Made by a program: the position numbers and the translations under genes
The notes under the pieces: generated by a model
The model's input: only the letters and a program-made list of their open reading frames with translations
The model's database searches: none
What the model was told of the DNA's origin: nothing
Assembly (NCBI GenBank): GCA_020426325.1
Contig: JAGQQG010000028.1
Coordinates: forward strand, 1 to 64,000
Source of the DNA: Planctomycetaceae bacterium
Lineage (GTDB): Bacteria > Planctomycetota > Planctomycetia > Planctomycetales > Planctomycetaceae
Direction of reading: 5' to 3'
Length of the DNA: 64,000 nucleotides
Part shown: positions 1 to 64,000 of the stretch, piece after piece
How positions within the stretch are numbered: the stretch's first letter is position 1
Layout of the letters: each line of letters opens with the position of its first letter

Positions 1-2485
1 CACCGAACAGGCCGGGGCTGCCCTGATGCTGGCCGGGATCGTCGGTGCCGACGATCTGCCAGTCAGCTGGTTCCTCTTCATCTCGTTTCCAGACTTTGCC
101 ACGCAGAACCGCTTTACCGTCCTCGACAGTGCCTTGGAACTTGAGCGTGTACCAGGTGTATGGCTCCCATGCGAACGGTTCGTCGATCGCCATCCGCAAC
201 TGCGGGGTCCACGTACGAATCTGCAGCTGCTGGTGTTCCCCCATCATCGTCAACGTGTACCGTTGTCCGATGAGACCAATATCCGGAAGCGTGTCGTCAC
301 GGTTGAACCCGTAAACATCCGCCTGAATGGTGTAGTCGCTGAGGTCAGGCTGTCCCATCCAACCCTGGGAACGGGCCCCTTTGGGGATGGTTGTGATCTT
401 GCACATCACCCCGTTTCCATCGTTCTGTCGTTCGCCTCGAGCGACCTTCAATCGCACCTCGGCAACTTTTTCCTCACCCACTGTCCGTTCCCAAGTGGAC
501 CAATCGACCGCTGAAAGATACCCGGCATCCACCAATGCCTGGAGTGAACCCCCGAGCTTGGCCTGAGCCTCTTCGATGGTTTTTGGTTTGTCAGCTGCCA
601 GATCCAGGAATTGCAGGAGGGACGTCCAGCCTTGTGCAGGAGTGGTGTCGTCGAACGTCGATTCCTTTCGAGCGAAGTTCACGAATCCGCTTTGTAGGAA
701 AATGTACAGCGACGCGGCCTGCGGATCTGACTCGTTCAGTGACGACCAGAAGTCGAAGTCCAATGGGACATGTCGATAGCGTGCGCCGACCCAGGTGATG
801 GGAATCTGCCCGTCATCGAAGTTGAACGACCAGTTCAGCGGCGGGATCACGCGAACGCGGGCTTTTCCATCCACTCCATCGACCGTCGCAGTGACTGTCG
901 CGGCGACGTGTGCCGTCGGATCGGAAGTTGACTCGAAGATGCCATCAGAACTGACTTCGCCCGGACCGTCGACTTTGAAGGTGACTTCATCTGCTTTTGC
1001 AAGTCGCAAATATTGTCCGGCCGCGTTGTACAACCTGACTTGATATTGCTGTCGCTGGCCAGGGTTCAGCAAGGCTTCGACCGGAACGATCTGGACCTGA
1101 GCCGTCGTCATATCGTCGGATTTCGGCGTTTCACTGAGTACAAATTCGACAGGCTCCCCTTGTGGCTCTGCATCCGCGAAGCCGACACAGTAGATACCGC
1201 TGCTCAGGGGCACAAACAGATGGCCATCAGCGGCAATGATTGAACCGTCCGACGATCCCTTCAGTCGCATCTTGTGAACGACGTCTACTCCCCCCTCGTC
1301 ATTTGGCTTCAAGGTGTACCAGACGCCATTCTCAGTGATGGTATAGATCTTTCCATCAGCATAAAGCGGACTGCTGCGTTGAACACTTCCGAGTCGCTCC
1401 AGTCCCAATTCCTCTCCGGTGTCCGGGTTGATCACGTGCAGCTTCGCGCGATCGTCGATGGCGTAGAGCTTGCCATCGACTAACAGCGGCGTAGCTCGAC
1501 CGACAAACAGCTCTTTGGTTCGCCAGATTTCGCCGCGTGTGGTGATGTCCCCATCGAGCGTGCCGTCGACTGCGAACAGGGCTCCCATCTCCGTGGAATC
1601 CAAGTTCTCTTCTGAGTGCCCGCCGTAAACCCGATCACCGACGATCAGTGGCGTGAGATTCACTCCGCGACCTGACACGTTGTATGTCCAGATGGTCTTC
1701 CCGGTGCGAGGCTGAAACGCGTGGTATCCGCCGTCACCAGAGCCGAACACCATCGCCGCCTGTCCGTTGAAGGAGGTCAAGACGGGCATACTGTATGTCG
1801 TGTCTTCCGGGAAGAGACGTGTTCCGGTGAACCATGTCGGCTGTCCATTCCGCTTATCGAAGGTGATGAAGCGATGGGCCGGTTTTGCCATGTCACCCCA
1901 GCCGATAACAACCGCTGAGATGACGACGTTATTCTCAAACACGATGGGGAAGTTAGTCCGCCCTCCGTAGGTACTGAGAAGACCATACTCTTCATGGAGC
2001 GAATGTTCCCATTTGATTTCTCCGGTCTTGCCATCCATACACCGAAACAACCCGCAGACACCTAAAGCGAATACGTTGCCGGATTCGGGATCGCCGACGA
2101 CTGATGACCATCCCACACGCTCAGCGGGGACGTCAGAAAGATAGACCGGGAACAGCTGTTGCCAGACTGTTTCACCTGTGGCCGCATTCAGGCAAACAAG
2201 TTTCTCGCTGTCTTTTGGAGTTCCTGCGTCTGTGCGAACAAGCGTGTACAGCAATCCGTCCATTACGATCGGAGTTGATCGCGTGCCCAGATCCTCTCTC
2301 ACCCAGATCAGGTTGCTGCCGTCCCCTCCTTTCGGATCCCATTCATCCGGGAGATTGGTGAGTGGTGATTGACCGTTCATCAACGGACCACGCCAGTTGG
2401 GCCAATCGAAATCACCGGCGGAAGAACGTCCAGCAGAAAGCAACCCTGACAAAACGATTGTTAAGCAGAGGAGGAAGCGAGTCAT
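1..2485 (-). CDS. Secreted PQQ-like beta-propeller protein with C-terminal domain (3' end cut by window)
   Basis: Read by hand on the minus strand from the ATG at 2485: 828 uninterrupted codons run off the left edge, so the C-terminus is missing. A signal peptide (MTRFLLCLTIVLSG, then hydrophobic to SSAGDF) precedes PNWRGP, a usual opening of planctomycete PQQ-like propeller proteins. Blades repeat with motifs such as LVCLNAATGETVWQQ, CMDGKTGEIKWEH and FQPRTGKTIWTY, the family's Ala/Asp-x-x-Thr-Gly-x-x-x-Trp signature, over roughly residues 30-440. An Ig-like stretch follows (about 470-560), then a conserved C-terminal segment ending in a LamG/glucanase-like part. No cofactor-binding residues can be assigned, so a dehydrogenase activity is not claimed; a structural or binding role in the periplasm is equally likely. 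The many short open frames on the plus strand here are shadows. Confidence 0.9.
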   Translation of the reverse strand, partial: MTRFLLCLTIVLSGLLSAGRSSAGDFDWPNWRGPLMNGQSPLTNLPDEWDPKGGDGSNLIWVREDLGTRSTPIVMDGLLYTLVRTDAGTPKDSEKLVCLNAATGETVWQQLFPVYLSDVPAERVGWSSVVGDPESGNVFALGVCGLFRCMDGKTGEIKWEHSLHEEYGLLSTYGGRTNFPIVFENNVVISAVVIGWGDMAKPAHRFITFDKRNGQPTWFTGTRLFPEDTTYSMPVLTSFNGQAAMVFGSGDGGYHAFQPRTGKTIWTYNVSGRGVNLTPLIVGDRVYGGHSEENLDSTEMGALFAVDGTLDGDITTRGEIWRTKELFVGRATPLLVDGKLYAIDDRAKLHVINPDTGEELGLERLGSVQRSSPLYADGKIYTITENGVWYTLKPNDEGGVDVVHKMRLKGSSDGSIIAADGHLFVPLSSGIYCVGFADAEPQGEPVEFVLSETPKSDDMTTAQVQIVPVEALLNPGQRQQYQVRLYNAAGQYLRLAKADEVTFKVDGPGEVSSDGIFESTSDPTAHVAATVTATVDGVDGKARVRVIPPLNWSFNFDDGQIPITWVGARYRHVPLDFDFWSSLNESDPQAASLYIFLQSGFVNFARKESTFDDTTPAQGWTSLLQFLDLAADKPKTIEEAQAKLGGSLQALVDAGYLSAVDWSTWERTVGEEKVAEVRLKVARGERQNDGNGVMCKITTIPKGARSQGWMGQPDLSDYTIQADVYGFNRDDTLPDIGLIGQRYTLTMMGEHQQLQIRTWTPQLRMAIDEPFAWEPYTWYTLKFQGTVEDGKAVLRGKVWKRDEEEPADWQIVGTDDPGQHQGSPGLFG

Positions 2486-2595
2486 TTTCGGTACTCGTTG
2501 TTGAAAGGAGGCGGCGTCGGTATCGGATCGACACTGCACGGGAAGGAGGGAGATCAAGTCAGGCCAAGGTCGAAGCCCGACTCCTGCATCAATCT

Positions 2596-2814
2596 CTACG
2601 ATATACAAGGCATGCACACCGGACAAGGATCGCCTGAACCAGCATCCAAGATCTGACACTCGGCGCAAAGATTCAGCCCGCGCCGAAACGGACCACGCGG
2701 GCTGATCGACTCTGAACGGACCAGAAACAGTCCATGCTGACTTCGGTCACGATCAGGGCAGAGCTGATCCACCTTCCGGTTGACCAAGATCTGAATTCGT
2801 GTCGGCTCCTGCAT
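2596..2814 (-). CDS. Possible small zinc-ribbon-like protein
   Basis: This frame encodes 72 residues from the ATG at 2814. Its C-terminal third holds CAEC and, 12 residues on, CPVC, a plausible four-cysteine zinc ribbon. Codon choice (ATC, GTC, CTG, CGT/CGC, GAG) resembles the neighbouring genes. The doubt is a 62-base overlap, in another frame, with the small lipoprotein gene at 2753-2929, which has the stronger case. No clear ribosome binding site precedes this ATG; one could lie inside the lipoprotein gene. I do not recognise the family. Confidence 0.4.
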   Translation of the reverse strand: MQEPTRIQILVNRKVDQLCPDRDRSQHGLFLVRSESISPRGPFRRGLNLCAECQILDAGSGDPCPVCMPCIS

Positions 2815-2929
2815 CAGCCTCCCCTCCCGCCGGAGGGGCAGCCGGCTTTGCACAGCCGCTCATCGCAAGCGGCAGACAGAGAACGGCGGCCATGGTGACG
2901 ATTGACATCAGTTGTTTGCAAAAACGCAT
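2753..2929 (-). CDS. Small lipoprotein
   Basis: A 58-residue protein. The ATG at 2929 is preceded by GAGGAG at a good distance (GAGGAGCGATCCCAAG then ATG). The N-terminus is a textbook lipoprotein signal: basic start MRFCK, hydrophobic core, lipobox LAMSGC with the lipidated Cys at about residue 26. The mature part is a short Pro/Gly/Ala/Asp-rich tail ending in LP. Planctomycete genomes carry many such tiny lipoproteins with no assigned function. It lies upstream of the propeller gene on the same strand, and the next gene upstream is divergent. Confidence 0.7.
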   Translation of the reverse strand: MRFCKQLMSIVTMAAVLCLPLAMSGCAKPAAPPAGGEADAGADTNSDLGQPEGGSALP

Positions 2930-3177
2930 CTTGGGATCGCTCCTCAGAAAATTTTCTTACTTTTTTTGAAAACGGCTGTAAGGTTTCGACCTTCTCTCCG
3001 TATTGTTGGCGAGGACCAACGGTGATTGCAACCGTCAGACTGGGGCAGACATGACGTCTGACTTCGACAGGGATGTCTCTGCGACACCGAGGTCGCCCCC
3101 AGTTACGCGACTGGCGGAAGCCCATCAAGGACGACGGGTTTCGCCAGTTTTTCCAATCCCCTTCTCAGGAGAAACAC

Positions 3178-3396
3178 ATGGTTCGCACGGCTCGCTTTGC
3201 TTTTGACGATCCCCGAGGCCCCGACCACATGTCTGTGCGCGATCCGTTCGATGAGGAAGATGAACCTCTGTTCGAATCACCAGCTGCGACCAGTGGAAAA
3301 TTGCCCAACGATCAGACCTCAAACGATCCGGATTCACGTCCACTCGCACGAAAACGTTCCCGCTCACGATCTGATTCACAAGACAGAGCCGCTTGA
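3178..3396 (+). CDS. Small hypothetical acidic/basic protein
   Basis: A 72-residue protein from the ATG at 3178, which follows a strong CAGGAGA ribosome binding site six bases upstream. The frame stays open further 5', but the binding site argues for this start. The sequence has an acidic middle (DPFDEEDEPLFE) and a basic, Arg/Ser-rich tail (ARKRSRSRSDSQDR), which suggests a disordered protein, perhaps nucleic-acid-binding. No membrane segment or signal peptide is seen. It is divergent from the small lipoprotein gene. The family is not recognised. Confidence 0.55.
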   Translation: MVRTARFAFDDPRGPDHMSVRDPFDEEDEPLFESPAATSGKLPNDQTSNDPDSRPLARKRSRSRSDSQDRAA

Positions 3397-3452
3397 GGAA
3401 ACCGGTTCTCCAAGCGAAACCACGCAAGGGCACACCTAGACGAAACTCACCG

Positions 3453-3474
3453 TCCCTCGGTGTCTCCATGGTGA
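3453..3474 (+). repeat. Short dispersed motif, copy 1
   Basis: CCCTCGGTGTCTCCATGGTGAA lies in the gap before the small RHH gene. A close relative sits directly upstream of miaB at 49521-49548 (core TGTCTCCGTGGTGAG). Two intergenic copies sharing the TGTCTCC-N-TGGTGA core suggest a dispersed repeat; its function is unknown. Confidence 0.4.
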
Positions 3475-3530
3475 ATGCTTTCGCTGCACCGATTCTGTAT
3501 GGCTCGCAACCCACTTGACGGAGATCGAGT

Positions 3531-3704
3531 ATGTCCACTCCCGAACTTCGCAAACAGATTTCCATCTTCGTCCCACTGTCTGACTGGAAAGTCATTCGCC
3601 AGGAAGCAGCCCAGCGACGAATTCCGATGACAGAGCTTTGTCGACAATGGATGCATCCGTCATTGGATCGCCTGCGAGAGCAAACGCCCGAACGCGTCAC
3701 CTGA
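3531..3704 (+). CDS. Small ribbon-helix-helix (CopG/Arc-like) protein
   Basis: A 57-residue protein from the ATG at 3531, with GGAG ten bases upstream. The pattern fits a ribbon-helix-helix DNA-binding fold: a short strand with alternating hydrophobics (KQISIFVPLS, about residues 8-17), helix 1 (DWKVIRQEAAQRR), a turn, and helix 2 beginning MTELCRQWM. Family members of this size act as dimeric repressors, often of toxin-antitoxin modules or plasmid genes, but no toxin partner is next to it. It ends 11 bases before the convergent DUF255 gene. Confidence 0.6.
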   Translation: MSTPELRKQISIFVPLSDWKVIRQEAAQRRIPMTELCRQWMHPSLDRLREQTPERVT

Positions 3705-3714
3705 CGTCAACATC

Positions 3715-5808
3715 TCAATTGGTACGAATTACACCGAGCAATTCTTCCAGCGAAGTCAGCGGTGGCCCGCAAGTCATTTCACGGCAGACATACGCGGTCG
3801 TCTGACCATCATGAGCCATGCGTCCTTCCAGGTGCGGACGGATCACGTCGGGCAGTGCCTCGTCACTCATCGATGAGTCGCGACGGAGGACGATCATGTT
3901 CGGCTGGAACTCCTGCCTGATTGCCGATAGCCATTTGTCAGTGACAGAAGGATCCTTGCCATCGACAACGACCACTTCCAACGTCGGGCCGAGCATCGCA
4001 TCCAGTGCAATGAGGCCCTGCCCGGTTGCCCGCGGGTGCTCACGTAACAGTCCGGATAACGATTCCAGGGTCGCTCTTCCGCGCTCGGTGAAATCGACAT
4101 CGCCAGTCAGGCGCCCCATTTGAATCAGGGCAGTCGCTGCTTGTGAGTTACCTGATGGAGTCGCGTTGTCCTGACTGTCCCTGGTGCGGGTGATGAGCTG
4201 CTCGTGATCATGGGATGTGAAGTAGAACCCGCCATCATCATCCGCGAATCGCTCAATCATCTGGATTGCGAGTTCCCGAGCAGCAACGAGATGACGCGGC
4301 TCGAAAGTCGCCTGATACAGGTCACACAATCCACTAATGAAGGCTGCATAATCATCCAGATACGCGTTGAACCGCGCCCGTTCATCCTTAAACGAATGCA
4401 GCAAGAAAGATTCATCGGTTCGCAGATTGTTGAGCACAAAGTCAGCCGCCTGGACTGCGGCTTCCGCGTACTTCTCCTCACCCAGCACTTGTGCTGCCTG
4501 CGACATCGCAGAAATCATCCATCCGTTCCACGCCACGAGAACTTTATCGTCTCGTCCCGGCTTTACCCGTTGCTCTCGTGCCTCGAAGAGAATCTGTCGG
4601 CATCGCGCGAGCACACTTGCCACTTCGTTCACGTCAACGCCCAGCATACGAGCCGCTTCAGCGTGTGGCTTCGGCCGATTGAGGATCGTCTTCCCCTCCC
4701 AGTTGCCCCCGGGTGTTACGTCATAGGCGTACTTGAACATTCCCGCGTCCGTCTCGGGAAGTAGTTGATCAATCTCCGTCTCGCTCCAGACGAAAAACTT
4801 GCCCTCTTCCCCTTCGCTGTCCGCATCCTGCGTCGAGTAGAACCCACCCTCGGACTGCTGCAATTCACGAAGCACGTAGTCGAGCGTCTCCCTCACCACT
4901 GCGAACGGCCATGGCTCCGCCGATTCATCGATTCGCAAGACCTGACCGAGTTCCAAATACGCCGGCACCAGCAATGCGTTGTCATACAGCATCTTCTCAA
5001 AATGCGGCACCAGCCAGCGGGCATCGGTCGAGTAGCGATGGAATCCGCCACCCAGGTGATCGTAGATTCCTCCACGTGCCATCTTGTCCAGCGTGAGAGT
5101 CACGGCATCGAGTGCATCAGGATTATCAAACCGCTTCCAACACCTGAGCAGAACCCGCACGTCCATCGGATGCGGAAACTTCGGAGCCCCGCCGAACCCG
5201 CCATACGTACGGTCAAACGACTTGAGCAGCTCTCGCATCGCATTTCGCAAAACGTCCTCATCGAGAGTCGACCGCTCAAATTCGGGTGCTGCCATCCGGT
5301 TGACCGCCTCCACGAGCGATGTTGCACTCCGAGTCACCTCATCCCGGCTGTTGGTCCAGACTTCGTGAATCTTCAACAGAATCTCGCGAAAGCCCGGCAT
5401 CCCCATCCGTGATGTTGGCGGCCAATAGGTTCCGCCATAGAACGGCTCTTTCTCTGGCGTGATAAACACCGACATCGGCCACCCGCCGCGTTGAGTCATC
5501 AGCTGCACAGCCGACATGTAAATCTGATCAACATCCGGCCGCTCTTCACGATCGACCTTGATGTTGACGAAGTGTTCATTCATGAGAGCCGCGATCTCGT
5601 CACTCTCGAAGCTCTCATGCTCCATCACATGACACCAGTGACACGCACTATACCCCACCGAAAGAAACACCGGCTTATCCTGCTCCACCGCGAGCGAAAA
5701 CGCCTCCTCCCCCCACGGATGCCAGTCCACCGGGTTGTATGCATGCTGAAGGAGGTATGGACTCGTCTCGTCAATGAGACGATTTGGTGAACGGTTCGAT
5801 GAAGACAT
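3715..5808 (-). CDS. Thioredoxin domain-containing protein (DUF255, YyaL/SPATA20 type)
   Basis: A 697-residue cytosolic protein from the ATG at 5808; 23 more codons are open upstream, but family members normally begin near [16 protein letters not shown]. The N-terminal thioredoxin-like domain (about residues 5-170) has the family motif ACHWCHVM (Cys56-His-Trp-Cys59) and the conserved GGWPMSVF stretch. The rest has the (alpha/alpha)6-barrel character of glycan-processing enzymes, with motifs such as [35 protein letters not shown] and [12 protein letters not shown]. Length and motif order match the family closely. The biochemical role is unproven in bacteria. Confidence 0.92.
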
Positions 5809-5922
5809 GAATTCGTCATTCTCTCGAGGGGCGAATTGCCCGTCAGATGTATTCGGTTTCGCACGGCAAGCTTCCAACAGGCCGTTCGCGTGTCGCTTCC
5901 ACTGCAGAAGGAAATCTGGTGC

Positions 5923-6129
5923 TCATGTCAGCCACTCGACGCACTTGATGATGGGCCAGTAGACAATCCGAACGGCTTCGACAAACCAATCTGAAGAGTG
6001 AGAGTGAATGTAATTCGTTCTCAGAATCAGTTCGTCGAGAGCAATTGCCAGAGCGAACCCAAAGTATTTCAAAACCAAACCAAAGAGAATTGGTACTCCC
6101 AATCCGGATTCGTCTTCCTGATGTTTCAT
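5923..6129 (-). CDS. Small membrane protein
   Basis: A 68-residue protein whose ATG at 6129 lies one base after the stop codon of the BRCT-MerR-TPR gene, which suggests translational coupling. One clear hydrophobic segment (PILFGLVLKYFGFALAIAL, about residues 13-31) and a second weaker one (VRIVYWPIIKCVEWL) point to one or two membrane passes. Codon use looks like that of its neighbours. The family is not recognised. Confidence 0.55.
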   Translation of the reverse strand: MKHQEDESGLGVPILFGLVLKYFGFALAIALDELILRTNYIHSHSSDWFVEAVRIVYWPIIKCVEWLT

Positions 6130-6130
6130 C

Positions 6131-7372
6131 TCAGATCTCAGATCTCAGATTTGCAAGACGCTGTCGCGCCGTATCGGCCCACGGCCCGCGTGAGTCGTGT
6201 TCGAGGTACGTCTGCCAATGGTCGATCGCTTCCTCCGCTCGGCCCATCTCGTAGAGAGTCTCGGCCCGGTGATAGTGGGCGTCGGCATAGTCCGGATGGA
6301 CATCAAGGGCGATGTCGAATGCATCCAGGGCCGATTCCAGGTGTCCCAACTCGCGATGCACACACCCCACCTGCGTCCATGCTTCGAGATACTCATGATC
6401 CAGCTCGGCGGCCACATAGTACCGCTCCAGTGCAGCCCGCGTGTGCTTTTGTCGATAGAGGCATTCAGCCAGATGAAAGTGTACCTCCGGATTATCCGGC
6501 TCGGTCATCAAACTGAGTCGGAACGACTCAATCGCCGAGTCGACCTCGCCATCGACGTAATGACGACAGCCCTCGACGAACCAGTCGCGAGCTGACCAGT
6601 GATCGGATTCCACTTTCTGTAAGAACGGAATCGAAGCGTGATCCTCGTCTCCTGATATTTCACTCGACGTCGTCTCTTCGGCCATTGGCTCAAAGTCGAA
6701 CAATCGTTGTCCGTTGCTTGGAGTGACATACCCATGCTGATCACGCACGACGACATGTCGATCTCGTTCGAGCAACTCCAGCTGTTCGAGTGGTCGATCG
6801 CCCCCACCCCAACGTTCGGGCAGATTCCGCAGGCTCCGTTCAATTTCTACTCTCGGCACTCCCGCTTCCAACAAGTGCGAGAGCGTGCGTGCGCCATTGA
6901 CCTCACGAAAGTCGAAATGCGGCAACCGATAGATCTTCTGGACGGGTCGAATCAGACCGGCACGTTCCCAGCCGCGAATCACATGCACGGGCACATCCAG
7001 CAATCGACTGAGCATCGCCGGCGTGTACAGCCGCCGCACTTCGTCACGTCGTTCGGACAATCCCACGAGATGCAGAAAGTCAGCCTCATTGACGACGCGG
7101 ATGCTCGCCCCCTCCGCATTCCGCTGCGTCACTTGCTGCAACTTGACCGACGGCTGCCCATCCTCCTCCAGCGGCCAACCTTCCTCGCCGACAACCAGCA
7201 TCGTCGTCTGGCCGCTCACATGCTCGGTCGCCTCACCGCCATGCTGGACGACAATCGCTGCTGCCTGAGCATGTGTCATGGCCCCTAGGGTCCCGGTGAA
7301 CGTCACCCTCTCACCCTGCAACGGGGGCGAACTGGAAAGTTCCGGAACGGAAGCAATGGTGGGTTCAGACAT
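6131..7372 (-). CDS. BRCT - MerR-type HTH - TPR fusion protein
   Basis: A 413-residue protein from the ATG at 7372 (MSEPTIASVPE); the frame is open 22 codons further but without a binding site. Three parts can be seen. Residues about 20-105 resemble a BRCT domain (GERVTFTGTLGAMTHAQA, then GGEATEHVSGQTTMLVVG). Residues about 115-185 resemble a MerR-like winged helix (YTPAMLSRLLDVPVHVIRGWERAGLIRPV), with an apparent cofactor-free N-terminus. Residues about 275-410 hold three to four TPR repeats (AECLYRQKHTRAALERYYVAAELD, then HYHRAETLYEMGRAEEAIDHW). BRCT domains of this kind occur in NAD-dependent ligase and bind DNA ends or phosphopeptides; MerR helices bind promoters. No catalytic domain is present, so it is probably a regulator or scaffold. 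Confidence 0.85.
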   Translation of the reverse strand: MSEPTIASVPELSSSPPLQGERVTFTGTLGAMTHAQAAAIVVQHGGEATEHVSGQTTMLVVGEEGWPLEEDGQPSVKLQQVTQRNAEGASIRVVNEADFLHLVGLSERRDEVRRLYTPAMLSRLLDVPVHVIRGWERAGLIRPVQKIYRLPHFDFREVNGARTLSHLLEAGVPRVEIERSLRNLPERWGGGDRPLEQLELLERDRHVVVRDQHGYVTPSNGQRLFDFEPMAEETTSSEISGDEDHASIPFLQKVESDHWSARDWFVEGCRHYVDGEVDSAIESFRLSLMTEPDNPEVHFHLAECLYRQKHTRAALERYYVAAELDHEYLEAWTQVGCVHRELGHLESALDAFDIALDVHPDYADAHYHRAETLYEMGRAEEAIDHWQTYLEHDSRGPWADTARQRLANLRSEI

Positions 7373-7443
7373 CACAGACTCAGAGAGAGAACTCCCCTCA
7401 GCATACAACACGACCGCCCACGTCTGTAGTGTCCACACTGCTT

Positions 7444-7466
7444 CCCTCTCCCCCGGAGGGAGAGGG
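7444..7466. repeat. Palindromic element (CCCTCTCCC hairpin)
   Basis: A perfect 9-bp inverted repeat CCCTCTCCC / GGGAGAGGG with a 5-base loop. A related GGGTGAGGGAGAG stretch follows about 30 bases on (7495-7507). It lies upstream of the minus-strand BRCT gene and downstream of the beta-helix gene, so it could be a transcription stop for the latter or a REP-like element. There is no T-run on the minus strand to settle this. Confidence 0.5.
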
Positions 7467-7536
7467 ACAGATTTTGAGCTTGAGCAAATAATCAGGGTGA
7501 GGGAGAGCGCCGCTGGGACCGGCGCACAATTCCTGC

Positions 7537-8835
7537 TTACTCGTGACCGGAGACATTCACGCGTTCAGCAAACTCACCCTCGATCAGAATCTCCCGATTC
7601 TCACCCAGCAACACGTTATCGCGGATCACGATGTTGGAAAGGTCGTCCTTCGTCTCCACGCGAATCGCAGCAATCTGCGAAGCATCAGTTTCGATGATGT
7701 TGTCTGCGATCAGATAGTGCTCCGTGGGCGATCCGGATGGATCGTGCCCTGCTTCATCGACGGTGATGTTCGCGTTCCAGATGCGACGCGGCTCAACATT
7801 GTTCGGCTTGCGACCGTTGAGGCGAAACAGATTGTCCGTGATCACACAGCGACGACTGTCTGGAATCCACAGACCCTCACGACCGCTCCGCTCGATTGTG
7901 CATCCGACCAGCGTGCAAGCTTCGCTGCCCCGCTCGATGGTCACGCCGCGCGAGCCGTTGTCGCGAATAACACAATTCGTCGCCAGAACATGCTCGCAAC
8001 CTTCGAGGAAGTAACCCCCCATCTTCGAGCGGTCGACCCGGTTATCGCTGAAGTGACCATTCGTGCAATGATAAAAGTGCGTCCCATCCGAACGTGACCG
8101 CGAGAACCGACACCCCCGCACGACGAAGTCTTCCACGTAATAGAACGCCACTGACCCCTGATCCTCGCGGACGCTTCCCTTCTCCGGACCGTGAAGTTCG
8201 CCTTTTGGTGCCTGATAGTCGCCGTACACGTTGCAGCAGTTGTCAATGATCGTGTCTACGACCCAGACATCCCGCGCAGGCGTCTTGTCATCCACGCCAA
8301 AGATCCCCACACCGTTGCTCGTGAGGTCCTGCATGTGCATGTCCTGCACGCGAATCCGCTTGCAGCTTCCCTTCAGATGAATCCCCCGGACATTCACGCC
8401 CGGCTCCCACAGGTCGTTTCGCCCGACAATCTCACCACCAAGAAACGTCACGTCGCTGACGTTCTCTCCCACAAACGCCTGCCCATCGGCGTCGATCTCT
8501 TCCACCCACACAAACCTCGCTCCCTGCAGATCGAGCGTTAACCCCGAGTGCACGCGCAACCCCGCTGGATCATTGAGCTGGTACGTGATCGGCGGAAAGA
8601 CCACGTTCCGCCCACTCTCCTCTGCCGCTTCTAACGCCATTTGCAACTGGGGCTGATAGCAAATCGATCCGTCCCGCACATAGCCAGCGGGTAGATGCGA
8701 GGTCACATCAATCGAAGTCTCGCCACCCTGAACGACGGTTGATCTAACCATCGCACTCTGCAGAAGTATCATTGCAACGAGTGACCAAGCTCTCTCGTAT
8801 GGCTTCAAGAGACAGCGTTTGTGATCGATGCTCAT
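7537..8835 (-). CDS. Secreted right-handed parallel beta-helix (pectate-lyase-fold) protein
   Basis: A 432-residue protein from the ATG at 8835. It begins with a basic/hydrophobic leader (to about residue 36). It then shows the strand-turn rhythm of a parallel beta-helix: repeats with Asn/Asp and Gly turns such as NVSDVTFLGGEIVGRND, IRVQDMHMQDLTSNGVGIFG, VVRGCRFSRSRSDGTHFYHC and CVITDNLFRLNGRKPNN. An early PPITYQL-type segment resembles the N-terminal cap of pectate-lyase-3-like proteins. Such proteins cleave or bind polysaccharides outside the cell, but no catalytic residues can be assigned. It lies next to a sulfatase on the same strand, which would suit degradation of a sulfated polysaccharide; that link is inference. 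Confidence 0.85.
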   Translation of the reverse strand: MSIDHKRCLLKPYERAWSLVAMILLQSAMVRSTVVQGGETSIDVTSHLPAGYVRDGSICYQPQLQMALEAAEESGRNVVFPPITYQLNDPAGLRVHSGLTLDLQGARFVWVEEIDADGQAFVGENVSDVTFLGGEIVGRNDLWEPGVNVRGIHLKGSCKRIRVQDMHMQDLTSNGVGIFGVDDKTPARDVWVVDTIIDNCCNVYGDYQAPKGELHGPEKGSVREDQGSVAFYYVEDFVVRGCRFSRSRSDGTHFYHCTNGHFSDNRVDRSKMGGYFLEGCEHVLATNCVIRDNGSRGVTIERGSEACTLVGCTIERSGREGLWIPDSRRCVITDNLFRLNGRKPNNVEPRRIWNANITVDEAGHDPSGSPTEHYLIADNIIETDASQIAAIRVETKDDLSNIVIRDNVLLGENREILIEGEFAERVNVSGHE

Positions 8836-9078
8836 CAGTAGGCCTTCTTTATCTGTCCGTCAAGAATGTTTCGTCAGTTCACATGCGCCAAGTGTCACAT
8901 CGTAACAAACCCCGGCCTCAGCTTGCTCACTGAACGAAACTCCCAACGACAGTGGGTTTAGACGTGCTCTTCGCATGTACTACACACGCCCGGATGACTC
9001 CGCTCACATCCATCTCGGAAAACAACTTGTCTCTCCCAAAGTGTGATCTTTTGGCTCGGAAGCAGCTGGTTGGATTAC

Positions 9079-10548
9079 TCACAACTCGGGGATCGGATCA
9101 TCCGCTTCGATGTCTTCGCCTTCCCAGTTGGGTTGGCCGTTGTCGTAGAGCAGGATGCGGTGGGCGCTGCCGGGGACGGCGTGGGTGTTGATGGTGGGGA
9201 GGTGTCCGCGTAGTTCTTCGATGACCTCTCCGTAGGCCGAGTTGGTCGCAAGGTTGTCCCACTCGTGAGGGTCAGCGACCATGTCATAGAGTTCTTCGGA
9301 GCCGTCCGCGTATTGGATGTATCGCCACCGGCTCGTGCGGATGCCGTGGTTGTGCTGGTTGTGGGTGGTGATGGCGGGCCACTCGCGGGGCGTGTTGGCG
9401 AGAGTGAGTTGCGGGACGAGCGAGTGCCCTTCGAGTCCGTCCTTCGTCGGCAGTCCGCAGAGATCGACGAGAGTCGGGTAGATGTCAAGTAGCTCAGCCG
9501 GCTCGTGACATCGTCCGCCCGCTGAGACGCCCGGCCCTGCGAAAATGAGTGGGACGCGGGTACCTCGGTCCCAGAGCGTGTTCTTGCCGGTGATCAGCTT
9601 CTCTCCGAGGTGCCAGCCGTGATCGGACCAGAGGACGACGATCGTGTTATCAGCATGGCCGCTCGCATCCAGTGCATCGAGAATGCGGCCCACTTGCGAA
9701 TCGACGAAGCTGGTACAGGCGAGGTACGAGCGGACGAGGTTCGTCCATTGGTCGGCCTCTTCAAGAAACTTGAGGCGCGGCTCGGGCAGCTTCCAGTGCA
9801 GGTACCATGAGAAGCGAGGCGTATCGTCCCGGTCGTCGTGTCGGACCGGAGGCAACAGGAGCGAGTCTTCGGGGTACAAGTCGAACCACTGTTGTGTTGC
9901 ATAGCAGGGGACGTGCGGCAGGAAGAAACCGGCTGCCAGAAAGAACGGCTGCGGCATCTCGCCCTCCAGCTTGTCGACCGCCCAAGTGGCGACCTGCCAG
10001 TCTCCCTTGTCCTTGTCCTCATGCGGGAACGTGCCCCAGTCGACGAGCGGATGCGGGTTGGGCGTTTCGACCAGCTTCTTCTCGGGCTTCGCACCGATTC
10101 CTGACGATGGTCCATATTCATAGAACTCCGTCTGCTCACTGCGGCGGTCGATGTTCCCATGAAAGATCTTGCCGGCACTCAACGTGCGATAGCCGTGCTG
10201 GGAGAGGTACTGCGGCAACGTCACAAGGTCCCGCAACTCGTCCACCTCACGGAACCATGGTGCCAGTCCGTAGACGCCCGTCGTCGAGGGTCGCATCCCT
10301 GTGAGCAAACTCGTCCGCGATGGATTACACAGAGGCGACTGACAGTGAGCATTCGTGAACAGCGTCCCCCGCGCGGCCAGTCGGTCAATGTGCGGCGTCT
10401 GTACCTGCGGATGGCCGCCGAGGCATCCTATCCAGTCGTTCTGGTCATCAATGGCAATGAAAAGGATGTTTGGCCTGGCATCGTCAGCACGAACAACCGA
10501 TGTCAACAACAGCGGGATGAGAACGAGGAATGGTCGTATGCAGTGCAT
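9079..10548 (-). CDS. Secreted sulfatase (iduronate-2-sulfatase-like)
   Basis: A 489-residue protein from the ATG at 10548, which has GGAG at a suitable distance. A signal peptide (MHCIRPFLVLIPLLLTSVVRA) is followed by the sulfatase core: metal-binding Asp pair in LFIAIDDQND (34-35), and the CxPxR signature CNPSR with Cys74, the residue converted to formylglycine. Later motifs are SAGKIFHG and the second metal site LWSDHGWHLGEK; the remainder matches the iduronate-2-sulfatase branch in layout (FFLAAGFFLPHVP, ELLDIYPTLVDLCGLP). It hydrolyses sulfate esters, probably of sulfated polysaccharides, in the periplasm. The formylglycine-generating enzyme is not in this window. Sulfatases are abundant in planctomycetes. 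Confidence 0.95.
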   Translation of the reverse strand: MHCIRPFLVLIPLLLTSVVRADDARPNILFIAIDDQNDWIGCLGGHPQVQTPHIDRLAARGTLFTNAHCQSPLCNPSRTSLLTGMRPSTTGVYGLAPWFREVDELRDLVTLPQYLSQHGYRTLSAGKIFHGNIDRRSEQTEFYEYGPSSGIGAKPEKKLVETPNPHPLVDWGTFPHEDKDKGDWQVATWAVDKLEGEMPQPFFLAAGFFLPHVPCYATQQWFDLYPEDSLLLPPVRHDDRDDTPRFSWYLHWKLPEPRLKFLEEADQWTNLVRSYLACTSFVDSQVGRILDALDASGHADNTIVVLWSDHGWHLGEKLITGKNTLWDRGTRVPLIFAGPGVSAGGRCHEPAELLDIYPTLVDLCGLPTKDGLEGHSLVPQLTLANTPREWPAITTHNQHNHGIRTSRWRYIQYADGSEELYDMVADPHEWDNLATNSAYGEVIEELRGHLPTINTHAVPGSAHRILLYDNGQPNWEGEDIEADDPIPEL

Positions 10549-10664
10549 GAGGCGTGGCTCCAAGAAGGTTGAACTTGCAGCGTACGCGAACGACGGTCGA
10601 GTGAAAACCGTCTCCCAAGCCGTCGGCTTGGGACGAGGTGGCGTCTTTGGATTATGATGCACTC

Positions 10665-11168
10665 ATGTTCCCGAAGCGTTATTCACCATTCCTGAAGACG
10701 ACGTTTGTCGACGAGGATGCCGAACAGCGGAAAGCTGGGATGCTGATTGTTGCGATCATCGCGTTCGTCATCTCTGCGTGGTACTCGTTTAACGAACTGA
10801 CGTACGCATTGAAGGGGACGACCGTGACTGCAACGGTCATGCGGACCTACGAGTTCACAGTGCCGACGAGGTATGGCCAGTCAGCACCCCGCTTGGGGGT
10901 CGAGTACGCATTCACGGACGCAGACGGCGATCTGCGACAGGACAAGGACTGGGTGCCGCTTCCATCACAGCTGCGAGGCGAGCCGGGAGTTGAAGTCCAA
11001 TACCTCCCCGGTCCTGACGGCGACTCGCGACTCGCAGCAAATCGGTCGATCATCGGACCCACGTTCTTTGTCGGATGCGTAGCATTCCTGATCGTCAGTC
11101 TCGTTCAACTCATACGAGAGGCAAACGCCCCGATCCCAAGACGTCGCCGGGCAAGCGGTATGCGTTAA
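10665..11168 (+). CDS. DUF3592 membrane protein
   Basis: A 167-residue protein from the ATG at 10665; an in-frame GTG at 10638 is an alternative, and neither has a good ribosome binding site. Two membrane segments bracket an extracytoplasmic domain: about residues 27-44 (LIVAIIAFVISAWYSF) and about 130-152 (IIGPTFFVGCVAFLIVSLVQLI). The middle carries the DUF3592 pattern, a strand-rich segment with VTATVM, GVEYAFTDADGDLRQD and GVEVQYLPGPDGDSRL. The function of DUF3592 is unknown. A much longer DUF3592 protein lies at 52898-54133. Confidence 0.8.
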   Translation: MFPKRYSPFLKTTFVDEDAEQRKAGMLIVAIIAFVISAWYSFNELTYALKGTTVTATVMRTYEFTVPTRYGQSAPRLGVEYAFTDADGDLRQDKDWVPLPSQLRGEPGVEVQYLPGPDGDSRLAANRSIIGPTFFVGCVAFLIVSLVQLIREANAPIPRRRRASGMR

Positions 11169-11290
11169 CCCCCCCCTGTCTTGTGCAACTTGAACAACCG
11201 AAGACACCTCCTAGTCTTCTCCAGAATTCGGAGATCAGACCAGTACGAACTCAGTTTGTCACCGGACAACATCTCTGACGTGTCTTGGGT

Positions 11291-11316
11291 CAGGGGACTG
11301 ACGTCCCCCGCTCGCC
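11291..11316. repeat. GGGGAC-TGAC-GTCCCC palindromic element
   Basis: CAGGGGACTGACGTCCCC with following CGCTCG contains a 6-bp perfect stem (11293-11298 / 11303-11308) around TGAC. Hairpins of this GC-rich kind recur between genes in planctomycete genomes, to my recollection. It lies in the 249-base gap upstream of the peptide-binding lipoprotein gene; it is too far up and lacks a T-run to be that gene's terminator. Confidence 0.4.
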
Positions 11317-11373
11317 AACATTGCGTGACTCTCTTGTCTTGCCCCGGCGCAGGGTGTCTGCCAGAATCGGCAT

Positions 11374-11404
11374 ACGGATTGAAACAATCGGAACGGATTG
11401 AAAC
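11374..11404 (+). promoter_or_regulatory. Two direct repeats ACGGATTGAAAC before yejA-like gene
   Basis: The 12-mer ACGGATTGAAAC occurs at 11374-11385 and again at 11393-11404, a 19-base period. The second copy ends 13 bases before the start codon at 11418. Tandem direct sites about two helical turns apart are typical of response-regulator or similar activator/repressor binding. Whether they act at the DNA level or in the leader mRNA is unknown. Confidence 0.45.
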
Positions 11405-11417
11405 CGCAGAGGATGCA

Positions 11418-13403
11418 ATGATGAAGCTCACGAGGTGGCTCCCCACGATCACACTCTGGCAAGTGGTCGGAATTTGTCTCCTGCCCCTGATTCTGGGCTG
11501 CCCACCACCTGCTGATGATGAGAACGGCTTAGAAGGAACCGAAACAGGCAGTGCGACGTCTGCATCGAGCGAAGCTGCTGCGGAGGAGGAACCCGATGTC
11601 CTGCTCGAGCCGTTCGATCCACCACCGCTCGACGAGTTGGAGGCTTCCGTTGAGTGGGAGGATCAACCAGTTTTGGATGCGATGGAATTGTATCGGAAGT
11701 ACAAAGCTGAGCATCCGCCACTGGCGACTGTTGAGGAAGCACTTGCTCTGAAGAATGACTCGCCTGAGGCAAATGAGAAGATTCTCACGACGCTTGGCCA
11801 GCCGCCCGCATCGGAATCCGAAGTCGACTACGACGCGGCCCTGCGTCGATTCACGCCGCTGGATATCAAGAGCTCGAACCCCATTCTCGGCAGTTCGGTG
11901 ACCGAGTTCGAAGTGAATGATCTTACGAGTTTCGGTCTATTCGCCTTTGATTGGAATTTCTATCCGTTCGCGACAGCCGAGCATGTGAAGTCGTGGCAAT
12001 CAAGCAAGGATCGTCTGTTCGACAAAGTCGTCCTTCGTGATGATCTTGTGTGGTCCGATGGCAAACCAATCACTGCCCATGATGTGGAATTCACCTTTCA
12101 GACGATTATGAACCCCAAGGTTCCGGTCGTCGCGGTCCGCTCCGGCGTCGATGAGTTGAAATGGGTGAAGGCGTACGACGACCATACTGTCGTATTCTTT
12201 CATAAAGAATCTTTGGCAACGAATGTCTGGAACATGCTGTTTCCGATCATTCCCCGTCATGCCTATGCAGACTCGATGAAGGAAGACCCGAGTCTGAGCA
12301 AGAGCGATTATCACCTCAAGCTGGAGCAGGCACCGGTCTGTGGCGGACCGTACAAAATCAGCAGCCGTGTGCGCAATCAGGAGATTGTCCTCACAAGACG
12401 GGAAGACTACTTCATGAAGGACGGCGTCGAAGTTCGCCGGAAGCCGTACTTCAAAGAGATTCGTTTCCGCGTCATTGAAGATCTCAATACCGCGTTGCTT
12501 GCCCTCGAAAAGGGTGAAATTGACGACCTGGAATTAAACCCTGAGCAATGGGATACGCAAACGAAGGATGACGAGTTTTATGCTCACAACACCAAGGCAT
12601 ACGGAGTCGGTTGGGGGCACGCCTACATCGGTTGGAATCTCAACGTTCCATTTTTCAGCGATAAGCGAGTTCGGCAAGCCATGTCATACGCTCTCGATCA
12701 CGAAGAGATGATCGAGAATATCTGCTATGGCGTTTATGAATATGGTCGAGGGGTCTATCACCCGACGGCTTGGATGGCCCCGAATCCCATGCCGGAACCG
12801 TATCACCAAAGTCTCGACAAGGCTGAGGAACTGCTGGATGCCGCCGGTTGGACGGATAGCGATGGTGATGGAATCCGTGACAAAGAGATCGACGGCAAGC
12901 TCGTGCCGTTTGAATTCACCATCACGATCGCCAATGCTTCGCAAACCGGCATCAAGATTTGCGAGCTGTTGAAGTCGAACCTCGATCAGATCGGGGTGAT
13001 CTGCAATATCAAGCCGACAGAGTTTACGGTTCTTCAAGAACAGGCCAGAAATCACAAATTCCAGGCTCAGTGCGCCGGTTGGGGCACGGGCGCTGATCCT
13101 GCCTCTGGAAAGAACTTGTGGACGACCAAGGCGATCGAACAGAACGGTCGTAACTACGTGAGCTATTCCAATCCTCGGGTCGATGAGCTGTTTGAACTTG
13201 GAGAGCGAGAGTTCGATCGTGACAAACGGGCGAAGATCTATGGCGAAATCGCAACGATCCTCTGGGATGATCAGCCATACACCTGGTTGTACTTTCGCAG
13301 CAACTTCTTCGCCTGGAACAAAGATGTGCGCGGGTACATGTTCAGCCCTCGTGGTCCCTACGGGTATTCACCAGGCCTCTCGGCTCTCTGGAAACCGAAA
13401 TGA
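11418..13403 (+). CDS. Peptide ABC transporter substrate-binding lipoprotein (YejA/OppA type, SBP_bac_5)
   Basis: A 661-residue protein from ATG 11418 (MMKLTRWLP) preceded by GAGG; the open frame extends further 5' but without a signal. A lipobox LILGC near residue 28 makes it a lipoprotein, followed by a Glu/Ala/Pro-rich linker. The family-5 binding core begins near residue 150, with WSDGKPITAHDVEFTFQTIMNP, GPYKISS and FFSDKRVRQAMSYALDHEEMI as the usual landmarks. A DSDGDGIRDK segment resembles an EF-hand-like calcium loop. It binds oligopeptides or similar solutes for the permeases directly downstream. The order binding protein-permease-permease and the YejE-like second permease favour the YejABEF branch. 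Confidence 0.92.
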   Translation: MMKLTRWLPTITLWQVVGICLLPLILGCPPPADDENGLEGTETGSATSASSEAAAEEEPDVLLEPFDPPPLDELEASVEWEDQPVLDAMELYRKYKAEHPPLATVEEALALKNDSPEANEKILTTLGQPPASESEVDYDAALRRFTPLDIKSSNPILGSSVTEFEVNDLTSFGLFAFDWNFYPFATAEHVKSWQSSKDRLFDKVVLRDDLVWSDGKPITAHDVEFTFQTIMNPKVPVVAVRSGVDELKWVKAYDDHTVVFFHKESLATNVWNMLFPIIPRHAYADSMKEDPSLSKSDYHLKLEQAPVCGGPYKISSRVRNQEIVLTRREDYFMKDGVEVRRKPYFKEIRFRVIEDLNTALLALEKGEIDDLELNPEQWDTQTKDDEFYAHNTKAYGVGWGHAYIGWNLNVPFFSDKRVRQAMSYALDHEEMIENICYGVYEYGRGVYHPTAWMAPNPMPEPYHQSLDKAEELLDAAGWTDSDGDGIRDKEIDGKLVPFEFTITIANASQTGIKICELLKSNLDQIGVICNIKPTEFTVLQEQARNHKFQAQCAGWGTGADPASGKNLWTTKAIEQNGRNYVSYSNPRVDELFELGEREFDRDKRAKIYGEIATILWDDQPYTWLYFRSNFFAWNKDVRGYMFSPRGPYGYSPGLSALWKPK

Positions 13404-13485
13404 CCTGCGTCGTTGAGGCGCCCTCAATCTCCGGCAACGATCAAGTGTCGGCTCATCCTTTTGAAATCCACTCACGTCTGCCGCC

Positions 13486-14472
13486 ATGCTGAGCTACATC
13501 GTCCGCCGCCTGGGGATTGGCCTCATCACGCTGACGCTGATTACGTTCATCATTTACGGGCTGATCAGGAACATGCCCGGCAGTCCTGTCACACAGGAGT
13601 TGTCCCAACTCGATCCGGGCAAGGCGATCAGCCAGGAGGATTATGAACGGATCCTGAAATCGTACGGCCTGGATAAGCCATGGTATGTGGCCTACGGCGT
13701 CTGGGTAAAAAACGTTTTGCAGGGGGACCTCGGCCGATCATTCTCTCGCAAACGGCCTGTCACGCGTCTCGTAATGGAACGAGTTGGACCAACTCTGCTG
13801 CTCTCCGTGTCATCACTTCTGCTGACCTATCTTCTGTCGATCCCATTGGGACTGATAGCGACTGCCCGTGCTGGAACGATCGAAGAGCGAACCGGAAGTA
13901 CGATTTTGTACATGCTCTATTCGTTTCCCAGCTTTGTTGCCGCGCTGTTTCTGCAGCTGCAATTTGCAGTCCGTATGGGCTGGCTACCGCTATTTGGCAT
14001 GGTCAGCGACAATTACGATTCTCTCTCTCCCTTTGGCAAAGTCTCCGATGTCTTCTGGCATTCACTGTTGCCGGTGACATGCTATACCTATGGATCGCTG
14101 GCGTATTACAGCCGGTTCATTCGGGCCAACATGCAGGAGGTCATTCGGCAGGATTACATCCGCACCGCGCGGGCGAAGGGGTTGGGGCCTGTACGGGTGT
14201 TGTGGCATCATGCCTTTCGGAATACGTTGATCCCTCTGGTGACACTGATCGGACTGACTCTGCCGACGTTATTGTCGGGGTCGATCATCATCGAACAGAT
14301 CTTCACGTGGCCAGGGATGGGGCGGTTGTTCTTCGAATCGATCCGTGAGCGGGATTACCCGACCATCATGGGGCTGACGCTGATGTTTTCAGTGCTCACT
14401 CTCGCGGGACAACTCCTGGCTGATGTGCTGTATGCGGTCGTTGACCCTCGTGTTCGCCTGGAGGACAAATGA
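13486..14472 (+). CDS. ABC transporter permease, DppB/YejB type
   Basis: A 328-residue inner-membrane protein. It starts with MLSYIVRRLGIGLITLTLITFIIYGLIRNMPGSP (shown here only as the family hallmark of a first membrane helix ending in a Pro-Gly-x-Pro turn), followed by GLDKPWYVAYGVW and five further hydrophobic helices. The EAA loop that contacts the ATPase reads DYIRTARAKGLGPVRVLWHHAFRN. It forms the channel with the next gene, with which it overlaps by 4 bases (ATGA). An 82-base gap separates it from the binding-protein gene, consistent with one operon. Confidence 0.93.
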   Translation: MLSYIVRRLGIGLITLTLITFIIYGLIRNMPGSPVTQELSQLDPGKAISQEDYERILKSYGLDKPWYVAYGVWVKNVLQGDLGRSFSRKRPVTRLVMERVGPTLLLSVSSLLLTYLLSIPLGLIATARAGTIEERTGSTILYMLYSFPSFVAALFLQLQFAVRMGWLPLFGMVSDNYDSLSPFGKVSDVFWHSLLPVTCYTYGSLAYYSRFIRANMQEVIRQDYIRTARAKGLGPVRVLWHHAFRNTLIPLVTLIGLTLPTLLSGSIIIEQIFTWPGMGRLFFESIRERDYPTIMGLTLMFSVLTLAGQLLADVLYAVVDPRVRLEDK

Positions 14473-15608
14473 CAGGCGAAGAGAACGTCATCGATCCGCA
14501 GGGCGAACCGGCTCCCACTCCCGCAGGACCGCAACTCGCTGTCATTCCGAAGTCGCCCGGCTTCTGGAAGGAGGCTTGGCGGCGATTTCGTATACGGAAG
14601 CTGTCAATGACGGCTTTTGTCTTCGTTGTGTTGCTCGCACTGGTGGCCATTTTCTCACCTGCGATTGCCGGGACGAAACCCATCGTCGTCAAGTACAAAG
14701 GCCGCCTCTACTTTCCCGCGATGGCCTACTTCAATGCCTCGTGGGAGAACCCGATTTTCACTCAGGACAAGTTTCGGAAGCGGTATCCGAAAAACCTGGA
14801 GGAGAAAGACCCGGAAAGCTGGGCCATCTGGCCATTGTCCTTCAACGATCCCTATCGACGCGTGCAGGAGGAGGAGTGGCCGGGACGACCCGGGAATCCG
14901 ACACAGGTCGACGGCAAACCGAGTTCGCTGAATTGGTTTGGCACCGATCAGCGAGGCGTCGACGTATTTGCACAAATGGTGCACGGATCGCGAATTGCTC
15001 TGCTGGTCGGTTTCGTTTCGATGGGGATCGCCTCAGCGATCGGTATCATTGTGGGGGCATTGGCCGGATACTTCGGTGGCTGGGTCGACACACTTCTTTC
15101 GCGTGTGATTGAGGTCGTGCTGTGCATTCCTACGCTCGTGCTCATTCTCGCGTTGCTCGCGATTATCGAGCAGGTGACGATCTGGCATATGATGGCCATC
15201 ATTGGCGCGACACGCTGGACGTCAATCGCACGCTTGACACGGGCTGAGTTCCTCAAGCTCAAGCAGATGGATTTTGTATCCGCAGCGCGGGCAACCGGCG
15301 TCGGGCCGATTCGGATCATGTTTCGGTACCTCTTGCCGAACGCGTTGGCTCCGGTGTTGGTACCAATTACGTTCGGAATCGCATCGGCAATTCTGATCGA
15401 GAGTTCACTGAGCTTTCTCGGCTTTGGTGCTCCGCCTCCCAATCCGAGTTGGGGCACACTATTGAGTGCGGGGCGGTCGAACTATCAGTTGTGGTGGCTG
15501 ATTGTTTTCCCGGGGACGGCCATCTTTCTGGCGGTGCTGGCATACAATCTGATTGGTGAAGGGCTGCAGGAAGCGACCGATCCGCGATTGCGTGATGCTG
15601 ACGGTTGA
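14469..15608 (+). CDS. ABC transporter permease, DppC/YejE type
   Basis: A 379-residue inner-membrane protein whose ATG overlaps the previous stop. After the first helix (about residues 50-66) there is an unusually long periplasmic loop (about 67-165) with KPIVVKYKGRLYFPA and a run to GTDQRGVDVFAQMVHGSRIAL. That long loop, with its LYFP and IWP motifs, is typical of YejE rather than DppC. The EAA loop is DFVSAARATGVGPIRIMFRYLLPN. Conserved C-terminal features are LSFLGFGAPPPNPSWG and ATDPRLRD. No ATP-binding subunit follows; the next gene is an unrelated heavy-metal protein. Confidence 0.93.
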   Translation: MTGEENVIDPQGEPAPTPAGPQLAVIPKSPGFWKEAWRRFRIRKLSMTAFVFVVLLALVAIFSPAIAGTKPIVVKYKGRLYFPAMAYFNASWENPIFTQDKFRKRYPKNLEEKDPESWAIWPLSFNDPYRRVQEEEWPGRPGNPTQVDGKPSSLNWFGTDQRGVDVFAQMVHGSRIALLVGFVSMGIASAIGIIVGALAGYFGGWVDTLLSRVIEVVLCIPTLVLILALLAIIEQVTIWHMMAIIGATRWTSIARLTRAEFLKLKQMDFVSAARATGVGPIRIMFRYLLPNALAPVLVPITFGIASAILIESSLSFLGFGAPPPNPSWGTLLSAGRSNYQLWWLIVFPGTAIFLAVLAYNLIGEGLQEATDPRLRDADG

Positions 15609-15652
15609 GCACAGACCAGCTTGGTTCAGCCGTGTCCTGACGGAATTGGCGA

Positions 15653-15681
15653 TTGACGTGATTTTCAGATCACGACAGAAT
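15653..15681 (+). promoter_or_regulatory. Candidate sigma-70 type promoter of the HMA gene
   Basis: TTGACG (15653-15658) and CAGAAT (15676-15681) are separated by 17 bases. The match to consensus is 5/6 and 4/6. It lies 68 bases upstream of the start codon at 15749 and after the permease stop, so the HMA gene probably has its own promoter. Confidence 0.4.
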
Positions 15682-15748
15682 GGCTAGTCGACGAGCAACT
15701 GGCTCTTCATGGTTTCACTGAGACTTTCAGCTCATGGGAGATATGATC

Positions 15749-16276
15749 ATGCGATACGTGCTTGCGGGTTTGACGATTTGCCTGTTCTCTGGTTTGGCAC
15801 AGGCAGGTGATGTGACGGTCAAAGGGGTTCACCTTTGTTGTGGTAAGTGCGTCACAGGGGCGACGGATGCACTGAAAGATGTCAACGGGATCACAGGCCT
15901 CAACGTCGACAAGGATGCAGGGAGCATCATTTTTCAGGCAGAAAACTCGGAGGTTGCCCAGAACGCTCTTGCAGAACTTGCGAAAGCCGGTTTTGCAGGC
16001 CGAGCGACTTTAGGTGACGAGAAGCTCAAGTTGCCGAAGATCGGCGTCAAGAAAGGCACCACGTGCAATGAGTTCTCGATCAAAGACGTGCACCTATGTT
16101 GTGGTGGATGCGTCAATGGGGTGAAGGAGGCGTTGGAAGACGTCGAAGGAATCAGCGAAGTCAACGGGGACATGAAGACCGGGATCGTCACCGTCAAGGG
16201 AGATAACGTCGATGTTCGCAAGACGGTACAGGCGCTGCGAAAGGCGGGATTCAACGGGACTCCCGATCTCGATTGA
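15749..16276 (+). CDS. Secreted double heavy-metal-associated (HMA) domain protein
   Basis: A 175-residue protein. The start at 15749 is chosen because GGGAG lies eight bases upstream; two earlier in-frame ATGs (15734, 15743) are too close to or overlap it. A signal peptide (MRYVLAGLTICLFSGLAQA) precedes two ferredoxin-like HMA domains, about residues 22-87 and 108-173. In each the usual GMTCxxC loop is replaced by HLCCGKC (Cys30, 31, 34) and HLCCGGC (Cys117, 118, 121), giving three cysteines per site. A further Cys106 lies in the linker. HMA domains bind Cu(I), Zn or Hg. Export to the periplasm suggests metal binding or trafficking there; the metal is unknown. Confidence 0.88.
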   Translation: MRYVLAGLTICLFSGLAQAGDVTVKGVHLCCGKCVTGATDALKDVNGITGLNVDKDAGSIIFQAENSEVAQNALAELAKAGFAGRATLGDEKLKLPKIGVKKGTTCNEFSIKDVHLCCGGCVNGVKEALEDVEGISEVNGDMKTGIVTVKGDNVDVRKTVQALRKAGFNGTPDLD

Positions 16277-16310
16277 CATCGACCTGCTCGTTAACACAAG
16301 CCTCAATGAG

Positions 16311-16344
16311 CAGCCGGTCGAAAAAGGCCGGCTGTTCTTTTTTT
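16311..16344 (+). terminator. Rho-independent terminator after the HMA gene
   Basis: CAGCCGG / CCGGCTG stem (16311-16317 / 16328-16334) with a 10-base loop, followed by TTCTTTTTTT. It lies 35 bases after the HMA stop and just before the convergent transglutaminase gene end. Confidence 0.85.
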
Positions 16345-16350
16345 CTGAAG

Positions 16351-18711
16351 TCATCTCCCGTTCGGAGAGTTGCCGTTCTCAAGAGATCGTTCCAGCGCGT
16401 CAAGCGAAGCATCCAACTCGTGGAGTTGCTGCTCTGACAGGTCATGATGCCCAAATCGAACCTCATAGAACGCCTGGGTCAACGTGCGTAGGATGTCATT
16501 GAGTGCACGTGAGGCATGGAGCGATTGAAGTTGTTGGTCGAGATCGACGGCGAACTCTTGAGGGGTTTGCGATTCGCGTCGCTGATGACCGCGTTGGGCC
16601 AGGATTTTGCGGAACCGCTCATAGAAGGGGACGGTCGGAGCCATGATCGATGTCTGGGAACGGCGAATTCTCAAACGTCGTCTCAGTGGATCCGGACCGT
16701 GCTTCCACAACCACACGGCTGAAAACAGCAACAGGGCAAACGTCACAAGGCTGATGATTATCCGGATGATCCGTGATCGGGCGTCTCCTGGTACAGAACC
16801 TGACCCTTGCCCTTGTGAATTCCAATCATCCGCAAAAGACTGAAGAGATTCGAGGATGCTTCCCGTTGAATCTTTCAGTGGTGCGAACAACATCCGACGT
16901 TGTTGACCACCAGACAATGTCATGCCGGAAACCCACAAAGATCGAATGTCAGCAGTCAGATCGGTCCAGAAGTGAGATGTCTCACTGATGGCACTGACGG
17001 CCTCATCACGGGCAGCCGGAGTGGGGTCAAGCACAATCCAGCGTCGATCGACGTAAGCCTCAACCCAAGCATGTGTATGCAGCTGACGAACCTCGATTCG
17101 TCCGGTCTTCGTGTTCAACGTTCCTCCCTTGAAGCCGTTGACGTACCGGGCAGGGATGCCGATGGAACGCAGCATGAGAACCAGCGCAGAAGCAAAGTAT
17201 TCGCAATGCCCCTCTTTTCGATTGATGACAAAGTCCACAACCGGATCGATGTTGGGATCGTCAATCGAGAGCTTCAGTGAGTAGTGATACTCGCCGGAAT
17301 CGCGGAGAAGCGTGACTAACCGCTCGACGGAGGCATTAGGAGTTAGCGTTGATCCTTCAGCGGTCTGCGTCGTCGATTTCGCCAATTCTGCAAGCGGCTC
17401 AAGGCCGATCGGGAATCGCGTCATCATCTGAGCGTAGCGCCTTTCTACTGACGGATGAACCATTGAATACGGCCGCTGGTGATCCGAAAGCGAGTACGCA
17501 AAATACTCAAAGACTTCTCCAGTCTCCGCATCGTCAGAGTCTTTGAGCTGACGTCGAAAAGTGTTCCCCAGAAGTTCATGTTCCGACTCATAACGGCTCG
17601 ATTCGTCAGCCGGCAGACAAATGACGGTGGGTCCACAAGCGAACAGCGTCTGGGTTCCGATCGAATGAAGCCGGATGTCCTGTTTGACGAGAGGTGAGAT
17701 GCGATTCAGGATGCGACGACTTGTCGGTCTCACCAGCTGAAATCTTTCGGAGACAGCTGTCCAACGACCATTGTCATACTCTCCAAGAACGGTTCCCCGG
17801 AACAGGGGGGCATCAAGTCCAAGACCAGATGCGTATTCGTTCACATCGATCGGATCACCACTCTGACTGTCTGAGAATGTGGCTTCCAGGACGAGGTCGT
17901 GATTTTCGAGAATCTGGCCCATATCGCCGACGCTGACCTCTTCCGAAAACCCGGTCTGAGATCGAACGGCAGCCGACACCTGGTTTTTGATGAAGAGCGG
18001 ACTTCCTACCCAGACGCGGGGAGTGAGGACGAAGAAAGCCAGACCAACGATGATGGACAGAATTCCGTTGGCCATGATGCCAGTGACAAATCTGAGTGTA
18101 ATCCACCTCGAGGCACTCGCGGTCCTGACTCCATTCCTGCTGATGCTGTTTCTTTCAGATGGCGATGGGATTGGGGCCGGAGACAATGCTCCCTTCGAAT
18201 CCGTTCCGGTCGTCCGCTGAACAGCGCGGTGAAGCGTGAAGATCGACAGAGTCCACAAAGCCCACAGAACATAGATGATGAGAAAGAATCCCAGCCAGAT
18301 GCTGTTGGTCAGTACCGAACTTGTCGCTACTTGCAGGACGCTCAGAGCACACAGCCACCAGATCTGAGACGTTCCCTTCTCTTGCCACAGAAGAATCCAA
18401 GACAGGTAGAACAGCAGGTGGCCAAAACCAAGCAGCCGTCCTTCGATCGACTCTCCAAAGAATTCAGCCCCCGCGATTGCGAAGGCGATCAAGCCAAGGC
18501 CATTGGCCATCCAGACGTTGAGAGAGAATGTTCCCTTGATGTCGTTCCACAACAATGCTCCGAGGGCGATGGGGATCGTCGCTGCTGCGATGGGTCCTCC
18601 TTCTGCAAAGGCGAAGATTCCACCAGACAGGGCCAGCAGGCAGGAGATGCTGACCTTCAAAAGGGTGCGTAGGGCAATGTGTGATGCAAAGGGAGTTGTG
18701 GCAATCGACAT
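16351..18711 (-). CDS. Transglutaminase-like membrane protein (TgpA/DUF3488 type)
   Basis: A 786-residue protein from the ATG at 18711; a TTG at 18735 is also possible. The N-terminal part has about six membrane helices (residues ~15-235), as in DUF3488. The periplasmic transglutaminase core follows, with the catalytic Cys503 in KEGHCEYFASAL, His547 in LHTHAWVEAY and Asp562 in WIVLDPTPA. A last membrane helix at about 640-660 is followed by a cytoplasmic DUF4129-like tail. The layout and length match TgpA-like proteins. The gene lies directly behind the DUF58 gene, the usual pairing, though the MoxR ATPase that normally completes the set is absent. The substrate is unknown. Confidence 0.92.
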   Translation of the reverse strand: MSIATTPFASHIALRTLLKVSISCLLALSGGIFAFAEGGPIAAATIPIALGALLWNDIKGTFSLNVWMANGLGLIAFAIAGAEFFGESIEGRLLGFGHLLFYLSWILLWQEKGTSQIWWLCALSVLQVATSSVLTNSIWLGFFLIIYVLWALWTLSIFTLHRAVQRTTGTDSKGALSPAPIPSPSERNSISRNGVRTASASRWITLRFVTGIMANGILSIIVGLAFFVLTPRVWVGSPLFIKNQVSAAVRSQTGFSEEVSVGDMGQILENHDLVLEATFSDSQSGDPIDVNEYASGLGLDAPLFRGTVLGEYDNGRWTAVSERFQLVRPTSRRILNRISPLVKQDIRLHSIGTQTLFACGPTVICLPADESSRYESEHELLGNTFRRQLKDSDDAETGEVFEYFAYSLSDHQRPYSMVHPSVERRYAQMMTRFPIGLEPLAELAKSTTQTAEGSTLTPNASVERLVTLLRDSGEYHYSLKLSIDDPNIDPVVDFVINRKEGHCEYFASALVLMLRSIGIPARYVNGFKGGTLNTKTGRIEVRQLHTHAWVEAYVDRRWIVLDPTPAARDEAVSAISETSHFWTDLTADIRSLWVSGMTLSGGQQRRMLFAPLKDSTGSILESLQSFADDWNSQGQGSGSVPGDARSRIIRIIISLVTFALLLFSAVWLWKHGPDPLRRRLRIRRSQTSIMAPTVPFYERFRKILAQRGHQRRESQTPQEFAVDLDQQLQSLHASRALNDILRTLTQAFYEVRFGHHDLSEQQLHELDASLDALERSLENGNSPNGR

Positions 18712-18721
18712 GAGAAAGCTT

Positions 18722-20200
18722 CTATGCAGAGGCAAGTCTTTCCACAGAAAACGCCATCGCTAATGATGTCGGATCAGCGACAATCACCTGTGGCGGCTCA
18801 GCCCATGCCTGGTGATGCGTGTTGATTGCGACGGATTTTTCCCACCTCACCTGCTCGGCACGATCCTCCATCGAGGTGATGACAACCGTACGACTGTGGG
18901 GAGTCTGCTCCTCCCGGGCGATGTTCAAGAGTGACGGCAGATCGGCCTCGAGATTGGGCTGCATCAACGCAAAGACATCGAGGAGTTTGTCACGACCGCC
19001 ATGTTCCGCCGTTCCTTTCCACACCTGCAACTGAGGTGCATTGGCGGCAAATACGAGATCGCCATCGCGACCGTTGAGAAGTTGATCGTCACAGATTGTG
19101 GCAGCAAAACTCAACATGTATTCAAACCGTTGTCGTTGAATTTCGCTGGCGTTGTGAGGCAGAAAGAGATCGAGCAGAAGGATGAGTTGTCGATCACGGC
19201 TCTCACGGTACTCGCGAACCATCAATTCGTTTCTGCGAGCGGTCGTTCTCCAGTGAATGTTTCGCGGATCGTCACCGTGACGGTACTCACGGATTCGATG
19301 AAACTCGTCATGAAACGTCCCGATTCGCTGTTGTGCATGACTTGCCAGTTGAGTCGCACTGATTACGTTGCGTCGCCAGCCAGACGTCAACCGTCCGATA
19401 CGCGGGTAAACGAGGATCTGGTCATGCGCGGCCAGAATAAGACCACGCTCGACAAGTCCCATGGGGAAGCGGGAATTCACCTGAATCGCCCCGAAGGTGT
19501 ATTGACCACGCTGGCTCAGACGGAGCTGATACTGTCCACGTCCGCTGCTGCGGCGAGCGACATGAGCGAACAGCACCTCGGGATGCAACGATTCCCGTCC
19601 GTTGCTCACATCATCTCGAATGCTGATCACCCAGGCGGCAAGCCAGCGTTTGGGATTGGTCAACGTCAGTTGGACCGAGAAGGGTTCCCCAGCCATCACA
19701 CGTCGAGGGATTGTTCGCTGAACTGACAGGTGCTTCAGCATCATGAACATGACCGAGCCATTCACGATGAACGCTCCAGCCATGAACACGTACACGAGCA
19801 TCAGAGTGTTGGAGCGACCAATGACCGAGCCGGAAAGAAGCACAAGCATGATCACGCAATAGATCATCCCCTCGACAGGCATCATGAACCGATTGCTACG
19901 GGCACGCACAGGACGTCTGACGGTTTTGGACCACTGGTAGGCGATCAACTCCTTCAATCCCCAGACTGACAGACCGACTGCCATCACGACCAATACAGCT
20001 CGGGCCGGAAATCCCAATGCCTTGAGCAACAGTTCCGACCGCATCTCAGCTGCGGCCAAGAGTACCCCGAAGGCCATCGCCGTCGTACCGGCAACAGGAA
20101 AGGGACGATGCGACGTCGATGGCTGAGTTGGGGACATAGATGACGGGTTGAAAGGCGATAGCCATCGAAGTGATCGGTCGATCAACTGATTGTCACGCAT
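18722..20200 (-). CDS. DUF58 domain protein
   Basis: A 492-residue protein from the ATG at 20200 (MRDNQLIDRS); a TTG seven codons earlier is an alternative. Membrane helices occur near residues 60-75 and 110-150. The DUF58 signature lies near residue 310: EFHRIREYRHGDDPRNIHWRTTARR, then LMVREYRESRDRQLILLLDLF. A VWA-like fold is usual for the C-terminal part. DUF58 proteins act with MoxR ATPases and transglutaminase-like proteins in poorly understood envelope processes. The transglutaminase gene begins 10 bases downstream. Confidence 0.9.
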   Translation of the reverse strand: MRDNQLIDRSLRWLSPFNPSSMSPTQPSTSHRPFPVAGTTAMAFGVLLAAAEMRSELLLKALGFPARAVLVVMAVGLSVWGLKELIAYQWSKTVRRPVRARSNRFMMPVEGMIYCVIMLVLLSGSVIGRSNTLMLVYVFMAGAFIVNGSVMFMMLKHLSVQRTIPRRVMAGEPFSVQLTLTNPKRWLAAWVISIRDDVSNGRESLHPEVLFAHVARRSSGRGQYQLRLSQRGQYTFGAIQVNSRFPMGLVERGLILAAHDQILVYPRIGRLTSGWRRNVISATQLASHAQQRIGTFHDEFHRIREYRHGDDPRNIHWRTTARRNELMVREYRESRDRQLILLLDLFLPHNASEIQRQRFEYMLSFAATICDDQLLNGRDGDLVFAANAPQLQVWKGTAEHGGRDKLLDVFALMQPNLEADLPSLLNIAREEQTPHSRTVVITSMEDRAEQVRWEKSVAINTHHQAWAEPPQVIVADPTSLAMAFSVERLASA

Positions 20201-20232
20201 GGAACACGCTGTCACAACCAAGTTGAAGCTGA

Positions 20233-20790
20233 TTATTTGAGTCGGTTCAGATCTTGGTCCATCCGTCTTTCGTTCACGAGTTCCAGAGCTCGGGGGTCAT
20301 GTCGGAGAAACTTCAGGAGTTGAGACGATGTACAAGCGAGAAGCTGTGCTGCATCAGGGACATTCCACTCTGTCGATGCAAGCAAATCAAGCGCATCGGC
20401 CAGAAGTGTCGGAAAGTCGTCGTGCTTTGGATTGATGAGAATGCGACCGCCGATGCATCGCTCCTTCCACAACGTTGATGGCTTCAATTCGCGGGTAGTG
20501 CGGAGGGAGAGTGCCAATTGTACCCTGAGCCGAAACAGGGCATTCCGGAAGTTGTCCGACTGACTACGGCGCTCGCTTGCCATGGCTGTGATGCCTGACG
20601 GATGGTGAGTCAAACGAACGGCAGTCTCAACTTTGTTTCGATGTTGCCCGCCCGGTCCGGATCTTCGCAATCGTTCAACCTCACATTGCGCGAGAAGCTG
20701 CTCTTGGGGAAGTGCTGCGGGATGGAATGATTGCTGATTCAAAATCGTTGATTGTGGATGAGTTGCATTTGGAGAAAAAGGCCCGGCCAT
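20233..20790 (-). CDS. GGQ-motif release-factor-like protein (class I RF domain)
   Basis: A 185-residue protein from the ATG at 20790 (MAGPFSPNATHPQ), placed after the stop of the upstream kinase. The core carries RSGPGGQHRNKVETAVRL, with the universal GGQ at residues 47-49 that triggers peptidyl-tRNA hydrolysis, then HHPSGITAMASERRSQSDN. The codon-recognition domain of RF1/RF2 is missing, as in ArfB, PrfH and mitochondrial ICT1-like proteins. The C-terminal half (about 110-185), with a Leu-rich segment and LLKFLRHDP, is not the short basic tail of ArfB. It may rescue stalled ribosomes, but that is inference. Confidence 0.82.
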   Translation of the reverse strand: MAGPFSPNATHPQSTILNQQSFHPAALPQEQLLAQCEVERLRRSGPGGQHRNKVETAVRLTHHPSGITAMASERRSQSDNFRNALFRLRVQLALSLRTTRELKPSTLWKERCIGGRILINPKHDDFPTLLADALDLLASTEWNVPDAAQLLACTSSQLLKFLRHDPRALELVNERRMDQDLNRLK

Positions 20791-20803
20791 TTGCCGTTCC
20801 CAC

Positions 20804-22600
20804 TCACTCCGGCGTGGATGCAATCGGAGCATCAGAAAATCCACAGCGGAAGAGGACGTCGACCAGATCCTTGAGTTGGATAGGCTTACCAAGATAGCCG
20901 TCCATATCCGCTTCGCGGCATCTCCGTTCATATCCGGCAACGATGTTGGCAGTGAAGGCGATGATGGGAATTCGGCTATTCGTCCCGGCTTCTCTTAATC
21001 GGATCCGTGCTGTTGTCTCGAATCCATCCATGCCCGGCATTTCGATGTCCATCAGCACCAGATCGAATGCCTCTCGGTCCGTGCGTGAAATCGCATCCGG
21101 GCCATCTGACGCGATCGAGATTTCACAACCGAGTTTTTCAAGCAACCCTCTCATCAGAATCTGGTTCACTCGGTTGTCGTCGACGACAAGGATTCGCAAG
21201 CCGGGCTTGAGTCCGAGATTTGCCTCGACAACCTGATCAGAGGTTTCCTTCCGAAGGCTGATAGCGGTTCGATCCAAAGTGACTGGCACGGTGAACGTCA
21301 CCGTGGTCCCCTGATCAGGTTCGCTGTCCAGCCAGATCTGCCCCTCCATCTGATTGACAAGCGATTTGGCGATCGTCAGTCCGAGCCCTGCCCCCCCATA
21401 AGATCGCGAGGTGGAACTGTCTGCCTGAGCAAACATTTCGAACATGCGTTCCTGTTGATCTTTGGCGATACCAATTCCCGTATCACATACAGAAAACCTC
21501 AGTTCGAGTGAATCACGTTGTCTGGAAATGACATCGACAGTAACGGTGACTTCGCCCTGATTCGTGAACTTAAGCCCGTTGTCAATCAGATTGCCCAGCA
21601 CTTGCGCCAGTCTGTCCCGATCGCCGACGACCATTTCTGGAACTCCGGGGGCAACAATCGTTGAAACCTTGAGTTTGGTCGAATCGACTTGAGAAGATGA
21701 AGACTCCATCGTGCGTGTGACAAAGTCGCGGACATGGAACTTCGTCTGTTGCAGCACGAGCGGTGCAGAATCTCCCTCAGCGACACTGAGAACATTGTCG
21801 ACGATTCTGGCTAATCCTTCTGCGGCTTCTTTGGCTGACTGCAAGTAACCTCGTTGTTCGGGATTCACCTCATTCGTGAGCGCCAGTTCGACCATGCCCA
21901 CGATGCCGTTGATGGGTGTGCGCAGTTCATGACTCATCTTCGTCAGGAACTCGCTTTTCGCGCGGCTGCCTGCATCGGCCCGATGGAGCGCCTCTTTGAG
22001 ATGGCCCTGCACAGCCGCTTCCGACTGTTTGAAGACAATTGTCAATGTGGTCGCGCAGATGATGATGCCACAAAGACTGGCCAGATGGAGCCAAAGGAGA
22101 ATCGCACCATGCACTTCTTGTCGAATCGTGACACCATTCTGGTGAGCGAAGAAAAATGCGATTGCAGTTCCGCAGGAGAGAACCAGCCATCGCAACCCCG
22201 CAGGTGGGCCTATCAGCAATACGGCGATAATTGGAACTGCGGGCAACCATAACAGGGCGGGGGCCTCGATTCCTCCGGAGACAAAGGCAACACCAACAAT
22301 TGTCCCCCAAAACAGGAACATCAGTCCGATCCGGACAGCACGGGGCGAAACACCCCAGCGGAAGGCAAACAGCCCCAATGCACTGATCGAACCGGTGACG
22401 AGAAAGATCGCAGTTGCTGTCCAGGCTCCCGCTAAAGCGTAGGCCGGAACAAATACCGGTACCCAGACGAGCAAAGAAACGCCGAACATAACCGCCCGAA
22501 CCGTCTGTGTGCGGGTCGGTTCTTTGTACGACAGTGAGTCGCCGACGAAAAGATCAAGCAGCGCTTGTTGCATGAATAGGGATCCGAATGGCCCATTCAT
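20804..22600 (-). CDS. Membrane hybrid sensor histidine kinase with receiver domain
   Basis: A 598-residue protein. It has about six N-terminal membrane helices (residues ~38-190) with little periplasmic sequence, then a short coiled linker. The HisKA box is KMSHELRTPINGIVG with His224; the ATPase domain shows N-box LIDNGLKFTN, G1 CDTGIGI and G2 GGAGLGLTI. A C-terminal receiver domain (about 467-585) has the acidic pair DD (474-475), phosphoacceptor Asp518 in LVLMDIEMPGMDG and the Lys of LGKPI. No separate response regulator is adjacent. The signal is unknown; the membrane-embedded sensor resembles MASE-type input domains. Confidence 0.94.
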   Translation of the reverse strand: MNGPFGSLFMQQALLDLFVGDSLSYKEPTRTQTVRAVMFGVSLLVWVPVFVPAYALAGAWTATAIFLVTGSISALGLFAFRWGVSPRAVRIGLMFLFWGTIVGVAFVSGGIEAPALLWLPAVPIIAVLLIGPPAGLRWLVLSCGTAIAFFFAHQNGVTIRQEVHGAILLWLHLASLCGIIICATTLTIVFKQSEAAVQGHLKEALHRADAGSRAKSEFLTKMSHELRTPINGIVGMVELALTNEVNPEQRGYLQSAKEAAEGLARIVDNVLSVAEGDSAPLVLQQTKFHVRDFVTRTMESSSSQVDSTKLKVSTIVAPGVPEMVVGDRDRLAQVLGNLIDNGLKFTNQGEVTVTVDVISRQRDSLELRFSVCDTGIGIAKDQQERMFEMFAQADSSTSRSYGGAGLGLTIAKSLVNQMEGQIWLDSEPDQGTTVTFTVPVTLDRTAISLRKETSDQVVEANLGLKPGLRILVVDDNRVNQILMRGLLEKLGCEISIASDGPDAISRTDREAFDLVLMDIEMPGMDGFETTARIRLREAGTNSRIPIIAFTANIVAGYERRCREADMDGYLGKPIQLKDLVDVLFRCGFSDAPIASTPE

Positions 22601-22965
22601 GATACCGGTGGCTCAGCAGAGCGTCGACCGGGACACCTTAATTGGCACGTGTGAAAAGCCTTCGGAGCGCTGAGACCGTCGTTCAGCCCGCCCGGTATTC
22701 GTCACAACCGGGATGTTCGTCCACTTTGATGACACAGGGAAACATCCGTCTGTTGCCGGATGACACCATCTGGAAAATCTGCGAATTCCCATTTGACTCC
22801 CCAGAAGTGCGACCTAGGTTTCCGTTGTCAAAGGGACGCTGACAACAAAACAACGAGGCAAAAACAGGAGACGCCTCAATCAAAATCGGGGGTTACGGGC
22901 GACGGATTGTGAGATGTTCTTGCAGAAGTTGCTCGGCTACATATCTAAAGAATGAGGGTTTTCAG
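22601..22965. other. Intergenic region between kinase and pilin genes
   Basis: 365 bases between the divergent kinase and pilin genes. It has a small hairpin CATCCG-N-CGGATG near 22744-22763. I see no gene; promoters for both neighbours must lie here, but no convincing -35/-10 pair stands out. Confidence 0.5.
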
Positions 22966-23139
22966 ATGAAGAATCTCGCCACCGCCGTCAAGAATTTCAT
23001 GGTTTCAGAAGATGGTCCGACGGCTGTTGAGTACGCCGTGATGCTCGCTCTGATCGTCGTGGTCTGCCTGACCGCCATCCAGGCGATCGGTACCAACGCC
23101 AACAAGCACTTCGAGACCGTCCGCGATTCGCTCAGCTAA
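22966..23139 (+). CDS. Flp/Fap-type pilin
   Basis: A 57-residue protein from the ATG at 22966, with GAGG ten bases upstream. It has the class IVb Flp pattern: a short basic leader, then EDGPTAVEYAVMLALIVVV, with the conserved Glu22 five residues after Gly17 where the prepilin peptidase would cut, and a single hydrophobic helix. Flp pilins build Tad pili used for adhesion. None of the Tad machinery (CpaA-F, TadZ, RcpC) is in this window, so this is a solitary pilin gene. A strong terminator follows. Confidence 0.9.
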   Translation: MKNLATAVKNFMVSEDGPTAVEYAVMLALIVVVCLTAIQAIGTNANKHFETVRDSLS

Positions 23140-23176
23140 TCGCAACCGTTCGCTTCAGCGAACGTCTAAGTCAAAC

Positions 23177-23214
23177 CGCCTCGTGGGAAGTCGTTTCCCG
23201 CGAGGCGTTTTTTT
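23177..23214 (+). terminator. Rho-independent terminator after the pilin gene
   Basis: CGCCTCG / CGAGGCG stem (23177-23183 / 23201-23207), extended by TGGGAA pairing with TTTCCCG, followed by TTTTTTT. It lies 38 bases after the pilin stop and 18 bases before the convergent pruA gene end. Confidence 0.9.
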
Positions 23215-23231
23215 GCTTTGATCTCTCCTGG

Positions 23232-24860
23232 TCACACACTCTCTTCATCAGAGGGAGGAGCGAACCCGCGCCTCATGGTGTTTTCGCTGACCGCGATTGG
23301 AATCAGAAACTGCAATAGATAGTCGTGACCGCCCGCTTTGCTGCCGATGCCCGACATCTGATAGCCGCCGAAGGGGTGGCGTTGGACCAAAGCTCCTGTG
23401 ATCGGTCGGTTGAGATACAGGTTGCCAACACGCATCTCAGCTCGCGCTCTCGCCAAATTCTTAGGACTGCGGCTGTACATCCCCCCGGTGAGGGCGTAGT
23501 CCGTACGGTTCGCAATCTCGAAGGCATCGTCGAGCGTACGTGCTTTCATGACCGCAACTAAAGGCCCGAAGATCTCCTGCTGAGCGATACGGCTCTCAGG
23601 GTCAATGTCTGCAAACACGTGCGGCCCGACGTAAAACCCGTGTTTGGCCAGCTCGCCCGCATCGGTCGTCACGATCGGTGTGCACTCTTCCCGTCCGATT
23701 TCGATGTAGTCGTTGATTCGCTCAAGAGCGTCTTCATCAATGACCGGACCGATCGTAGTCCCGGGTTGTTCAGCTGGCCCAAACTGCAGACTCTCGGTCG
23801 CCCCCTTGAGTCGGTCCAGAAAGGCATCGTACGCAGGGGCAAGCACGATGACTCGCGAACAGGCTGAACACTTCTGTCCTGAGAAGCCGAAAGCACTACC
23901 GATGATCCCCTGAACCGCTTCGTCAAGGTCAGCATCTTCGTCGACGATGATCGCGTTCTTGCCCCCCATCTCGGCAATGACTTTTTTGACATGCGTCTGA
24001 GCGGGCGGATTGTCAGCGGCCTGTTTGTTAATCAAGAGGCCGACCTCTCGTGAACCCGTGAAGGCGATCACATCAACATCCGGATTCTCCACCAAAGCCG
24101 GGCCGATCTCTTCTCCGTATCCTGGCAGATAGGAGACGACGCCGTCCGGGATGCCCGAATCACGGATCATCTCAAACAGTTTGGCTGCAACAATCGACGA
24201 TTGCTCGGCCGGCTTCATAATGACCGTGTTGCCGGTGACGAGAGCTGCGACCGTCATGCCGGTGAGAATGGCCAAGGGGAAGTTCCACGGGGAAATCACC
24301 ACCGCAACTCCCCGCGGCTGATAGAAGTAGATGTTCTCCTCGCCTGGGTAGTCGCATTGAACGGGAACGTCGAGCAACCGCATTTGCATGGCGTAGTAGG
24401 TGCAGAAGTCGATGGCCTCGGCGACGTCGCCGTCCGCCTCCATCCACGGTTTGCCGCACTCATACACCATCCAGGCGGCCAACTCATAACGACGATTCCG
24501 CATCTCGGCCGCAATCAACTCCAGATACTCAGCGCGGTGGGTTGCTTCGACTTTCCGCCACTGCTCGAAGGCACGTCTCGCGATCGTCACCGCCTGCTCT
24601 GCGTGATCGACTGTCGCCGCCATCACAGTCCCGACCGTTTGTGATTTGTGCGAAGGATTCAGTGAGACAATCGACTTGCGCGAGCTGACCGCTTTGCCAT
24701 CGATCACGATGGGATATTCGCGTCCGAGCTGTTCCTCCACGTCCTTCAGTGCCTGAGCAAATGCTTTCCGGTTTTCGGCTCGGCTGAAGTCCGTATGCGG
24801 TTCATTTTGATAGGGTTCAGCCTTGCGGGCCGCCTGTTTTTGATCGTCAGTGTCGCTCAT
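23232..24860 (-). CDS. pruA: L-glutamate gamma-semialdehyde (1-pyrroline-5-carboxylate) dehydrogenase
   Basis: A 542-residue NAD-dependent aldehyde dehydrogenase, with GGAG before the ATG at 24860. Landmarks are the cofactor stretch ISPWNFPLAILTGM and KPAEQSSIV, the general-base Glu in KVIAEMGGKNAIIVD, and the catalytic Cys in SGQKCSACSR. Later come QQEIFGPLVAV and the RPITGALVQRHPFGGYQMSG segment typical of the RocA/PruA branch. It oxidises glutamate semialdehyde to glutamate, the second step of proline breakdown. The proline dehydrogenase partner is not fused and not in the window. It is the last gene of the run with pabB, but a 125-base gap may mean a separate promoter. Confidence 0.93.
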   Translation of the reverse strand: MSDTDDQKQAARKAEPYQNEPHTDFSRAENRKAFAQALKDVEEQLGREYPIVIDGKAVSSRKSIVSLNPSHKSQTVGTVMAATVDHAEQAVTIARRAFEQWRKVEATHRAEYLELIAAEMRNRRYELAAWMVYECGKPWMEADGDVAEAIDFCTYYAMQMRLLDVPVQCDYPGEENIYFYQPRGVAVVISPWNFPLAILTGMTVAALVTGNTVIMKPAEQSSIVAAKLFEMIRDSGIPDGVVSYLPGYGEEIGPALVENPDVDVIAFTGSREVGLLINKQAADNPPAQTHVKKVIAEMGGKNAIIVDEDADLDEAVQGIIGSAFGFSGQKCSACSRVIVLAPAYDAFLDRLKGATESLQFGPAEQPGTTIGPVIDEDALERINDYIEIGREECTPIVTTDAGELAKHGFYVGPHVFADIDPESRIAQQEIFGPLVAVMKARTLDDAFEIANRTDYALTGGMYSRSPKNLARARAEMRVGNLYLNRPITGALVQRHPFGGYQMSGIGSKAGGHDYLLQFLIPIAVSENTMRRGFAPPSDEESV

Positions 24861-24985
24861 GATGCTCCGTCATTCTGGGAGTCTTGATCCTAGGACTTCA
24901 GGAACTCACACGCAATTGGGCACGGAGCGAATCCCGAGGGCTTCGAGAAATCCTTTCGATGGCGGACTTCTCAGGAAGTGATTCA

Positions 24986-26389
24986 TCAGGCCAATGCTCT
25001 GATCATCCCCGCGGCCTTGTGAAGAGTCTCCTCATACTCAGCGATCGGGTCGGAGGCAACGACGATTCCACCGCCTGCCGGGCAGTGGACCCAACCATGA
25101 CGTTGGATAAAGGTCCTGATCAGGATGCTACTGTCAGCCGTCCCGTCGAATCCGCAGTAGATCATCGAGCCACAATAGGGACCGCGGGCGACCTGTTCGA
25201 GCTCTGTAATGATCTCCATCGCACGAACCTTTGGCGCTCCGGTGATGGAGCCTCCGGGAAAGGTTGCCCTGATCAGGTCCCAGAAATCGCATCCTTCAGC
25301 GAGTCGACCACGAACTTCCGACACGAGATGTTGGACGGTTTCGTAGGTCTCCACCTGGCAAAGCTGAGGGACCGAAATGGACCCGGGACGACAGACTTTC
25401 GACAAATCGTTTCTCAGAAGGTCGACGATCATCACGTTCTCGGCTTGATCCTTGGCACTTTCACGCAGCTCATCCCGGGTGAGCAAATCCGCTTCGGGGG
25501 AGGAGTGTCGCTGTCTGGTCCCTTTGATCGGACGAGTCTCCACAACACCATCCTCAACTCGCACGAATCGTTCGGGGGACGAGCTGATGATCGCCCAATC
25601 ATCATGAGCAAAATATGCTGCGAACGGAGCTGGATTACGTCGGCGAAGCCGTCCGTACAATTGAAGCGGACTAACGAGAGCTGGAGACATCAGCCGTTGT
25701 GACAGATTAGCCTGATAGATATCTCCCGCCCGAATGTATTCGATGACCCGTTCGACCGCTTGCAAATAGTCCGCTCGACTGAAATTGCTGAGCACTCCAT
25801 CAACGCCGGGAACGGGGTGGACTGCGGAGGTCATCGAGAGATTTGAGAAGGGAGATCGTCGCGGGGGATCGGGTTCCTCGACACGCAAAGCGTCCAGGAC
25901 CGACTCAATCCGGCGGTCGGCTGCCTTTGCACGTTCGGTTTCAGTCGTTCCTCCGGTCCAACCATGGGCGATGATCCATGCTCGTCGGTCGACATGATCC
26001 CATGCGAGCACCCAGTCATACACGCCGAGCAGCATCACCGGCAGCTCAAATTCATCGTGTGTCGCGCGAGGCAGACGCTCCCAGCAGCGGCCCAACTCAT
26101 ACGATAACAGACCGAGCACGCCTCCCTGGAATGGCGGCAGTCCTGGCACACGCTCAGTGAAACGCTGTTTGAGAATCTCGCGGATTTCAAAAAACGGTTG
26201 GTCTCCATAGCGAGGGACCGTCAACTCGAATGTTCGCTCAGGAGCCGCTGTCAGGAATGAGTAACGTCCGATGCCGTCCCGCAACAAGGCGCTCTCCAGA
26301 AGCACAACGTCAGGCCAATCGGCTATCGCGCTCAGGGAAGCGAAGACGTCGGGAACGGGATCAAGTTCATGAACGAGTGGCAGAGGCAT
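24986..26389 (-). CDS. pabB: Aminodeoxychorismate synthase component I
   Basis: A 467-residue chorismate-binding enzyme from the ATG at 26389. The C-terminal catalytic domain shows AGDIYQANLSQRL, ETRPIKGTRQR (Lys289 in PIKGT), NDLSKVC, and FPGGSITGAPKVRAMEII. The Lys of PIKGT is the PabB hallmark; anthranilate synthase TrpE normally has Ala there. It makes 4-amino-4-deoxychorismate from chorismate with ammonia from a PabA glutaminase, which is not in the window. The product leads to 4-aminobenzoate for folate or methanopterin. The upstream gene is a dihydropteroate-synthase-related protein, which fits a pterin cassette. Confidence 0.88.
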   Translation of the reverse strand: MPLPLVHELDPVPDVFASLSAIADWPDVVLLESALLRDGIGRYSFLTAAPERTFELTVPRYGDQPFFEIREILKQRFTERVPGLPPFQGGVLGLLSYELGRCWERLPRATHDEFELPVMLLGVYDWVLAWDHVDRRAWIIAHGWTGGTTETERAKAADRRIESVLDALRVEEPDPPRRSPFSNLSMTSAVHPVPGVDGVLSNFSRADYLQAVERVIEYIRAGDIYQANLSQRLMSPALVSPLQLYGRLRRRNPAPFAAYFAHDDWAIISSSPERFVRVEDGVVETRPIKGTRQRHSSPEADLLTRDELRESAKDQAENVMIVDLLRNDLSKVCRPGSISVPQLCQVETYETVQHLVSEVRGRLAEGCDFWDLIRATFPGGSITGAPKVRAMEIITELEQVARGPYCGSMIYCGFDGTADSSILIRTFIQRHGWVHCPAGGGIVVASDPIAEYEETLHKAAGMIRALA

Positions 26390-26429
26390 CAATTGTCAGT
26401 CGTGAAGTTTCAGTAGCGGATTCGTCAGA

Positions 26430-27821
26430 CTAACGAGTTCCACGGCGTCGCTCATGGGCGCTTCCTTCGGGGATCGTGAGGAATCCCCATTGCAATGCCT
26501 GATCCTGATTGTACTGTTTGCCAAGCGTTAATGCTGTCACTGCCTTGCACAGTTCATAGCCCAGATAAAACGTGTGAGCGGAATCCAGCGCCCCACTGTC
26601 TGTCACAACCCGATCAAAGAGTTCAAACGCATCAGTTCCTTTCCAATAACCATCCCGGTTCATGATATGGACTTCGCCACGTTCGGCGAAGATACGAAAA
26701 TTGGGGTCGGAGAGGCTGTCCGCCATCGATTGCAGCGTCTGTTCGCCATACTCGTTCACTCGAGGATCTCTGAGCATGACCAGTGACGAGTCAACATGCT
26801 TGGGAAGAGTCCGGCTAGTGATTGCGTGATAGGCGAGCCTGCGAGCAACGTCGAACTCCTTGACAGCCGAGCGAGCCCAGTTGATGACTTCGGTTGTGAG
26901 AATACCGGTAATTCGCAACTCTTGGCAGATTCCAGCCAGCAACATGTTCATGCCCGCCGTATCCACCTCTGTCAATTCAGTCAGATTGCCGATCCCCATC
27001 ATCATCGGCACTTCCGGCCAACGTCGACGCGTCTCGAAGTATCGGGCCAATGAGGCTGCAAACCCGAAACCGATCGGCTCAATGATTGGATCCACTCGGA
27101 AACGTGAGCCGGCAGCAGTCAGTCGATCAATGGACTCTTCCAATGACGAAAGATCATGCGGATCATCCGGAATCACCACCAGTTCAGCATCCAGTTGCTG
27201 TGCCCAGTCAATGTTCGAACTGTTGCAACTCAAGACAAGTTCCGCGCCTGCACTCACGGCTGCTTCGACCTCTGTACGGTCGAACGAGTCGATCGAGACA
27301 CGTATTCCCTCGTCGATCAATCGGCGAGTGAGTTCGCCGACTCGGGCCCACGATTCTCCCGGCACCGTCCCGACATCGATGACATCGGCACCACTATCCG
27401 CGTAATGGCGGGCAATTCGAAGAATCTCTGGCTCGCTCAGTCGTGGAGCGTGGTTGATCTCGGCCAGAATCTCGATGTCGTATCGGGAAAGCTCGGCTGG
27501 CTTGTTGATCTGACGAAAATGAGCGGGGAGGTCACGGATGTCTTTAGGGCCGCGTTCAAAGGGAACGCCGAAATGAGTCGATAAGGATTCCAAGTCCCCC
27601 TGACACCAACCGGGCAGCACAACTCGATCGTATGAACGATCAATCGTCAACTTGCGCTGGAGCCAATCGGCATGCATCAACGCTGCGACAGAGATCCCGA
27701 GCACACAAACGTCTGCATCAAATTTGGCGGACTCGCAGAGTTCCTCCACAACCCGCCGCACGAGCGGCTCAGCCAATCGACCGGTGACAAACAGAATTCT
27801 TGGGCAGGGTGATGATGTCAT
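26430..27821 (-). CDS. Dihydropteroate-synthase-related protein (methanopterin-type)
   Basis: A 463-residue protein from the ATG at 27821 (MTSSPCPRILFVTG). The N-terminal ~110 residues form a separate domain of unknown role. A DHPS-like TIM barrel follows, with GADVIDVGTVPGESW (from residue 144) and VSIDSFD (from about 175), matching the strand-2 and strand-3 motifs of DHPS. MGIGNLTELTEVDTAGMN follows later. The two-part layout and length match the archaeal and methylotroph DHPS-related family (TIGR00284), tied to tetrahydromethanopterin, rather than the ~280-residue folate enzyme FolP. In that family the reaction would join an aminobenzoate-derived group to a pterin. The exact substrate here is inference. 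Confidence 0.82.
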   Translation of the reverse strand: MTSSPCPRILFVTGRLAEPLVRRVVEELCESAKFDADVCVLGISVAALMHADWLQRKLTIDRSYDRVVLPGWCQGDLESLSTHFGVPFERGPKDIRDLPAHFRQINKPAELSRYDIEILAEINHAPRLSEPEILRIARHYADSGADVIDVGTVPGESWARVGELTRRLIDEGIRVSIDSFDRTEVEAAVSAGAELVLSCNSSNIDWAQQLDAELVVIPDDPHDLSSLEESIDRLTAAGSRFRVDPIIEPIGFGFAASLARYFETRRRWPEVPMMMGIGNLTELTEVDTAGMNMLLAGICQELRITGILTTEVINWARSAVKEFDVARRLAYHAITSRTLPKHVDSSLVMLRDPRVNEYGEQTLQSMADSLSDPNFRIFAERGEVHIMNRDGYWKGTDAFELFDRVVTDSGALDSAHTFYLGYELCKAVTALTLGKQYNQDQALQWGFLTIPEGSAHERRRGTR

Positions 27822-27891
27822 CGGAAGTGCCGAGCGGCTGTGAAGCGTCAGGCAAACCTGCACTCGACGCACCATTCGTCAAGGTTCTACC

Positions 27892-28233
27892 TTAGTGAAT
27901 CCACTTCTTGGGAAAGCCGTCGAGTGCCGACTCGTCGTCAGGTTGCCACTGCGCGACTTCATGAATTTTGACAGCGAGATCAGCGTCCTTACGGGTAATC
28001 GCGCGAGCGCTGTGGGTTTGCAGCTTGACGATCACTTGGGCATATCCCAGTTCCATGTCTGGATGATGGTTTGCCGCTTCTGCCAGATAGCCAATCGTAT
28101 TGGCAAGCAGCATCGTATGTGTCCATCCCGGAGTTCGATACTTGCATCGCAACCAGTTGTCTCTGACTTCCCAACCCGGGAGGTCTTGAAGGGCGTTATC
28201 GATCTGTGCTTGGCTGAGAGCTTCGGTGGACAT
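27892..28233 (-). CDS. Pterin-4a-carbinolamine dehydratase
   Basis: A 113-residue protein from the ATG at 28233, with GGAG upstream. It shows the family motif AEAANHHPDMELGYAQVIVKLQTHSARAIT: His56-His57-Pro58 and His74 are the catalytic and binding residues of PCD. In animals the enzyme recycles tetrahydrobiopterin; bacterial copies work with phenylalanine hydroxylase or act on other pterins. Here no hydroxylase is near; the neighbours are a DHPS-related gene, pabB and an SDR. That context points to pterin cofactor synthesis. It lies 18 bases after the SDR stop. Confidence 0.92.
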   Translation of the reverse strand: MSTEALSQAQIDNALQDLPGWEVRDNWLRCKYRTPGWTHTMLLANTIGYLAEAANHHPDMELGYAQVIVKLQTHSARAITRKDADLAVKIHEVAQWQPDDESALDGFPKKWIH

Positions 28234-28251
28234 TGGGATCTCCTGATGGAG

Positions 28252-29028
28252 TCAACGAACGGCACCGCCGTTCACGTTAATGATCTGGCCAGTCAAAAAG
28301 GACGCATCGTCGCTGACGAGAAACCGGGCGACCTTTGCAATATCTTCCGGTTCTCCCCAGCGAGCCAGGGGAGTCTCACGCAAGACTCGTGATTGCCATT
28401 CCTCACTGGCCTGTTCTCCCCAAGCAGTCCGAATCCAACCAGGGGCAATCGCGTTGACTCGGACTTTGGGAGCGAGACTGAGAGCAAGCGAGCGAGTAAA
28501 CCCCATGATGGCATTCTTGCTGGTCGCAAACAACTCGCCGCTGTCACCCTCCATGCCCTGAGCAGCCTGGTCCCAGCCAATGTTGAGGATGACTCCCCGT
28601 CCCGCGTCGTACATGCGACGGCCAATATCTCGACTCAGCAGGACTGTCCCTCGAACATCGACTTCGTAGAGCCGGTGCAGCTTTTCAGAATACGCGAGCT
28701 TCGCCTCCTCTCCGGTCAGCAAATCGACGCCTGCATTGTTGACCCAGATGGTCGGCGTCCCCCAGTCATGATCCCAGCTCGCATCGGCGAATTGCATCCG
28801 GTCGTCATCGTCTCCGAGATCTGCGGTCAACACACGCGCACGATTGCCAAGTTCAGAAATCCGGTTCGCCACCTGTTCAGCTGCGTCCGTTGAGGATCGG
28901 CAATGGACAAGCACATCCGCTCCCGCAAGAGCAAGTTCCATCGCAATCGAGCGGCCAATCCCACTTGAGGCGCCAGTGACGACAGCAACTTGATCCACCA
29001 GATTCGCGAAGGGGGACTGTGTGAACAT
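28252..29028 (-). CDS. SDR-family protein with altered catalytic site, in pterin cassette
   Basis: A 258-residue Rossmann protein from the ATG at 29028. The cofactor site is intact: TGASSGIG (18-25), NNAG (97-100). A basic residue in VHCRSSTD suggests NADP(H). The classic Ser-Tyr-Lys triad is not: Lys171 is kept in FATSK, but the Tyr four residues before it is Phe167, and the Ser position near ILNIGWDQ holds no Ser. The C-terminal half (GFTRSLALSLAPKVRVNAIAPGWIRTAWG) is normal. Pteridine reductases are SDRs, so a pterin-reducing role would suit the cassette, but with this site the chemistry must differ or the protein may be a binding subunit. It is the first gene of the run. Confidence 0.88.
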   Translation of the reverse strand: MFTQSPFANLVDQVAVVTGASSGIGRSIAMELALAGADVLVHCRSSTDAAEQVANRISELGNRARVLTADLGDDDDRMQFADASWDHDWGTPTIWVNNAGVDLLTGEEAKLAYSEKLHRLYEVDVRGTVLLSRDIGRRMYDAGRGVILNIGWDQAAQGMEGDSGELFATSKNAIMGFTRSLALSLAPKVRVNAIAPGWIRTAWGEQASEEWQSRVLRETPLARWGEPEDIAKVARFLVSDDASFLTGQIINVNGGAVR

Positions 29029-29369
29029 GTGTATCGATCAAAAATGGATTCACTTATCAAGTTTTTGTGAATGATTTCAATGCTTGCTACGTACTAGTAG
29101 GGGGCAAGAAATCACTGATTCCTGTGACTTCTCTTTCCAACTCACTCAAGCCAATCAGCCGATTCATCGGAACTCTTTGATGCGTTGTGGGTTAAGTGAT
29201 TTTCTGTAGTTGACCCCGCTGATGTGTCGTTGCATAATGCAACGCTCGCGCAGCTGAATTCTGGCCCGACACATCAGGGCAACACTTTACCACTTTGACA
29301 ATCGATTCTCAGCCGGTTTGGCCTCAAGCTCAGTAGAGCAATTTTGGGAGGTGCGCCTTGGAGTCAGTT
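29029..29369. other. Divergent intergenic region between the pterin cassette and arsR-like gene
   Basis: 341 bases hold the promoters of both directions. Seen here: ATTCAC / GTGAAT dyad at 29048-29072 close to the SDR start, the nested palindromes at 29219-29277, and a perfect TTGACA at 29295-29300 without an obvious -10. No gene is seen. Confidence 0.6.
29219..29277. promoter_or_regulatory. Nested inverted repeats (possible operator or structured RNA)
   Basis: Outer arms CTGATGTGTCG (29219-29229) and CGACACATCAG (29267-29277) are perfect 11-mers. Inside the left part lies a second perfect dyad, CGTTGCAT-A-ATGCAACG (29228-29244). It could be an operator of the ArsR-family protein encoded 93 bases downstream, or fold as a stem with an inner hairpin in RNA from either strand. 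Confidence 0.55.
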
Positions 29370-29726
29370 ATGTCTAAACCGACATCTGAACTTAGCGATG
29401 AGTTAGTTGACGATGTCGTTTGTTACTGCAAATTGCTGGCCGACCCGACCCGGTTGAGAATCATGCTCATTCTGGGGTTTCAGGGCGACTTGCACGTTTC
29501 CGGCCTCTGTCAGCAGCTCAACCTGAATCAGCCCGCTGTCAGCCATCATCTATCCATCCTGAAGAATGCAGGCGTCATCGACCTGAGGCGTGAGGGCAAG
29601 CACAACTACTACGTCTTCGTGCGAGAGCCTTTCTGCAAGGTGATCAAGAACTTGATTGGAGTCGTGTCGGACGGGAAAAACTCGATCAGTCACGATGGGT
29701 TGGTGTTGAGATTCAAGGAATGCTGA
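29370..29726 (+). CDS. ArsR/SmtB-family transcriptional regulator
   Basis: A 118-residue winged-helix protein from the ATG at 29370, which follows GGAG; an in-frame TTG at 29358 is less likely. Characteristic segments are KLLADPTRLRIMLIL, the recognition helix region LNLNQPAVSHHLSILKNAGVI and the wing RREGKHNYYVF. The CxC metal site found in ArsR/SmtB alpha-3 (ELCVCDL) is absent (here HVSGLCQQL), so metal sensing through that site is unlikely. It is divergent from the pterin cassette and convergent with the ThuA gene. It most likely binds the palindromes upstream, controlling itself and possibly the cassette; this is inference. Confidence 0.9.
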   Translation: MSKPTSELSDELVDDVVCYCKLLADPTRLRIMLILGFQGDLHVSGLCQQLNLNQPAVSHHLSILKNAGVIDLRREGKHNYYVFVREPFCKVIKNLIGVVSDGKNSISHDGLVLRFKEC

Positions 29727-29782
29727 CAGCAAAGGCTCACCGGGGGATGGCAGTAGCCGCCGCTATCGCGTCTGTCGCACTT

Positions 29783-30895
29783 TCATTCGGCCCCTTGAAA
29801 TGCCTCTTCCAATTCTGAAACCTGCATCTTACGTTTGGTCCAGTATTCGTCGGGACGGAATTCGAAACCTGTCGGCTTGTAGTCACCAACGATCCTGACA
29901 TCGGTGCCTGTCTGCGGGATTTGCTCGTCCATATCGAGCAACCAGTACACGGCGTTCACCAGCAGACGTCGAACACTTTCATTGACAAGGTCAGTGGATG
30001 CTCCCATGGTTGTTGTGAAGGAATGCCCTATTTGCCCTCCTGGAAGTTGATAGGTTTTGGTCCAGGCGATGGGCATCATCGGGGCGTTCTTCTCCCCGGG
30101 AACCGGTCGTGAGTCATCAGGTTTCATACCGTAAAACGGATCCTTCTCATCGTATTCTCCATCTCGCATGACGACCTGTCCCAGCACGAGCGGCAGACTG
30201 TCACCCGGAAGCGGAAGCCGCACGCCGTAGACGTCGGTCGGCCCCCAGATCCCACCATCGTTAATCCCTCGTAAAACTGGATGGTTCTTAGCCCCGTCAG
30301 CGATCAGACCACGTGTGCTCTCATGCTTGTGGTGTCCGTGATGGCTGATCCACTTCTCGCCGAGAACGAGCCGCCCAAACCCGTCAGCCCATTCCGCCTT
30401 CTCACCGTTGTAGTAATTGCCGTACTGTGCCCAAGGTTTTTCGCCAGCAATGTTGAATGCATGTGAGGCAGTCCGCATCCCGATCACCGGTTTCCCTGCC
30501 CTCAGAAAGCGGTCAATGTGCTGCATCTGGTCATCAGGGAGATCACGAAAACGGGTGAAGATCACCATCAAGTCAGTCGTATCGAGAGCTTCGAGTCCGG
30601 GAATGTTGGTCCCGCAGTTGGGGTTGATGAGGCCCGTCTGCGGATCGATGGCAAACAGAACCGTGCACCGAAATCCGTGTCGATCAGCAAGAATTTTACC
30701 CAATTGCGGAAGAGCCTCTTCCGAACGGTACTCCTCGTCTCCAGAGATAAGCACGATGTTCTTGCCGAATCCAAGCCCGGATGTTCCCTCGTAGACGATC
30801 CATGCCCTCTCGTCACCGCGTAATCGCGACTGAACAGCACAGAAAGCGATGCTTACGAGAAGCGTGTGAGACAGGATCGAACGGGTGTGAAACAT
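29783..30895 (-). CDS. Exported ThuA-like (glutamine amidotransferase-fold) protein
   Basis: A 370-residue protein from the ATG at 30895 (GTG three codons earlier is too close to the AGGAA site). A leader to about residue 28 is followed by the ThuA fold, with LISGDEEYRSEEALPQL, IFTRFRDLPDDQMQHIDRFL and GKPVIGMRTASHAF. The Cys of true class-I amidotransferases is not evident. ThuA proteins are linked to sugar metabolism and are very numerous in planctomycetes, with little biochemistry. The C-terminal part keeps GHSFTTTMG and LLVNAVYWLLDM, the usual end of the family. A related ThuA domain forms the second half of the protein at 47751-49346. Confidence 0.88.
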   Translation of the reverse strand: MFHTRSILSHTLLVSIAFCAVQSRLRGDERAWIVYEGTSGLGFGKNIVLISGDEEYRSEEALPQLGKILADRHGFRCTVLFAIDPQTGLINPNCGTNIPGLEALDTTDLMVIFTRFRDLPDDQMQHIDRFLRAGKPVIGMRTASHAFNIAGEKPWAQYGNYYNGEKAEWADGFGRLVLGEKWISHHGHHKHESTRGLIADGAKNHPVLRGINDGGIWGPTDVYGVRLPLPGDSLPLVLGQVVMRDGEYDEKDPFYGMKPDDSRPVPGEKNAPMMPIAWTKTYQLPGGQIGHSFTTTMGASTDLVNESVRRLLVNAVYWLLDMDEQIPQTGTDVRIVGDYKPTGFEFRPDEYWTKRKMQVSELEEAFQGAE

Positions 30896-31276
30896 TTGGC
30901 TCACTTTCCTACGAAATACTCAGCGGCGAAAACATGGCTGATTATCACAAGTGATTCTCCCTATCAGCGTAACTCGTGTCAGTGCCGAGGCAAAGGCAAT
31001 CGAAGGCACCCGAAGCTGCCTTTGATTTTGATTCTCTGATCGTTCCCGTCATGTCGACTGGCTTTGGGGATGTCTGGTTCGTTGACGCACAAGCCCTGTG
31101 ACCGTTACGGTTACGACGACAGAGGAAGGCTCTGAATTCAAAGCCATGTCGCCGATCCCGGCTGATACCCGTTTGTGACCACGGTTAAGGGTGTATTCGG
31201 CAACACTTCGTGGCATTGTCAGGTCGCAACCAAATAAGACGTCTACTTCACCCGTTCTAGTCATCTCACCACCAAG
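30896..31276. other. Intergenic region between thuA-like and MMPL genes
   Basis: 381 bases between divergent genes. It holds a stem CAAAGGCA / TGCCTTTG (30991-30998 / 31017-31024) and a perfect dyad ACCGTTACGGT (31101-31111), a possible operator for the transporter. No gene is supported; a 114-codon minus-strand frame here overlaps the transporter start and has no family features. Confidence 0.5.
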
Positions 31277-33955
31277 ATGTTTCAACCGCTGGGTCAAGCT
31301 GTCAGCCGCGCATGGCCCTTGATCCTGTTGGTATGGGGGGTGCTGGTCCTGCTTGTGATCGCCACTGCTCCGGACTGGGCGAAGGTCACTCAAGACGGAG
31401 AGTTCGTCTTTTTGCCCACGGATTCTTCGAGCCGCGTTGCTGAAGGCCTCTACAGGGATGCGTTTCCGGACAGTCTCGAGGGGAGCATCGAGGACGGGTC
31501 CTCCATTCAGCAGAATCCTCTGGGAAGTACGGTCGTCATCATCGTGAGGCGAACCGATCGCGCCGGGGGACTCACCGAAGACGATGAGCGATTCCTTGAT
31601 GAGGTGTTAAGGCCTGAACTCGAAGAAATCGCACGAACCACAGGTCACGGATACCTCTCTTTTGACGGCGTGCTCGTCACCGACCCAGCGACGGCAGATG
31701 TGCCGGTTGCTCGTGGTGTCTGGACATCCAAAAGTCAGAAGATCGGTCGATTGCTGACGAGCCAGGACGGACAAGCGACTCTGATCCTCATCGAACTCAA
31801 GACCGAGTTCCTGGATCGGAGTAATTCGTTGCTCATTCATCGTATTGAGGAATTGGTTCAGAATGTAACGAACCGTGACAACTGGGGTAAATTCAACATT
31901 GCGGGTCTTGATCTGGCGATTAGTGGCTCGGCAACGGTTGGCCGCGACATGCTTGTTGCAGAGCACGAGAGTGCTGCGAAGACCGAATGGTTCACGAAGG
32001 CGCTGGTCATCGTTCTGCTGCTCGTGATCTATCGAGCCCCCCTGCTCGCCCTCATCCCCTTGATCACAGTGGGGCTCGCTGTCGAGATGACGATTCGGCT
32101 GTTACGCATCATGGCCGATTGGGGATGGGTCGGCTTGTTTAACGGGATCGAAGTTTATGTCACGGTCGTCGTCTATGGTGCGGGGGTTGATTACTGTCTA
32201 TTCCTGATCGCTCGGTACAAGGAGGAACTGGAACGAGGTCTCACCATTCGTGAAGCACTCGCGACTGCTGTCCACAAGGTGGGCATCGCATTGGCAACAA
32301 GTGCGGGCACCAGTATTTGCGGCATCGGCATGATGAGCTTCGCCGATTTCGGAAAATTTCAGCAGGCGGGGATCGCGATCTCATTCGGACTTTTCGTGGT
32401 TCTCTGTGCCTCCCTCACCTTTACCCCCTCTCTGCTCATCTTGTGCGGACGATGGGCTTTCTGGCCCGACATCCGGAGCGAGACGATCACGCCAGGAGCC
32501 GACTGGTCTCCCCGGTTCAGTCTGCTGTCTCACTTGCAGGAACAGCAGTGGTTGGAGAGTTTATGGAAAAAGGTTGCGGATGTCTTGCTTGCTCGACCGG
32601 CAACGGTTTTCTTGGCGTCGCTGGCAATTTTGCTCCCGTTTGCCGTCGTCGCCGTCAAGTATCACGACCATTTGAGCTATGGCTTACTCTCCGACTTGCC
32701 GCAGGACGATGCAAGTGTCGCTGGGGCGAAGGCCGTTCAAAAGCACTTTGCGGCCGGGTATGCCGGTCCAACGACGATCCTCTTGCATCACCCTGATCTG
32801 AACATTCCCGAAGGCGCATCCGGGTCTGGTCCAGGGGAAGACTTTGCCGAAGCATTGACCGCTGCATTGCTGCCACGATTATCTGACCTTGAGATTGCGG
32901 ATATCCGAAGTCAGGCCAATCCGTTGGGAATGAACGAAGACGGACCGCAACCCGGACGTGGGGCCGCTGTCTTTCGCAGTCAGGCACAAAGGACGTACCT
33001 CAGCAGTGAAGGGGAATTGTCCGGAGACGTGATCCGAATGGATTTGTTATTCGATATTGATCCATTCTCACGCGACAGCATTGAGCTACTGGCCAGAGCG
33101 GAGGACGCCATTCGCGATGCACTTCCTCAAGCATTTGCCGTCTTGCTGGCCGAGCGACGTGTGGATGAGATTGAGGAAGCTGCTGATGAAGCAGGCACGG
33201 AAATCGACGAGGATGCCGTTGATGTCGATCTCGTCGCGAAGTCGCCCGAGATTGTGTCGAAAGCCAATGAGATGGCCGCAGCCACACAAGTTGTTAGCGT
33301 CGGACCAACAGCCGGAATCCGTGACCTCAAGCTTGTGACAGACTCAGATCAGGTCCGCATCTACACACTGGTTGTGATCTCTGTCTATCTGGTCCTTGTC
33401 GCACTTTTACGCAAACCTGCGATCTGTATGTACCTGATTGTCAGCGTCGTGTTCAGCTACCTCGTCACGCTGGGAGTCACGTTTTTTGTCTTCTGGATGC
33501 GCGATCCGGCCAACTTTGCAGGGCTTGACTGGAAGGTGCCCATCTTCCTGTTCACGATTCTCATCGCCATGGGCGAGGACTACAACATCCTGCTGATGGC
33601 CCGAGTTGAAGAGGAACAGCGGAACAGCCCCCCCGTTGATGGCGTCATTCAGGCTCTCATCAAAACCGGCAGTATCATCTCCAGTTGCGGAGTGATTATG
33701 GCGGGAACCTTCTCGTCGTTGATGGCCGGAACTCTTCTGGGCATGATCGAACTGGGGTTTGCTCTCGCATTCGGTGTCCTGTTGGACACGTTCGTCGTGC
33801 GACCGCTGCTTGTCCCCGCTTACCTGATCGTGCTGCACGGCGGGCGTTTTGGCAGACTCGGACCTTGGCTGGGCGCAATCACCGATAACCAGGTTCTGAT
33901 TGCTGACAGTGACGCATCTAAACAGACTCAACCCGAATCACAATCTGCGTCGTGA
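31277..33955 (+). CDS. MMPL-family RND transporter
   Basis: An 892-residue inner-membrane protein with the two-fold MMPL layout. Helix 1 (about 14-31) is followed by a large periplasmic domain, then five helices (~236-410) with the family motif GAGVDYCLFLIARYKEELERG. The second half begins with a helix near residue 438, has another periplasmic domain and five helices (~700-870) with the matching AMGEDYNILLMARVEEEQ. The Asp residues in these motifs relay protons. The second periplasmic domain carries a strongly acidic stretch near residues 630-655. MMPL proteins export lipids such as mycolates, hopanoids (HpnN) or siderophores. The substrate here is unknown. The 3' end overlaps the convergent epimerase gene by 38 bases. 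Confidence 0.9.
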   Translation: MFQPLGQAVSRAWPLILLVWGVLVLLVIATAPDWAKVTQDGEFVFLPTDSSSRVAEGLYRDAFPDSLEGSIEDGSSIQQNPLGSTVVIIVRRTDRAGGLTEDDERFLDEVLRPELEEIARTTGHGYLSFDGVLVTDPATADVPVARGVWTSKSQKIGRLLTSQDGQATLILIELKTEFLDRSNSLLIHRIEELVQNVTNRDNWGKFNIAGLDLAISGSATVGRDMLVAEHESAAKTEWFTKALVIVLLLVIYRAPLLALIPLITVGLAVEMTIRLLRIMADWGWVGLFNGIEVYVTVVVYGAGVDYCLFLIARYKEELERGLTIREALATAVHKVGIALATSAGTSICGIGMMSFADFGKFQQAGIAISFGLFVVLCASLTFTPSLLILCGRWAFWPDIRSETITPGADWSPRFSLLSHLQEQQWLESLWKKVADVLLARPATVFLASLAILLPFAVVAVKYHDHLSYGLLSDLPQDDASVAGAKAVQKHFAAGYAGPTTILLHHPDLNIPEGASGSGPGEDFAEALTAALLPRLSDLEIADIRSQANPLGMNEDGPQPGRGAAVFRSQAQRTYLSSEGELSGDVIRMDLLFDIDPFSRDSIELLARAEDAIRDALPQAFAVLLAERRVDEIEEAADEAGTEIDEDAVDVDLVAKSPEIVSKANEMAAATQVVSVGPTAGIRDLKLVTDSDQVRIYTLVVISVYLVLVALLRKPAICMYLIVSVVFSYLVTLGVTFFVFWMRDPANFAGLDWKVPIFLFTILIAMGEDYNILLMARVEEEQRNSPPVDGVIQALIKTGSIISSCGVIMAGTFSSLMAGTLLGMIELGFALAFGVLLDTFVVRPLLVPAYLIVLHGGRFGRLGPWLGAITDNQVLIADSDASKQTQPESQSAS

Positions 33956-34865
33956 ATGAACCGCCAGCGTCGAGAGTGCGCCAACCAGCGTCGAGCCCTT
34001 GCTGCTGGAGGTTGATCGCGTCCGTGACACACGTGTAAGGCTCCATGCAGACAGCAGCTGTCCACGGAGGAGTGAAGACGACGAGTTCGCGAAAATCCTT
34101 CGGGAACGACTGGACCATCCTTAACCCTGCGCGAGGGTCGGTTACGCTTGTTTCAATCATATCGCCGTCGGAACGAAGATCGGTCAATACGTCATCCAGC
34201 TTGCGACCAGCGAGTGATGCTCCCTGACGCAGATCGGCCATCTTGCTGACGTCCCGACGTTCTCCTGTCGGCAGGCATTCGTCGAGGACCCACTCCTGGT
34301 GTGCTGATGCCTGGACGAGGCAGTCGTCAACGGAACTGTGCTCTCCCAGCGGCAGCTTGAAGTAGGCATGAGTGCCAAAACCCCAGGGGAGCGGCTTGTT
34401 ATCCGGATTGGTGACCGTGACATCCATCGTCAGCGCTGTCCCCTCGACGGTGTACCTCACTTCCAGGATGAAGTCACTCGGCCACAAATCGATGCGGTCA
34501 GGAGCGTCCATACTGAGTTGGAACTGCCCTGTCACAAAGTTGTTACCCTGCTCAATAACCCGCCAGGCGCGATCGAGGACAAATCCGTGTAACGTGTTCG
34601 GGTGACCTTCCGTCAAAGGCAGCTGATACTCCTGACCATCCCACGAATAACGCCCGCTACGAATACGGTTGGGAAACGGAAAAAGGAGAGGGATTCCGTC
34701 ATGACTGGGGGCACCGGCTCCCTGCTCGAACCCGTTCTCAGCGGCGATGACATCAACAGACTGTTCATCAACCTGTGCCAAAAACTGGTAACAGTTGAAA
34801 CCTCGGTCGACCGCGATCGACGCCTGCGATCCGGTCGAGTCATCACGTATGGTTATTATGCTCAT
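33918..34865 (-). CDS. Aldose 1-epimerase (galactose mutarotase-like)
   Basis: A 315-residue cytosolic protein from the ATG at 34865. The galactose-mutarotase fold is shown by FPFPNRIRSGRYSWDG, the substrate-binding His in NTLHGFVLDRAW, the catalytic His in WGFGTHAYFKLP, and the general-base Glu in CMEPYTCVTDA. It interconverts the anomers of aldoses. Neighbours give no pathway, and its 3' end overlaps the convergent MMPL gene by 38 bases. Confidence 0.9.
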   Translation of the reverse strand: MSIITIRDDSTGSQASIAVDRGFNCYQFLAQVDEQSVDVIAAENGFEQGAGAPSHDGIPLLFPFPNRIRSGRYSWDGQEYQLPLTEGHPNTLHGFVLDRAWRVIEQGNNFVTGQFQLSMDAPDRIDLWPSDFILEVRYTVEGTALTMDVTVTNPDNKPLPWGFGTHAYFKLPLGEHSSVDDCLVQASAHQEWVLDECLPTGERRDVSKMADLRQGASLAGRKLDDVLTDLRSDGDMIETSVTDPRAGLRMVQSFPKDFRELVVFTPPWTAAVCMEPYTCVTDAINLQQQGLDAGWRTLDAGGSFTTQIVIRVESV

Positions 34866-35063
34866 CACATTCGCCTTACTCGAATCAAGAGAAACTTCAG
34901 CGCGGAGATTCGCACATCAGTCGAGGTTTCTCAAGAGCACGGGTGAGATGAGAGGTTCCCAATGACGCGTACGGTTTCCCAAAGTTTGGGTGGGATGATG
35001 TCCAGTGGGACGATGACTTTTCCTGCAGATGGATGACCTGTGAGAAACTGATCAATCTTCACG

Positions 35064-38000
35064 TCACGCTGCTGCACTTTCGGTACGGAAGTGGCCGTCT
35101 TCGGAGACGTCCTCGAACTGAACGGTGAGTCGTTTGGAGACGCCCGCCTGTTCCATTGTGACGCCGTAGAGCCGGTCGGCCGCTGTCATCGTCCGTTTTC
35201 GGTGAGTGATAATGACGAACTGAGTCGACTCACGGAACTCTTTGACCACTTTCACGTAACGGTCGACGTTTGCTTCGTCGAGTGCTGCATCCACTTCGTC
35301 CAGAATGCAATAGGGACTGGGTTTGCTCTTGAACATCGCAAACAGCAGACCGACAGCAGTCATTGTCTTTTCACCGCCGCTCAGAAGCGAGATACTCCGA
35401 AGCTCCTTTCCGGGCGGACGGGCGACTATGTCAATCCCGCACTCAAGAACATCGTCCGGGTCTTCGAGGATGATGTCCCCTTCTCCACCGCCAAACAGTT
35501 TGCGATATAACTCCTGAAAGTGCACGCGGATGGACTCGAATGTTTCGAGAAACAGCCGTCGGCTCTCGACGTTGATGCGACGGATAATGTCCTCCAAAAC
35601 GGCTTTGGCCTGGACGAGGTCATCAAGTTGTGCAGCCATCTCGGTGTATCGGGATTCGATATCGTCGAGTTCATCGAGGCTTTCCGTGTTGATGGAGCCA
35701 AGGTTCTTAATCTTGCGACGAAGCTTCTCGACACGCTCTTCAACCTCTGCCCGGGCAGATTCGGCATCTTCGACGGCCTCAACTTCCGGAAGTGTCTCAT
35801 CGCTGCTGTCGTTGTCGGTCAACTCCTCGATCTCAAAATCGGAAAGCGTGTCGACGTCAAGCTGAGTTGATGCGTTGTCGCCATCATCTCGTGTCTCAAG
35901 GAGACAAGTGACCCCCTGATCGACCAGATCGGGCAGTTCGAGTTGAAACTCCTCGCGGATCTTCTCAACAAGAGATGCCATCTGATGTTTGAGATCGCGG
36001 GATTGCATCTCGAGACGATGCAGCGCATCCTTCTGTGTCCGCTGTTGTTCGCGGAGCGAGTCCTGTTGCTTCTGCCAGCGTTTTCGCGCTATCTTGCATT
36101 CGCCGAGTTCAATCCGCTGACCTCGGCTGGCTGCAGTGTGAGCTTCATCGGCCAAATAGAGTTCTGCGAGGGCAAATCGGGCCTGGAGGATTCCGCGATG
36201 CATGTCTCGTTGCTTGTTCAAAGCAGCTTTGAGTTGTGCGTCTGCCTGTCGAGTCTGCTGTTGTCGATGACGCTGATCATCCATGAGCCGCATGTGTGCT
36301 GCCTGAAGTGACGACAGGCGTTCTTCATGTTTGGCCAGTTGCAATTGCTCAGTGTTCGTCTCATCCTGCAATTGCTGAATCTGCTTCTGGACTGCACGAG
36401 CGATCTCGTCTCCCTCGCTAATTTGATGGTCGAGTTGCTCCCTCTGAAACTCCTGTTCCGAAAGAGTCTGTTCGAGATGGGCAAGCTGCGAGATCAGAGA
36501 CTCGGACTGACTTGCCAGTCGTGACTGCTCTGCCCGCCCGGTATCGATCTCAGCTTGCAGGCGTCCACACTCCGCAGCCTGTGATGCGTGTTCGGACTTA
36601 CGAATGGCGAGCAGTTCCATACGATCGTTCAGATCGCTTTGCAAGGCCTGCAACTCGCCATCGGACTCCATCAGAGAGGCGTCCAATTCGGTCAGACGTT
36701 GCTCTTCCGTCGCAATTCGGGAGCTGAGCATCTGCAACTCGGTGCGCAGGTGCCTCAGTTCGGTCTTGCGTGAAATGACGGCTGTCTCATTGGGGGCCGT
36801 GCCGACAAACAATGTGCCATCAGCCTCCAGAAGCTCACCCTGGAGAGTGACAAATCGACACCCGACTCCGTCCGCAGCATGCAGGGAAAACGCTGTGTCG
36901 AGTGTTTCGACAATCCACGTATCCGCCAAAAGCCGCTCAGCGAGTCCGCCAACTTCACAATGCGTCACCAGTTGATCTGCCCGGCGGAGCACTCCCTGAC
37001 AGCTGCTCAGATCTCTGGCCGGCGCGACTCGCGTCCCTGGGCGTTTCAATTCCAGGAAGCCGGCTCGGCCCGTCAAATCGGAAATCGAATTGTTGAGGAA
37101 GTCAACCAGAGGTGCGAGTCTGTCAATCACGAGCAATTGTACTCGTGCTCCCAGCGCGACCTCCAAAAGTGGAGCATCATCCAGTTCCGTTTCGAGAAGT
37201 TGCCCGACGTTCCCACGGATCAGGTTCCAGGGATGCTTTCGAGACTCGGCGACTCGGCGCAGAATGTCGCGAACACCCGCGTTCAGTCCTTCCTGTCGCT
37301 CTTCCAGATCCTCTAAGAGATGGCGACGGGCAAGCTTGGCACTGCGTTCCTCACGCCACAGGGCAATCTGTCGCTCAATGGCGTTGTGATCGCCGCGGAG
37401 CCGACGTCGTTCGCGCTGTGCCTGTTCGATGCGTTCCTGCGCTTCGGCAACGACCTGTTGGGTTTGTTGCAGTGCCTGCTTTCGCTCGGCCAGTTCTTCG
37501 CGGGCTTCTGCAAGAGCAGTGCCGAGCATCTGCAATCGTGCGGTGAGTTCGTTGTCTTGCTCATTGAGGGTCTCCTGGCGGGACTGAATCGCATCCACCT
37601 CCCGCAGGTGTCGGTCATGCGCCTTCTGGAGTTGCTCGCGATCACTCCGCTGTTTGTCGATCCCATGTTGTGCATTTTGAAGACTCTCCCGCATTTGCTC
37701 GATTCGCTGCTCGCGGTCTTCGAGAGCCTGTTGCTGTTCGGCAAAGTCACCCTGAAAACGGGTGAGTCGTCCGCTGCTTTCCTCAAGTTCGTTTGCAACC
37801 GCCTGGACTTGCGATCGCAACACGTGTCGCTGGTGACGTAACCGTTCGATCTCCGCCGCGAGTTCGTTTTGCTGTGTCGTCAGGTGACGAATCGTGGATT
37901 CATGCTTCGCGATCTCCTCTCGCCCTGAACTCCTCCTCCGCTCCATCTTGCGGACAGCATCATCCAATTGCGAAACTGTGATGTCGATGTCGCTGAGTTG

Positions 38001-38798
38001 CTGGTCAAGATCTGTCAGTTGCGCATCTGTCGCGGTCAACTGAGCGGAGAGCGTTTCCGACTGTTGTGTGTATTCTTCGAGTTGTTCTGCCGATCGGCGA
38101 TAGTCATCCGCTGCGAGGCCGGTCCACAGTTCGCGGAGTTCGGTCGTCAGTTCGCGGTACTTGGCCGCTTTGGAGGCCTGCGAACGTGTTGCGTTCACTC
38201 GCGATTCGAGCTGCTCGACAATGTCTTTGAGTCGAAGCAGGTTCTGGTCGACACGTTCGAGACGTCGCTGTGCTTCGACCTTGCGTGCTTTATATCGGCT
38301 GATGCCAGCCGCCTCCTCGAAGACGAGTCGACGTGCAGTGGGGTTGGCTTGCAGGATCTGGTCAACTCGCCCTTGTTCGATGATGCTGTAGGCAGCCGTC
38401 CCTGCACCGGTTCCCATGAACATCTCGCGGATGTCCTTGAGTCGCACGGCTGAGCGATTGAGCAGGTATTCGGAGTCGCCGCTGGCATACAACCGACGTC
38501 CGATCTGGACTTCGGCTGCGTCGATCGGCAGCAGTTTGTTTGAGTTGTCGAAGGTCAGCGTTGCTTCTGCAAATGCACTTCCCTTGCGACCGGCTGAACC
38601 GTTGAAGATGACATCCGACATCTCCTTGCCTCGGAGACTCTTGGCAGACTGATCTCCGAGAATCCACTTCAAGGCATCGACGACGTTGCTCTTGCCTGAA
38701 CCGTTGGGGCCGACGACGCAGGTAATTCCCTCAGCGAAGTCGAACGTCGTTCGATCGGCGAAGCTCTTGAAGCCGAACAGTTCGAGGGATTTGAGCAT
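35064..38798 (-). CDS. smc: Chromosome segregation ATPase SMC
   Basis: A 1244-residue protein with the full SMC layout: Walker A GPNGSGKS (30-37) in an N-terminal head that starts [17 protein letters not shown], the R-loop and [12 protein letters not shown], a long coiled coil, a hinge (about 510-650, with GVRDILRR and GNVGQLLE), and a second coil. The C-terminal head has the ABC signature LLSGGEKTM and Walker [16 protein letters not shown]. An acidic insertion near residues 985-1025 lies in the second coil. It forms the condensin ring with ScpA and ScpB, neither of which is in this window. Confidence 0.97.
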
Positions 38799-38898
38799 GG
38801 GGGGACACAGCGGACGGAGCAGTCATCAACACGGCAGTGAACGCCAAAAAGCGATGGCAGCGCATGTCTGCGCTGTCATCGCCGTGAGCACAGAGTGA

Positions 38899-40848
38899 TC
38901 ATTTGTCATAGGCTGACACCGCTGAGAGGAATGACCGTTTCAATGAACGACCCTCGGTTGATGCAGACTCTCCCTCTTTTTCCGGTGTCGATTCGACCGA
39001 TGCGGAAGTTTGCTTGATGAGCGAGGCTGGTTCAGAAGATGCTTTCGAATCCGATCTCTGAGTTGGAAGCTGGTCTTCGTCGACATCATCTGATTCAGTT
39101 TGTGGGAACATGTTCGGGCTCATGTTCTGATGTCCAACACGGGCAGCTTTACTTTGGGTCAACTGATCTGGAGCGTTTCGAATAAAATTCCTGCCAGCCT
39201 GAGGCAGGGCGTCAATCGCGATCGTACCTGGCAGATTGTGCTGATGCTCGGCCTGCACGAGCATCTGAACGACGTCAGGATAGCTGGCTCCCAGGTTGAC
39301 GACTGTGCGAATGACTTCAGCAATCTCAGTCGAGACCTCCACACGGCGGTCCGGTTCACCGGGCTCGTAGCGGCTAACAACCACATGGTCCTGACCGACT
39401 TGTGAGGTGACCCAAATGTGCTTGCCTGCATTGATCGCCAGCGGTGCTGAAAACAGTTGATCATCTCCAAACAAGACGAGTTCCGCCTTTTTGCGAGTGG
39501 TCAAATGGATTAATGGGCTGGCTTCCGTGGGAAGGACGTGCATCATGAATTGCTCGTTCATGTCCTCTCCACGGATCGAGGGATCATTCGGATTGAGTGT
39601 CGTCAGAGTTCGGAAGGCACCGTAGCGTGTTTCGGTGCTCGGGTGATCCAGCAAGTCCATCAAGGGAGCATAGGCCTCTCCACCATCCAACGCAGCCATG
39701 GCAGCAAAGGCAAACACTCGGAACGCTCGCTCTTTGTCAGCGGCTTCGACCAGAACAGGGACCCCATCATCGACGCCCAGGTATGCCAGAGCAACGGCCG
39801 CATGGAAGCGAGCCTCAAGTGTCGGTGCGGTCAAACCTTCTTTGAGAACGCCAATGGCATCACGGCCGATGGCTTCCAGCTGGATGGCTGCTCTTTCTGC
39901 GGTCGGTCCCTGCAGGAGTTCGTCTTTCAGACGCTGCATGCGAAGCTGTCGTTCGACCTTGGTCTCGTTGAATGCGATGTTGCGTACAACTTCCAGATAT
40001 CGGGCATCATTTTCCTTGTAGCTTGGATGAATTTCGAGATCGATGCGTGAGTCAGCGACGAATTTTGCCAGTGGACGCCGGATGCCGTACTCGTCGTAAT
40101 CATGGAAGCGTTCACCAATTCGCTGGGTGATCCGGTTCGCCATGCGGACACTCCGGTAGTCGTCCCTGAGGTGGATGGACAGTGGTTTCGCTTCACGCAG
40201 GCAAACAGCTCCGGCAGGGATCGATCCACGCATGAGGTTGCTCACTTTAGACTCGTCATCGGATTCGGATGCAGAGATGAGGATGGGACCTTCCGCGCGG
40301 GCGAGTACGTGACCGGACATCACACCACGGCCGGGTACGATTGTTTTTTCAACAAGATCACATTTCATCAACCAGCCACCGGCAAGGCTTGTCGCTTCTG
40401 TCCCTTCCGGCAACCGGACCTGAACGTCGATCGTTTCGCCCTCGTCCTTCAGTACAGGCAGGTAGGCCGTTACAATCACGAGTGCAGTATAGGGTGACCG
40501 CAGAATCGAATTTGGATTGTCGATCTGTCTCCGACGCATCTCATCGAGTAGAGCCTTTCGCTCCTCAGTGCTGGCGGAGTCGCCTCCTGTGCCATCGAGA
40601 TTCGTGACGAGTCCCACTCCCTGGAGTGGAACCAGCCTGTTCCCACTGATCGTGGTGTAGTCACCGACGAGCGATCGCTTGCCGGCCGCGCGTTCTTCCC
40701 TGAGAACGCGAGTCAGCGAGTCCTCCTCCTGCTCATCCTCAGGACTCTGCAGGCGAAACATGTTCATCTCCTGGCAGCCGACCAGACCGCCCAACAGGAG
40801 ACAGAACAGCAGAGAACGCAATCGAATGTTTTGTGAGAACATGTGCAT
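38899..40848 (-). CDS. Lipoprotein with FlgI-like domain and HEAT-type repeats
   Basis: A 649-residue protein; the start at 40848 is chosen because AAGG lies six bases upstream (40854 and 40842 are alternatives). The signal has lipobox LVGC with Cys25. Residues about 70-320 resemble the flagellar P-ring protein FlgI: GVGLVTNLDGTGG, SPYTALVIVTAYLPVLKDEGETIDVQV and SLAGGWLMKCDL. The centre (about 340-440) reads as HEAT-like helical repeats (ARFHAAVALAYLGVDDGVPVLVEAADK, FAAMAALDGGEAYAPLMDLL). A later conserved segment has VVNLGASYPDVVQMLVQAEHQHNLPGTIAIDALP, followed by a Ser/Glu-rich tail. No flagellar genes are nearby, and FlgI itself lacks a lipobox and HEAT repeats, so this is not a simple P-ring protein. 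Confidence 0.85.
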   Translation of the reverse strand: MHMFSQNIRLRSLLFCLLLGGLVGCQEMNMFRLQSPEDEQEEDSLTRVLREERAAGKRSLVGDYTTISGNRLVPLQGVGLVTNLDGTGGDSASTEERKALLDEMRRRQIDNPNSILRSPYTALVIVTAYLPVLKDEGETIDVQVRLPEGTEATSLAGGWLMKCDLVEKTIVPGRGVMSGHVLARAEGPILISASESDDESKVSNLMRGSIPAGAVCLREAKPLSIHLRDDYRSVRMANRITQRIGERFHDYDEYGIRRPLAKFVADSRIDLEIHPSYKENDARYLEVVRNIAFNETKVERQLRMQRLKDELLQGPTAERAAIQLEAIGRDAIGVLKEGLTAPTLEARFHAAVALAYLGVDDGVPVLVEAADKERAFRVFAFAAMAALDGGEAYAPLMDLLDHPSTETRYGAFRTLTTLNPNDPSIRGEDMNEQFMMHVLPTEASPLIHLTTRKKAELVLFGDDQLFSAPLAINAGKHIWVTSQVGQDHVVVSRYEPGEPDRRVEVSTEIAEVIRTVVNLGASYPDVVQMLVQAEHQHNLPGTIAIDALPQAGRNFIRNAPDQLTQSKAARVGHQNMSPNMFPQTESDDVDEDQLPTQRSDSKASSEPASLIKQTSASVESTPEKEGESASTEGRSLKRSFLSAVSAYDK

Positions 40849-41129
40849 CGACATCCTTGGCGAAGCAAACGCAAGTCCCTGAATCGGTATCCGGACCATG
40901 ACGCATGAGAGACGCAATGGGCGACTCTCGAACGCCGGGACCAAGGCCGACTGAGGAAATGTCTTCTGGGGATTTCAAGTTGAGAGAGAGGGGGCGGAGA
41001 ATATGACCCGCCTTTTGCGAAGGTCAAGAGGCGACCTTGGAGAGTGTCTGATTTGGCGAAAGAGCCGCAGATTCAGCCGATTCTCAACTCAACATACGGC
41101 AGAATGTGCCGGAATTGCTGCTTTGAAAT

Positions 41130-41357
41130 CTACTGCAGTCGACAACAGTGTGGGCTACACGGAGGAGCGTCAGAAGGCGGGCATGAGGAGGCAATTGGCA
41201 GATTTCCGGAGCCTGCAGTGACTCGACCGGCAGCGACACTCATCAGCTTCTCAACCTTGGAAGACTCACAATGCGGACATTCCGGTTGCTCGCCCTGACG
41301 CACGAGTTCCTCAAATTGAGCCTCGCAGTTTTCGCATCGGAATTCAAACAAAGGCAT
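41130..41357 (-). CDS. FmdB-family zinc ribbon protein
   Basis: A 75-residue protein from the ATG at 41357 (MPLFEFRCENC). The four ribbon cysteines are Cys8, Cys11, Cys27 and Cys30, spaced C-x2-C-x15-C-x2-C as in FmdB. The tail has more cysteines (PPCSPHCC), perhaps also metal-binding. FmdB was named as a putative regulator of formamidase genes; most copies have no known role. It lies downstream of the sigma/anti-sigma pair on the same strand, separated by a hairpin. Confidence 0.9.
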   Translation of the reverse strand: MPLFEFRCENCEAQFEELVRQGEQPECPHCESSKVEKLMSVAAGRVTAGSGNLPIASSCPPSDAPPCSPHCCRLQ

Positions 41358-41384
41358 CGAATTGCTCCAACCTGGAAATGCAAG

Positions 41385-41409
41385 AGCCGCACATCTGAAA
41401 TGTGCGGCT
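41385..41409 (-). terminator. Hairpin between anti-sigma and fmdB-like genes
   Basis: AGCCGCACAT / ATGTGCGGCT, a perfect 10-bp stem with a 5-base loop. It is 48 bases after the anti-sigma stop and 28 bases before the FmdB start. On the minus strand the bases that follow (CTTGCATTTCC) are only weakly T-rich, so it may be a partial terminator or attenuator. Confidence 0.5.
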
Positions 41410-41456
41410 AACATAATCTTCGCATCGCATCATGATGCATGTAGGTGAATTGCAAC

Positions 41457-42011
41457 TCAATAGTCAAGTACCGGATACCGTTGCATCAGTTCACGCTGTT
41501 TCTTCAAATTGAGATCGTCATCACCCGCATTTCGCATTTCGAAGGGTTTCTGTTCTGACGTCGAGGGAACCGATGGCAGCGACATGCGAGGTCCCTCGGT
41601 CAGCATGGGATTGGGGACAAGCACCCCTGTCCCTCTAATTGTTGTCTGATGTGGCGCCTGGGGCTGCTGATTGACGACCAGCAACAGGATGCAGCAGGCA
41701 GCCGTCATGGCAATCATCGGAGCCCAACCGGTGAAACGGTTTGGATTTGATCGAGGTGAGACACGATGAGCCGAGTGACTGATCCGGGTGGCAAGTTCGG
41801 GCCACAGGCTATCACTGGAGACATAGGTCGCAGGCCGGTCCGCCCGCTCCAGCAGAGAAAGTGTGCTCTTCATCTGCCGATAGTGAGTACGACAGTCTGG
41901 ACAAGTGGTAATGTGGCGACGGACGGCTTCCTTCTCGGATGCATCATCCAGGTCGTGACCGACCCACAAGGCAATATCGTGTTGAGCCTGTTTGCAGTTC
42001 ATGGCTGTCAT
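41457..42011 (-). CDS. Zinc-finger (zf-HC2) anti-sigma factor
   Basis: A 184-residue protein from the ATG at 42011. Residues 1-45 carry the ZAS motif HxxxCxxC (His33, Cys37, Cys40), with an extra Cys6 in MNCKQAQ. A membrane helix follows at about residues 92-114 (WAPMIAMTAACCILLLVV). The short periplasmic tail ends in LMQRYPVLDY. ZAS-domain proteins hold ECF sigma factors inactive at the membrane until a signal leads to release. It is directly downstream of the sigma gene, which supports a cognate pair. Confidence 0.9.
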   Translation of the reverse strand: MTAMNCKQAQHDIALWVGHDLDDASEKEAVRRHITTCPDCRTHYRQMKSTLSLLERADRPATYVSSDSLWPELATRISHSAHRVSPRSNPNRFTGWAPMIAMTAACCILLLVVNQQPQAPHQTTIRGTGVLVPNPMLTEGPRMSLPSVPSTSEQKPFEMRNAGDDDLNLKKQRELMQRYPVLDY

Positions 42012-42066
42012 CAAAGTTGAGGGTGACCGATGGCAAATCGCGTCAGGAAGATTAGGCAGGATAAAT

Positions 42067-42708
42067 TCACAACTTGGTTGAAACAGGGTGGGATTCCGTG
42101 AGGGTGTTATTCTGTTGCCGACGCTCCCAGAGTTCCTGAAAACGGTTTCGTGCCTCTGCCAGTCGCCAGCGAATGGTCGCTTCCTTACGGTTGAGGATCG
42201 CAGCGATCTCGGACGTTGAAAAGTTCTCCAAATCTCTCAGGACCAGGACCGTACGGTACTTCTCCGGGATTTCTTCAATGACCGTATGCACTTCCTGATG
42301 TAGGTCACGTGTTTCTCGGGGGTCGGGCATGCCGGGATCTGGCCAGCGATCCTGCTTGTTCTCGCTAAATAGCGACATCAGCCCCCGGCGCTTCTTCTTT
42401 CTCAGGTGATCAAGTGTCAGATTGACCCCGATCCGAAACAACCAGGGGCCAAATCGTCGGGATGTATCAAACTGTTCCAATCGCTCATAGACACGGAGGA
42501 ACGTTTCCTGCGCCAAGTCTTCCGCGAGCACTTCATCACGAACAAACCGCAGAATGACCCGCAGCAGGCGTCGCTCGTATCGCTGAACCAACTCTCCGAA
42601 CGCCTCTTGATTGCCACGCCGAGCTTCATCGACTAGCCGAGCGTCGCTCAATGGGGACGTCGACTTAAGGTCTTTTTGTGTATCAAGTTGCTGCTGACTT
42701 GCCGACAT
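42067..42708 (-). CDS. ECF-family RNA polymerase sigma factor
   Basis: A 213-residue sigma-70-family protein from the ATG at 42708, with a strong GAGGAG upstream. Region 2 shows AFGELVQRYERRLLRVILRFV, DLAQETFLRVYERLEQFD and GPWLFRIGVNLTLDHLRKKKRR. Region 4 shows EEIPEKYRTVLVLRDLENFSTSEIAAILN. No region 1.1 or 3 is present. It directs transcription of its own regulon, and its partner is the anti-sigma gene 56 bases downstream. The spacing and order suggest an autoregulated pair. Confidence 0.95.
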   Translation of the reverse strand: MSASQQQLDTQKDLKSTSPLSDARLVDEARRGNQEAFGELVQRYERRLLRVILRFVRDEVLAEDLAQETFLRVYERLEQFDTSRRFGPWLFRIGVNLTLDHLRKKKRRGLMSLFSENKQDRWPDPGMPDPRETRDLHQEVHTVIEEIPEKYRTVLVLRDLENFSTSEIAAILNRKEATIRWRLAEARNRFQELWERRQQNNTLTESHPVSTKL

Positions 42709-43326
42709 CGGCTCCTCATGTTTCGCAGAGTCCAAAGTGGAGTCCCCTCACTGCTCAATCTCATTTACGTTGCATCCTAACAGTTCGTTGGAGGAACTCA
42801 CCAATTTTCTTGCTGACTGGTGAATTCGGCAGGGAGAATCCGCCATTTGCACCGAGACTGCGGAGCTGCATCTCGAACGTTTTCTCAGTTGAATGCACTG
42901 ATCAGGAATCGGCCACCTTGACCAAACGATCACACCGAAGCCGTTCAATGAAGTGCTCTCACATGTCCCTTACAACGGCACACATCTCCCAGAAATTGCC
43001 GAAAAGCAGCCTCGTTCTCCGAGAGTCGTGTGGCAAGAGATGGAGAGGTCATGGTCAGGACACGGTTTCCTAACTCGATGCAAAGAGCACGGTTGCGGCA
43101 GTGACTTCATCACTGACGATCGCATGCCGACAAGATTCGGTCGCGGAATTTGTGTTGGCTCGCCGATCTAAGGCATGAGAGGCATGTGGTCTGAATGTGT
43201 TCTCTCTCGGGACCTGGAGTCTCCTTGCGAAACGACAGTTCTTGCCGTCACGACGCGATGCGGCGTGTCAGCCGGGGCGAATCAGACACCCCTCTTGATT
43301 CTCGATCACTCTGACAATTTGTTGCC
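42709..43326. other. 618-base intergenic region with no gene found
   Basis: This is the longest gene-free stretch of the window, between the divergent sigma factor and the TIGR03546-like gene. All frames give only short, biased peptides without family features. A partial dyad (CTCACCAA with TGGTGAAT near 42797-42823) is the only structure seen. A degraded gene or an unrecognised RNA cannot be excluded. Confidence 0.5.
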
Positions 43327-43836
43327 ATGTTCATAAAGCCATTTCGCATGGCCGCTCAGGCCTTTGCGCTCAAGATGTCTCCCCGCCGGATGGCGGCCGG
43401 GCTCGCGATCGGAACCGCTGCGGGGATGGTCCCGAAAGGGAACCTGACAGCCATTGTGCTGATGACAGTATTGTGTGCTCTGCAGGTGAATCTGGCAGCG
43501 GGACTGTTGGCAGTGCTGGTTGTGTCATTTGTCGCATCACTGGCTGACCCGTTGTTCCACGAGATTGGCTACGCAGTCCTGACAGCTGAGAGTCTGCAAT
43601 CCACTTGGATCTGGTTCTTCAATCAGCCACTTGCAGCCTGGACCGATCTGAACAATACCGTCGTCATGGGCAGTCTGATTGTCGGACTGATCTCGATCTA
43701 TCCGGTGTACCGCGCTACGCGACCGGTCTGTGAACGATACGCGCCGGTGATCTCGGAACGTGTCCGCAAGTGGAAGGTCGTCATGTGGCTCGCGGGAGCT
43801 TCGGTAACCGACCGTCTCTCAGCGGCAGCAGAATGA
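43327..43836 (+). CDS. DUF2062-like membrane protein (TIGR03546 type)
   Basis: A 169-residue protein with about four hydrophobic helices (~22-40, 44-72, 88-100, 114-130). The N-terminal region KMSPRRMAAGLAIGTAAGMVPKGNLTAIVL matches the DUF2062 pattern. The partner directly downstream (gap 15 bases) fits TIGR03545, and the two families are described as a conserved pair. Function is unknown; with an AsmA-like partner, an envelope role is plausible. Confidence 0.8.
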   Translation: MFIKPFRMAAQAFALKMSPRRMAAGLAIGTAAGMVPKGNLTAIVLMTVLCALQVNLAAGLLAVLVVSFVASLADPLFHEIGYAVLTAESLQSTWIWFFNQPLAAWTDLNNTVVMGSLIVGLISIYPVYRATRPVCERYAPVISERVRKWKVVMWLAGASVTDRLSAAAE

Positions 43837-43851
43837 GGTTTGGAGTCAATC

Positions 43852-45594
43852 ATGTTGCGCTGGAGCTATCTCGTTCCACGAGTTTTGATCGCTACGATCA
43901 TCTGGGCGTTCTTCGCTTTCGGGTTCGATCCGCTGTTGCGTTATGAACTCGTGAGCACCGGTGAGTCCATCATCGGCGCGAAGGTCGACGTCGCAAGCCT
44001 CGCGACGCGGTTCTCTCCGCCGGAACTGCGACTCAGTCACGTGGAAGTGGCTGATCCGAGACGGACAAACGATAACCTGTTCGACTTTGGAGAACTCCGA
44101 GTGAGACTGGCCGGTGATCCGCTCTTGCATCGAGAGTATGTGATCAAGGAGGCAACGCTCGATGGACTGCGGGTGAATGCGGACCGGTTGAGCGATGGCA
44201 GTCTTGATCCGACGGAAGATTCAGCTGGCGAAGGGATGGATCTCGGACCGCTCAGGCGGCAATTGGAACTCGTCGGTCTTCGCTGGTACGACGACTTGGT
44301 TGCGGTCGCGAAGAAAGAACTCGATCCCGGGTCTCTGGAAACCGTGCAAGTCGCGAACGCCGTTGAGGAGGAATGGAAGACACGCATTGATGATCTCAAG
44401 CTGCGGATCGACGAGTTACAGGAGCGCATCGACGGCATGCAGGATGTCACTCGGGTCAAGGGCAAACCACTCGAACAACTCGATGCCTACGCCCGTGCGT
44501 CCGATGACCTCAAGCAACTGCTGATCGACTCGAATCAACTGAAAGACGAGATTCAGCAACTCCCTGCATTGGCCCGCCGCGATGTGGCCCGGATTGATCA
44601 GGCACGTCGCAATGACACCGAGCGTCTCCGGCGGCGCATCAGTCAATTGCCACTCAACGGGGAGGAGATCGCAAAATCATTGCTAGGCCCGCAGATGCAT
44701 GAACGGTTGCAGACACTCGCCAACTGGATGGGCTGGACGCGGCGATACATTGAGGCCGGCAAAGAGGTCGAGCCGGCACTTCCAGTTTCGCGTGGGCAAT
44801 GGATCGAGTTCCCCCGCCAGGGACGATACCCCAAGTTCGTCCTCCAGTCGCTCCGTCTCACAGGAGAAGCGCGACACGACGGACAGCCGTTTGCCATCAC
44901 CGGGCAAGTCAACGAAGTCTCATCTGACCCACAATTGTATGGTCGGCCCACGACATGGCAGTTTTCGGTCGCTGGTCCCGATCCGTTCTCTGTCAATGGA
45001 CATTCGGACCTCTCATTGAGTCAGCCGGTGCACGAGATCACGTTCGACTGGCGAACCGATCGTCCGACCGTGGCGACGATTGGCAGAGATGGAAAGCTGG
45101 CGGTTCGCATGACCGCGCCGACCATGACGTGTGGCGGCTGGGTTCGCCTCGATGGTGATCAACTGTCGTGTCAGCTGAAATTGCGGCAACCGACACTCTC
45201 AGCAACACTCACCGAATCGTCCGAGGACTTTGCCCAACAGTGGATCGCACCGGCACTCACCTCGATTCACGAGACGGACGCGACACTCTTCGTGACAGGA
45301 ACCCTCATCGATCCACAATGGAAGATCGAGTCGGACCTTGGTCGCCAAGTCGCCAGCGGCTTTCAGCAGGTCCTCCTCACACAGATCGACACAACTCGGG
45401 CCCGGTTGATTGCCAGGGCTGAGTCGATCGCCCAGGAAAAGATGGCCGTTCTCCCGGGCTTTGCGAATCAGCATACCCAGTTCCTGCTCGCAGAAGTCAC
45501 CAGCCGCGAGTCACGCGCCAAACAGGTGACCACCAAACTGACCGGTGGACAACTCGGGGAAAAACTCAACCTCGACCGGCTACTACGGCGATAG
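43852..45594 (+). CDS. Large AsmA-like envelope protein (TIGR03545 type)
   Basis: A 580-residue protein from the ATG at 43852, which has GGAG upstream. An N-terminal membrane anchor (about residues 8-25) is followed by RYELVSTGESIIGAKVDVASLATRFSPPELRLSHVEVADP, an AsmA/DUF748-like beginning. A coiled coil at about 165-255 (DDLKLRIDELQERIDGMQ) precedes a strand-rich C-terminal half. AsmA-like proteins carry phospholipids between membranes, which would suit the paired membrane protein upstream. The assignment to TIGR03545 rests on length, gene pairing and this layout. Confidence 0.8.
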   Translation: MLRWSYLVPRVLIATIIWAFFAFGFDPLLRYELVSTGESIIGAKVDVASLATRFSPPELRLSHVEVADPRRTNDNLFDFGELRVRLAGDPLLHREYVIKEATLDGLRVNADRLSDGSLDPTEDSAGEGMDLGPLRRQLELVGLRWYDDLVAVAKKELDPGSLETVQVANAVEEEWKTRIDDLKLRIDELQERIDGMQDVTRVKGKPLEQLDAYARASDDLKQLLIDSNQLKDEIQQLPALARRDVARIDQARRNDTERLRRRISQLPLNGEEIAKSLLGPQMHERLQTLANWMGWTRRYIEAGKEVEPALPVSRGQWIEFPRQGRYPKFVLQSLRLTGEARHDGQPFAITGQVNEVSSDPQLYGRPTTWQFSVAGPDPFSVNGHSDLSLSQPVHEITFDWRTDRPTVATIGRDGKLAVRMTAPTMTCGGWVRLDGDQLSCQLKLRQPTLSATLTESSEDFAQQWIAPALTSIHETDATLFVTGTLIDPQWKIESDLGRQVASGFQQVLLTQIDTTRARLIARAESIAQEKMAVLPGFANQHTQFLLAEVTSRESRAKQVTTKLTGGQLGEKLNLDRLLRR

Positions 45595-45596
45595 GC

Positions 45597-46724
45597 TCAT
45601 GTCACGGGTGACTTCGAGTGCTCTCCTGACATCTCGCGGACGAGACTCGGGACAGCGTATCCGGGCAGACTTGCGCGGAGTTGATCAATGATCGCGACGG
45701 CCTGTGCGTCCGGCACTTCGAAGTGGACCGTGCCCTTCACGCGGTCGAGTTGATGCAGATAGTAAGGCATCACGCCGAGGTTGATGAGTCGTTCGCTCAG
45801 CAGAGTCATAATGTCCGCGTTGTCATTCACGCCTCGCAGTAGGACCGATTGATTGAGTGTCGTGATGCCGGACGTCACAAGACGCTTTAATGCAGCGGCA
45901 CAATCGTTGACTACCTCCGCTGGATGGTTGGCATGCACAACCATGATGGGGGTCAGCGAATCGTGAGCCATCAGCAGGTCGATGAGCCGATCCGTCACTC
46001 GATCCGGTAACACAATCGGGAGTCGGCTGTGCACCCGCAAGCGACGCACATGAGGGACATCTGCGATCAGCGTAACGAGCTGCTTGAGCCGTGTGTCTGT
46101 GAGCATCAACGGATCACCGCCGCTGAGGATGATTTCGTGTAGCGACTCGTCTTCGGAGATCACCTCTAGTGCTGCGTCCCACTCGTCGAGTCTCCGGGGT
46201 TCCTCGCCGTAGGGATAGTGACGTCGAAAACAGTAGCGACAATGGACAGCACACGATCCGGTTGCGATCAGCAGCGCACGGCCTGCATACTTGTGTAACA
46301 GTCCGGGAGCACGTCGGGCCGCCTCGTCACCGACTGCATCGAAGGTGAAGCCCTCTGCCTCGTCGAATTCTGCGTCCAGCGGTAGCACCTGTCGCAGCAG
46401 CGGGTCGTATGGGTCGCCTTGCGTCATCCTCCGGAGGAAACTCTCGGTCACCAACAGCGGAAACAGCGTCGCTGCCCGTTGAGCGGCCTCACGATGATCC
46501 TCCGGAAGACCAAGCCGGTTAAACAGCACGTCGACATCCCGCACTGCATCCGTCAGTGAACGGTGCCAATCAGAGCCGCGCCCGTCAGTAAGCGGCCCCT
46601 CTGCCGCGCTAATTCGGTCGAGAACCATTCCACCTGTGTCAACGGCCGCTTCCTGACGGGCGCTGCTCTGATGTGTGTCGCCAAATTCCTCGACTCCCGG
46701 CGATATTCCCCCGTCTGCGCTCAT
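45597..46724 (-). CDS. epmB: EF-P beta-lysylation protein (lysine 2,3-aminomutase family)
   Basis: A 375-residue radical-SAM enzyme. The cluster motif is CAVHCRYC (Cys158, Cys162, Cys165) within TGSCAVHCRYCFRRHYPYGE. LSGGDPLMLTDTRL, HSRLPIVLPDRVT and LNQSVLLRGVNDN are family landmarks, and the PLP-binding Lys is probably Lys371 in GEHSKSPVT, as in EpmB. It converts alpha-lysine to beta-lysine for attachment to elongation factor P. The efp gene lies directly divergent, which confirms the pairing; the ligase gene epmA is not in the window. The N-terminus is longer than in the E. coli protein, so the true start could be near residue 33. Confidence 0.93.
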   Translation of the reverse strand: MSADGGISPGVEEFGDTHQSSARQEAAVDTGGMVLDRISAAEGPLTDGRGSDWHRSLTDAVRDVDVLFNRLGLPEDHREAAQRAATLFPLLVTESFLRRMTQGDPYDPLLRQVLPLDAEFDEAEGFTFDAVGDEAARRAPGLLHKYAGRALLIATGSCAVHCRYCFRRHYPYGEEPRRLDEWDAALEVISEDESLHEIILSGGDPLMLTDTRLKQLVTLIADVPHVRRLRVHSRLPIVLPDRVTDRLIDLLMAHDSLTPIMVVHANHPAEVVNDCAAALKRLVTSGITTLNQSVLLRGVNDNADIMTLLSERLINLGVMPYYLHQLDRVKGTVHFEVPDAQAVAIIDQLRASLPGYAVPSLVREMSGEHSKSPVT

Positions 46725-46789
46725 CTGCTATTCTCACGCGGCGTATTTTCCACAGGTGTCACAGTAGCGAAGATGAAGGCGAAAGACCA

Positions 46790-47359
46790 ATGGCGACAAT
46801 CAATGTCGGTGATTTCAGAAAAGGGATGAAAGTGCTGCTCGACGGACAACCGTGCGAAATGCTGTCGGTCGAGTTCAAGAAGCCGGGGAAGGGACAGGCA
46901 GTCTACACGACTCGGATTCGCAATCTGCTGAACGGCAAGACTTACGATATCAAATACCGGAGTGGCGACTCACTGGAGTCCGCTGACATCCGTAACAGCG
47001 ACGGCATCTACTCCTACTTCGACGGCACGGATTACATCTTCCTCGACAATGAATCCTTCGAGCAGGTCGGCCTCTCCGGAGAGGTCTGCGGCTATCAGAT
47101 GAAATTCATCCCGGAAAACACCGAGTGCGGCCTGCTGTACTGGAACGGCCAGCTCATCGGTGTCACCCCCCCCAAGCACATCGTCCTGGAGGTCACTTAC
47201 ACCGAACCAGCCGCCAAGGGGGACACGGCGACCAACGTCACCAAAGCCGCCACCGTCGACGTCGGCGGCGAAGTGCAAGTCCCCGCCTTCATCGCTCAAG
47301 GCAACCGCATCAAGATCGACACGGAGTCTGGGACGTACATCGAACGCGTAAACGACTGA
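46790..47359 (+). CDS. efp: Elongation factor P
   Basis: A 189-residue protein from the ATG at 46790; 39 extra open codons upstream are not coding. It relieves ribosome stalling at proline stretches. The loop that carries the modification reads KKPGKGQAV with Lys34, the residue beta-lysylated by EpmA/EpmB in E. coli. The rest is typical: YDIKYRSGDSLESADI, YSYFDGTDYIFLDNES, and the C-terminal VPAFIAQGNRIKIDTESGTYIERV. The gene is divergent from epmB 65 bases away, so a shared promoter region is likely. Confidence 0.98.
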   Translation: MATINVGDFRKGMKVLLDGQPCEMLSVEFKKPGKGQAVYTTRIRNLLNGKTYDIKYRSGDSLESADIRNSDGIYSYFDGTDYIFLDNESFEQVGLSGEVCGYQMKFIPENTECGLLYWNGQLIGVTPPKHIVLEVTYTEPAAKGDTATNVTKAATVDVGGEVQVPAFIAQGNRIKIDTESGTYIERVND

Positions 47360-47381
47360 GGAGTGAGTAGCGAAGCTTCAA

Positions 47382-47702
47382 TCAAACGTCTTCGGAAACC
47401 AAGGGTGAGGAATCTTCGGTCGCGTGAGCCGTGGATACTCGATTCCGCCAGAGAAACGCCCCGCTGATAACAATCCCGAGCAGGCAGCTTCCTTTCAATA
47501 TCAGAAGACTCGGTGGCCTCCACCAGGCTCCTGTCGTGATTTCGATCAGGTCCGAGATGCCAAACCCGCAAAGGAAGGCTGCGCATAAGTATCCGATCCA
47601 ACGCGATTGACGTGGTTGCTGAAGAGATCGAACGATCATCAACACCGAACAGATGAACCACCAGATCGCTTCAGCAAGGTTGAACAGACTGAGGGAAATC
47701 AT
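47382..47702 (-). CDS. Small three-helix membrane protein
   Basis: A 106-residue protein from the ATG at 47702, preceded by AGAG. Three hydrophobic helices can be seen: IWWFICSVLMIV (about 10-25), WIGYLCAAFLCGFGI (about 35-52) and LLILKGSCLLGIVISGAFLW (about 65-87). The family is not recognised. It is convergent with efp (23 bases apart) and downstream of the isochorismatase-ThuA gene. Confidence 0.7.
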   Translation of the reverse strand: MISLSLFNLAEAIWWFICSVLMIVRSLQQPRQSRWIGYLCAAFLCGFGISDLIEITTGAWWRPPSLLILKGSCLLGIVISGAFLWRNRVSTAHATEDSSPLVSEDV

Positions 47703-47750
47703 CGTTGTCTCTGTCAAAGTTGCGATGGATGCATCTCTCTGATCAAGGCA

Positions 47751-49346
47751 TCACCTCTCCATCCTGCATGTCGTCCAGTTGACTGCGTTCTTAAGTATCT
47801 GCACGAAGCTGGGTGTCTCGAAGTCGCCGGGATAGCCGAGTGATGTGTAGAAGGAACGGCCGCCGTTATCGCGGATGTAGATCCAAGCCATGGGTTCGGG
47901 GTCGTGCCCCTCGACGCGGCCCATCAGGAGTGGGGTTGCTCCCACGGCAAGCGGGCTGACGACATACAGAGAGCCGTCTGACGTGAACTCGTCAGTCGGG
48001 ACACCAATCAGGATCGTATGGTCGGCATGTTCCTGAATGATGTTCACTGTCGCGACCAGTTCGTTGCCGTGGTGGTTTGAGTAGTTGCCGCCGAAGACTT
48101 CCGCGTCGAACTCGGGCCAGGCGTTGTAGCCTTCGGGAGCGGGTTGGTTTCGCAAGGTGAAGGCGTGTGAGGCCGTGCGGATACCGATGACCGGTTTGCC
48201 GGCGGCAACGTGGTCACGCACGAGTTGCAACTGCTCCGGAGGCGGCGTGCGGCGACGTACACTGACAAACAGAAGGTCAGCCTCTTTGACAGCTTCGATG
48301 CCGGGGAACATGTTCTTGTCCTCCTCGCTGGCATGGATGATGGTCACGCGGTACTTGCTGCCGAGGTGTTCGAGAGCGAACTTGGGAAGCGTCTCGTTCG
48401 TGCGGTATTCCTTCTCGCCAATGAGCATCACGATGTGCGTACGAGTGTCCTGGCTGAACACGAATGACCCGCCCCCGATCAGTTGGTCGCTGGTGATCGT
48501 GGGGCAGACGAACTTCTCGATGTGCTCGACGATCAGATCGGTGCCTGTGAAGTGACTGACGTAGGGCCATGCTTTGGGGTTGTACATCGTGTCCGTAAGG
48601 TCCCGCATGAGGACGACGTTCTTGCCGTTCCGGGCCATCTGCCGCAGGCCGAACGGACGACCGAGGACACACATGTTGGTGTGCACGCCGGTGAGGATGA
48701 CGTTCCTGATGCCCCGGTCTTCGAGGATGTTCCAGACCTCGTCCCCCTGATCGCTGATGTAGTCCCGGTTCGCATCGATCGTGAGGACATCGATCTGCCG
48801 CTTCCACGGGGCACGGGGGTTGCGGCCCATCGCTTCGAGCTTGGCCGCCCAAGCGACATGCTCATCCGGGTCATCATCCTCTCCGCCGTCCGACTGATCG
48901 ACGGGGTACTTCCCCCGTTCCTCTGCGGGGATCTGATGACACCATTCGCCGATCTCGTTCGGCAGGTTCGAGGCAACGGGAGCCGCCTTCGCACGTTCGC
49001 GGGCTGCGTGTCCTTCGTAAAAGTCCATGCAGCTGCTGGGCGAATGGATGATCGTCGCCCCCTGCTCACGAGCCTGACTGAGGACCTCGTTCAGCCGTGG
49101 CGCGAACTCGCTTTCACGCCGGACCGCGTTGAGGCAATGATGCAGGTTCCACATATCACAAACGATGATGGCCGTCTCGGACGGCTGCCACGATTCCTCG
49201 CGGGTGAGGATGTGGTATCGCCCCGAATCTTCGGAGGTTTCGGTACGGTAGCGGAGCGTGAGGTCGAGCGGCTCAGCACTCTTGACCGGCTGCGAAACCG
49301 CAAGCAAAACGAGGCACAGGACGAGTGTACGGGCGAATGATCGCAT
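47751..49346 (-). CDS. Secreted isochorismatase-fold / ThuA fusion protein
   Basis: A 531-residue protein with a signal peptide (MRSFARTLVLCLVLLAVSQPVKSA). Residues about 55-275 form an isochorismatase-like cysteine hydrolase domain, with the Asp of IIVCDMWN (Asp64) and the Cys of GVHTNMCVLGRPFG. Residues about 300-525 are a ThuA domain with VMLIGEKEYRTNETLPKFALEHLG, GKPVIGIRTASHAF and YSNHHGNE. The two domains share one chain here; each is otherwise often separate in planctomycetes. The substrate is unknown. The downstream small membrane protein may be co-transcribed. Confidence 0.9.
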   Translation of the reverse strand: MRSFARTLVLCLVLLAVSQPVKSAEPLDLTLRYRTETSEDSGRYHILTREESWQPSETAIIVCDMWNLHHCLNAVRRESEFAPRLNEVLSQAREQGATIIHSPSSCMDFYEGHAARERAKAAPVASNLPNEIGEWCHQIPAEERGKYPVDQSDGGEDDDPDEHVAWAAKLEAMGRNPRAPWKRQIDVLTIDANRDYISDQGDEVWNILEDRGIRNVILTGVHTNMCVLGRPFGLRQMARNGKNVVLMRDLTDTMYNPKAWPYVSHFTGTDLIVEHIEKFVCPTITSDQLIGGGSFVFSQDTRTHIVMLIGEKEYRTNETLPKFALEHLGSKYRVTIIHASEEDKNMFPGIEAVKEADLLFVSVRRRTPPPEQLQLVRDHVAAGKPVIGIRTASHAFTLRNQPAPEGYNAWPEFDAEVFGGNYSNHHGNELVATVNIIQEHADHTILIGVPTDEFTSDGSLYVVSPLAVGATPLLMGRVEGHDPEPMAWIYIRDNGGRSFYTSLGYPGDFETPSFVQILKNAVNWTTCRMER

Positions 49347-49520
49347 GGGGGTGTCCTTGGAGGGCAGAATCAGTGCGAACCTGATTGTGTCCCGTCTGGC
49401 CGTTCAGGGCAAATGTTCGGTCCGTTCGCGATCAAGACCGTTCTGAAAACGGTCGCTAAACGCATGTCTTCCGATCTTGTCTCGTCTCTGCAATTCCATC
49501 ACACTCGACGCTCGTGATTC

Positions 49521-49548
49521 CTCCGTATCTCTGTGTCTCCGTGGTGAG
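49521..49548 (+). repeat. Short dispersed motif, copy 2, at the miaB start
   Basis: CTCCGTATCTCTGTGTCTCC with GTGGTGAG following lies immediately before the miaB start at 49551. It shares the TGTCTCC-N-TGGTGA core with 3453-3474. Its GGTGAG end may serve as the miaB ribosome binding site. Confidence 0.4.
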
Positions 49549-49550
49549 TA

Positions 49551-51113
<1,563 letters not shown>

Positions 51114-51120
51114 TTGACCG

Positions 51121-51936
51121 ATGCTCTCACCCCCCGAGATTGCACGTATCGAAGAATCTCGGCAGGCGTTGGCGACGTCTGAGATTGCGGAGGTGGCGGA
51201 GCCGTTGGGGGGTGGGTGGATGTGCTTCGCTGGAGTCGGAGCTTGGGCGAATCAGGCGAGTGGCGTGGGGCTGAATGGGGAGGTGACGCGAGATGAGGTA
51301 CGAAGGATGGTAGAGTTTTATGAGTCGCTGGGGGTCGAGCCGCGGATTGAGGTGTGTCCATACGTGGATGCATCATTGCTGGACGGGCTGGCTGACGAGG
51401 GATTTGTATTACGGGAGTTTGAGAATGTGCTGGCGCGTCAATTGACGGAAGGGGAAGATTTGCGGGCGTGTCATCCGTTTGGTTGGCCGCAAGACGTGGA
51501 AATTGTCCACGTCGATCCGGCCGATGAAGCAATGGTTGAAATGTATGCGAGAACTGTGATGGACCAGTTCTTCCTCGACAGACCAGACGAGACAACCTTG
51601 GTGTTGGCTCGGAGGACAGTGCGACATCCTCGGTCAGACGCGTTTATTGCATTGGTTGATGGCGAATCTGCAGGTGGTGGTGGAATGGAATCAACCGAGA
51701 TGGGAGCAGCACTGTTTGGAGCGGGTGTCTCTCAGAAGTTTCGTCGTCGGGGAATTCAATTGGCCCTGATGCTCACTCGACTTCAACGGGCCTGCAGCCA
51801 AGGCTGTCGCATCGCCTGCATCAATGGTCAACCCGGGGCCGACACCGAGCGCAATGCGTTCCGGGTTGGGTTCCAGCTCGCCTACACCAAAGCCATTCTG
51901 GTGCGACCGGGCAAAGGACTCGTGCCGTCGCCCTAG
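51121..51936 (+). CDS. GNAT-family acetyltransferase
   Basis: A 271-residue protein starting 7 bases after the miaB stop. The N-terminal half is divergent; the C-terminal half is GNAT-like, with DAFIALVDGESAGGGGME, then GAGVSQKFRRRGIQLALMLTRLQRA, a variant of the acetyl-CoA loop R-x-x-G-x-G/A (RRRGIQ). The last part, NAFRVGFQLAYTKAILVR, matches the usual end of the fold. The acceptor is unknown. Confidence 0.82.
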   Translation: MLSPPEIARIEESRQALATSEIAEVAEPLGGGWMCFAGVGAWANQASGVGLNGEVTRDEVRRMVEFYESLGVEPRIEVCPYVDASLLDGLADEGFVLREFENVLARQLTEGEDLRACHPFGWPQDVEIVHVDPADEAMVEMYARTVMDQFFLDRPDETTLVLARRTVRHPRSDAFIALVDGESAGGGGMESTEMGAALFGAGVSQKFRRRGIQLALMLTRLQRACSQGCRIACINGQPGADTERNAFRVGFQLAYTKAILVRPGKGLVPSP

Positions 51937-51988
51937 TGAGTTCAATGGCCAGCAAACATCAGCAGCTTTTCTCGACGATCTTTCAAGC

Positions 51989-52423
51989 ATGACTCATTCT
52001 CTTTCCGTGGCAATACGTGACGCGACGACGGTTGATGTTCCGATCCTTGCCAAAATGAATCAACAACTGATTCGTGACGAAGGGCATCGGAATGCAATGT
52101 CGATCGTTGAGCTTCAGAATCGGATGGCAACGTGGCTCAGTGGAGAGTATTCCGCTGTTATCGCTGAGCAGGAGGGCGATACAGTCGGCTACGCTCTCTT
52201 TCAGGAGAACGCCGACCACGTTTACGTTCGACAATTGTTTGTGAGCGAGCATTCGCGTCGACACGGAGTCGGAAAATCACTGGTCACGTGGATCAATCAG
52301 CACGCTGACGACTTTGAACTTAGGCTGCGCATTGATGTACTGGTCGGCAACCAGCAGGCGATTGAATTCTGGCACGCGTTGGGATTCAAAGACTACTGCA
52401 TCACGATGGAGCGGGAGTCATGA
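51989..52423 (+). CDS. GNAT-family acetyltransferase
   Basis: A 144-residue protein from the ATG at 51989. The GNAT motifs are clear: [32 protein letters not shown], with the acetyl-CoA loop RRHGVG, and [23 protein letters not shown] at the end. The upstream open codons overlap the previous gene and are not needed. Its stop overlaps the next start (ATGA), so the two are translationally coupled. Confidence 0.9.
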
Positions 52424-52818
52424 TCTCGATTGAGTTGGAACCGCAACTTGGAACCGAGGAGTTCGTTGACGTACTGCGACGATCAACTCTTGCTGAGCGA
52501 CGACCGGTCGACGACATTGACCGCATCGCGGGCATGTTACGCCATGCCGATCTCATAGTGACCGCTCGAATTGAGGGAAAACTGGTAGGTGTGTCTCGGG
52601 CCATCACGGATTTTCACTACTGCACCTATCTGTCCGATTTGGCTGTTGATGTTGCTTTTCAGCGACAGGGGATCGGCAGGGAACTCGTTCGGCGAACGCA
52701 CGATGCGGCCGGGTTGGGGACGTCTCTGATTTTGCTCGCGGCTCCGAATGCGAGAACGTATTATCCGCAGATTGGGTTCGAGCCGCACGATTCCTGCTGG
52801 ATTCTCAGGGACAAGTGA
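52420..52818 (+). CDS. GNAT-family acetyltransferase
   Basis: A 132-residue protein overlapping the previous gene by 4 bases. The GNAT core is [39 protein letters not shown], with the acetyl-CoA loop QRQGIG, followed by [18 protein letters not shown]. It is a compact single-domain acetyltransferase with unknown substrate. Confidence 0.92.
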
Positions 52819-52897
52819 TCCAGATGGCGGCTGAGGACGTTTGACTTGAGAGCAAGGATCTGCCTCACCGTCAGATCCGCACCAGGGAACTACCAGG

Positions 52898-54133
52898 ATG
52901 AGTCGCGGGAAGCCGGATACTGATGCCAACAAGGCCCTCTCGGTCGAGCATGAGCGGTCCAGTGTTTGGGGGACGCTGTTTGTCTTCGGGTTCTTTGGAC
53001 TGTTTGGTGTCGCAGGAGCCGTTGCCTTCTACTTCCTGACGATTCAACCGCTATGGGATGTTTACCGGGCGAGCAGTTGGGTCGAGACGCCTTGCACAGT
53101 GCTCAGCAGTGCGGTGGAAACTCATCCAGGGGACGAGAGCGACACCTACAGCATCGAGATCGAATATGAGTATGTCTTCCAGGGCCAACGGTATCAGGGC
53201 GATCGGTACCACTTCATGGTTGGCAATTCGAGCGGACGAAAGTGGAAACAGGCAGTCGTCGATGCCCATCCTGTAGGCCATCAAACCATCTGTTATGTCG
53301 ATTCAGCCAAGCCGAGTGAAGCCGTCCTGCATCGAGGACTGACGGTTGACATGTGGTGGGGCCTGTTCCCGATCCCGTTTCTTGCAGTGGGGATTGTCCC
53401 TCCCGTGCTGATGCTGCGGGGCAAGCGGAAGAATGATGTGACTAGTGGTTTGGCACCTGCCACTACGAATCTCGTGACGAATCAGTCATCAGACCTGCCT
53501 GAACTCAGTTCTGATGGCCCGGTAACACTGAAGGCAGCCTCCTCTCCGTGGGGAAGTTTCATCGGCTCGGTGATTGTCTGCCTGTTTTGGAATGGAATCA
53601 TCTCGATTCCCATCAGCGAGGTCGTCCAGAGTTGGCGGGATGGTGACCCGGAGTACGTGCTTACGTTCTTCATGATTCCGTTCGCATTGGTTGGATTGGG
53701 AATCGTGGCATGGATGGTTTACGCGTTCATCGCTTTGTTCAATCCAAGACCGACGCTCACGATTAGCCGCGGAAGCATCCCGCTGGGGGAAACGGCACAT
53801 GTCTGGTGGAGTTTTCAGGGAAGTACATACTCGATTCGTGTCCTCAAGTTGACGCTAAAGGGAGTCGAGAAGGCCACCTACCGGCGAGGCACGGATACAC
53901 ACACGGACGAGGAAACATTTTACGAAGAGGTGCTCTCTCAGCATGATCAGGCGTTCGATATCGCCAGTGGAGAGGTGGATGTGACGATCCCTGCGGACAG
54001 CATGCATACGTTCAAGTCCGACAACAATGAAATCGTCTGGTCGCTGCATCTTACTGGCGACATCCCCGCACGGCCGGATGTCAATGCGATTTTTCCCATC
54101 AAGGTCGTCCCACATCAGGGAGGCGAACGGTGA
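52898..54133 (+). CDS. DUF3592 membrane protein with C-terminal arrestin-like domain
   Basis: A 411-residue protein. Membrane helices lie at about 23-48, 152-173, 218-240 and 254-281. The loop between the first two (about 60-140) holds the DUF3592 pattern (TPCTVLSSAVETH, YSIEIEYEYVFQGQRYQGDRY, HQTICYVDSAKPSEAVL). The cytoplasmic-side C-terminus (about 283-405) is strand-rich, with IPADSMHTFKSDNNEIVWSLHLTGDIP, a segment that looks like an arrestin-type beta-sandwich. It is the first gene of a coupled set with the next two, which overlap or abut it. Function is unknown. Confidence 0.85.
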   Translation: MSRGKPDTDANKALSVEHERSSVWGTLFVFGFFGLFGVAGAVAFYFLTIQPLWDVYRASSWVETPCTVLSSAVETHPGDESDTYSIEIEYEYVFQGQRYQGDRYHFMVGNSSGRKWKQAVVDAHPVGHQTICYVDSAKPSEAVLHRGLTVDMWWGLFPIPFLAVGIVPPVLMLRGKRKNDVTSGLAPATTNLVTNQSSDLPELSSDGPVTLKAASSPWGSFIGSVIVCLFWNGIISIPISEVVQSWRDGDPEYVLTFFMIPFALVGLGIVAWMVYAFIALFNPRPTLTISRGSIPLGETAHVWWSFQGSTYSIRVLKLTLKGVEKATYRRGTDTHTDEETFYEEVLSQHDQAFDIASGEVDVTIPADSMHTFKSDNNEIVWSLHLTGDIPARPDVNAIFPIKVVPHQGGER

Positions 54134-54519
54134 ACAGGCTGGAGATCGAATTCCCAAGGGAGCGAAACACGTTTGAACCGGGCGAGGAGATTGACCTGAC
54201 CGTCTCATGGGAGTTGGAGGAAGCTCCAGAGCGGATTGAGTTGCGGCTTGTCTGGAACACGTCCGGCAAGGGAACGACGGATCTCGAGATCGTGCAAGCA
54301 GTCCCGTTCGAGTTTCCATCGCCGTTTGAGACACGTCAGACTCGCATGACGTTGCCTGGCTCCCCGTACAGTTTCTCGGGAAAACTGATCACCCTGCAGT
54401 GGGGACTGGAGTTGATCGCATTCCCCAGCGAAGAATCGACGCGGCGTGAAATCGTGATCGCCCCTTCAGGCACTGAGGTGCGGTTGAAGTCCATCAAACA
54501 GACCGAGCAAGTGATTTGA
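54130..54519 (+). CDS. Beta-sandwich protein of unknown function
   Basis: A 129-residue protein from a GTG at 54130 that overlaps the previous stop (GTGA). It begins LEIEFPRERNTFEPGEEIDLTVSWELEEAP and is rich in alternating strands, similar in style to arrestin N-domains or immunoglobulin-like folds (LRLVWNTSGKG, FSGKLITLQWGLELIA). No membrane segment or signal is seen, so it is probably cytosolic. The next gene starts after one base. It may work with the arrestin-like part of the upstream protein. Confidence 0.75.
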   Translation: MNRLEIEFPRERNTFEPGEEIDLTVSWELEEAPERIELRLVWNTSGKGTTDLEIVQAVPFEFPSPFETRQTRMTLPGSPYSFSGKLITLQWGLELIAFPSEESTRREIVIAPSGTEVRLKSIKQTEQVI

Positions 54520-54520
54520 C

Positions 54521-55123
54521 ATGCGTGCAGCCGACAACCCCTTCCGGGCTGATCGCGTGCAGAGCTTGCGATATCGGTTTCACGACGGCGACGACTGGGA
54601 ATCGATGCTTGCCCGACTGCAGAAGTGCTCCTTTCGAGCGGCCATTGTCGGTCCAGAGGGAGTCGGCAAGACGACTCTGCACGAGGAACTCGCAGCTCGA
54701 TTGGAGAAAGACGGACATCCAATTCGATGGCTGAGACTGAATCGAGAGAATCGCCGTCAGGCTCCTGCCTTGATCCGCCGAACGTTTGCCGACATGACCC
54801 CGAAACATCTGTTGTTCATCGACGGAGCAGAACAACTCGGCTTCTGGAGATGGCAGCTGATCAAACGCAGGGCAGGACGACTGGCAGGACTGGTCATCAA
54901 CACTCATACAAGCGGATGGCTGCCGACGCTCATCGAATGCAAGTCGAGCGTCTCATTGTTGAGTGAGGTTGCCGAAGAGCTTCTCCCCGAGGAATTACGA
55001 CCGCCCCAGGAGACGTTGGTAAGCCTGTTTGATAGACATGCGGGGAACATCCGACTCTGCCTGCGGTCGCTGTACGATCAATGGGCCTCAGCACCGGATG
55101 TCAGAGGACAGGTCCCTCGCTAA
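54521..55123 (+). CDS. P-loop ATPase of unknown role
   Basis: A 200-residue protein starting one base after the previous stop. Walker A is GPEGVGKT (44-51) and Walker B LLFID (97-101) in KHLLFIDGAEQLG, as in small AAA/STAND-like ATPases. The rest (INTHTSGWLPTLIEC, then LLPEELRPPQETLVSLFDRHAGNIRLCLRSLYDQW) resembles the sensor and lid region of ATPases of the TniB/ExeA style. No fused effector is seen. It is the third gene of the coupled set. The 3' end overlaps the convergent transporter gene by 4 bases. Confidence 0.82.
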   Translation: MRAADNPFRADRVQSLRYRFHDGDDWESMLARLQKCSFRAAIVGPEGVGKTTLHEELAARLEKDGHPIRWLRLNRENRRQAPALIRRTFADMTPKHLLFIDGAEQLGFWRWQLIKRRAGRLAGLVINTHTSGWLPTLIECKSSVSLLSEVAEELLPEELRPPQETLVSLFDRHAGNIRLCLRSLYDQWASAPDVRGQVPR

Positions 55124-56112
55124 CGCTGCGGGCTCTGATTGTCGTCCCCTTGCTCGGCCATGCGTTCGGCGACCCATGTGTCGATGAACAACTGGCTGGC
55201 GTGATACATCAGCATCGGGAACAGGGCGAAGCCGCCAAAATGGTTGGCAACGAGCAGACCGATCGGTAGCGTCTTCTGGCTGCCGGACATCGCGACAGCG
55301 ACGCGGTCTTCGCGAGAGAATCCGAGCAACTTTCCCCCCTGCCAGGCGATGAACATGGCAGCGAGATGCACAACGACACAGCTAAGCCAGACGACAAGCA
55401 CCGGGACGAGGCCGATTCTCGGGCGACTCGTATCAGCGAGTTGAGGGCCTGCTTTCAGGAAGGCAGCTGAGAACACGATGATCAGGACACACGACTGGGC
55501 GACCACACCAACGAGAGACTTGTGGTCGATTGCCAGTTGACGAAGGCGCGGAATGAGTCGAACCAGTTGTCCGAGTGTCGCCGGGATCAACGCGGAGAAG
55601 ATGAGCCTCTTCATCATGTCAAGTGTGTCAAACTCGAATGTCGACGCGACAACAACGCTGAGCCAAAGGGGGGTGAACAGGAAACAAAGACCATTGGTCA
55701 GCATCGTCACGAGGAGCGAGACGGCATCATTTCCCCCCGCCTTGCGCGTCCAGACTGAGGCTGCGGCCATGGTGCAGGGGACCGTCGCTGCGATCATCAG
55801 GCCAATCGCGAGTCCGTTGTGTTGCTGGAGAGGCATCAGAGGCCAGGCAATCAGAGGCGTCAGCCCGTAGTTCACGAGACATGCGAAGATGACCGGACCG
55901 GGATACCTCAGTGATCGCCCCAACTGCCGACTGTCGAGCGAGAACGACATCAGGAACAGGATGACCGCGACAAGATACGTCGTCGCTTTGGGACCGATAG
56001 CCAATTCAATCCTGTGAATGCTGTCCGGCGACAATCGCATGCCGAGGGTGATCCCCGTGGGAATCAGCACTACAAGGCCGACCAAGAACCAGTGCCGCTT
56101 CAGCCATTGCAT
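55120..56112 (-). CDS. SBF-like transporter (bile acid:sodium symporter family, PF13593 type)
   Basis: A 330-residue inner-membrane protein with nine to ten hydrophobic helices. LMSFSLDSRQLGRSL, AATVPCTMAAASVWTRKAGGNDAVSLLVTML and SGSQKTLPIGLLVANHFG are typical of the SBF-like branch. The related families take up bile acids or other organic anions with sodium. The actual substrate is unknown. Confidence 0.88.
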   Translation of the reverse strand: MQWLKRHWFLVGLVVLIPTGITLGMRLSPDSIHRIELAIGPKATTYLVAVILFLMSFSLDSRQLGRSLRYPGPVIFACLVNYGLTPLIAWPLMPLQQHNGLAIGLMIAATVPCTMAAASVWTRKAGGNDAVSLLVTMLTNGLCFLFTPLWLSVVVASTFEFDTLDMMKRLIFSALIPATLGQLVRLIPRLRQLAIDHKSLVGVVAQSCVLIIVFSAAFLKAGPQLADTSRPRIGLVPVLVVWLSCVVVHLAAMFIAWQGGKLLGFSREDRVAVAMSGSQKTLPIGLLVANHFGGFALFPMLMYHASQLFIDTWVAERMAEQGDDNQSPQR

Positions 56113-56157
56113 GGAAGGGCCAGCTTTCCAATTGGCGGTGGTTCAGGAAGAAGGGAG

Positions 56158-58098
56158 CTATTCATTCTCGGCAGAATCTCCGTTCTCAGACTGCTCGTCA
56201 CTCTCGGCCTCCTCCTGAGGACCATCACCATTCCCCGGCGTCTCCGGTGCTTCCTCTGCGGAGGGAAGGTCGACAGGGGGACCGTCCTCGAATCGCAGGT
56301 CGGGGCGTTCCTCGGACTGCGGGAGGTCTGTGGGTGTCTCTTTGTTTTCGAGGAGTGCCGGTGATGCCTCATCCGGAGAACTTTCTACTGTGGGCATCGG
56401 CTCTTCAGTAGTCGACTCTGGTTGAGTGTCGGATGCTTCCGGTGCTGAAGGGGTCGCGGTCAGCTGTGGATCAACCGCAGACTCCCCCTTCGCAAGTCGT
56501 CGCCAGCGACGGACGAGAGATTGATTGCCCAGATGTTGAGCGGCACGAACCGATTCACGTTCGAGGATGGCGACAGCTTTCTCAAACTCCCCTTGCTGTG
56601 CCAGGGCGTTGGCCATCAGGGATGTCGCAGCTGTGCCCCAACTTCCAGGCCTTTTGAGGTAATGCTCGGCTGACTCGGCTGCCACGCCAAAGTCATGCAT
56701 CTCGTATTGAGCGAGAGCGGCCCAGTAGGTTGACCAGTCTAATGCGTTCTGGTTCGGAGTTTCCGGGTGTGGAAGAGAAATCCGCGCTTGCAGGTAGACC
56801 TGAAGTGCAGAATCGATCTTTCCCTGTGCGGCATCAATTCTCGCCTGCTGCAGGCTGCGCTTGGGGGCAGCGAACACATCATACTTCCCTGTCTCCGGAT
56901 TGACGGCGACCTGAATGGGGCCCTGCAGAACAAATGACTGGCGCATCAGCATTTCGGACTGTTCAGGTGTCGGCGTGCTCATCAGCGTCTGATCCGGATA
57001 GTCCCAGATTCCGATATCCTTGAGGTCCCACAATCCGTTTTGTCCTGCTTCGACCAGTCGATCGATGAGCCCATGTTCCTGAAGCGCGTTCGGGGTCAAG
57101 CCATCGTAAATCTCCAGAGGGATGGGAAGGGCTGATTGCAGCTTGCCGACTCGGGGTGCCCAGGTACTGCTGGTGCCAATCGCGAGGACTTCAATGTCGG
57201 ACAATTGCTGAGACTTGAGCGGGTAACTCAGCCCTCGCAGGTCATGCTGGCGGAAAATGGCATCATTCTCTTGAGCGGCTGCCAGAGTGGCCGGGATCTG
57301 AGGCAGGGGGGACTGAGCATCATCATTCGCTGACGACAAGGGCACACCGAGAGCGCAATCAAACATATAGACGCCTTCCTCGGGGATCACCACCCCCACA
57401 AGCAACGCTCGATCGGCCCCTTCTCCGGGCTCACGTGGACGGATGACGACGGCGTCCAAGTGCAGCTGACGGAGCATCATCCCGTAAATCCATGCGCGAG
57501 TTGCTGCCGTGCCACGACCGAAAAGAATCGCCTGAAGCGGACCAAACGGGGGAGATTCGGGTGTTTCATTCACCAACTCAACGGTCCGCACCAGCCTGTA
57601 GAAGAGAGCCACCGCCCGCTCAAGGTTCGTCCGCTGTTCGTCCGTCAACGTGGAGTCGACCATTTGACGAACGAGCAGGCTGTTCCGGAGATATCCGGCG
57701 TCGACAATCGTGAACTGATCCAGTGAGGTCTGGGCGTCCACCGCTTCTGGCAGTAACTTGGCGCGGAGCTCGGTATCGTTCTCAGCCGTCGAGAAATCCT
57801 CCGCTGCACCACACTGCATCAACCAGGTATTCAGCATATTGACGGTCATGTCCTGACCGGAACTGATCCCATAACGCTCTGGCTGAAGGGCATCGAGCAG
57901 ATTATCAATGTCCCGCTCGCATTGTTCGGGCGTTGACGTGAACTCGTCAATGACCGTCTGTGACTTCTCCTTCGGTTGAGGGCTCTGTTTCTCACAGGCG
58001 GTGACGGTCAGAAGCAGAAGGAGGCCGGCTGAAAGGGCAAGCCTTCGCCCGGGAGAGACGATTCCTGGTAGGTGGTTGGGGAGGTAGACGTTCATCAT
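56158..58098 (-). CDS. TPR lipoprotein with acidic tail
   Basis: A 646-residue protein from the ATG at 58098 (a second ATG follows; upstream open codons lie in the kdsA end). The lipobox is VTAC near residue 35. The middle contains an ARAWIYGMMLRQLHLDAVVIRPR segment resembling a transglutaminase-like fold without a clear catalytic Cys. TPR-like repeats lie at about 430-535 (QQARIDAAQGKIDSALQVYLQARI, WAALAQYEMHDFGVAAESAEHYL, ALAQQGEFEKAVAILER). The last ~100 residues are Pro/Glu/Ser-rich and disordered. It follows kdsA on the same strand, separated by 40 bases. Function is unknown. Confidence 0.82.
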   Translation of the reverse strand: MMNVYLPNHLPGIVSPGRRLALSAGLLLLLTVTACEKQSPQPKEKSQTVIDEFTSTPEQCERDIDNLLDALQPERYGISSGQDMTVNMLNTWLMQCGAAEDFSTAENDTELRAKLLPEAVDAQTSLDQFTIVDAGYLRNSLLVRQMVDSTLTDEQRTNLERAVALFYRLVRTVELVNETPESPPFGPLQAILFGRGTAATRAWIYGMMLRQLHLDAVVIRPREPGEGADRALLVGVVIPEEGVYMFDCALGVPLSSANDDAQSPLPQIPATLAAAQENDAIFRQHDLRGLSYPLKSQQLSDIEVLAIGTSSTWAPRVGKLQSALPIPLEIYDGLTPNALQEHGLIDRLVEAGQNGLWDLKDIGIWDYPDQTLMSTPTPEQSEMLMRQSFVLQGPIQVAVNPETGKYDVFAAPKRSLQQARIDAAQGKIDSALQVYLQARISLPHPETPNQNALDWSTYWAALAQYEMHDFGVAAESAEHYLKRPGSWGTAATSLMANALAQQGEFEKAVAILERESVRAAQHLGNQSLVRRWRRLAKGESAVDPQLTATPSAPEASDTQPESTTEEPMPTVESSPDEASPALLENKETPTDLPQSEERPDLRFEDGPPVDLPSAEEAPETPGNGDGPQEEAESDEQSENGDSAENE

Positions 58099-58138
58099 GG
58101 ATTTGTCAGAAAAAGAGCTGCAACAAGGAATAACGGCC

Positions 58139-58984
58139 TCAGTTGACACTGCTGAATGAGTTTGTCAGCTCGCGAAGTTGGGTCAACTCGGCCAGTAATG
58201 ATTCTACGTGATTGAGCGGCAACATGTTGGGGCCATCACTGAGAGCCTGATGAGGATTCGGGTGTGTTTCGAGGAAGACGCCATCGCATCCGCAGGCAAC
58301 GGCTGCCCGAGCAACAGGACGAATCATCTCCCTTGCACCGCCCGTCTGACTGCCGCCCGGGCGTTGAACGCTGTGCGTCGCATCGAAGATCACAGGGCAC
58401 CCCAGCGACTGCATGATGGGGATGGCCTGCATGTCATTCACCAGCCGACCGTAGCCGAATGTCGTGCCCCGCTCCGTCAGCAGGATGCTTGAGCAGCCCG
58501 ATTGCTCGCTTTTGCGAACCGCATGGACGATGTCTTCGGGGGCGATGAACTGAGGTTTCTTGATATTCAGGAGGCGACCATATTTGGCTGCTGCTCGTGC
58601 GGAGGCCACGATCAGGTCGGTCTGCCGGGCGAGAAACGCAGGGATCTGCAGAATGTCGCAAACGGCTGCCGCGGGATCGGCCTGCTCCGGCGAGTGGATG
58701 TCCGTCGTGATCGGAAGCCCCGTCCGCTCTTTCACGCTTACGAGAACTTCAAGCCCCGCTGCCAACCCGGGACCGCGAAAACTGTCGATGCTGGTCCTGT
58801 TCGCCTTATCGAAGCTGGCTTTGAAAACGAGTTGGAGGTTTTGCTTCGCTGCAATCCCCTGCAATGTGTCAGCGATGTGAAAGACCAGGTCCTCGGATTC
58901 GATCACGCAGGGGCCGGCGATGAACAGCAGCGGCTGCCCTCGTCCACACTGCGAGCCCCCCAGATTCACAGGGTTTTCCGGCAC
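58139..58984 (-). CDS. kdsA: 3-deoxy-8-phosphooctulonate synthase
   Basis: A 281-residue enzyme from a GTG at 58984. It condenses phosphoenolpyruvate with arabinose 5-phosphate to make KDO 8-phosphate for lipopolysaccharide. Landmarks are [59 protein letters not shown] and [12 protein letters not shown]. Length and motifs match the family. Its presence agrees with a Gram-negative-like outer membrane with LPS. Confidence 0.97.
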
Positions 58985-59099
58985 GTGATAGCATCCTGGC
59001 TGAAAAAAAGATCGATTGAATCAGTGCCACATTAGCCAAACGTTCAGCGTTTGGGAATGCCCTGACCAAAGTGTCACATGCCGGATGTCGCCCCAAAGA

Positions 59100-59789
59100 T
59101 CACGTTTCAAGCAACCCGCATAGCGAACTGATTGACGGCACCTCTTCGTCCTCGATTCGGTCCGAATGTCGCCGCTCGATGAGCAATGCCCGAAGTCCTG
59201 CCTGCTGAGCACCCCAGACGTCATTCTGCGGATCATCTCCGATTATGAGAATTCTACTGGCGTCCACTCCGCAGACATCGGTCAAGTTCCGATAGAATTC
59301 GTGATGTGGCTTGCGCCAGCCGACTTCGGAGGAAATGACCCGTTTGCAGATGTTCTTCAATCCATCAAGTTGATCACAGACGGCATGGAGGCGGTCATCA
59401 AAGTTGGATGCGATTGCCAATTGGTAGCCACGTTCATGCAGGGCATAAATTGTGGGGACGACATCCGGGTAACATCTCCATGACGAAGGAAGGGCGAACC
59501 ACTCGTAGAGTTCACTAAAGCAGGAGTCTCTATCTGTCACATCGCCAAGCACCTCTGCAACAAAGTCTCGCCAGAACTCGTGATCATTCGACTCACTGGT
59601 TGCATGGAACTGCGACTGATTGCGCTGAAGGAAGACATCCGCAATCCGCTGCCGAATCTCCAGTCGTGTCAGGGAAGATCCGTGCCTTTGCCCAACCCGA
59701 TGATAGACCTCGTGAACCGGTGGATCAGCAAAGATCAACGTGCCGACGGCATCGAATGCGATCCACTGACAATCATCCTCTAACAGCAT
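59100..59789 (-). CDS. HAD-family hydrolase
   Basis: A 229-residue protein of the HAD-IA branch. Motif I is FDAVGTLIF: nucleophile Asp13, but the usual second Asp (+2) is Val15. Motif II lies in LAIASNFD, motif III has Lys in GWRKPHHEFY, and motif IV is IIGDDPQNDVWGAQQAG. The Val at +2 recurs in HDHD3-like relatives and may reduce phosphatase activity. Substrate unknown. Confidence 0.88.
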   Translation of the reverse strand: MLLEDDCQWIAFDAVGTLIFADPPVHEVYHRVGQRHGSSLTRLEIRQRIADVFLQRNQSQFHATSESNDHEFWRDFVAEVLGDVTDRDSCFSELYEWFALPSSWRCYPDVVPTIYALHERGYQLAIASNFDDRLHAVCDQLDGLKNICKRVISSEVGWRKPHHEFYRNLTDVCGVDASRILIIGDDPQNDVWGAQQAGLRALLIERRHSDRIEDEEVPSISSLCGLLET

Positions 59790-59872
59790 GGCTGCTTGTG
59801 TTCATTCGAGGAGCTGAGAGCATTCAGAAGCCACATCGATGAGGACGACGCTGTAACAATCCCGACCGGAAA

Positions 59873-60637
59873 CTACTTCGGTGTGTCAGCTGGAGCGACC
59901 TTCTCAAAGAGTACAACATGTTGACGCGGCAACGCGTCGACTGTTTCTTTCCAACTGAGTCCGAACTCTGGCTGCTCGGCCTCCTTCTTGACTTGTGCCT
60001 GAGACATCTTGTGAATCTCTTTGATCGGCACCAACGGATCTTCCTTGCGGTACTCGACAAAGGCCACTCGTCCTCCCGGTTTGAGTGACTTCGCGATCTC
60101 GCTTAACATTTCATACGGGAAGTCGAACTCGTGATACACGTCGACCATGATCACCAGGTCGACCGTGCCCGGATTGAGACTTGGTGACTTCGTGTTGCCG
60201 AGGATCGGTTCCACGTTCTCAATACCGAGCCTCTTGCACTTGGCTGCGAGTGCATCAAGCATTTCCTGTTGGATATCGACGGCCAGGACGGTGCCTTCCG
60301 GTCCGACCTCTTCCGCGATCAGTGTGCTGATGACTCCCGACCCGGCACCGATGTCCGCGACGACCATACCGGGCTTGAGTTTCAGGGACTCCACCAACAG
60401 TGACAGTCCTTCTTCACGTTCACGCTCAGGGCGTTCCAGCCAGTTGATCCCCTGATGTCCCATGACCCGAGCGATCTCACGCCCCAGATAGAACTTGCCG
60501 ATGCCGTTGGGGTCATGAAGCTCGCGAAACGTGTATCGAGGTGAGTCTTCGGAGTTACCTGCGTCTTCTTCGGCAGGAATAAACGATCCGCCGCACAGGA
60601 GCAGGAACATCACAGTGAGAAGCGTTCTTTTCAACAT
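59873..60637 (-). CDS. Exported class I SAM-dependent methyltransferase
   Basis: A 254-residue protein with a clear leader (MLKRTLLTVMFLLLCGGSFIPAEED), which is odd for a SAM-dependent enzyme. The methyltransferase core starts near residue 85: motif I VADIGAGSGVIS (95-101 for DIGAGSG), motif II ending AVDIQQEM, then DLVIMVDVYHEF and LKPGGRVAFVEYRKEDP. The N-terminal segment GREIARVMGHQGINWLERPEREREE is shared with a family found in planctomycetes and others. Either the leader is a membrane anchor facing the cytosol or the protein works outside the cytosol. The substrate is unknown. Confidence 0.88.
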   Translation of the reverse strand: MLKRTLLTVMFLLLCGGSFIPAEEDAGNSEDSPRYTFRELHDPNGIGKFYLGREIARVMGHQGINWLERPEREREEGLSLLVESLKLKPGMVVADIGAGSGVISTLIAEEVGPEGTVLAVDIQQEMLDALAAKCKRLGIENVEPILGNTKSPSLNPGTVDLVIMVDVYHEFDFPYEMLSEIAKSLKPGGRVAFVEYRKEDPLVPIKEIHKMSQAQVKKEAEQPEFGLSWKETVDALPRQHVVLFEKVAPADTPK

Positions 60638-60646
60638 CTCTGCTCC

Positions 60647-60886
60647 CTAGTCGGTCAGCTGGCCCGTTTGTGGGTCGCGGTTGTGTTGCCGCATGATCTC
60701 CTGCCAGGTTTCCATCGACAGAGATTCCGCTTCGTCGACGAGCATGACCGGGATCTCATCACGAATCGTGTAACGCAGACGTGTCTCGGGATCTGTACTG
60801 ACAAGTCCCTGGCCGTCGTACACTAGCTGGGCGTGAGACTGCGGGCAGACCAGTAACTCGACCGCATGTTTGGGATCAAAGCTCAT
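60647..60886 (-). CDS. Trm112-like / UPF0434 small protein
   Basis: A 79-residue protein from the ATG at 60886, with AGGA upstream; the extra open codons overlap the lipoprotein gene. HAVELLVCPQSHAQLVYDGQGLVS and RYTIRDEIPVMLVDEAESL match the Trm112/YcaR pattern. Only one of the four zinc cysteines remains, as in many bacterial members. Trm112 partners activate methyltransferases, and a methyltransferase gene lies 9 bases downstream. Confidence 0.88.
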   Translation of the reverse strand: MSFDPKHAVELLVCPQSHAQLVYDGQGLVSTDPETRLRYTIRDEIPVMLVDEAESLSMETWQEIMRQHNRDPQTGQLTD

Positions 60887-60905
60887 GGAAGTGATTGTCC
60901 TGTTG

Positions 60906-61382
60906 TTAGCCTTCTGTCTCATCCACAAAACTGAGACGCAAAGTGTGATGTCCCCATTCCGTCTCGATGATGCCGGGAAATGTCTTGTCAGCGTCCTCGA
61001 TGAGTGACTGAACCTCCGAGTGAGACGCGGTCTCCGAGGGCAATCGAATGATCAACGCCCAGGCCCAGTTCAGATCCTGGTCGATAAACGCCACCGGCTC
61101 GACGTTGGTCACGGCTTCCAGTTGCTTCAACAGCGGAATCACGTGCACTTGATCAACGTCTTTGTGGTGACCGTACCGCGCATCATAGTGTGTCCCGCCC
61201 GCTTCGAGGAACGCAATCGCGTCCTCGTGCGGAAAGTCCTCCATCCACACGCGGTCCACAAGGTCATCCAACTCCGCTTCCGGGTCGTCGCCGCAACCGA
61301 CCACCGATGCGAGCATGAGGACGAACGTCAAGCGAAAAGCAAACGACGAGGGAATCGGGGCTGCCTTCAATCGAGCGGTCAA
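60906..61382 (-). CDS. Small lipoprotein
   Basis: A 158-residue protein with a TTG start that overlaps the previous stop (TTGA). The lipobox is SVVGC near residue 30, after a hydrophobic stretch ([15 protein letters not shown]). The mature part is acidic with an alpha/beta look ([32 protein letters not shown]). The family is not recognised. It is part of a same-strand run from the isomerase to the methyltransferase. Confidence 0.75.
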
Positions 61383-62398
61383 AACCCGCGTGCCTCGCGA
61401 ATATCAGCCATCGTGCGGAGATCGTAGTCGATGCCCACATAATCGAGGACGCTGCACAGAGCGCGAACAGCGACACCCATCCCGTCAGGACCGCTGAAAC
61501 CGCCGAACTGCCCGCCCCCTTTGAGGTGAGGCTCCAACTCGAGGAAGACCCCCGGAGCCCCCAGAGCCTGCATCCGTGAATTCATTTCCGGCAGGCGGTC
61601 ACGCAGATCTCTCAGAATCGCCTCGTGTGACGAGTCACCCATGTTGGCGGGGACAAAGTTCTTGAGACGCTCCTCGTCAACGACCCCCGTCCATTCCAAG
61701 CTCCGATCGACTGCGTAGTCCTTGATATGAGCCCAGCCAATGTGATCGCGCATGGCGACGTACTCATCGAAGACCTCGACCCAATTGAGATTTTGCGAGG
61801 ACAGGTTGCCTCCGTCGAAGATACATACGAGGTTCGGGCGGTCGAGCATCTCAGCCAGCGCAGCGAGCATGCGACCGTTCTGCCCCACGAGGTTCGCTTC
61901 AACCTCAAGTCCGTACGTGATGTTGTGCGCTGCGAAGCGATCGGCCACCTGCCCAATGAGCGATGCTGCCTGCTCGAGATACGGTTCAGGAGCTTCACCC
62001 TTCGGGTGATAGAATGAGAAACCCCGGATCAACTTGGCATCGAGAGCGACTGCCGCATTCACCGTGCGGGCAACCTCGGTTTCCAAATACTCATCAAAGT
62101 CCACATATTTGTTATGTGAGCCGTCATCCTGGCCGAGCAGTTTGACCTTGCCGATTCGTGAGCCGATGCTGGCGACTGACATCCCGTACTCTGCATGGAT
62201 GTCTTTCAGGATTCCCAGCTTCTCGTCGCTGAGATCGACAACGTGTTCGACCGAGCCTTCCCCGGTGACGTCGACGAACCGAGGGCTGTAGTACTTCAGG
62301 CCTAGCGCAGCAAGCGACGACATTTGTTCGACGGCTGTCTTGCGGTTGGCGGCTTCATCGGCGAACGCGGACAGAATGATCTTTGGGTTGTCGGACAT
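61379..62398 (-). CDS. Sugar phosphate isomerase/epimerase (xylose-isomerase-like TIM barrel)
   Basis: A 339-residue protein with GGAG before the ATG at 62398. The AP-endonuclease-2/xylose-isomerase-like fold shows [73 protein letters not shown] and [12 protein letters not shown]. Glu, Asp, His and Glu in these segments would hold a metal ion. It probably acts on a sugar or sugar acid, a gene type abundant in planctomycetes. Confidence 0.88.
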
Positions 62399-62430
62399 GG
62401 TCTCCTCAAAAGGGAAAAGGAACTTGACGA

Positions 62431-63279
62431 TCAGGCTTTGCTGCCGCCGGAGTGGGATTGATCACTGCTGACGACCGTGATCACATCGCCTGCGTCGACG
62501 AGAGCGCGGCGGTTATCTTCATAGCTGACCAGCAGCTTCTGGGCGAGAATTTCCTGAGCGAGCACGCGGCCTTTCCCTTCCTTGGTGATGATCCACTTCC
62601 CAACCTTGGGCAACTCGCGCTGGTATTCTTTGTAGGTATCGTATTCGTATCGTAAACAGCACTTGAGGCGTCCACAGCGACCGGAGATCTTCGTAGGATC
62701 AAGCGTCGCCTTCTGCACCTTGGCCATCTTCATCGAGACGGGCGGCATCTCAGTCAGGTGTGTGTTGCAGCAGGTCGGCTTACCGCAATCTCCGTAATCG
62801 GCCAGGAGTTTCGCTTCGTCACGAATGCCGATCTGTCGCATTTCAATGCGGGTTTTGAACTCCTTGGCGAGAACTTTCACCAACTCACGAAAATCAACGC
62901 GGTTCTCTGAAAGAAAGTAGAACACCAGCCGCTCGCCACCAAACAAGCGTTCGACATCGATCAGTTGCATGGGCATCTGGCTTTCGGCGACGATGACTTT
63001 ACATCGATCGAACTCGTCTCGTTCCTGTGCCGAGAGATCGTTCCGGATCTGCTCATCCTCGATCGTCAGCCGACGAAGCAGTTTGCCGGACGGATCGCTG
63101 ATCCCCAGGTATTCGCGCGTACGTTCCGTGGCTTCGCAGAGAACTTCGCCACACTCCATCCCGCGTGATGTGCGGATAATGACCTGATCCTGTCGCGAAA
63201 AGTCCTCGTCCGGCGGTCGAGCTGTGAACTCGGCCACGTTTCTCATGATGCCGTAACGGACGATATAGCGTTTCGCCAT
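62431..63279 (-). CDS. PSP1-domain protein (RicT/YaaT type)
   Basis: A 282-residue protein from the ATG at 63279 ([10 protein letters not shown]); the 106 open codons upstream look non-coding. The PSP1 domain is marked by [16 protein letters not shown] and [38 protein letters not shown], with [28 protein letters not shown]. Five cysteines (DCGKPTCC, then CGRLKCCL) fit the iron-sulfur ligands of RicT. In Bacillus the RicTAF complex affects RNA processing and development. RicA and RicF are not in the window. Confidence 0.92.
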
Positions 63280-63471
63280 GTGAATTCGGTAACAGGAGTC
63301 ATTGACGGGCCCCTGAGTATAGTCGACGGACCTTGGTGAACGCCAAGGAGTGACCGTATCGGGAGAATGAAGCAGATTGGATAAAATCCTCTGATTGATG
63401 AATTCAATCTCGATATGATTCCTGCGATTGAAAAGACAACAGATTTGGGGTTTTGCTGCGTGAGGGGTATG

Positions 63472-64000
63472 ATGAGCTGTCACTCCAATTCGCCGGAAAC
63501 TCCTGTCATGCGTCCGCTGCTTGCGACATTCCGAGACACATGTGTTCGGTTTGGGCAGGATGTCACCAACTTCATTTACCTGCGTAATTGTGTCCATTGC
63601 CGAATCGGACTACCTCCTGCCGGCGACCGTTTCCTGTCAGACGAGAGAGGTGACGTTCCAGACTGCTTTTGTACGGACTGCTATGAACTACTGTCCTGTA
63701 CCATCGAACGAGCCTGCCTGCGTTGTGGCGCTCCTGTCGGACCATACATCGACACCTCAGATGGGTGCCGACACTGCCGAAAAGATCAGTTCCACTTCGA
63801 TCGTGTCTTCGCCCTGGGAGTCTATGAAGGCCCGCTCCGTGCCTGCTGTACCCGGGTGAAGCAGCCGTTTGAAGAACCACTGACAGCCGGGTTGACCGAG
63901 TTGCTGGCTGATGCCCACCGAGAGGAGTGGATCAACCTTGGTATCGATCTTGTCATCCCCATTCCGCATCACTGGACGGAGCGTGTGATGACGCCTCATC
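63472..64000 (+). CDS. ComF-like phosphoribosyltransferase-family protein (5' part)
   Basis: Read by hand from the ATG at 63472 (GAGGGG four bases upstream; an ATG at 63508 is an alternative): 176 codons run off the right edge. The N-terminal zinc-ribbon part has LRNCVHC, DCFCTDCY, ACLRCGAPVG and CRHCRKDQ. VFALGVYEGPLRACCTRVKQPFEEPLT follows, then the start of the phosphoribosyltransferase fold (IDLVIPIPHHWTERVM). ComF proteins are needed for DNA uptake in naturally competent bacteria; the C-terminus is missing here. Confidence 0.88.
   Translation, partial: MSCHSNSPETPVMRPLLATFRDTCVRFGQDVTNFIYLRNCVHCRIGLPPAGDRFLSDERGDVPDCFCTDCYELLSCTIERACLRCGAPVGPYIDTSDGCRHCRKDQFHFDRVFALGVYEGPLRACCTRVKQPFEEPLTAGLTELLADAHREEWINLGIDLVIPIPHHWTERVMTPH

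Follow-up and report, generated by a model that had tools for sequence, protein, structure and literature searches.

A candidate dihydromethanopterin reductase of the SDR superfamily in a four-gene pterin cassette of planctomycetes

Introduction

What does a compact run of four pterin-related genes make in a planctomycete, and could one of them supply the last step of methanopterin synthesis? Tetrahydromethanopterin (H4MPT) is a one-carbon carrier common to planctomycetes and methane-producing archaea, and the planctomycetes are central to the debate between an ancestral and a transferred origin of methanopterin-linked one-carbon metabolism. Their pathway has been left without a recognised last enzyme: one review reports no recognised Afp in these bacteria and gives DmrA as its substitute in Methylobacterium (PMC5020050). 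Here we analyse a 64,000-nucleotide stretch of DNA from a Planctomycetaceae bacterium (the window), whose SDR is the best candidate for this step, so far unfound in planctomycetes.

Results

ORF calling in the window placed four genes on the minus strand at 29028-24986, in the transcription order SDR (28252..29028, 258 aa, PF13561/PF00106), PCD (27892..28233, 113 aa, PF01329), DHPS-like (26430..27821, 463 aa) and PabB (24986..26389, aminodeoxychorismate synthase component I), with intergenic gaps of 18, 70 and 40 bases. This run and its spacing, first noticed in a sequence-only reading of the locus, are confirmed by the coordinates, by the protein families and by the two closest relatives, which carry the identical four genes in identical order at 77-86% identity. 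The ATG that gives the DHPS-like protein 463 residues fits its homologs, an alternative in-frame ATG at 27875 giving 481 aa; for PabB we took the ATG as the start, with a TTG one codon upstream. Among the class-sample genomes that hold both genes, 49 of 109, from 10 families, have the SDR directly upstream of the DHPS-like gene on the same strand. Because the order is kept in the closest relatives and the SDR/DHPS-like adjacency recurs in so many families, the arrangement is not a product of chance.

Next, we examined the families of the DHPS-like protein and PabB. In profile searches the DHPS-like protein scored 194.4 bits on TIGR00284, its best match, versus 18.8 bits on the FolP model TIGR01496, the respective cut-offs being 256.65 and 162.6 bits. 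A DHPS-like protein from a Paraburkholderia island also falls under the TIGR00284 cut-off (177 bits), and therefore this threshold appears to exclude bacterial members; on these scores we class the cassette protein as TIGR00284-like rather than as a member. It has the three-part architecture of DUF6513, pterin-binding domain and DUF4346, and its structure model (pLDDT 90) forms a DHPS-like barrel whose best fold matches are dihydropteroate synthases. A true FolP is encoded at a separate place in the genome (G000:C21, 280 bits on PF00809). The profile scores and this second gene uphold the proposal that the protein is of the archaeal/methylotroph type and not FolP. A plasmid search returned proteobacterial relatives of the DHPS-like protein. 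PabB scored 345.7 bits on TIGR00553, over the cut-off of 328.4.

Besides the cassette, the source genome encodes Mch and an RFAP synthase (the latter at G000:C380), as well as a second SDR, of the FolM/PTR1 type, beside FolB-FolK. Profile searches found no DHFR family member in it, and DHFR was over cut-off in 37/119 genomes of the class sample and in 1/30 members of the source genome's family. AfpA was over cut-off in none of the 119 Planctomycetia, where the best match reached 31 bits versus 90 for a Paraburkholderia AfpA.

The sequence-only reading depended on the cassette co-occurring with H4MPT enzymes, and our survey bears this out. In a phylum-wide set of 149 genomes, the 15 with Mch are precisely the 15 with the SDR; 6 of 140 genomes outside the class have Mch, and these are also the 6 with the SDR, a match with a chance probability of ~1e-10 if relatedness between genomes is ignored. 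Within the class sample of 119 genomes, Mch was found in 115, RFAP synthase in 114, the DHPS-like gene in 112 and the SDR in 113. A protein search recovered 15 genomes that had escaped a strict SDR DNA signature, matched here at 28538-28575; absences by that signature are therefore not real absences. Linkage points the same way: in four out-of-class genomes, genes for MCH, a RimK/MptN-like ligase, a CitG-like protein, SDR, in some cases PCD, DHPS-like and PabB are contiguous on one strand, another locus reads MCH-RimK-CitG-SDR-DHPSL-DUF447, and DUF447 and RFAP synthase lie downstream in many loci. Co-occurrence of fae and mtdB with the cassette was seen at single loci only, two in number, one of them among the four out-of-class loci. 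Moreover, in 28 genomes of two families the SDR is fused to HPPK (FolK), and no other HPPK was found in those genomes. The only occurrences of the SDR outside planctomycetes are two MAG records. Three genomes depart from the pattern: G039 has Mch, RFAP synthase and DHPS-like but no SDR was found in it, G059 has a related SDR but Mch, RFAP synthase and DHPS-like were not found, and G011 has a divergent DHPS-like protein while Mch, RFAP synthase and SDR were not found. Taken together, gene order, linkage and co-occurrence support the four-gene cassette as part of the H4MPT synthesis machinery.

A closer examination of the SDR unveiled an unusual active site. Profile search and structure model agree on an SDR with a Rossmann fold, and yet in the alignment the classical Asn-Ser-Tyr-Lys tetrad is replaced at all positions but Lys. 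The catalytic Asn is replaced by D124 (28657..28659, minus strand) and the catalytic Ser position holds the Trp of W152-D153 (28570..28575, minus), all three residues being invariant in 124/124 distinct orthologs; F167 (28528..28530, minus) replaces the catalytic Tyr (F in 122/124, Y in 2/124), and K171 (28516..28518, minus), the only tetrad residue retained, is found in 124/124. The nucleotide-binding glycines are fixed across the phylum in the ortholog alignment, and the orthologs form a clade of their own with 100/100 support. The TGX3RXG motif of the PTR1/FolM pteridine reductases (PMC1971073) is absent, with TGASSGIG instead, and the SDR scored 145.6 bits on the pteridine reductase model NF006598, against a cut-off of 288. 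Motif and tree thus place the SDR outside the PTR1/FolM type, and the pointer to pteridine reductases in the sequence-only reading has to be dropped. The solved folds nearest to the model (AlphaFold and Foldseek) are FabG-like, and no function assignment was obtained from the fold. The literature searched, with most subscription journals outside its reach, contained no report of this SDR.

Discussion

From the gene order, protein families, co-occurrence, fusion and residue conservation described above we infer the following catalytic assignments. PabB, with PabA and PabC presumably encoded at other loci, would provide 4-aminobenzoate, which RFAP synthase would convert to ribofuranosyl-aminobenzene phosphate (RFA-P), and the DHPS-like protein probably joins RFA-P to 6-hydroxymethyl-dihydropterin pyrophosphate. 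The SDR would then most likely reduce the resulting 7,8-dihydropterin to the tetrahydro level, standing in independently for AfpA/DmrB, DmrX and DmrA; with the hydride going to C6 and N5 protonated by solvent, the missing Tyr would not be needed. PCD may keep the pterin ring in order, for example by dehydrating 4a-hydroxy-H4MPT. Of the two cofactors first proposed, a methanopterin type or an unusual pterin, co-occurrence and linkage favor the former, most likely as ordinary (dephospho-)tetrahydromethanopterin. The dehydratase and the SDR had both been put forward as steps of the cassette: the SDR has turned out to be the most telling of the four genes, while PCD is an optional member and probably accessory.

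That the SDR serves methanopterin synthesis is, in our judgment, very probable. To the fuller reading, in which the cassette makes (dephospho-)tetrahydromethanopterin and the SDR acts as dihydromethanopterin reductase, we assign a probability of about 0.55. Its support comes from the shared profile of Mch and SDR, the linkage, the HPPK fusion, the gap left by AfpA and DHFR, the position in the AfpA slot, the constraint on the residues together with the well-supported clade, and the TIGR00284 match and dihydropteroate synthase-like fold of the DHPS-like protein; we would give even odds that the SDR is the reductase missing from the phylum. Against it stand the loss of the catalytic Tyr and Ser, which leaves the chemistry putative, the absent TGX3RXG motif together with the FabG-like nearest folds, the FolM/PTR1-type SDR beside FolB-FolK, which could reduce both pterins, and the exceptions G039, G059 and G011.

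An unlikely but credible alternative is that the SDR acts at the sugar arm, reducing an intermediate on the way from the ribofuranosyl group of RFA-P to the open-chain ribitol; we know of no enzyme assigned to this conversion. Linkage and profile support it equally, and a quinoid intermediate would require no Tyr proton donor, as the missing Tyr may suit an electron-poor, non-carbonyl carbon. However, this step is expected in all methanopterin makers, at odds with a planctomycete-confined SDR, and the HPPK fusion speaks for the pterin head instead.

We consider it improbable that SDR and PCD work together in repair, with PCD dehydrating the 4a-hydroxy-H4MPT that arises through oxidation and the SDR reducing the resulting quinonoid dihydropterin, in parallel to the mammalian PCD and dihydropteridine reductase. 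The cassette PCD, the only one found in the source genome, is over the PF01329 cut-off (85 bits), retains what we take to be the active-site motif, and sits between SDR and DHPS-like here, in close relatives and in the out-of-class islands; its island subfamily recurs in Paraburkholderia (52% identity, versus 33-35% to two other planctomycete PCDs). Nevertheless, most SDR/DHPS-like pairs have no PCD between them, the Paraburkholderia island has a PCD but no match to the cassette SDR in the stretch read, and the HPPK fusion favors synthesis over repair. As a marker, PCD presence was rejected: 118/119 class genomes have one, Mch-negative ones included.

With only one classical catalytic residue of four retained, the SDR may also be imagined as redox-dead, with a structural or regulatory role alongside the DHPS-like protein or HPPK; this we regard as quite improbable, since replacements and nucleotide-binding glycines are fixed phylum-wide, a pattern that argues for selection on the active site and against decay. 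Least probable of all is a FolM-like folate or free-pterin reductase replacing the DHFR that is missing from the source genome and nearly all its family, with an incidental methanopterin link, as the SDR tracks Mch and not DHFR, occurs in DHFR-positive genomes too, is missing along with DHFR from G011 and G043 of one family, and coexists with a separate FolM-type SDR in the source genome.

For the dihydromethanopterin reductase reading there is now a named candidate, whose clear signature, exact match in occurrence with Mch and HPPK fusion make the gap in the pathway testable. The evidence is evenly poised on whether planctomycetes evolved their own SDR-superfamily reductase, with an Asp/Trp-Asp/Phe/Lys site and fused to HPPK in two families. 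If they did, methanopterin synthesis would have yet another unrelated solution to its last step, and the SDRs would gain a Tyr-less active site that is strongly selected and functions with neither the catalytic Tyr nor the catalytic Ser.

Finally, we compared the cassette with known systems. Methanopterin gene islands of proteobacteria were reportedly described by Kalyuzhnaya and colleagues in 2005, as cited in PMC5020050; the one read here (L108) shares PCD, RFAP synthase, MtdB, Mch, RimK-like, CitG-like, Fae and DUF6513 genes with the planctomycete loci, but has AfpA where the cassette has the SDR, and no PabB annotated in the stretch read. The DHPS-like protein resembles the archaeal/methylotroph TIGR00284 proteins in its DUF6513, pterin-binding barrel, DUF4346 and methanopterin gene company, although it scores below the curated cut-off (194 vs 257). 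PTR1, FolM and TmpR share with the SDR the fold, the dihydropterin reduction proposed here and gene neighbors in pterin synthesis, and differ in clade, in having TGX3RXG and in the catalytic Tyr. AfpA/DmrB and DmrX, FMN-dependent flavoprotein dihydromethanopterin reductases of proteobacteria and archaea, belong to an unrelated protein family (PMC6193120); even so, the AfpA/DmrB gene of the proteobacterial islands lies directly upstream of the DUF6513 DHPS-like gene, as the SDR does, and the same reaction is proposed for both. AfpA can also rescue a dmrA mutant of Methylobacterium extorquens for growth on methanol (PMC6193120). DmrA, the dihydromethanopterin reductase of Methylobacterium, is related to DHFR and not to SDRs (PMC6193120), but is likewise an independent bacterial replacement, with the same NAD(P)H-dependent reaction that we propose for the SDR.

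Gene organization and the DHPS-like protein

We located the cassette on the minus strand of the window (29028-24986), where open reading frames encode SDR, PCD, a DHPS-related (DHPS-like) protein and PabB. The four same-strand genes and their gaps of 18, 70 and 40 bases are as the sequence-only reading had described them, and family scans of the four proteins matched its family assignments. Agreement with homologs favours ATG 27821 as the start of the DHPS-like gene and ATG 26389 as that of pabB. An ArsR-family regulator gene (29358-29726) is divergent from the SDR gene, and in several family members it still adjoins the SDR even where the DHPS-like gene has moved away (loci L089 and L090).

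The DHPS-like protein had been proposed not to be of the FolP type; congruently, it scored 194 bits on TIGR00284 vs 18.8 on the FolP model, and the family scan found the domains DUF6513, Pterin_bind and DUF4346. Its score lies under the TIGR00284 cut-off, as does that of the Paraburkholderia methanopterin-island protein (177 bits). The best matches of its AlphaFold model (pLDDT 90) are dihydropteroate synthases. Apart from this protein, the window's genome encodes a FolP and another, longer pterin-binding protein that, from its 1275-codon frame, is probably MetH. Genome G011, which is without Mch, RFAP synthase and cassette SDR, has a DHPS-like protein (L073/L148; G011:C1:4280801-4282165) that adjoins PabB and is divergent, with 34-35% identity and 82 bits on TIGR00284; it is possibly a remnant or put to a new use.

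Distribution and linkage to methanopterin genes

Among 119 genomes of the class Planctomycetia we found Mch in 115, RFAP synthase in 114, the DHPS-like protein in 112 and the SDR in 113. The window's genome carries Mch on contig C218, adjoining a RimK/MptN-like ligase gene, and RFAP synthase on C380 with a DUF447-like gene. Three of the four Mch-negative genomes (G011, G043, G044 and G059) also lack the cassette SDR; the exception, G059, retains a related SDR whose motif is altered (Q154A) and whose gene adjoins a PabB homolog. Mch, RFAP synthase and the DHPS-like protein are all missing from G059, and this SDR (L136; G059:C104:2986-3726), 48% identical to that of the cassette, seems to be a vestige of the cassette. 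Among Mch-positive genomes, we found no DHPS-like match in G117, G088, G115 and G118, and no SDR in G039, G082 and G088. In G039, a genome with Mch, RFAP synthase, the DHPS-like protein, PabB and DHFR, the DHPS-like gene (contig C17, L135) is preceded by a response regulator gene rather than the SDR.

In families f3 and f8, each of the 28 genomes that carry the SDR has it on the HPPK strand and within 1.5 kb of that gene; reading frames at the loci inspected indicate a single protein of about 400-450 aa, Pfam found both domains in the two fusion proteins tested, and a search for a second HPPK in these genomes found none. G082, which has no SDR match, lacks HPPK as well, as would follow if an assembly gap had swallowed one fused gene.

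Phylum-wide, Mch was found in 15 of 149 genomes and the SDR (E below 1e-42) in exactly those 15, bearing out the co-occurrence with tetrahydromethanopterin enzymes that had been expected. Outside the class the two occur together in 6 of 140 genomes, spread over four families, a match with a chance of ~1e-10 if genomes were independent, which, being related, they are not.

Of the 109 class genomes with both genes, 49 (10 families) have the SDR immediately upstream of the DHPS-like gene in the same orientation, and 9 more have the two within 15 kb of each other; PabB, PabA, DUF447 and RFAP synthase follow downstream in many loci. The window's exact four-gene order recurs in L149 and L150, and L170 holds a single run MCH-RimK-CitG-SDR-DHPSL-DUF447. 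Because out-of-class loci L251, L252 and L254 carry the one-strand run MCH-RimK-CitG-SDR-PCD-DHPSL-PabB, and L253 the same run with PCD missing, the cassette is physically joined to Mch. A role of the cassette in methanopterin synthesis is thus well supported.

Properties of the SDR and PCD

Our tree groups the cassette SDRs in a single clade (support 100/100), separated from other SDRs by a long branch. The alignment places W152 at the catalytic Ser position and D124 at the catalytic Asn position; among 124 distinct orthologs, drawn from overlapping collections and hence not independent events, D124, W152, D153 and K171 are present in all, and 122 have F167 where the catalytic Tyr would be. 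The remaining two (L173 and L251) have Tyr there, keep all other signature residues and are natural variants useful for enzymology. Reduction of the C6-N5 bond could draw its proton from water, as in PTR1 and DHFR, so that the Tyr would be dispensable. The structure model is of high confidence (pLDDT 95) but, with FabG and related reductases as its nearest folds, does not point to a substrate. The clade also takes in a Chloroflexota MAG protein (L203, 5959-6732), which sits on a long branch and has a similar motif (GWDM and F..K); methanopterin query proteins had no match in the 9.4 kb of L203. An HPPK-SDR fusion lies at L191 (5476-6714), in a record titled Bacteroidales. Either record could be misbinned, L191 as a planctomycete contig.

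The window PCD, the only one found in its genome, has an intact active-site motif, as do nine others. It is 52% identical to the Paraburkholderia PCD adjoining RFAP synthase and 54-67% identical to the remaining cassette PCDs in the comparison, vs 33-35% to two other planctomycete PCDs; judging by these identities, the PCDs of methanopterin islands appear to be a subfamily of their own. Most SDR-DHPSL pairs are without PCD, and the family is also present in Mch-negative genomes.

A candidate for the last step

We put the probability that the cassette SDR serves methanopterin synthesis at roughly 0.9. We infer the particular step, and give about even odds that the enzyme is the dihydromethanopterin reductase. 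A review by Chistoserdova states that Afp is unrecognised in planctomycete genomes and that DmrA is its Methylobacterium substitute (PMC5020050). In our class sample AfpA exceeded the cut-off in 0 of 119 genomes (top score 31 bits; Paraburkholderia AfpA, 90 bits), and DHFR, the family of DmrA, in 37; DHFR was not found in the window's genome. That genome also encodes a FolM/PTR1-type SDR (L145, 3337-4991, contig C370; motif TGGAVRIG), directly followed by FolB and FolK, which scores 231 bits on the pteridine reductase model and falls outside the cassette SDR clade; it is probably the folate-side dihydropterin reductase.

What is new here is the SDR, a distinct, fixed and planctomycete-centred reductase that is the leading candidate for the missing final step. 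Proteobacterial islands (L108 and L109) have AfpA immediately upstream of their DUF6513 gene, a place that the SDR occupies in planctomycetes.
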